Below are positions 1 to 21,107 of a stretch of DNA of 21,107 nucleotides, piece after piece. The notes under the pieces are model-generated. The model worked only from the letters and a program-made list of their open reading frames with translations. It was not told where the DNA came from and did not search any database. The translations under genes and the position numbers were made by a program. Source of the stretch: a virus; the IMG/VR virus record IMGVR_UViG_3300023238_000052, positions 1-21,107 of that record; one strand, given 5' to 3'. Each line of letters opens with the position of its first letter. The first letter of the stretch is position 1.

Positions 1-199
1 GTAGCTCTTTAAGCATAGCTTCCTTGCCATCGTGATGTACGGACTTAAAGGTTACCTTCTTTTTGCCCTGCCACTTGGCACCAAAGCACAGCATTTCGGT
101 AGGCTTGATGATTTGATTAATACCAATGTTCTGATCCCAAAGACCCCAGGTATATACTTGCATAGGAGTTGTTTCAATATCTAGCATTAGAATTTTCAT
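1..199 (-). CDS. DnaQ-like (DEDD / RNase H-fold) 3'-5' exonuclease, partial
   Basis: This gene starts at an ATG at 199 and reads open for 66 codons to the left edge, so only its N-terminus is here. The protein begins MKILMLDIETTP. The hydrophobic strand followed by D-I-E-T is the Exo I motif of the DEDD exonuclease superfamily, supplying two of the four metal-binding acids. It continues with a YTWGLWDQN segment and MLCFGAKWQGKK, which fits the second strand and loop of phage DnaQ/PolB-type exonucleases. Its likely role is proofreading or end trimming during replication or recombination, in the cytoplasm. The start overlaps the upstream stop in an ATGA (196-199), and the purine-rich AGAGAGAG just upstream can serve as a ribosome binding site. 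Exo II and Exo III, which would confirm activity, lie outside the window. The family call is strong; the exact role is inferred. Confidence 0.85.
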   Translation of the reverse strand, partial: MKILMLDIETTPMQVYTWGLWDQNIGINQIIKPTEMLCFGAKWQGKKKVTFKSVHHDGKEAMLKEL

Positions 200-486
200 T
201 TATTGTCTCTCTCTTCTATCAATTGTTCTAGCATGGCCATTTCTATGACCGCTAGTCTTGTTTTTGTTTCTGTTCCTATAACTACTACTATAGCAGGGTC
301 GGCGTTAGACTTCAAGGCATCGGTGACGGCTTTTGCCCAAACATCTTTGTTTAATGTAAAGCTTTTGCCAACCTCTTTAAAATCTATAATAAAGTTAAAC
401 CAGGATGCGTCACCCTTTTTTTGTCCTCTCCCACTGTTCTTTATTAGTTTTGCTCCGATTCTTTTACCCTCAGACTTCTCGCTCAT
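196..486 (-). CDS. Putative PD-(D/E)xK nuclease, possibly Holliday-junction-resolvase-like
   Basis: This 96-aa protein has no membrane segment. Its centre reads SGRGQKKGDA (residues 18-27), then a hydrophobic strand ending IIDFKE (33-38), then SFTL, then W50-A-K52 and a helix with A57. The order G-D26, eight residues, D35-x-K37, then a downstream Ser and a Lys-containing helix matches small PD-(D/E)xK phage nucleases, some of which are annotated as Holliday junction resolvases. This is pattern recognition, not an alignment. It sits in a recombination cluster after RecA and a zinc-finger gene and directly before a DnaQ-like exonuclease, so cutting recombination or replication intermediates is a reasonable role. 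The ATG at 486 has an AGAGGG ribosome binding site six bases upstream. Its start overlaps the zinc-finger gene by 17 bases and its stop overlaps the exonuclease start in an ATGA. Confidence 0.5.
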   Translation of the reverse strand: MSEKSEGKRIGAKLIKNSGRGQKKGDASWFNFIIDFKEVGKSFTLNKDVWAKAVTDALKSNADPAIVVVIGTETKTRLAVIEMAMLEQLIEERDNK

Positions 487-649
487 GGTCTACCCTCTTT
501 TTCCTTGTTTGTAGAGAAACTTTTGTTATGTGCTTGTTCTTACAGATCCAAGTTATATCTTTTGATTCTGGGTAAAAGCGTGAAGAGTGAGACTCTTCTT
601 TGCATTCATGACAAACAAATTTGCCATTATAAACAGAGTATTTAGCCAT
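470..649 (-). CDS. Small zinc-finger protein (59 aa)
   Basis: A short gene fills the space between recA and the nuclease-like gene. It starts at an ATG at 649, inside the last codons of recA (8-base overlap), and stops with TGA at 470-472, 17 bases inside the next gene. The protein starts MAKYSVYNGKFVCHECKEES and later reads WICKNKH. C13-x2-C16 plus C36 and H40 form a likely single zinc site. The tail is basic (TRKKRVDHEREV). Small Cys-rich proteins of this pattern (C-x-x-C, an aromatic/Pro middle, then an L/I-T-W-x-C-x-x-x-H segment) are common in phage replication clusters, but their function is not known to me. DNA or protein binding is plausible. There is no clear ribosome binding site, so translation is probably coupled to recA. 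Coding is supported by the motif and the tight fit to both neighbours. Confidence 0.75.
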   Translation of the reverse strand: MAKYSVYNGKFVCHECKEESHSSRFYPESKDITWICKNKHITKVSLQTRKKRVDHEREV

Positions 650-1655
650 TAAGCTGTTCTACCAATCTCTTTTGAAGATCTTCATCTTCTCTTACCTTTT
701 CTACAAAGGCGTCTCTACCCTGAACCTTTGAGCCATCTTCTAGCTGATACCAGGCACCAGTTCTTTCTACTAGCCCCTTCATTTCAGCGGTATCAACCAG
801 GTCTGCAATTCCATCTACGCCTACCCTGTCACCACGGAAGTAAAAGTCATATTCTCCGGACTGAAATCCTGCCGAAGTCTTAGAAAATTGAAGTTCCCAT
901 CGGATTTTTCTTCCAACCTTTTCTTCAATTAGCTTATCTCCTACAGCAATCTTGCCCTTAAGTGCTTGATTCTCAGATTCAGAGGAGAATAGCTTGATTA
1001 CGGTAGACGAATAAAACTTTGTTGCTTGTCCACCAGAAGGTTGCTGGCTTGTATACATTGCATTAATATTGTTTCTAGACTGAGAGATTAAGACAAACAA
1101 TGTTGGTTTGACCTTGTTGTTAGCATAGTTAATCATCTTCCAGGCGTTGCTAAAGTCTCTAGACTCTGCGCCAATCTGTTTTGTGTTTTCTAGCTGCTTA
1201 AGCTCATCGGTGCCCTTCTCAAAGTAAATTGCAGGTAGAAGTGATGTAATACTATCCACCACAATAATATCTACCCCTGCTTCAATAAAGGCAACACTAA
1301 CGTCTACCATTTCGTTAATTGTTCTGGCTTGTGAGTACAACAATTTTTCTGGGTCTACCCCAAGACGAACTGCCCAGTCTTCTGAATAGGACATCTCTGC
1401 ATCAATCCAGGCGCAGAGCTTCCCCTCTTTCTGTGCCATTGCAATAGTCTGTAGACATATCGAAGATTTTGCACTTGACTTGCTACCCCACACCAAAACC
1501 TGTCTACCATAGGGAAGTCCTCCATCTAAAGCCTTATTAAGTCCAAAGCTTGGGGTGGGCTGGTGACCAATGCTTATGCCCTCTCCATTTGAAACTGTTT
1601 TGCGAATTTTAGGATTAAGCTTAGCAAGAGCCTCTTCTATAGTTACGTTAGTCAA
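642..1655 (-). CDS. RecA-like recombinase
   Basis: This 337-aa protein is close to the length of bacterial RecA (about 350). RecA forms filaments on single-stranded DNA and drives strand exchange in recombination-dependent replication and repair. The core is in the expected order: P-loop at about 57-65, WIDAE (83-87, cf. RecA IDAEHA), Walker B DIIVVDS (129-135), LISQSRNN (189-196, the sensor/L1 area) and PSGGQATKFYSS (206-217, end of loop L2). The P-loop reads GSKSSAKSS: the usual second glycine of GxxxxGK[ST] is alanine, a departure reminiscent of T4 UvsX. No LexA-type partner is visible. The start is TTG at 1655, overlapping the mazG-like stop in a TTGA. An in-frame TAG lies just upstream and no ATG follows for many codons, which supports the TTG, although the ribosome binding site is weak. 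The 3' end overlaps the zinc-finger gene. Confidence 0.93.
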   Translation of the reverse strand: MTNVTIEEALAKLNPKIRKTVSNGEGISIGHQPTPSFGLNKALDGGLPYGRQVLVWGSKSSAKSSICLQTIAMAQKEGKLCAWIDAEMSYSEDWAVRLGVDPEKLLYSQARTINEMVDVSVAFIEAGVDIIVVDSITSLLPAIYFEKGTDELKQLENTKQIGAESRDFSNAWKMINYANNKVKPTLFVLISQSRNNINAMYTSQQPSGGQATKFYSSTVIKLFSSESENQALKGKIAVGDKLIEEKVGRKIRWELQFSKTSAGFQSGEYDFYFRGDRVGVDGIADLVDTAEMKGLVERTGAWYQLEDGSKVQGRDAFVEKVREDEDLQKRLVEQLNG

Positions 1656-1972
1656 AATCTAACACCGTGCCTTTCTGGTCTGGTTTTATTAAAGCTTGTT
1701 TTGTTGTTAAAAGAGGTTGTCAATGACTCTGAGACGTAGCCGCTTCTTTTAAGACCCTCATACAGGTCTAGGGTTCTAATGATTATATCAGCTAGCTCTG
1801 AAACAACTTCTGCGCTACCCTTGTCTTTTCTGATAGCCTCCATGGTTTCTGTAACCTCAGAAACAATCATCATGCATTGTTTTGCTATAAAAATGTCATC
1901 TATATTTCCATCGGGCCAAAACCCCTTTTCTTTTGCTGTCTGGTGAACCAGAGCCGCCTTTTCGTCAAACAT
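1652..1972 (-). CDS. MazG-like nucleotide pyrophosphohydrolase
   Basis: This 106-aa protein is the size of a single-domain MazG-like enzyme. These all-alpha NTP pyrophosphohydrolases cleave NTPs or dNTPs to the monophosphate and pyrophosphate using magnesium held by a four-acid site. The site is visible as E39-V-T-E42 on the first helix and E59-L-A-D62 on the second, followed by IIIRTLDLYEGL. The C-terminal NKTRPERHGVRF is a tail seen in many phage MazG-like proteins. In phage replication clusters such enzymes are thought to clean or shape the nucleotide pool or affect ppGpp; which substrate applies here cannot be read from sequence. The ATG at 1972 has an excellent GGAGG (1979-1983, six-base spacing) and overlaps the polymerase stop by 8 bases. 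The gene is cotranscribed between the polymerase and recA. Confidence 0.88.
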   Translation of the reverse strand: MFDEKAALVHQTAKEKGFWPDGNIDDIFIAKQCMMIVSEVTETMEAIRKDKGSAEVVSELADIIIRTLDLYEGLKRSGYVSESLTTSFNNKTSFNKTRPERHGVRF

Positions 1973-4900
1973 GTATATCCTCCAATATTACTGTCCCGTC
2001 TTTTGTTTTTCCGAAAGAAAACTTGTAAGCATTTCCTTCCTGAATCTTCATATATGCTTTAGCAAATGTTGTTGGAAAGACAATCACAGAATGAAAGTCT
2101 CTACTCGTATCTGCTAAAGTTAGTGTTGCCATTTTTTTACCAGCCTTGGTTATTCTAGGTCTAAAAGAAACTACAAACATCTCTTCGTCTTTGTATGGCA
2201 ACATCTTGTAGTTTAAGAATCTTATAAGCGAATCATTAGACTTTTGTGCTTCGTCTGCTGGTATTGCTGTTACGATTCTATTGTCGCTAGCAAGAAGAAT
2301 GTACGTTTTGCCAGTTTCAATCTCTGTTTGCTCTTCATCAAAGATCCCCACGGAGCCAGTCTTGTCCAAGATCTCTACACGAGACCAACCCTTGCCTCTT
2401 TTTATAGTTTTTACCATACCCATCATTAAGAACGAACCACGCTCCTCAAACTCACAAACATCACTAATAAAAGCATGATAGTGCGAAGGTACTGTAATGT
2501 TAAACTCAGGTAGGTTTAGGTACTCGTACAGGCTTTCCCTAATCTTGTCGTCGTCCCTCGGATTATCTTCAAATGTTGCAGCCCCAACAAGTCTTAGTGC
2601 GCTGAGAGCTCTAGTGTTTACACCATTACCCTTAGTGTTTGAAAACTCTTCTAGCTGAGCATAAGATCCAAAGGGCCTTGAGGATATATACTTTGAGGCA
2701 ATGTTGTCTGAAATAAATTTAATTGAAGAAAGCCCAAACCTAATCCCCTTACCTTCAATCTTAAAGTCTGCATCAGAGTCGTTTACGTGGGGCAGTCGAA
2801 TAGGAATCCCCATACGCTTAGCCTCAATCAAGTACTCAGTCCTAGCATCTTTGTCCTTCTCATTCTTTAGCATGGCAAACATAAACTCTAGTGGATAGTA
2901 ATACTTCAACCATGCCGTCCAATAAGATAGCGTAGAGTATGCAACAGCATGTGACTTGTTAAATGAATATCCAGCGTGTGCCTCAAAGTCGTGCCAGAGA
3001 TCTTTGGCTACATTCGGAGAGACGTGTCTTGATGCACCAGTAACAAACATATTCTTAAACACATCAAACTCTTTAGCATCTTTCTTCTTACCGATAATCT
3101 TACGTACCTTGTCGGCATCAGTCATTGACATTCCGGCTAGATTAACACAAGCCTGCATGACCTGCTCCTGATAAAGAACACATCCATAGGTTTCTGCTGT
3201 ATAGCCTTTCATGATTTCGTGAGTAAAAGTAATTTTTTGTTTTCCGTGCTTGCGAGCAATGTAATCTTTACCAATAGTATTCATGGCACCAGGTCTAACC
3301 AAAGCGTTAGAAGCGGCAAGCTCTGCAAAGTTTTTTACGCCCATCCTAATTAGTAGATTTGTGTATGGAGTGGCTTCACATTGAAACACACCCTTCGTAT
3401 AACCATTAGAAAGCATTTCATAAACCTTGTCATCTTCCATATCAATGGTATAAAGATCAAGGTCTTTTTTGTGTCTTTCTTTAATAATATTAGTAGTGTC
3501 TTTAATTACGCTGAGTGTTTTAAGACCTAGAGCGTCTATCTTGATGAGGCCAATTCTTTCTGCCTCCTCCATGTCCACCGCCACAACAGGAATTCGCTCT
3601 TTGTTCCCTGGAGAGGTCCTAGTCTCCATTGGAGCATATCTAAAGATTGGGTTCTTGCTAGTAACAACTCCGGCTGCGTGAATTCCCGTTCCACGAATAC
3701 GACCACGCAACTGTTCCCCGTACTTTTCAATTTCTGGGTACTTCTCTCTAAACCAAAGTGTTTGCTTAGACATACAATATTCGTCCCATGTATCTACAAG
3801 CTTAAGAACTTTGTTTACGTCTGTCAGTGGCACGTGAAGCACTCTGGCAATGTCTCTGACGACACCCTTGTCTTTAAACTGAAGGAACGTTGCAATAGAG
3901 GCAACGTGTTTGTACTGTCTAACTAAATAGTCTTTGACCTCCTCACGACGTGTATCCTGGATGTCAGTGTCGATGTCTGGGAAATCGTTTCGTTCTGGGT
4001 TAATAAAACGAAAGAACAGCAATCCATGCTCGATGGGATCTACGTCTGTAATGCCCAAAGCATAGCAAAGCAAGGACCCAGCGGCAGAACCTCGACCTGG
4101 CCCAACCATGATTCCTTCCTTCTTTGCCCAAGAAATCATAGAGCGAACAACTAGGAAGTATGGACCAAAATTTTTGTTAGAAATAACCTCTAGCTCTTCT
4201 GCTAAACGATCTAAATACTCCTGATTCTTGTCGAGTCCACGAGCAGCCAACCCCTCCAGGGCAAGAATATTAAGCTCTTTGTCTGGCTCCTTGTACTGTA
4301 CTGGAAGGAGATCTAGGTGGTCTTGAATTTCATAGTCAGAAACCTTGTCCGATATCTCTCTAGTGCTTTCGTACATGTCTTCTCGATCAATACCCTGGGC
4401 GTTCATCGCTAAGCGCATCTCTTCGTCTGACATAAGATGGATATCAAACTTTGAAAAAGTTATCTGGCGTTCGCCATAAAGGTAGTTTAACCTATCATTT
4501 AAGTTCTCATACTTTTTAGACTTTTCAAAGGTGGAATCTTTCTGAACCTTATTACTATAAGTGTTAAGAATAAGTTTTAGCTCTTGAATATCTTTTTGTC
4601 CTACGTGTGCGTGGTGACAATCTGGGGTGACCACTGGCTTTACCCCGAACTCGTCTGCCAAGGCCAACAGCTGATGGTTGATCTCCGCAGGGTTGTGAGG
4701 CATGACCTCAATATAGTAATCGTCACCGAAGACATTCTTGTGCCATTCAATCTGTTGCTTTGCTGCTGCTAGCTCTCCAGACTCAATAGCTTTTGCTACG
4801 GTACCACTAAGGCACCCAGAAGTAACAATGATTCCTTCTTTGTACTTTTCAAGTACTTCATAGTCGATCCTGGGCTTTTTGTAATAGCCTTCTGTCCAGC

Positions 4901-5264
4901 CTATTTCGTTTAGCCTGTTGAGGTTTTCTAGCCCCGTTTTGCTCTTTGCAAGTAAAACTATGTGGTTATAGACAAGATCTAAAGGGCCTTCCCTGCTACC
5001 CCGATCTCTTTGGTCAAACCTATCACTAGTGATATAAGCCTCTACGCCAAGAATTGGTTTAATGTTTTTTGCCTTTGCAGCACGATAAAATTCACGATGA
5101 CCAGAAAGGGAGCCGTGATCAGTAATCGCTATGGCATCCATCTCCAAGTCTGCGGCTCTATCGATATACTCTTCTGGTTTGGCAATGCCGTCAAATAACG
5201 AGAAGTGAGAATGTACGTGAAGGGCTACATAAGGTTTTGATGTTTTACTAATTGAGCTACCCAC
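1965..5264 (-). CDS. dnaE: DNA polymerase III alpha subunit (DnaE-like, PHP domain)
   Basis: This is a C-family replicative polymerase of 1099 aa, slightly shorter than E. coli DnaE (1160). The N-terminal PHP domain (about 11-300) keeps what look like all nine metal ligands: H16, H18, D25, H50 (ITDHG), E75 (GVEAY), H101, C151 (SGCLSG), and D215/H217. Degenerate PHP domains such as that of E. coli have lost several, so this one may proofread. The palm has GPGRGSAAGS (388-397), PDIDTD (429-434, two catalytic Asp) and KIDALGLKTL (575-584, third catalytic Asp). Tau/finger segments, a helix-hairpin-helix-like region (about 865-900) and one or two C-terminal OB folds (about 940-1000 and 1028-1099) follow. 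The start is GTG at 5264, with AGGAG (5273-5277) eight bases upstream. A large hairpin lies between it and the SSB gene. No clamp-binding motif could be assigned with confidence. Confidence 0.96.
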   Translation of the reverse strand: MGSSISKTSKPYVALHVHSHFSLFDGIAKPEEYIDRAADLEMDAIAITDHGSLSGHREFYRAAKAKNIKPILGVEAYITSDRFDQRDRGSREGPLDLVYNHIVLLAKSKTGLENLNRLNEIGWTEGYYKKPRIDYEVLEKYKEGIIVTSGCLSGTVAKAIESGELAAAKQQIEWHKNVFGDDYYIEVMPHNPAEINHQLLALADEFGVKPVVTPDCHHAHVGQKDIQELKLILNTYSNKVQKDSTFEKSKKYENLNDRLNYLYGERQITFSKFDIHLMSDEEMRLAMNAQGIDREDMYESTREISDKVSDYEIQDHLDLLPVQYKEPDKELNILALEGLAARGLDKNQEYLDRLAEELEVISNKNFGPYFLVVRSMISWAKKEGIMVGPGRGSAAGSLLCYALGITDVDPIEHGLLFFRFINPERNDFPDIDTDIQDTRREEVKDYLVRQYKHVASIATFLQFKDKGVVRDIARVLHVPLTDVNKVLKLVDTWDEYCMSKQTLWFREKYPEIEKYGEQLRGRIRGTGIHAAGVVTSKNPIFRYAPMETRTSPGNKERIPVVAVDMEEAERIGLIKIDALGLKTLSVIKDTTNIIKERHKKDLDLYTIDMEDDKVYEMLSNGYTKGVFQCEATPYTNLLIRMGVKNFAELAASNALVRPGAMNTIGKDYIARKHGKQKITFTHEIMKGYTAETYGCVLYQEQVMQACVNLAGMSMTDADKVRKIIGKKKDAKEFDVFKNMFVTGASRHVSPNVAKDLWHDFEAHAGYSFNKSHAVAYSTLSYWTAWLKYYYPLEFMFAMLKNEKDKDARTEYLIEAKRMGIPIRLPHVNDSDADFKIEGKGIRFGLSSIKFISDNIASKYISSRPFGSYAQLEEFSNTKGNGVNTRALSALRLVGAATFEDNPRDDDKIRESLYEYLNLPEFNITVPSHYHAFISDVCEFEERGSFLMMGMVKTIKRGKGWSRVEILDKTGSVGIFDEEQTEIETGKTYILLASDNRIVTAIPADEAQKSNDSLIRFLNYKMLPYKDEEMFVVSFRPRITKAGKKMATLTLADTSRDFHSVIVFPTTFAKAYMKIQEGNAYKFSFGKTKDGTVILEDIHV

Positions 5265-5272
5265 TCTTTAAA

Positions 5273-5277
5273 CTCCT
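5273..5277 (-). promoter_or_regulatory. Ribosome binding site fixing the DnaE GTG start
   Basis: The minus strand reads AGGAG eight bases before the GTG at 5264. There is no ATG option near the N-terminus of the PHP domain, so this site decides the start. It lies only nine bases downstream of the 3' arm of the hairpin at 5287-5322, so folding there could influence access to it. Confidence 0.75.
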
Positions 5278-5286
5278 ATAATGTGG

Positions 5287-5322
5287 TGTAGGTGAGAGCG
5301 ACAAAAGGCGCCCCCACCTACA
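5287..5322 (-). terminator. Strong intergenic hairpin, attenuator- or terminator-like
   Basis: In the 72-base gap between the SSB stop and the polymerase start, the minus strand reads TGTAGGTGGGGGCG, an eight-base loop CCTTTTGT, then CGCTCTCACCTACA. The outer eight pairs are perfect Watson-Crick; the inner six pair with two G-U wobbles, giving a 14-pair stem. No U-run follows on the minus strand (next bases CCACATTATAGG), so it is not a classic intrinsic terminator. Hairpins without U-tracts are proposed to work in actinobacteria. Alternatives are a partial terminator that lowers polymerase relative to SSB, an RNA-stability element protecting the SSB message, or a protein-binding site. The structure is seen; the role is inferred. 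Confidence 0.5.
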
Positions 5323-5336
5323 ACTATTTCTTTTAG

Positions 5337-5993
5337 TTACCAATCCACATTTGTGGATGAGGTAATGGATGGAGTGTCAAAGCCCAAGTAATAGGCTTCT
5401 TGCTCTGCGTATGGCACATGGCTTAGGGCGACGTCCAAGTCGTATGGCTTGACGTCTTTCCATTCGTGCGGCTCGCTATCTGGAGAACCAGGAATTAGGG
5501 TATAGCTTGTTTCAGTTCCCTGACCATTTCGCTTAAGCTTAAAGATAAGGTTTGAAATGCTTCCAGTTTCGAGAGCATAGTCACGAATTGTGTTGAAGGC
5601 TGACTGCTTTCCAACCCCCATGGACCAGATTGCAGCATAAGGCTCTTCAATTCCATCGTCAACGAAAACGTTGCAATAAAAACGAAGCCGTCCGTTCCAA
5701 CCAGCTTTTGGATCTTTGCGGTGCATTTCTTCTGCCCAGTCGCGACCCTCTACGTCCATGGTGTCTACGGCTTTACGGCGGTAGTCCTTTGGATTGGTGT
5801 GCTCTTTAACAACAAGTGAGAGCCCACGTTCTGCGCTATAGTTTGCTGAATCTTCGTCCAGCTCTTCCATAAAGCGAATCTTTACAGATTGTCCGTCTGC
5901 AAGCTTGAGCCAACGTACACGCGGCTTATCGCTATCATATTTTGGCTTATCAAGTAGTGCGTTGATATTTTTAAGCCCTTTTACTACACTCAT
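5337..5993 (-). CDS. gp32-like single-stranded DNA-binding protein
   Basis: This 218-aa protein is recognised as the SSB used by phages with this type of replisome. Near the N-terminus VRWLKLADGQSVKIRFMEEL (26-45) has the W-L-x-L-x-DGQ-x-VKIRF pattern of gp32-like OB-fold proteins. FKLKRNGQGTETSYTLIPG (151-169) matches the K-R-x-G-x-G-x-x-T-x-Y-x-L-x-P segment typical of the end of the fold. Only one cysteine (C107) is present, so the zinc site of T4 gp32 is missing. The last residues (TSSTNVDW) are only weakly acidic, unlike many SSB tails. It would coat single strands at the fork and recruit partners. It lies between primase and polymerase. The ATG at 5993 has AAGGAG (5999-6004) with a five-base spacing, the best site among the replication genes, consistent with high expression. 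Confidence 0.82.
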   Translation of the reverse strand: MSVVKGLKNINALLDKPKYDSDKPRVRWLKLADGQSVKIRFMEELDEDSANYSAERGLSLVVKEHTNPKDYRRKAVDTMDVEGRDWAEEMHRKDPKAGWNGRLRFYCNVFVDDGIEEPYAAIWSMGVGKQSAFNTIRDYALETGSISNLIFKLKRNGQGTETSYTLIPGSPDSEPHEWKDVKPYDLDVALSHVPYAEQEAYYLGFDTPSITSSTNVDW

Positions 5994-6038
5994 ATTTGCT
6001 CCTTATATTTTGTTTATACTTTATTAATAGTGTGTATT

Positions 6039-6983
6039 TTATTTTAGTATTGATGAAATGGAATCCGAGAAGTCAAAGCTTAGTGCCCTGATGTCTTCAT
6101 CTTCCATATCGCCAATATCTTTATATTTTTTATCTAATGATAAGACAGAAACACGATATCCAAGCTTCTCTTGAAGTCTGTTTGCCATGTTTCCTCCCGC
6201 CTCATCATTGTCTGCAATGACAATTATATCATTGAAGTATTTTTTTAGCAAGTCCACTTGAAAATTAGATACGTTTGACCCCAGGCTTGCCACCGCTGAC
6301 AAGCCACATTGGTCTAGCCTAATTGCATCAAATGATGACTCAACTACATAAACATTACGAGAAGACTTTACCCTATGTAAATTAAATAAGGTTTTGCCTT
6401 TGGGTAGTTTTGGTGTGTTTTTAAAATCTTTACCCTCAATAGATCTACCAACAAAGCCTACCAGGAGTCCGTCGGGGGCGTGCACAGGAATTGTAACCAT
6501 GTCCTGATTCTCAGAGTATCCGAGAGAAAATTTTCTTACAGATGCCTCTGTAATCTTCCGACCTGAGTAGTATGTCTTTGCTCTAGGAGACTCTAGGGCG
6601 TTGCCTGCGAGCCTTTTAACCTGTACCTCATCATACTGGACGTAGAGAGGCTTCTCGACAAGTTTTTGATTAATTTCTGATTCAAGATTAGTAGCCGTCT
6701 CTTTGCTTTTAATAAATCTAGCAGCTTCAAAGTATGTCCTGTTGGTTTGCTGCATTACAAACTCTGTGAGATCAGTAAAGTGGTGACAGGAAAAACAGAA
6801 AAACATTCCTGTGGCCTTGTCAACTTCTCCGGCTGGAGTTCTGTGATTGCCATGATACGGACAAAAAATAATATAGTGAGAGTCTACTTCTGACTGAACA
6901 TCTATACCACTCCCCGTGAGGATTCTTTGGACTTGTTCTGCTGAATAGGAACGACGATCGTCTCGTTTACCCCGAAAATCCAT
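6039..6983 (-). CDS. DnaG-like DNA primase (CHC2 zinc finger plus Toprim)
   Basis: This 314-aa primase is about half the length of bacterial DnaG. It has a CHC2 zinc-binding domain with C41-x2-H44 and C63-x2-C66 (CPYH and CFSC), then a linker and an RNA-polymerase core containing NTPKLPKGKTLFNLHR (189-204), the substrate-binding strand region of DnaG. The Toprim motifs follow: VVESSFDA (213-220, with E215 and D219; the usual EG is ES), IADNDEAG (256-263) and DIGDMED (289-295). DnaG's C-terminal helicase-binding domain is absent, so contact with the helicase must occur differently. It makes RNA primers for lagging-strand synthesis. The ATG at 6983 is fixed by AAGGAAG (6989-6995) five bases upstream. 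That puts its first 27 codons inside the previous gene in another frame. It is followed after 45 bases by the SSB gene. Confidence 0.93.
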   Translation of the reverse strand: MDFRGKRDDRRSYSAEQVQRILTGSGIDVQSEVDSHYIIFCPYHGNHRTPAGEVDKATGMFFCFSCHHFTDLTEFVMQQTNRTYFEAARFIKSKETATNLESEINQKLVEKPLYVQYDEVQVKRLAGNALESPRAKTYYSGRKITEASVRKFSLGYSENQDMVTIPVHAPDGLLVGFVGRSIEGKDFKNTPKLPKGKTLFNLHRVKSSRNVYVVESSFDAIRLDQCGLSAVASLGSNVSNFQVDLLKKYFNDIIVIADNDEAGGNMANRLQEKLGYRVSVLSLDKKYKDIGDMEDEDIRALSFDFSDSISSILK

Positions 6984-7228
6984 TCACTCTTCCTTTTCCC
7001 AACATAAATTCCATACACTGATAATTCAAAATTAAAGTTTTCTGCCTTTTCATTATACTCTATTGTAAAGTCTGGCGCAATGTCAATGCGGGGTACATAC
7101 CCCGAAAGACGCATTTCTGTAATCATTAATCTTATATATTCTATTTTTAATCTACTAATTGCAGAGTCATCATAGATCACACCACTAAGGTTAAATTTTT
7201 TTATTTGCTTATGATGCACATTAGTCAT
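6902..7228 (-). CDS. Conserved-looking hypothetical protein between helicase and primase
   Basis: I do not know a function for this 108-aa protein. The middle reads as a folded beta-rich domain: RLSGYVPRIDIAPDFTIEY (about 40-58), then FNFELSVYGIYVGKRKSEWIFG. The GYVP...FT..Y...GIYVGK pattern resembles a small family I associate with the helicase-primase interval of large actinophages, so a primase or helicase accessory role is possible. Residues after about 95 are rich in K, Q, N and S and lie in the 82-base overlap with the primase gene, so this tail may be less constrained. The ATG at 7228 has no Shine-Dalgarno sequence. Instead TATAAT sits six bases upstream, the arrangement expected of a leaderless transcript. 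No transmembrane segment or signal peptide is seen. Confidence 0.72.
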   Translation of the reverse strand: MTNVHHKQIKKFNLSGVIYDDSAISRLKIEYIRLMITEMRLSGYVPRIDIAPDFTIEYNEKAENFNFELSVYGIYVGKRKSEWIFGVNETIVVPIQQNKSKESSRGVV

Positions 7229-7234
7229 ATATCT

Positions 7235-7240
7235 ATTATA
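7235..7240 (-). promoter_or_regulatory. Candidate leaderless promoter (-10 TATAAT)
   Basis: A perfect TATAAT on the minus strand is followed by six bases and then the ATG at 7228, so the expected transcription start coincides with the start codon. The downstream gene has no ribosome binding site, which fits a leaderless message, a common arrangement in actinobacteria. A -35 box is poor: the best option, TTATTA at 16-base spacing, matches TTGACA at three of six positions. If real, this gives the primase-polymerase-recA block its own promoter downstream of the helicase gene. Confidence 0.5.
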
Positions 7241-7258
7241 GGTGTTAATTTTTATTTA

Positions 7259-7283
7259 ATAAGCCATCATATCATAAGCCATC
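7259..7283 (-). repeat. Short tandem duplication across the helicase stop codon
   Basis: On the minus strand GATGGCTTAT occurs twice, separated by GATAT, giving a 15-base period. The first copy encodes the last residues of the helicase (D-G-L then TGA); the second lies just after the stop. Reading past the TGA in the same frame gives YDGLLNKN and then TAA, repeating D-G-L. This looks like a recent slippage duplication that altered the helicase C-terminus. Confidence 0.6.
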
Positions 7284-8495
7284 TTCAAAGTCCTTGTACT
7301 TATAGTGTCCTTTATCAAAGTCTACCTGAACCATAAACTCCCCCATAAATCCATTACGGTTCTTGCGGAACACACACTCAATGACATCGCTGTTGCTTCC
7401 TCTTCCTAGCGCAAGCAACCAGTCTGCATCATAGCTTATTTGTCTTGACCACGCGGTTTGTCCCAATGTTGGAACAGTATCCATCTTGGTTGCATCGTCG
7501 GGTGTAGCTGATGAAATAGCCACAATGGGAACCTCTTCAGAAATAGCCATAAGCTTAAGCTCACGAGAAAGGTTCTTCATCCTTACCGTTTCGTTCTCGG
7601 ATTTTTGATTAGGACTCATGAGCTGAAGGTAGTCTACAACAACAAAGTCTGGCTTATACTGATCAATCTTTCCTCTTAGAACAGAAGGGTTAATCTCTCC
7701 ACCGCTGTCATTTGAGATAATGTGAAACTCTGGCTTACCCTGTACGTGCTTTTCGTGCCACATCTTTAGGGTATCGAGCTCGACGTCTCCAGAGCTCATC
7801 TTCCTGTGTGACCATAGCCCCTCGCCCATAATAGTAAAGACTCGATTACGAACCTCTGTTTCAGACATCTCCAAGCTAATCACCATTGGTGACTTACCCT
7901 GCTTCCAGGCCTGAACCGCAAAGTATAAACTTAACCAAGACTTGCCAATACCTGGATATGCCAAGAATACTCCAAGCTGTCCAGGCATAATGCCAGCCGG
8001 AAGGTAGTTGTCAAATCCTGGCAAGCCAGTCTTAATTCCAATCTGTCCCAAAGCATTTTGCTTCTTTACATTTTCAAAGTATGCAATTGCTGACGCGGTA
8101 TCCGTAACATCGATGTCCCTAATTGTAGATGTATTTTTTTTAAGCTCTGATGTTTGACCAATCAGCTTTTCTAAGGCCTCTGAACCATTACCAGACTGAA
8201 CATCTGTAGCGGCTGTACGAAGCATATCTTTTAGATTGTCATTAAGATACTCTACTTGCAGTTCTCCTAAGTGGTGCTTGGTAGAACCAACCCCCTGCAA
8301 AACATCAAAGTCTCTAAATTTTTCAATCACAATGGATACGGGAGGAACAGAGGCATTGTTTTCAAAGTAGTTGCGAATAAAATCCCAAACGTCTCCGTGC
8401 GTCCTAAGCAGCCCACCAATATTTGCCTGTAGCAAGACATGAACCTGCTTGTCTGCTAGGACTGCCGATATAACCTTAGCTTCTGTGTTATTCAT
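7272..8495 (-). CDS. DnaB-like replicative helicase
   Basis: This 407-aa protein is a RecA-fold hexameric helicase, shorter than E. coli DnaB (471). The N-terminal helical domain (1-120) begins EAKVISAVLADK, like the DnaB N-terminus. The motor shows Walker A AYPGIGKSW (179-187), SLEMSETEVRNR (207-218, the H1a region; cf. DnaB SLEMS), Walker B FVVVDYLQLM (284-293) and RKNRNG (377-382), the arginine-finger region usually KxRNG. Motif H3, normally S-Q-L-x-R, reads ISSATPDDA (327-335), so the conserved glutamine is not visible. The protein would unwind the fork 5'-3' and pair with the DnaG-like primase two genes downstream. The ATG at 8495 overlaps the 102-aa gene by 8 bases and has AAGGG (8505-8509) nine bases upstream. 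Confidence 0.93.
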   Translation of the reverse strand: MNNTEAKVISAVLADKQVHVLLQANIGGLLRTHGDVWDFIRNYFENNASVPPVSIVIEKFRDFDVLQGVGSTKHHLGELQVEYLNDNLKDMLRTAATDVQSGNGSEALEKLIGQTSELKKNTSTIRDIDVTDTASAIAYFENVKKQNALGQIGIKTGLPGFDNYLPAGIMPGQLGVFLAYPGIGKSWLSLYFAVQAWKQGKSPMVISLEMSETEVRNRVFTIMGEGLWSHRKMSSGDVELDTLKMWHEKHVQGKPEFHIISNDSGGEINPSVLRGKIDQYKPDFVVVDYLQLMSPNQKSENETVRMKNLSRELKLMAISEEVPIVAISSATPDDATKMDTVPTLGQTAWSRQISYDADWLLALGRGSNSDVIECVFRKNRNGFMGEFMVQVDFDKGHYKYKDFEDGL

Positions 8496-8796
8496 TTAAC
8501 CATACCCTTGCCAATCTACGTCTCTCTAAACGTTCTTCGTTGTCTTCCTTAACTTGTTTCTTTGACTGTAAAATTGAGTCTGTGTAGTTGGAAAAATACT
8601 TCCAGTTAGGACTATTGTTTACATCAAAGTAATATTCAAGAAGATCATAACAGCCATACAAGGTGTATGACTCAATCAGGTTATCTGCTGACCACTGCTC
8701 TCGATTAATATTATATTCAGGCCTTGATCCATACCGTGCGGTGTGGAGCTTTGCATATCTTGAGAGCAAAGCCATTCGGTCTTTGCGCTCAGCCAT
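8488..8796 (-). CDS. Hypothetical protein upstream of helicase, possible helicase accessory
   Basis: I do not recognise a named family for this 102-aa protein. It is soluble and mostly helical, with a basic N-terminus (MAERKDRMALLSRYAKLH), an aromatic core WSADNLIESYTLYGCYDLLEYYF (about 34-56) and PNWKYFSNYTDSIL (about 63-76). The tail is strongly charged (KEDNEERLERRRLARVW). A W-x(n)-Y-F-x-x-Y-x-x-I pattern ending in a charged helix occurs in some small proteins coded next to phage helicases, so a helicase-loading or primosome role is possible, mainly on position. It starts with the ATG at 8796 in a TAATG shared with the 68-aa gene's stop and has no Shine-Dalgarno site, suggesting coupling. 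It overlaps the helicase start by 8 bases. Confidence 0.7.
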   Translation of the reverse strand: MAERKDRMALLSRYAKLHTARYGSRPEYNINREQWSADNLIESYTLYGCYDLLEYYFDVNNSPNWKYFSNYTDSILQSKKQVKEDNEERLERRRLARVWLNE

Positions 8797-9002
8797 TACT
8801 GGTTAGTTTCTGCCGAGGCTTCTCTTACTTTTTCTGCAAGCTTTTCTTCTACAAAAGAGTAAACCCTATCAAAGGCTTCGTTAATATTTTCACCTTCGCG
8901 CTCGGAGTCTTCTACTCCAAGATCAACACGCAGCGACTGAAAGTTCCCAAGGTTAAGGGTGTAGCCTAAAGCCACAGTAACCCTTGCTTTACTATTTTCC
9001 AT
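8796..9002 (-). CDS. Small conserved-looking protein (68 aa), function unknown
   Basis: The protein reads MENSKARVTVALGYTLNLGNFQSLRVDLGVEDSERE in its first half (beta-rich, with an NLGNFQSLRVDLG core). Its second half is a charged amphipathic helix (EAFDRVYSFVEEKLAEKVREA). I believe this is a recurring small phage family but know no function. The frame also has a TTG at 9017. I chose the ATG at 9002 because AGAGGG (9009-9014) is correctly spaced for it and would fall within coding sequence for the TTG. The gene is the first of the replication block after the helix-turn-helix gene, and its stop is shared with the next start in a TAATG. Confidence 0.72.
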   Translation of the reverse strand: MENSKARVTVALGYTLNLGNFQSLRVDLGVEDSEREGENINEAFDRVYSFVEEKLAEKVREASAETNQ

Positions 9003-9008
9003 CTCATA

Positions 9009-9014
9009 CCCTCT
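9009..9014 (-). promoter_or_regulatory. Ribosome binding site for the 68-aa gene
   Basis: AGAGGG on the minus strand ends six bases before the ATG at 9002. It selects that ATG over the upstream TTG at 9017. Confidence 0.65.
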
Positions 9015-9021
9015 CAATAAC

Positions 9022-9040
9022 AGAAAGCTATATGCTTTCT
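9022..9040. repeat. Perfect inverted repeat over the HTH gene stop codon
   Basis: The minus strand reads AGAAAGCATATAGCTTTCT: two 7-base arms around ATATA. The TAG stop of the helix-turn-helix gene lies at the spacer/arm border. As RNA it would be a weak 7-pair hairpin followed by GTTATTG, a poor terminator. As DNA it is a symmetric site of operator size next to a DNA-binding protein gene and just ahead of the replication genes. Confidence 0.5.
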
Positions 9041-9549
9041 GACCAAAACGGAACGAATTGTCCGTTTTCTGTCCTCACATATGTCAGGATACCACTTCCC
9101 ATGCGCCTTGTCAACTCCTGAATGGTAGGAGTAATGTCATTAGTAATAAGGCCGTCTTTACGTGGTCTTCCCCTATGTATTGAAGCAAGTATATCACGAA
9201 TATTCTTGACCATTGATTCTGAGTAGTATGCGCGAACCCTCCATGCCCTCTCTCCGCCCTTCGTAGCACCTACAGGCGGAGGAATCATTCCTTGGTGCAT
9301 CAATCTGTACAAATGTTTTTGATGCCTGCAGACAAGCTCTGCCGTCTCTTTAACGGTATACGCCTTTATTCTATTTTTTTTAAAATCACCAATTAAGCAA
9401 CTTTCAATTTGATCTTTTGTTATGTTGAATACAGACATTATTCCGCTGGCTTTATTAAAATGATATTTACGTACAAGACAATCATTTAAAAACCAAACAC
9501 TCTTACTACCAGTTATTACTGGTGCGCTATTATACGCCTCTCTATCCAT
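9028..9549 (-). CDS. Helix-turn-helix DNA-binding protein with AT-hook-like segment
   Basis: This 173-aa protein has a central MerR/excisionase-type helix-turn-helix: YTVKETAELVCRHQKHLYRLMHQGMIPPP (about 64-92), then a wing ending in RAWRVRAYYSESMV (101-114), which is the typical R-x-W-R pattern of such domains. After it comes HRGRPRKDG (125-133); RGRPRK is the core of an AT-hook, which binds the minor groove of AT-rich DNA. Residues 1-60 (with WFLNDCLVRKYHF) are unassigned. It could regulate late/early switching or act as an architectural protein. It lies exactly between the tail genes and the replication genes, with a palindrome at its 3' end. The ATG at 9549 has AGGGA about four bases upstream. 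No integrase is nearby, so a true excisionase role is unlikely. Confidence 0.78.
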   Translation of the reverse strand: MDREAYNSAPVITGSKSVWFLNDCLVRKYHFNKASGIMSVFNITKDQIESCLIGDFKKNRIKAYTVKETAELVCRHQKHLYRLMHQGMIPPPVGATKGGERAWRVRAYYSESMVKNIRDILASIHRGRPRKDGLITNDITPTIQELTRRMGSGILTYVRTENGQFVPFWSESI

Positions 9550-9555
9550 AAATCC

Positions 9556-10002
9556 CTAAACGGGGATGCCAACAATTAAAAGATTAAGACCAACAGAGGC
9601 AACACCAATAGTACTAAACTTTACAATACCTTCTACCCTATTATTTGTAACTTTTGTCAATACAACAGAGATATCCTTACCAGACTCTGTTGCTGCTTCA
9701 TCAATAAGTATTGGGGTCGCCGTTACAATTGGGGCATACGCGAAGTCGCTATAGTTATAGCTAAAGCTGCCTTCCCCGTCTGGGCTTGTGGTAGAGCTAT
9801 TTGAAACGGTTACATATCCTCCAACAATTCTGGCGTCAGAAGTTCTTACGTTTTGAGTTTGAGCTGACGCTGTATCTATTGACGTATACCTTCCAGTGGT
9901 GGGGGAGAGATCCTCCGCCATAAGATTGATAACCTCGGCTAGCTGATATATGTAAGACAGGTCTAGTGGCTGTCCTCTGCTGGGTAATGGTATTCTTGAC
10001 AT
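9556..10002 (-). CDS. Minor tail / fibre-like protein (148 aa)
   Basis: The N-terminus SRIPLPSRGQPLDLSYIYQLAEVINLMAED resembles the attachment segment of a recurring phage fibre or baseplate family (R-G-Q-P-L-D-x-S-Y-I-Y, then a helix). The remainder is beta-rich: FSYNYSDFAYAPIVTATPIL (about 80-99) and VVLTKVTNNRVEGIVKF (about 114-130), ending with a hydrophobic strand. The pattern of a Y/F-x-x-x-P-x-V-T strand followed by paired strands recalls H-type lectin-like domains, but this is not certain. It is the last structural gene of the tail run and is likely a distal virion component that contacts the host surface. The ATG at 10002 has AGGAG four bases upstream, overlapping the previous gene's stop region. 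Six bases separate it from the HTH gene start. Confidence 0.65.
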   Translation of the reverse strand: MSRIPLPSRGQPLDLSYIYQLAEVINLMAEDLSPTTGRYTSIDTASAQTQNVRTSDARIVGGYVTVSNSSTTSPDGEGSFSYNYSDFAYAPIVTATPILIDEAATESGKDISVVLTKVTNNRVEGIVKFSTIGVASVGLNLLIVGIPV

Positions 10003-10009
10003 TTTTCTC

Positions 10010-10453
10010 CTAGCTCAATTGTACCAGGTCTGTGTCTAAACTTTCAAATATTGTAAGAAAGTCTGCCTTCTCTTTGTTTATGCTTTCAATTTGAATTGCT
10101 ACAGAAACAGTTTCAGCTTCGTAGTCTGCTAAAAAAGAGTAGTTGTGTGTTGGCGTTGTTCCATGATAAACGTATGGCCCTTCATCAAAACTAACAAAAA
10201 CATCGTAGCTTGGCCTTTTCTCTTCGTCTCCCCAAACAGCCTGGACAATACTGCCATTTACGACTACGTCTCCACCAACAGGGACTGGATCTGGAATTGT
10301 TAGCTCTCTGATTGGAGCCCAAGCCGAAAATCTGTTCTGATCCTCTGAGATAATCCTATACCTAACGACATATCCATACTCTCCACTAGAAAGCTTACTC
10401 ACCGCTGGCAAATCTGCTTTTGGCAAGATTGCTTTTTGCTGGCCCCTTGGCAT
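10010..10453 (-). CDS. Minor tail protein with fibronectin-III-like fold
   Basis: This 147-aa protein has an N-terminal segment MPRGQQKAILPKADLPAVS, then YGYVVRYRIISEDQNRFSAWAPIREL (about 26-51). That part has the Y-x-V-R-Y-R-x-x-S-x-D-x-x-R-x-S-x-W-x-P pattern of fibronectin type III strands common in phage tail proteins. A second set of strands (IVQAVW, YDVFVSFDEGPYVYHGT, VSVAIQIES) completes a beta-sandwich of about 110 residues. The role is probably structural or surface-binding at the tail tip. The ATG at 10453 shares its A with the previous stop (TAATG), and the upstream ribosome binding site is weak (GGATG), so coupling is likely. No catalytic motif is seen. Confidence 0.68.
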   Translation of the reverse strand: MPRGQQKAILPKADLPAVSKLSSGEYGYVVRYRIISEDQNRFSAWAPIRELTIPDPVPVGGDVVVNGSIVQAVWGDEEKRPSYDVFVSFDEGPYVYHGTTPTHNYSFLADYEAETVSVAIQIESINKEKADFLTIFESLDTDLVQLS

Positions 10454-11859
10454 TAGGCAACATCCATTCCGTACCTAAACTCAACAAGGTTTGAGGTGTT
10501 TGGCTCTTTAATAATTGGCTGACCAGTTTCTGTTCTTATTACAGAATATCCAGTTAGACCATAAAGTGGGTTTTGAGAAGTTATGTTTTCTAGCCGGAAT
10601 CCGTCAAGGGCTGCATAAAATTTGCTAGATGGGGCTAAGGCGACGCCAGAGACAGCACCAGAAGAATCTGAAGAAACAAGGTCAAACGATATTGAATACT
10701 CTGCAAGATCTTTATCGTCTACAATGGCGGTTATCTTTTGTTCTCCATCATACGGTATTCCGACATCCGCAACCTCTACAATGTCTCCTACAGAGATTCC
10801 ATGCGATTGGGAAATTGTTAGTGTTGCTACATTGCCAGAAACCTCTGCAAAAGAAACAACATTTCTTGCTATTACAGATAAGTAAATCTTTAAGCTGTTA
10901 ACAATATCCCAAGTAAATGCAGTACTTTTTACAAGATCTCCCAATGAGTTCTTGGCTATGTAGTATCGGTTTGTGTTAAAGTTAACAGCAGATGCAACAA
11001 CGTCATCCACTTGTCCAGGCGCAATCGCTGCCTGGAACCTTGCAAAGTTTTCGGGATCAAGGTTGTCACTAGAAGCAAACTCCATCATTATCCGTACTTC
11101 TTCAATAGATATTGTTTGATCAGCTGACTTGTCCATAATTGAAAAAGCAAGCAACAGCTGATCCTGTGGAGAGTTCTTGTTAAAGTTTGGACTGATTCCA
11201 GTAAGGTGAATGTGCGTCCCCCAGTACTCTCCAGCAGATGCTGCTTTTACAGAAAGAGTCGTTCCATCAGATTCTAGGTAAGACATGTTTCCAGAAACCA
11301 GCAGGGCTGTTTCTAAAAATCTTGGAAGCTCAAACTTAGAAGTTCTTGTATCACTGTTAAATGCTTGATTGTCTGAGTTTGTTCTAAAAACAGGTATAGG
11401 AGCTTCGTTAATGTCTAAAGGATTAATAATACTTTCTTCTATTGCACCATTTAGTGGTGCAACCTTTGTGTCAATGCCTACCGCCGCTAACGCGTTATGG
11501 TATTCCCAATTTTCAGACTCTGAAAATGTATATATCATTTTGCTATCCTGTGCTCCGGCTGCGGGGTTAGACTTTGCAGAAAATATTCCTACCTCGCTAA
11601 AAAGATATCTTTGATCGCCCGGCAGCTCTCCAGCAAAAACAATGTTTGCTGCGCCAGCCTCATCGTAAACATAGCCCCTTGAGGTAATTGGTATTCTTAA
11701 TACTTCAAAGTCCAATTTCTGTTTTTCAGAGTAGTCTCCAAAAGCTGTTAGCTCGTCCAGAGGTACAGCTCCAACTCCTAAAGATATGTGAGATGCATAT
11801 GCTGGCGCCTGACCAATAAGGTACTTAGCTAAAATTGTTCTTCCGGTATTAGTAATCAA
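10453..11859 (-). CDS. Minor tail / baseplate protein (468 aa)
   Basis: The N-terminal domain (ITNTGRTILAKYLIGQAPAYASHISLGVG, 2-30, continuing to about 140) resembles the start of phage tail-collar and baseplate-fibre proteins, where a short helix and the ISLGxG strand attach to the baseplate. LFSEVGIF (86-93) supports this. A middle region (180-330) has jelly-roll-like strands (LLVSGNMSYLE, EYWGTHIHL). Residues about 340-395 form a small beta-module with ATLTISQSHGISVGDIVEV and YDGEQKITAI: the HG-x-S-V-G-D-x-V and DG-x-x-x-I-x-A pattern recurs in many phage structural proteins. The start is TTG at 11859, in a TTGA overlap with the previous stop and with a strong AGGGAGG four bases upstream. 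It probably links the hub to distal fibres. Confidence 0.75.
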   Translation of the reverse strand: MITNTGRTILAKYLIGQAPAYASHISLGVGAVPLDELTAFGDYSEKQKLDFEVLRIPITSRGYVYDEAGAANIVFAGELPGDQRYLFSEVGIFSAKSNPAAGAQDSKMIYTFSESENWEYHNALAAVGIDTKVAPLNGAIEESIINPLDINEAPIPVFRTNSDNQAFNSDTRTSKFELPRFLETALLVSGNMSYLESDGTTLSVKAASAGEYWGTHIHLTGISPNFNKNSPQDQLLLAFSIMDKSADQTISIEEVRIMMEFASSDNLDPENFARFQAAIAPGQVDDVVASAVNFNTNRYYIAKNSLGDLVKSTAFTWDIVNSLKIYLSVIARNVVSFAEVSGNVATLTISQSHGISVGDIVEVADVGIPYDGEQKITAIVDDKDLAEYSISFDLVSSDSSGAVSGVALAPSSKFYAALDGFRLENITSQNPLYGLTGYSVIRTETGQPIIKEPNTSNLVEFRYGMDVA

Positions 11860-12383
11860 GATTCCTCCCTATATATTGTATCACCAAGAACGGAACCACT
11901 TTTCAGTATTTCAATGTCAACTCTTTCGTTTGTTTCCATGTTAATTACGTCTACTACCAAATCTCCCATTTTGCCAGACCTGCTGTCTTGGAGCAAAACA
12001 TAAACCCTTTGCTCCTCTGGACCAGTTCCAACTTCTGGCACGTGAGTAGAAAGCCTAATAGAAAAGTTTTTAAAATAGGTTTCAATAGTTTCTGGAATGC
12101 TAAAAATATTTTTTGAATTGTATCTTAGGTTAATGTTTTTTAAATTACTAATAAGGTTGTAGGAAACATCTTGACCATTTACTATATCATTTCTAGCTAC
12201 ACCAAGAATCTCTTGCCCCCCAATATTTTCAAAGAGAAGATTTGTCATTGCGTCTACAGGGATAGCACTTTCATCAAACTGAATAATATCTGGGGTGGCA
12301 ATTTTTATGCCAGATCTAGCACTTGAACTTGTTGTGCTTTGAATATCTGGTATGTCTGGGGTAGCGCTTACGTCACCTGTCAC
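11856..12383 (-). CDS. Tail-module protein of unknown function (175 aa)
   Basis: I know no function. The first 35 residues are low in complexity and rich in S, T, P, I and D, and are probably flexible. The rest looks folded: NLLFENIGGQEILGVARNDIVNGQDVSYNLISNLK (about 48-82), SIRLSTHVPEVGTGP, and VYVLLQDSRSGKMGDLVVDVINME. The LLFExIGGxE...RxDIxxGQ...Y pattern followed by xxPxVGxGP is one I associate with tail modules of large actinophages, always beside the hub protein, so it is likely a small baseplate component. It starts with GTG at 12383, overlapping the previous stop as TAGTG, with GAGGTG a few bases upstream. No Cys, signal peptide or membrane segment stands out. Confidence 0.65.
   Translation of the reverse strand: MTGDVSATPDIPDIQSTTSSSARSGIKIATPDIIQFDESAIPVDAMTNLLFENIGGQEILGVARNDIVNGQDVSYNLISNLKNINLRYNSKNIFSIPETIETYFKNFSIRLSTHVPEVGTGPEEQRVYVLLQDSRSGKMGDLVVDVINMETNERVDIEILKSGSVLGDTIYREES
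11864..11870 (-). promoter_or_regulatory. Ribosome binding site fixing the TTG start of the 468-aa gene
   Basis: AGGGAGG ends four bases before the TTG at 11859 and is the strongest Shine-Dalgarno sequence in the tail module. It supports initiation at this rare start codon. Confidence 0.75.
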
Positions 12384-15300
12384 TATAACACCTCACTTAG
12401 ATATGTAGTCATTTTTGGTCCGTCCTGATCTCTAGAATACTCAATGTTGTAAACAACAAACCTGGAGTTTTTTTCCGCTATTTCATTAACACCATTTTCA
12501 TTGGTGTAGTCAATCTGAACAATATCTCCAAGCTGAACCGTTGGCAAACCAAAGACCTCAACACCAACAGACTTCCTAGGTTTCATTATTTTTTGCGTAA
12601 GCCATCGCATCAGACTATTTGCAGAATCCTGACTTTGAATGTATGGAGCTTCTATGCTAAAGCTTGACTTTCCTTCTGTTATCCTACTTAGCTTTATGTC
12701 TCTATAGTCTTCTTTTGCTTTTTCTGGTGGAAGAATTAAAAGATTGCCCAAGAACTCTGGATTGGACAAGTCTCCCACTCTTTCAAAGTATTCGTCAACA
12801 GTTAGTTCGTTGTCTGATTGTTGGGTAAATGTTACTCCCTGAATTCTTAGATAGTTTCCACTAGTAGAGTCTAGGGTTAGTGCAGTGTCTGTAGAATTAA
12901 AAACCAAAAACTCCGCTCCGTATGCTCCTGCTCTAAATCCAGATACGGTGTATCCCTTTATTCTATTAAATGTTGGAGAAATCCTAGCAGAAAGTGCTGG
13001 GTAGGCCTTGTCGTACCTAACATTAAAGTATGCAGCCTCTCTCATAATAGTGCCAAACTCTTCAAAGTACATGTTGTATTTTGGTGGCTCTGAAGTAGAG
13101 ATTCCAGAAAGGTATGTTGACTTAATTGCGCCACTCATTGCGTATTTCTGAAAGGCTTTATTTGCACTGATTTCTCCATCTCCAAAAGCTTCTTGTAGTG
13201 GTGTGCTTAGCTCTAGATTTGTATTTTGGCTGTAGTTTCCTGTAATTGCATAAAGATTTTCAAACATTGATTTAGTAGATCCTCTAGAAAATAACGCAAC
13301 ATTGTTATATATTGGAAGTGGGTCGGCGTCGTCTACAATAGAGACTATTACATTGTTTACATAAAGATAAAATCTTCTGATACCCCCAATATCTTGATAC
13401 TCTACAGCAAGATCATAAACGGTTGGATTTTCTTCTGCGTTCATTCTACTTTGACCAACAAAGTTCCCAGAGTCTACAATAATGTTTCCAATTCCACTCC
13501 ATAGCTTTACGGGAATTGCAGAAGCCGAATCGGATGTTTCCGAAGAATCTTTTTTAATTTTATAAAAAAACAAATTGTCAACATTTTGCTCTGAGTCATA
13601 GTCTGTAATGTTTGCGGCAGTCAGAGCGGCAATTTCAAAGTAATAGCCATTGTTTGTTTCTGAATTAAGCAAAACAGCAATACCAGCTGAGCCACCAGCT
13701 ACAGTGACATCCTGGTCTGACCTTGTGCTGGTTGTTGTAAAATATGTCATGGCTCCGTCTGGAGACTGTCTACGAATATCGCTATTTTCAATCTTACCAA
13801 CAATTCTTAGCCTAGTTCCAAAATGCTTGAACTTGTTGTCTAAGTGTTTTGGTATGTATGTCACAAAATTAATAGATGGGTTTTCAGAGTTAGAGAAGTT
13901 TCCGTTCATTATTAATGCTGATGCCTGTACCGTTGCCGGGTAGTCTTGAACTTGAGGTATCTCGCTAATGTACTGTGTAGCAAAAAAGTTTTTAATTAGG
14001 TCTGTTCTTATTGTTTCTTGAGCTCTTTCGTTGCTAACTCCTGCCGCTCCTATCGATGTTTCAACTTCATTTTCATATCCGCTAAAAAGATATTCAGACT
14101 TCATGGTTACACCACGAACGTTGGTATCTGACTGCCAGTAATCACTAAGTCCAGCATTATGATAAGCGATATCTGTTCCAAACTGCCCCCTACCATGCTT
14201 AGCAACTGGACCATTGGCCAGACGGCTCACTCCAGCATTTATTTCGTAGTTTGGTTCTGAGTAAATTCTAACAAGACCAGTTGGATAAATCTTTCCATTA
14301 AATGGAATTTTAGAAAAGTATCTCTGATACTCTTTTACGCTGCTAATCCAAACATTGTCTCCATCTGAATTACTAGCAGAAAGCTCTGCGGCACTAAGAC
14401 CTGGTATGTTGTACTGTACCGCATCATACTTTAAAATCTCTCCATTAGCATAAAAGTATCCATTATACCTAGTAAGCCAATACACACCATCCCCAAGGTC
14501 AAGCACATTATTTTGTATTTCATAATCTTCTACGAAAGGAACTTCCTCAGATAAATCTGAGTTGATTGGTGCGGCACCCAAAACATATGCAGACTGCTCA
14601 CCAACCTCTTCATTTACTGATCGCACATTTTCAATTGCAGCTACTTCCCAAAGCAGTGCTGGTTTATATATCCAGGTCTTATCTCTATCTAAAAGACTAG
14701 CTTGCTGAATAGAAGAATAGGATCTTTGAACATACCTTGTTGCATACGTGATATTCCCATCATTAAACACTTCATTATCTTGAGAGGCAATACTCACAAT
14801 GTTTGTTAGCTCTGGCCTTGTGGTTTCATTTTTATTTATTCCAGTATCAAAAAAATCCTTTGTTCCATATAGAACAATATCTGTTTCACGCTCTTCCAGT
14901 GTCGGCATGATGTAGCCCTTACTCATAACAATAAAGTTATTGTACTCATCAAAAAACATTGCGGACTGAGTAGACCTAGCTAAATCGTTTAATATTTCGG
15001 CTACCGTTTTGTCCGGAGCTACATAAAAATATGGAATGACTTCTTCTGGCTCATTCTCGTTTCTTCTAAACACATAGTTTGAAAAACCCGTAGCATCTAG
15101 CAGCAAAGAAACGGCATAACTTAGTGAAGCGTTTTGAATAAGTATTTGTGGTGCTGTGTTAGATTCAAAATAAAGAAATAGATCCCTAAGTGAGAGGGAG
15201 ACCGTCCTGTCGGTACTGCTAATGCTTGGAAAGCCCTCCGAGTACATTGTCTTAATGGGAACAAAAAAATCTAAGCCGTTTACCCCAACAACAATTTCAT

Positions 15301-16723
15301 ACATTTTTATTTGTATATTTTGTGAGGTGTAATCTTTTATAATACTGTTAGTGTTTTCTTTAAAAAATGCTTGATCAAAGTCAAACAGGGACAGGTCACC
15401 AGTTGAGGCTAGCAACTGTCCAACTGGCATTCCGCTCACTCCTAAGTCGGAGGCAGATTTTTTTACAGAAAATCCGGTAACCTTGTCTGAAAGATCTACC
15501 GCAAGTCTTGGAGACAGTTCTATAAGGTCAAAAGTAGACATAAACTTGTTCATTGTTTTTACAACAATCCTTAAGCCTTTTATGTACTCAAACTCTCTGT
15601 ATATTTTTTTAATATTGATAGCGTCTGTAAAAGAATTTGGAGAAGTAAGATCTGTAACAAAACCGATTGATCGAGTAACTTCATCAAGAACGTCCCACCC
15701 GTAAGAGGCATTAAATATTTTATAGGCTCCATCAATAACAATATGTACAGAGCCACGATCATCTGCCCCCGATCTAACTAAAAAAGATGTTCCATCTGGA
15801 AGTCCGTCTATCGTTGGCAACAAAGATGAAGAAGACACTTCCTTTTCATAATTAAATATTTCGTAATACTCATCTGGGATCAATAGTCCGTAGTAAAGCT
15901 CTACGTAACCGTCTGGACCAACAATTGGATTTCCATTTCTTCGCGTAGACCCTGCGGTAAAGTTTGCTGCATCTATCCAGTTGTCTTCATAAAGGTACTG
16001 AATCTTCCACTCTGCAGGGGTAGTCTTGTTTCCATCTCCAAAAAATGGATCATCATAAGTTTCGCTTGAATTTGTAAATGGCCCCAGGTCAATGCTTCCA
16101 ACATTGGTTTGCATCTTTACGACAATTCTGTTTGCCGGTATTTTTTTCTTATAAACAATGTATGGAGCTGCATCCTCAATATAATGCTGTCCTTGGACGG
16201 TATTGTTTGCTATACCTCTTTCAGTGTTGTCGTCCTCTATTCTAAAAGAAGACCAATACTTAAAGTTATCCCTTTTGTCTGCCATATAGTATCTTGGTCT
16301 TTGTGACATGTTTATGGTGTCATGATGAGTATAACGATTCCCATCGTCAAAAAAAACAAGCTTGTTAATGCCAGACCTTGGACGAAATCTACCAAAACAA
16401 TCCTCTAAAGAATAAAGCATTTTATTCTTTTTGTTTTGTGAAACAAAAGCTATTGGTGTTTCATCGTCCTCAAAACCTCCGTCAATAAGGATGTCTGAGT
16501 CTGTAGCTCCTGTATAAAACAAAGACTCTGTATCGTCATAGCTAAAGGATTCTGCAATTCTGTTGTATCTAGTATTTGTTATATCGTTTGGACGATACCT
16601 GTAGTTTCCTACCTGAGATATGTTTGTGGCCACATTCATATTCCATTCAGCAATTACCGCTGACTGAATCCTAAGAGTAGAAGATGTCTGAAGATGAGCG
16701 TTTAGTTCTTCGTTAACAAACAT
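12383..16723 (-). CDS. Large tail-hub / baseplate protein with lectin-like insertion (1446 aa)
   Basis: This is the largest complete gene here, immediately after the tape measure and a 197-aa tail protein, where the tail-hub or tail-associated protein is coded in siphophages. The N-terminal 400 residues are beta-rich and unassigned. Residues about 465-620 (VNGLDFFVPIKTMYSEGF; SLSLRDLFLYFES; KTVAEILNDLARSTQSAMFFDEYNNF) read like the hub domain seen in many actinophage minor tail proteins. Residues about 935-1165 look like a concanavalin/LamG-type beta-sandwich: RLRIVGKI, GYYFEIAAL, YDLAVEY, RRFYLYVNNVIV, NVALFSRGSTKSMFENLYAI. The C-terminus VQLGDIVQIDY (1396-1406) and FVVYNIEYSRD closes the hub, as in Tal-type proteins. 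The ATG at 16723 shares an A with the previous stop (TAATG) and has GAGG four bases upstream. No peptidoglycan hydrolase motif was found. Confidence 0.8.
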   Translation of the reverse strand: MFVNEELNAHLQTSSTLRIQSAVIAEWNMNVATNISQVGNYRYRPNDITNTRYNRIAESFSYDDTESLFYTGATDSDILIDGGFEDDETPIAFVSQNKKNKMLYSLEDCFGRFRPRSGINKLVFFDDGNRYTHHDTINMSQRPRYYMADKRDNFKYWSSFRIEDDNTERGIANNTVQGQHYIEDAAPYIVYKKKIPANRIVVKMQTNVGSIDLGPFTNSSETYDDPFFGDGNKTTPAEWKIQYLYEDNWIDAANFTAGSTRRNGNPIVGPDGYVELYYGLLIPDEYYEIFNYEKEVSSSSLLPTIDGLPDGTSFLVRSGADDRGSVHIVIDGAYKIFNASYGWDVLDEVTRSIGFVTDLTSPNSFTDAINIKKIYREFEYIKGLRIVVKTMNKFMSTFDLIELSPRLAVDLSDKVTGFSVKKSASDLGVSGMPVGQLLASTGDLSLFDFDQAFFKENTNSIIKDYTSQNIQIKMYEIVVGVNGLDFFVPIKTMYSEGFPSISSTDRTVSLSLRDLFLYFESNTAPQILIQNASLSYAVSLLLDATGFSNYVFRRNENEPEEVIPYFYVAPDKTVAEILNDLARSTQSAMFFDEYNNFIVMSKGYIMPTLEERETDIVLYGTKDFFDTGINKNETTRPELTNIVSIASQDNEVFNDGNITYATRYVQRSYSSIQQASLLDRDKTWIYKPALLWEVAAIENVRSVNEEVGEQSAYVLGAAPINSDLSEEVPFVEDYEIQNNVLDLGDGVYWLTRYNGYFYANGEILKYDAVQYNIPGLSAAELSASNSDGDNVWISSVKEYQRYFSKIPFNGKIYPTGLVRIYSEPNYEINAGVSRLANGPVAKHGRGQFGTDIAYHNAGLSDYWQSDTNVRGVTMKSEYLFSGYENEVETSIGAAGVSNERAQETIRTDLIKNFFATQYISEIPQVQDYPATVQASALIMNGNFSNSENPSINFVTYIPKHLDNKFKHFGTRLRIVGKIENSDIRRQSPDGAMTYFTTTSTRSDQDVTVAGGSAGIAVLLNSETNNGYYFEIAALTAANITDYDSEQNVDNLFFYKIKKDSSETSDSASAIPVKLWSGIGNIIVDSGNFVGQSRMNAEENPTVYDLAVEYQDIGGIRRFYLYVNNVIVSIVDDADPLPIYNNVALFSRGSTKSMFENLYAITGNYSQNTNLELSTPLQEAFGDGEISANKAFQKYAMSGAIKSTYLSGISTSEPPKYNMYFEEFGTIMREAAYFNVRYDKAYPALSARISPTFNRIKGYTVSGFRAGAYGAEFLVFNSTDTALTLDSTSGNYLRIQGVTFTQQSDNELTVDEYFERVGDLSNPEFLGNLLILPPEKAKEDYRDIKLSRITEGKSSFSIEAPYIQSQDSANSLMRWLTQKIMKPRKSVGVEVFGLPTVQLGDIVQIDYTNENGVNEIAEKNSRFVVYNIEYSRDQDGPKMTTYLSEVL

Positions 16724-17316
16724 TATACCTCTTCTAAACTTAAGGAAATGTCCCAGAAATCGTGTGTTGACCTACCACGCTTAATTACGTCATACTGGAA
16801 GTCATCAAAGAACACTTCAATCACTTCATTATATTGACCTAGCTTATTGTACTGGTCTGTATCAAAGTTTGTCAACTTGTCGTATGCTAAGAATAACCAG
16901 AAAGAGCCTTTATGATTGTCGTACCAATTTAAAAGATCTACCCCTCCCGCCCCGTTGTCTGAGGTATACGCAAGGTCATTTGCTCCAATAATTGTTTGTC
17001 CATCAAGTGGATCAAAAACCTGTACCGAAGAAAGGGCACGGGATGGGAGATTCTTCCAAGAAGTAGAAATGCTTAGCTTGTCTGCAATATGGTAAGACCG
17101 CATTCTTCCGTTTACTGTCCTAACCTTGTTCTCAATTCTATTATTTTTAAACTGAATAGACTCTCTGTTGTGATCAGAAATGATGATAAAATCTTCTAAT
17201 TCTGTTCCACTTGGAACATGGAATCCGCCATCTAGCGTCCCTGGATTGTCTGAAAACACCATTGCCTGTGGTCGTCCATACTTGTTGCGACCAGACATGT
17301 ATGCTGAAGTTGCCAT
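16723..17316 (-). CDS. Minor tail protein (197 aa), distal-tail-protein position
   Basis: The gene follows the tape measure directly, the usual place of the distal tail protein. Features are ELEDFIIISDHNRESIQFKNNRIENKVRTVNGRMRSYHIADK (about 41-82), then SISTSWKNLPSR (82-93) and a C-terminal strand region FDDFQYDVIKRG ending SLSLEEV. The motifs N-G-x-M-R-S-Y-x-I-A-D-K and S-T-S-W-x-x-L-P-S-R are ones I associate with minor tail proteins of large actinophages. The ending (a beta-rich F-x-Y-D-V-I-K-R-G ... W-D-I-S-L-S-L-E-E-V) resembles the tail-tube/DIT-like fold used to build rings. Its exact role is inferred from order. The ATG at 17316 is in a TAATG with the tape measure stop, with AGAGGG about eleven bases upstream. 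Confidence 0.72.
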   Translation of the reverse strand: MATSAYMSGRNKYGRPQAMVFSDNPGTLDGGFHVPSGTELEDFIIISDHNRESIQFKNNRIENKVRTVNGRMRSYHIADKLSISTSWKNLPSRALSSVQVFDPLDGQTIIGANDLAYTSDNGAGGVDLLNWYDNHKGSFWLFLAYDKLTNFDTDQYNKLGQYNEVIEVFFDDFQYDVIKRGRSTHDFWDISLSLEEV

Positions 17317-20300
17317 TATAGCTTGTTCCCTCTAATCCTTTGGTTTTCTACCTGTTTGATTTGTGTGATTACTGTTCTGGCAATTTTGCTTGGGTCTGCA
17401 TCCGACTTAACATTTACTGCTAAATTATAAGTATACACTGATCCATCATTGTATGTGCCACTATTAATCTTTTCAAGATTTTCCATTCCAAAGTCTTGGA
17501 CAGCTCTTCTACGAACAACATATTCTCCAGGTGTAAGCATTGCGGGGACAATATCAGATCCCATAGAGAATCCTCCTGCAGCATATCCTTTTACCCTACC
17601 GCCCATATTCATCTGAACTGGTGTAGAGCTGTACCCACCAACAAAACCACCAACAGCCATTCGTTTAGGAATAATCATTCCACCGTTTGCTTTATTTACC
17701 CTGGCGGCTGGATCAATTGCGCCTCTATTTTCATTGTAATAGGTTGTCCAGTGCTGACCTTTTGCGGCGGCGGCTGCCTTGATTGTGCCGCCAGTGCCTG
17801 GGTCATACCAGTCTCCCTTAGTGACGTTTGGTCCTGAAGAAGCTGCCTTAGCTCCACCGCCGCCAGATGGTGCTGAGCGCCTCGCTGCTTTTGGCTGGGG
17901 GAACAATCTATTCCAATCAGCCCCTTTTGTTCCTGTTTTAATAAACTCTGCGAGAGCAGAAAGCTTTTCAGCAGAGGTAACCATATCTTCTAGATTGATT
18001 GAAGCCTCTTTGGTTGAAGCAGCAATTTGATCAAACTCTGCCCTGGTCATTTCGTTAAGCATTAGCTGTTCAACTGCTAGGTCTCTGGCTATGCCAGCTA
18101 GCCTGTTTCTTTCTTGTGCAGGCTCTGAAACATCTTCCTCAATGAAGAATAGTTGACGCTCTAGCTGTGTAATTTCTTCTTCTAGCTGTTCCCGGCTTCT
18201 ACCAGCTGGACCAAGAATAGCCTTTAGCTCAGCCTCTCTAGCCTTGTCAAGCTGCTCTTTTTGTGTTTGTTGTGCGTCCTGAGACTGTTGATTTCTAAGT
18301 TCTTGGGCAGCCCTTGCCGCTGCTGCAATGTCACCCCTTGAAAGGGCATCGGCAATGTCAAGCTGAGCCTTTTGCTCGTTAGCAATTCTTTCATTGGTGT
18401 CCGCAATTTGGTCAAGGGCTTCGGATCTTCTGTCATACTTTTCGTTAATATCTTCTTCAATCCAGGAAATCTGCTCTAGCTCTGCATTATAATCGTCCAG
18501 TTTGTATTGAATATCTGCAATTTGATTTTGCGCATCTTCAATTAGCTTGTTGTCATCGGCGGTAGCTAAGTCAAAATTAACATTAATACCATTTTCTTTT
18601 TTAGTAAAGTAATCATTAATTTCTGTAAGATACTTATCAAACTCTTCCTCTTGACCACTCTTAGTCAGAAGGTTTACTTGTACTGATAAGTTTGCCTGTT
18701 GCTCTGCATTACGAAGAGCTTCTTTCAATGCGTCTGAGTCAATGGTTGGATCAAGAAGGAGTTTTTGCATATCGGTGTCTGTCATGATAGCTTTAATTTG
18801 TTCGTCTGAGTATTCTCCTTGTGCTTTTGACAATTCTTTAAGAACCGCAACTTGATTTCTAAATTCTTCATTAGTTTTACGAACAGCTTCCGAAATTCTA
18901 GACTTTTCCCTCTGCGCTTCCAAGTCTTTTTCTAGCTCTTTTGCTAGCTTTGTAACTCTAAGAATTTCTTCAATTTCTTCTCTTGTTGCACCCTGGGCAA
19001 TCGCGGCAGCCAAAGCTTCATCCTGAACTGCTTCATAGGCATCGGCTAAGGACATTCCACTTGCAACTAGCGTACTGATTCCAGAAATTTGATTTTTTGT
19101 TTTTGTAATAAACTTTTCTTGTCCGTTTACGTAGTCACCAATTGCTACTGCATCAAATGCCTCGTTCATATTTGTTAGCGCTGCCTTAGCCCCAATGATG
19201 TTGCCAAAGTTATCAAACTCAAACAACTCATTCTTTCGTTTGTCGTATTCTTCGGGATCCATTCCAACAATCTGTGCAATGAGGCCCTCTCCAACACCAA
19301 GGTTGCGAATTTGTTTTTCTAGACCGTTGAAAAGATTTAAGTCTTTTGTTCCGCCAGCAAATATTGAGCTAAGGACTTCTTGCATTCCTTCCCAGCCCTT
19401 TTTCATGTCTATTGTTGCTATTCTAAGGTCTCTAAGTTTTTTAAGAAGACTGTCTACTTGAGGCTCTGATCCTCCGCTGCCGGTATTTCCTGGTGGCGTA
19501 GCTTCTTCCACGCTTGCAACGGGAGCTCCGCGAGTTCCCCTGTCCGCTAGGTCTGCAATCATTCGTGGAGCCAAGGCGATAGCATCATCATCACTTATGC
19601 TGATTGCCCAACCTTTAGATGCCGCCCAGGCCCTTACCGAGTTTGTAAACTCTGGACTTCCTACAGCGGTCATTAGCGTATTTACAATCATGGTGTAGCG
19701 TAGCTGTTGGTCTGGAGCCAGGCTGTCAAAATATTCCTGGTTGTCAGATATGATCCCCGCAACATCTTCTCCGATATGTTCTGTAATCATTTTTGTGGTT
19801 ATTTCTGCACCATCTAGTCCGTTTAGATAGTCCATATCTTTTTGAAAGTTTTCCATCTTCGTCTCGTCCATTTCGAGCGCAGCCCGCATGTAGATGTCGG
19901 CATCTTTGCCCACTAGGCCAGTAAGCTTGGCAAACTCTGTCATTGCCGACAAGGTTTTCTTTGCATCCTCTGGATCTTCCGTTGAAAGTCTTGTTAGAAA
20001 TTCGGTCTGACTTTCGAGACCTTCCGCGTCTGATCCAAACATTTTTGCAACCTGTACAGCAAGATCTGCGTCTTTTCCGCCAATATTCATGGCTACATCT
20101 ACGGCAGCATCAACAACGCTACCATCTTCTAGCCCTGAAAGATAGTCTAGGGTTGTTAGCGAGAAATTGTCTGCCGCAACGTTTAGCTTCAAGAAGTATT
20201 CTGTTTCTTCATCAAGCCCTAGGGCTGCAATTTTTTCTAAAGACTGATCTAGTATTTTTTTCTGTTCGGGATCTTCTTCAAACTTTGTTTTAAGCTGAAT

Positions 20301-21107
20301 GTCTATCTCATCTGACAGAGCCGACCTAACCTTATCCTCTGCTTCTGTAAAGTCCTTGGATACAGTCTGCATCTGTTGTTGGTATGCCTCCAAGATATCT
20401 ATCTCTGCCTGAATCTTTTCAGCCCTTAGCTCGGAAGCTAGTGTGCCATTGCCCTCTGACTCTGCGTCTGCAATCATTCTGTCGTATCTTGTAGATGTAG
20501 AATCTATCGCTCCTTGATAAGACTCCAGGCCGTTTATTAATTCTCCAACATAATGTCCGGCCGCTTCGCCATATTCCTTAACTGGCTCTAGCCCACCCTT
20601 CCACAATCCTTTTGCTGCGGCGGTGGAATTGGCTCCAACGTCAATTATTCCAAGAGAGGCCACCCTTGCCCAGGTCGGAACATTTTCTTTTAGCCAGGGT
20701 GCCACCTTTTCCATTTCTGTAATGTAGCCTTCTGAAACACTTTCAACAGTGTTCCAAAAACTTAGACCCTCCATCGTATTTTCAAAATCTGTAGATGCTT
20801 CCAGGATAGAGTCAGTCGTATTTTCCATAAAATTAACCTGAATCTCTAGTGGGTTTTCTAAAAGGTTCTCTCCTTCTGGACCAAATATTTCGTTTAGCTC
20901 TGCGTTAACCCTCATGCTTAGGCCCAAGTCATCTAACTCTTGGCCCAAAGCTAGGGCAATTCCTCTAGCCTGCTGTATTGTTAGAGTCCCGTCCAAAAGT
21001 GCAGCCTGTAGCTGCCTGCTTAAGGACTCTTGGGCGAAGTCCATTCCACGAGAAGATATTGCTGTTTTCAGGCTATCCACAAGAGCCGCCCCATTTTCTG
21101 ACCCAAC
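17316..21107 (-). CDS. Tail tape measure protein, C-terminal part (truncated by window edge)
   Basis: The frame is open to the right edge, with no stop among its first codons, so the N-terminus is missing; at least 1263 residues are present. The first in-frame GTG, at 21080, has a poor ribosome binding site and lies within what reads as mid-protein sequence, so I do not take it as the start. Residues are counted from that GTG. Alpha-helical and coiled-coil sequence dominates, especially about 850-1000 (KLDDYNAELEQISWIEEDI; ALSRGDIAAAARAAQELR; REQLEEEITQLERQL). The C-terminus has the glycine-rich GGFVGG/GGRVKGYAAGGF stretches and VPAMLTPGEYVVRRRAV (1178-1194), a hallmark of tape measure proteins. 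It sets tail length and passes through the tail at infection. No lytic transglycosylase or peptidase domain was recognised in the visible part. Confidence 0.93.
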   Translation of the reverse strand, partial: VGSENGAALVDSLKTAISSRGMDFAQESLSRQLQAALLDGTLTIQQARGIALALGQELDDLGLSMRVNAELNEIFGPEGENLLENPLEIQVNFMENTTDSILEASTDFENTMEGLSFWNTVESVSEGYITEMEKVAPWLKENVPTWARVASLGIIDVGANSTAAAKGLWKGGLEPVKEYGEAAGHYVGELINGLESYQGAIDSTSTRYDRMIADAESEGNGTLASELRAEKIQAEIDILEAYQQQMQTVSKDFTEAEDKVRSALSDEIDIQLKTKFEEDPEQKKILDQSLEKIAALGLDEETEYFLKLNVAADNFSLTTLDYLSGLEDGSVVDAAVDVAMNIGGKDADLAVQVAKMFGSDAEGLESQTEFLTRLSTEDPEDAKKTLSAMTEFAKLTGLVGKDADIYMRAALEMDETKMENFQKDMDYLNGLDGAEITTKMITEHIGEDVAGIISDNQEYFDSLAPDQQLRYTMIVNTLMTAVGSPEFTNSVRAWAASKGWAISISDDDAIALAPRMIADLADRGTRGAPVASVEEATPPGNTGSGGSEPQVDSLLKKLRDLRIATIDMKKGWEGMQEVLSSIFAGGTKDLNLFNGLEKQIRNLGVGEGLIAQIVGMDPEEYDKRKNELFEFDNFGNIIGAKAALTNMNEAFDAVAIGDYVNGQEKFITKTKNQISGISTLVASGMSLADAYEAVQDEALAAAIAQGATREEIEEILRVTKLAKELEKDLEAQREKSRISEAVRKTNEEFRNQVAVLKELSKAQGEYSDEQIKAIMTDTDMQKLLLDPTIDSDALKEALRNAEQQANLSVQVNLLTKSGQEEEFDKYLTEINDYFTKKENGINVNFDLATADDNKLIEDAQNQIADIQYKLDDYNAELEQISWIEEDINEKYDRRSEALDQIADTNERIANEQKAQLDIADALSRGDIAAAARAAQELRNQQSQDAQQTQKEQLDKAREAELKAILGPAGRSREQLEEEITQLERQLFFIEEDVSEPAQERNRLAGIARDLAVEQLMLNEMTRAEFDQIAASTKEASINLEDMVTSAEKLSALAEFIKTGTKGADWNRLFPQPKAARRSAPSGGGGAKAASSGPNVTKGDWYDPGTGGTIKAAAAAKGQHWTTYYNENRGAIDPAARVNKANGGMIIPKRMAVGGFVGGYSSTPVQMNMGGRVKGYAAGGFSMGSDIVPAMLTPGEYVVRRRAVQDFGMENLEKINSGTYNDGSVYTYNLAVNVKSDADPSKIARTVITQIKQVENQRIRGNKL

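Follow-up and report, generated by a model that had tools for sequence, protein, structure and literature searches.

Computational analysis showed that a 96-amino-acid (aa) open reading frame (ORF) of a virus DNA is a real and conserved gene, which carries the residue set E3/D26/(D/E)35/K37 and holds a near-invariable place after recA in a string of replication and recombination genes. The source record is a virus fragment of 21,107 bases, and this whole stretch is referred to here as the window. We consider it probable that the gene product is a PD-(D/E)xK endonuclease of minimal size that depends on metal and acts in the manner of the archaeal enzyme Hjc.

The gene in the window and the naming of its family

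The ORF listing placed the reading frame, from ATG to TGA, at positions 486 to 196, on the minus strand. An earlier reading of the DNA, made from the sequence only, had given these positions correctly and had not named a strand. On the minus strand the genes follow each other in the order dnaE, mazG, recA, the zinc-ribbon-like gene, the nuclease gene, and the start of an exonuclease gene (Table 1), so that the nuclease lies between a RecA/zinc-finger pair and an exonuclease, as that reading had described. According to the ORF coordinates, all of these genes overlap: dnaE and mazG by 8 nt, mazG and recA by 4 nt, recA and the zinc-ribbon-like gene by 8 nt, the latter and the nuclease gene by 17 nt, and the nuclease stop and the exonuclease ATG by 4 nt. 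Neither the 59-aa zinc-ribbon-like protein nor the 66-aa exonuclease fragment had a Pfam match; the exonuclease fragment contains an LDIETTP motif that we take to be DEDD-like. The MazG-like protein scored 19.5 bits against PF03819, under the cut-off of 22. Since the source record is a fragment, any Cas4 and RuvC genes of this phage would be located beyond the window, and close relatives (e.g., loci L001 to L005) suggest that it carries both.

Table 1. Features of the window, with the overlapping homologues of Gordonia phages in the last row
Feature	Position	Strand	Basis
Predicted PD-(D/E)xK-type nuclease, 96 aa	196..486	-	PHROG 2002, 4.7e-20; model and Hjc match; conservation
E3 codon (candidate catalytic Glu of helix 1, resembling Hjc E9)	478..480	-	23/23; model helix 3-9
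Codons of the N17-S18-G19-R20 loop	427..438	-	23-sequence alignment
Codon of D26, the D of PD	409..411	-	23/23 invariant
Codons of D35-F36-K37, (D/E)xK half-motif	376..384	-	23-sequence alignment; model strand 32-39
Exonuclease gene start, cut by the window edge	2..199	-	PHROG 403, "DNA polymerase exonuclease subunit," 2.5e-19
Zinc-ribbon-like protein, 59 aa	470..649	-	Named from Cys pattern; PHROG 10952, unknown function, 5.1e-05
RecA/UvsX-like recombinase	642..1655	-	PF00154, 1.9e-33; PHROG 97, 5.9e-56
MazG-like pyrophosphohydrolase, same gene string	1652..1972	-	PHROG 3301, 3.1e-16
DnaE-like DNA polymerase III alpha, same gene string	1965..5264	-	PHROG 405, 1062.8 bits
Gordonia overlapping homologues	L084:4956-5258, L085:4956-5261, L091:1959-2252, L201:1956-2258

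The match of the window protein to PHROG 2002, "Holliday junction resolvase," aligned residues 2 to 95 with positions 22 to 119 of the 130-position profile, and four tested homologues likewise matched this entry (1.7e-08 to 1.5e-35). A tblastn search, which involved no motif, retrieved 149 phage records at E ≤ 1 (127 Streptomyces, 13 Gordonia, and 9 Rhodococcus), and a Gordonia query brought in Brevibacterium phage Cantare. All 40 of the best-matching listed phage records named the product "Holliday junction resolvase," as did 31 of 40 spread-sampled records; the other nine had a hypothetical protein (three), were without annotation (two), or were Gordonia records in which the nuclease was not named (four). 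The name given to PHROG 2002 is an annotation, and junction cleavage is putative. The family is already named in phage resources, and the window protein adds a member to it. The expectation that general annotation would call the protein hypothetical held for Pfam (E ≤ 10) and NCBIfam, neither of which gave a match for the window protein, and failed for the phage resources. The actinophage proteins of PHROG 2002, such as gp83 of Streptomyces phage Mildred21 and the protein of Rhodococcus phage Trina, are homologous over their full length. The window protein is 47.5% identical to that of Mildred21 and is the shorter, with 96 aa compared to 102 to 110 aa in seven aligned annotated phage homologues.

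Twenty-five members of the family matched eight Pfam families, from which the Hjc and VRR-Nuc profiles were absent. These matches were scattered, and we relied neither on FokI_cleav_dom (0.0024, in one of the 25 members) nor on PLA1 (0.0063 at best, in three of them). The PF01870 search gave 0/1, with the control positive in 4 of 14 genomes, and searches of PDB sequences with the protein and with the alignment returned chance matches only. At the sensitivity of the scan no bacterial copies were seen, the genome contigs giving 76 pattern matches of which none was confirmed, and viral scans with a Rhodococcus query and with a Gordonia query yielded no relative. No experimental study of the nuclease family was among the matches listed in the literature. 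The term "holliday junction resolvase" appears in gene tables of PMC8782336, and the passages of a Samistivirus-related paper that discuss RecA and RuvC do so without mention of the nuclease gene (PMC13350457).

Conserved residues and predicted fold

The motifs KGDA, IIDFKE, SFTL, and WAK, from which the nuclease had been proposed, are present in the protein, with KGD at residues 24 to 26, IIDFKE at 33 to 38, SFTL at 42 to 45, and WAK at 50 to 52, and D26, D35, and K37 had been numbered correctly. The motif string alone is weak evidence, because 2,179 of 20,000 shuffled versions of the protein also contained the pattern [PG]D-x5-20-[DE]xK. The case against chance comes from purifying selection, together with the retention of the residues in homologues that were found without motif patterns. 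Compared with three homologues, the nuclease gene had dN/dS values of 0.075, 0.092, and 0.123, with 56 to 60% of synonymous sites different. In an alignment of 23 proteins, which takes in four Gordonia versions and one Brevibacterium version as remote members, E3, S18, G19, K24, D26, and K37 were invariant, position 35 was D or E in every protein, and N17 was kept in 90% or more. The conservation anticipated for D26, D35, and K37 was thus borne out, and a conserved fourth residue, E3 on the N-terminal helix, had been missed. Together, E3, D26, D/E35, and K37 form the (P)D...(D/E)xK signature, with two or three acidic residues and a lysine. All Streptomyces, Rhodococcus, and IMG/VR sequences kept E6; the four Gordonia sequences have Ala, Val, or Ile in its place and the Brevibacterium one has Gln, and E3 is therefore the better catalytic candidate. 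E3, E6, NSGR, KGD, and DxKE were kept in 110 of 110 distinct IMG/VR proteins, an inflated figure, as motif patterns had served to retrieve those loci.

The AlphaFold2 model of the window protein, built with 41 sequences, reached a pLDDT of 86.9 and a pTM of 0.77. Its elements are a helix (3-9), a short strand (13-14), two strands (27-29 and 32-39), a helix (47-59), two further strands (63-70 and 76-80), and a last helix (83-94). D26 is placed just ahead of one strand and D35 and K37 on the next, which is the PD-(D/E)xK order. The worst window model scored 59.0, and four of the five models of a Streptomyces homologue scored 41.5 to 52.0. Where PMC1189080 defines PD-(D/E)xK proteins, the core is a four-stranded mixed sheet flanked by helices. 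Such a core is seen in the predicted model, and PD-(D/E)xK proteins head the list obtained by structure comparison with VIA. Hjc/Hje entries took ranks 1 to 7 (Z 8.5 to 7.6), led by 1gef_E with an rmsd of 2.1 over 76 residues and a Z of 8.5 that the tool's own note treats as borderline; close behind were the Cas4-type SSO0001 (Z 7.5), a splicing endonuclease (6.5), and exonucleases (6.4). For a second model (pLDDT 81.0), that of a homologue from a Streptomyces phage with about 48% identity to the window protein, 1gef again came first (Z 8.4) and Hjc/Hje filled ranks 1 to 8, although the two models are not fully independent because their alignments share members. With Hjc/Hje first for both models and no unrelated fold, the structure search supported the PD-(D/E)xK fold that the sequence-only reading had put forward.

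Other comparisons bear on how close this likeness is. Foldseek against the PDB returned nothing at E ≤ 0.001; the first three rows were tRNA-splicing endonuclease (best E, 0.068), and the Hjc rows had E values of 0.12 to 0.73 and a probability of up to 0.93. Among viral predicted structures 13 matches passed an E of 0.001, including the named Holliday junction resolvases of Rhodococcus phage Trina and Streptomyces phage Coruscant. The hhalign comparison with four Hjc sequences was not significant (probability 0.2, E 0.25; E 0.95 with a second alignment), and an unrelated RuvC control came out slightly better (0.4, E 0.15) and was not significant either. Since the Hjc profile comparison fails and the RuvC control does no worse, we do not file the nuclease as a member of the Hjc family; the model suggests that it is Hjc-like in fold and active-site layout only. 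The archaeal Hjc/Hje structures (1gef, 2wiw, 1hh1, and 1ob8) have the E...D...(D/E)xK set in common with the window protein, which differs from them in a shorter first helix, in the lack of a significant sequence or profile match, and in a D26-to-D35 spacing of 9 compared to 13 (D33 to E46) in Pfu Hjc. Model residue 3 fell on the position that we take to be that of the Hjc catalytic Glu in 1gef, 1hh1, 1ob8, and 2eo0, with the index read as entry numbering without a gap. In the Afu Hjc rows the register was one helical turn off, and E6 rather than E3 would match. Stand-alone VRR-Nuc domains are likewise small single-domain PD-(D/E)xK proteins of similar alpha-beta topology, and the part of PMC4103454 that deals with them reports that they are dimeric and cleave four-way junctions; the window protein, however, has no match to the Pfam VRR-Nuc profile.

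Surroundings of the gene in other viruses

Related-locus scans, from which the best 80 of 535 and the best 80 of 580 matches were kept, allowed the gene's surroundings to be compared. Of 177 loci carrying the gene (L001 to L080 and L092 to L188), 126 distinct ones were retained after copies with identical surrounding DNA were dropped; loci L189 to L196, which have no nuclease match, and the annotated phage loci L081 to L091 were left out of the counts. recA was found just upstream of the nuclease in all 106 distinct viral loci with enough sequence, a relative of the zinc-ribbon-like protein between the two in 110 of 123, and 113 of 117 had a Cas4-like exonuclease on the downstream side. Within 3.3 kb of the nuclease, 111 of 115 loci carried a RuvC-like gene, which in relatives is encoded some 2 kb downstream, and RuvC was present in all 13 large records searched, one of them from the query's own phage; the Mildred21 RuvC scored above the Pfam cut-off for PF02075 (24.5 versus 22.2). 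A match to the window's exonuclease fragment followed the nuclease in 36 of 118 loci, a count that a diverged exonuclease could escape. We therefore rejected the exonuclease as part of the unit and regard it as a local extra, while the RecA link is real.

The zinc-ribbon-like protein is a possible partner of the nuclease. The pattern CxxC-x15-25-C was kept in 109 of 109 distinct homologues of this protein. A conserved protein of approximately 111 aa between the nuclease and Cas4 (L081:9450-9785) had a relative in 111 of 117 loci and no Pfam match.

Annotated phages, namely Mildred21, Dorin, and Francob, share the order DnaE-MazG-RecA-nuclease-Cas4-RuvC, in which the nuclease follows RecA either directly or after as many as three small ORFs. 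The window clade is unlike these PHROG 2002 phages in that an exonuclease gene follows the nuclease. In Rhodococcus phage Dorin, a stretch of no more than 8 kb (L083:231-7999) holds an annotated endonuclease VII, the nuclease, a Cas4 exonuclease, and a RuvC-like resolvase, which gives three candidate junction nucleases by annotation. Just before the nuclease of phage Francob, an ORF of approximately 75 aa (L086:5796-6023) is annotated "PnuC-like nicotinamide riboside transporter," for which it is presumably too short.

In four Gordonia phages, UBSmoodge, GMA6, ChisanaKitsune, and DalanDe, the homologue and the 3' end of recA occupy the same DNA, with the homologue in the -1 frame (Table 1). 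It is unannotated in three of these records and a truncated hypothetical protein in that of DalanDe. Going upstream from the conserved part, the first in-frame ATG, GTG, or TTG comes at a distance of 189 to 252 nt, within recA, and all four phages have an ATC codon at 48 nt; ATC starts are rare. A script scan of three of the phages found A6C upstream of the conserved part in UBSmoodge and ChisanaKitsune and not at that place in GMA6; judged by eye, it falls outside the usual codon phase for a -1 slippery site. Gordonia phages Schomber, Kabocha, and Chidiebere and Brevibacterium phage Cantare carry the nuclease as a separate gene that has a start of its own, and this speaks against the fusion being obligatory. 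In Schomber, an unannotated stretch (L197:1546-1922) that separates recA from the nuclease resembles, on visual inspection, a portion of an HNH-type endonuclease.

Proposed function and alternative explanations

As an Hjc-like endonuclease, the protein would act as a homodimer, as Hjc and the stand-alone VRR-Nuc proteins do, and the dimer would nick branched DNA, such as four-way junctions, forks, and D-loops. The branched substrate may be supplied by the phage RecA during replication-coupled recombination, and the separate RuvC-like enzyme of the same string may share or divide the junction work. RuvC-like phage resolvases are encoded by a gene of another family (PF02075), have what we take to be an RNase H-like fold, and presumably overlap with the nuclease in substrate. 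The presence of a RuvC-like resolvase in nearly all loci makes a second junction resolvase look redundant, and with such a neighbor "the Holliday junction resolvase" is uncertain as a name for the nuclease.

The main rival to the Hjc-like junction cutter is a RecA-coupled nuclease that would nick or trim DNA where RecA is bound, at D-loops or ends, upstream of a RuvC that does the resolving. We regard it as a possible, though doubtful, account. It fits the adjacency to recA in 106 of 106 loci, the RuvC-like gene nearby in 111 of 115 and in every large record searched (with the PF02075 score of Mildred21), the annotation of Dorin with endonuclease VII, nuclease, and RuvC, and the overlap with the recA 3' end in the four Gordonia phages. 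However, the closest folds are those of dimeric junction resolvases, a Cas4-type exonuclease is already nearby in 113 of 117 loci, contact with RecA is purely putative, and the gene stands apart from recA in Schomber and Cantare. It strikes us as unlikely that the nuclease is a partner devoted to RecA, whose joints it would cut at an early stage, leaving resolution to RuvC, the Gordonia version being perhaps a RecA-nuclease frameshift fusion or the product of an ATC start.

Two further explanations concern the protein itself. The very small size and the short helix 1 and strand 1 would suit a protein that has kept the predicted fold and lost or changed its catalysis, serving RecA as a structure-specific DNA-binding accessory; yet few positions are as well conserved in remote clades as the four candidate catalytic ones, and we judge this very improbable. 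That the fold is unrelated and the motif due to chance is harder still to credit, despite the frequency of the string in shuffled proteins, the weak Foldseek E values, and an hhalign result no better than the control, as it is opposed by the independent PHROG assignment, the conserved residues, and the agreement of two models on the top structural match.

If the Hjc-like reading holds, the 96-aa protein, which in our judgment is a small PD-(D/E)xK layout, would be a simple test case for a minimal junction-cutting scaffold. The finding also raises the question of why two candidate junction nucleases, and three in Dorin by annotation, are found in one RecA-centered gene string.
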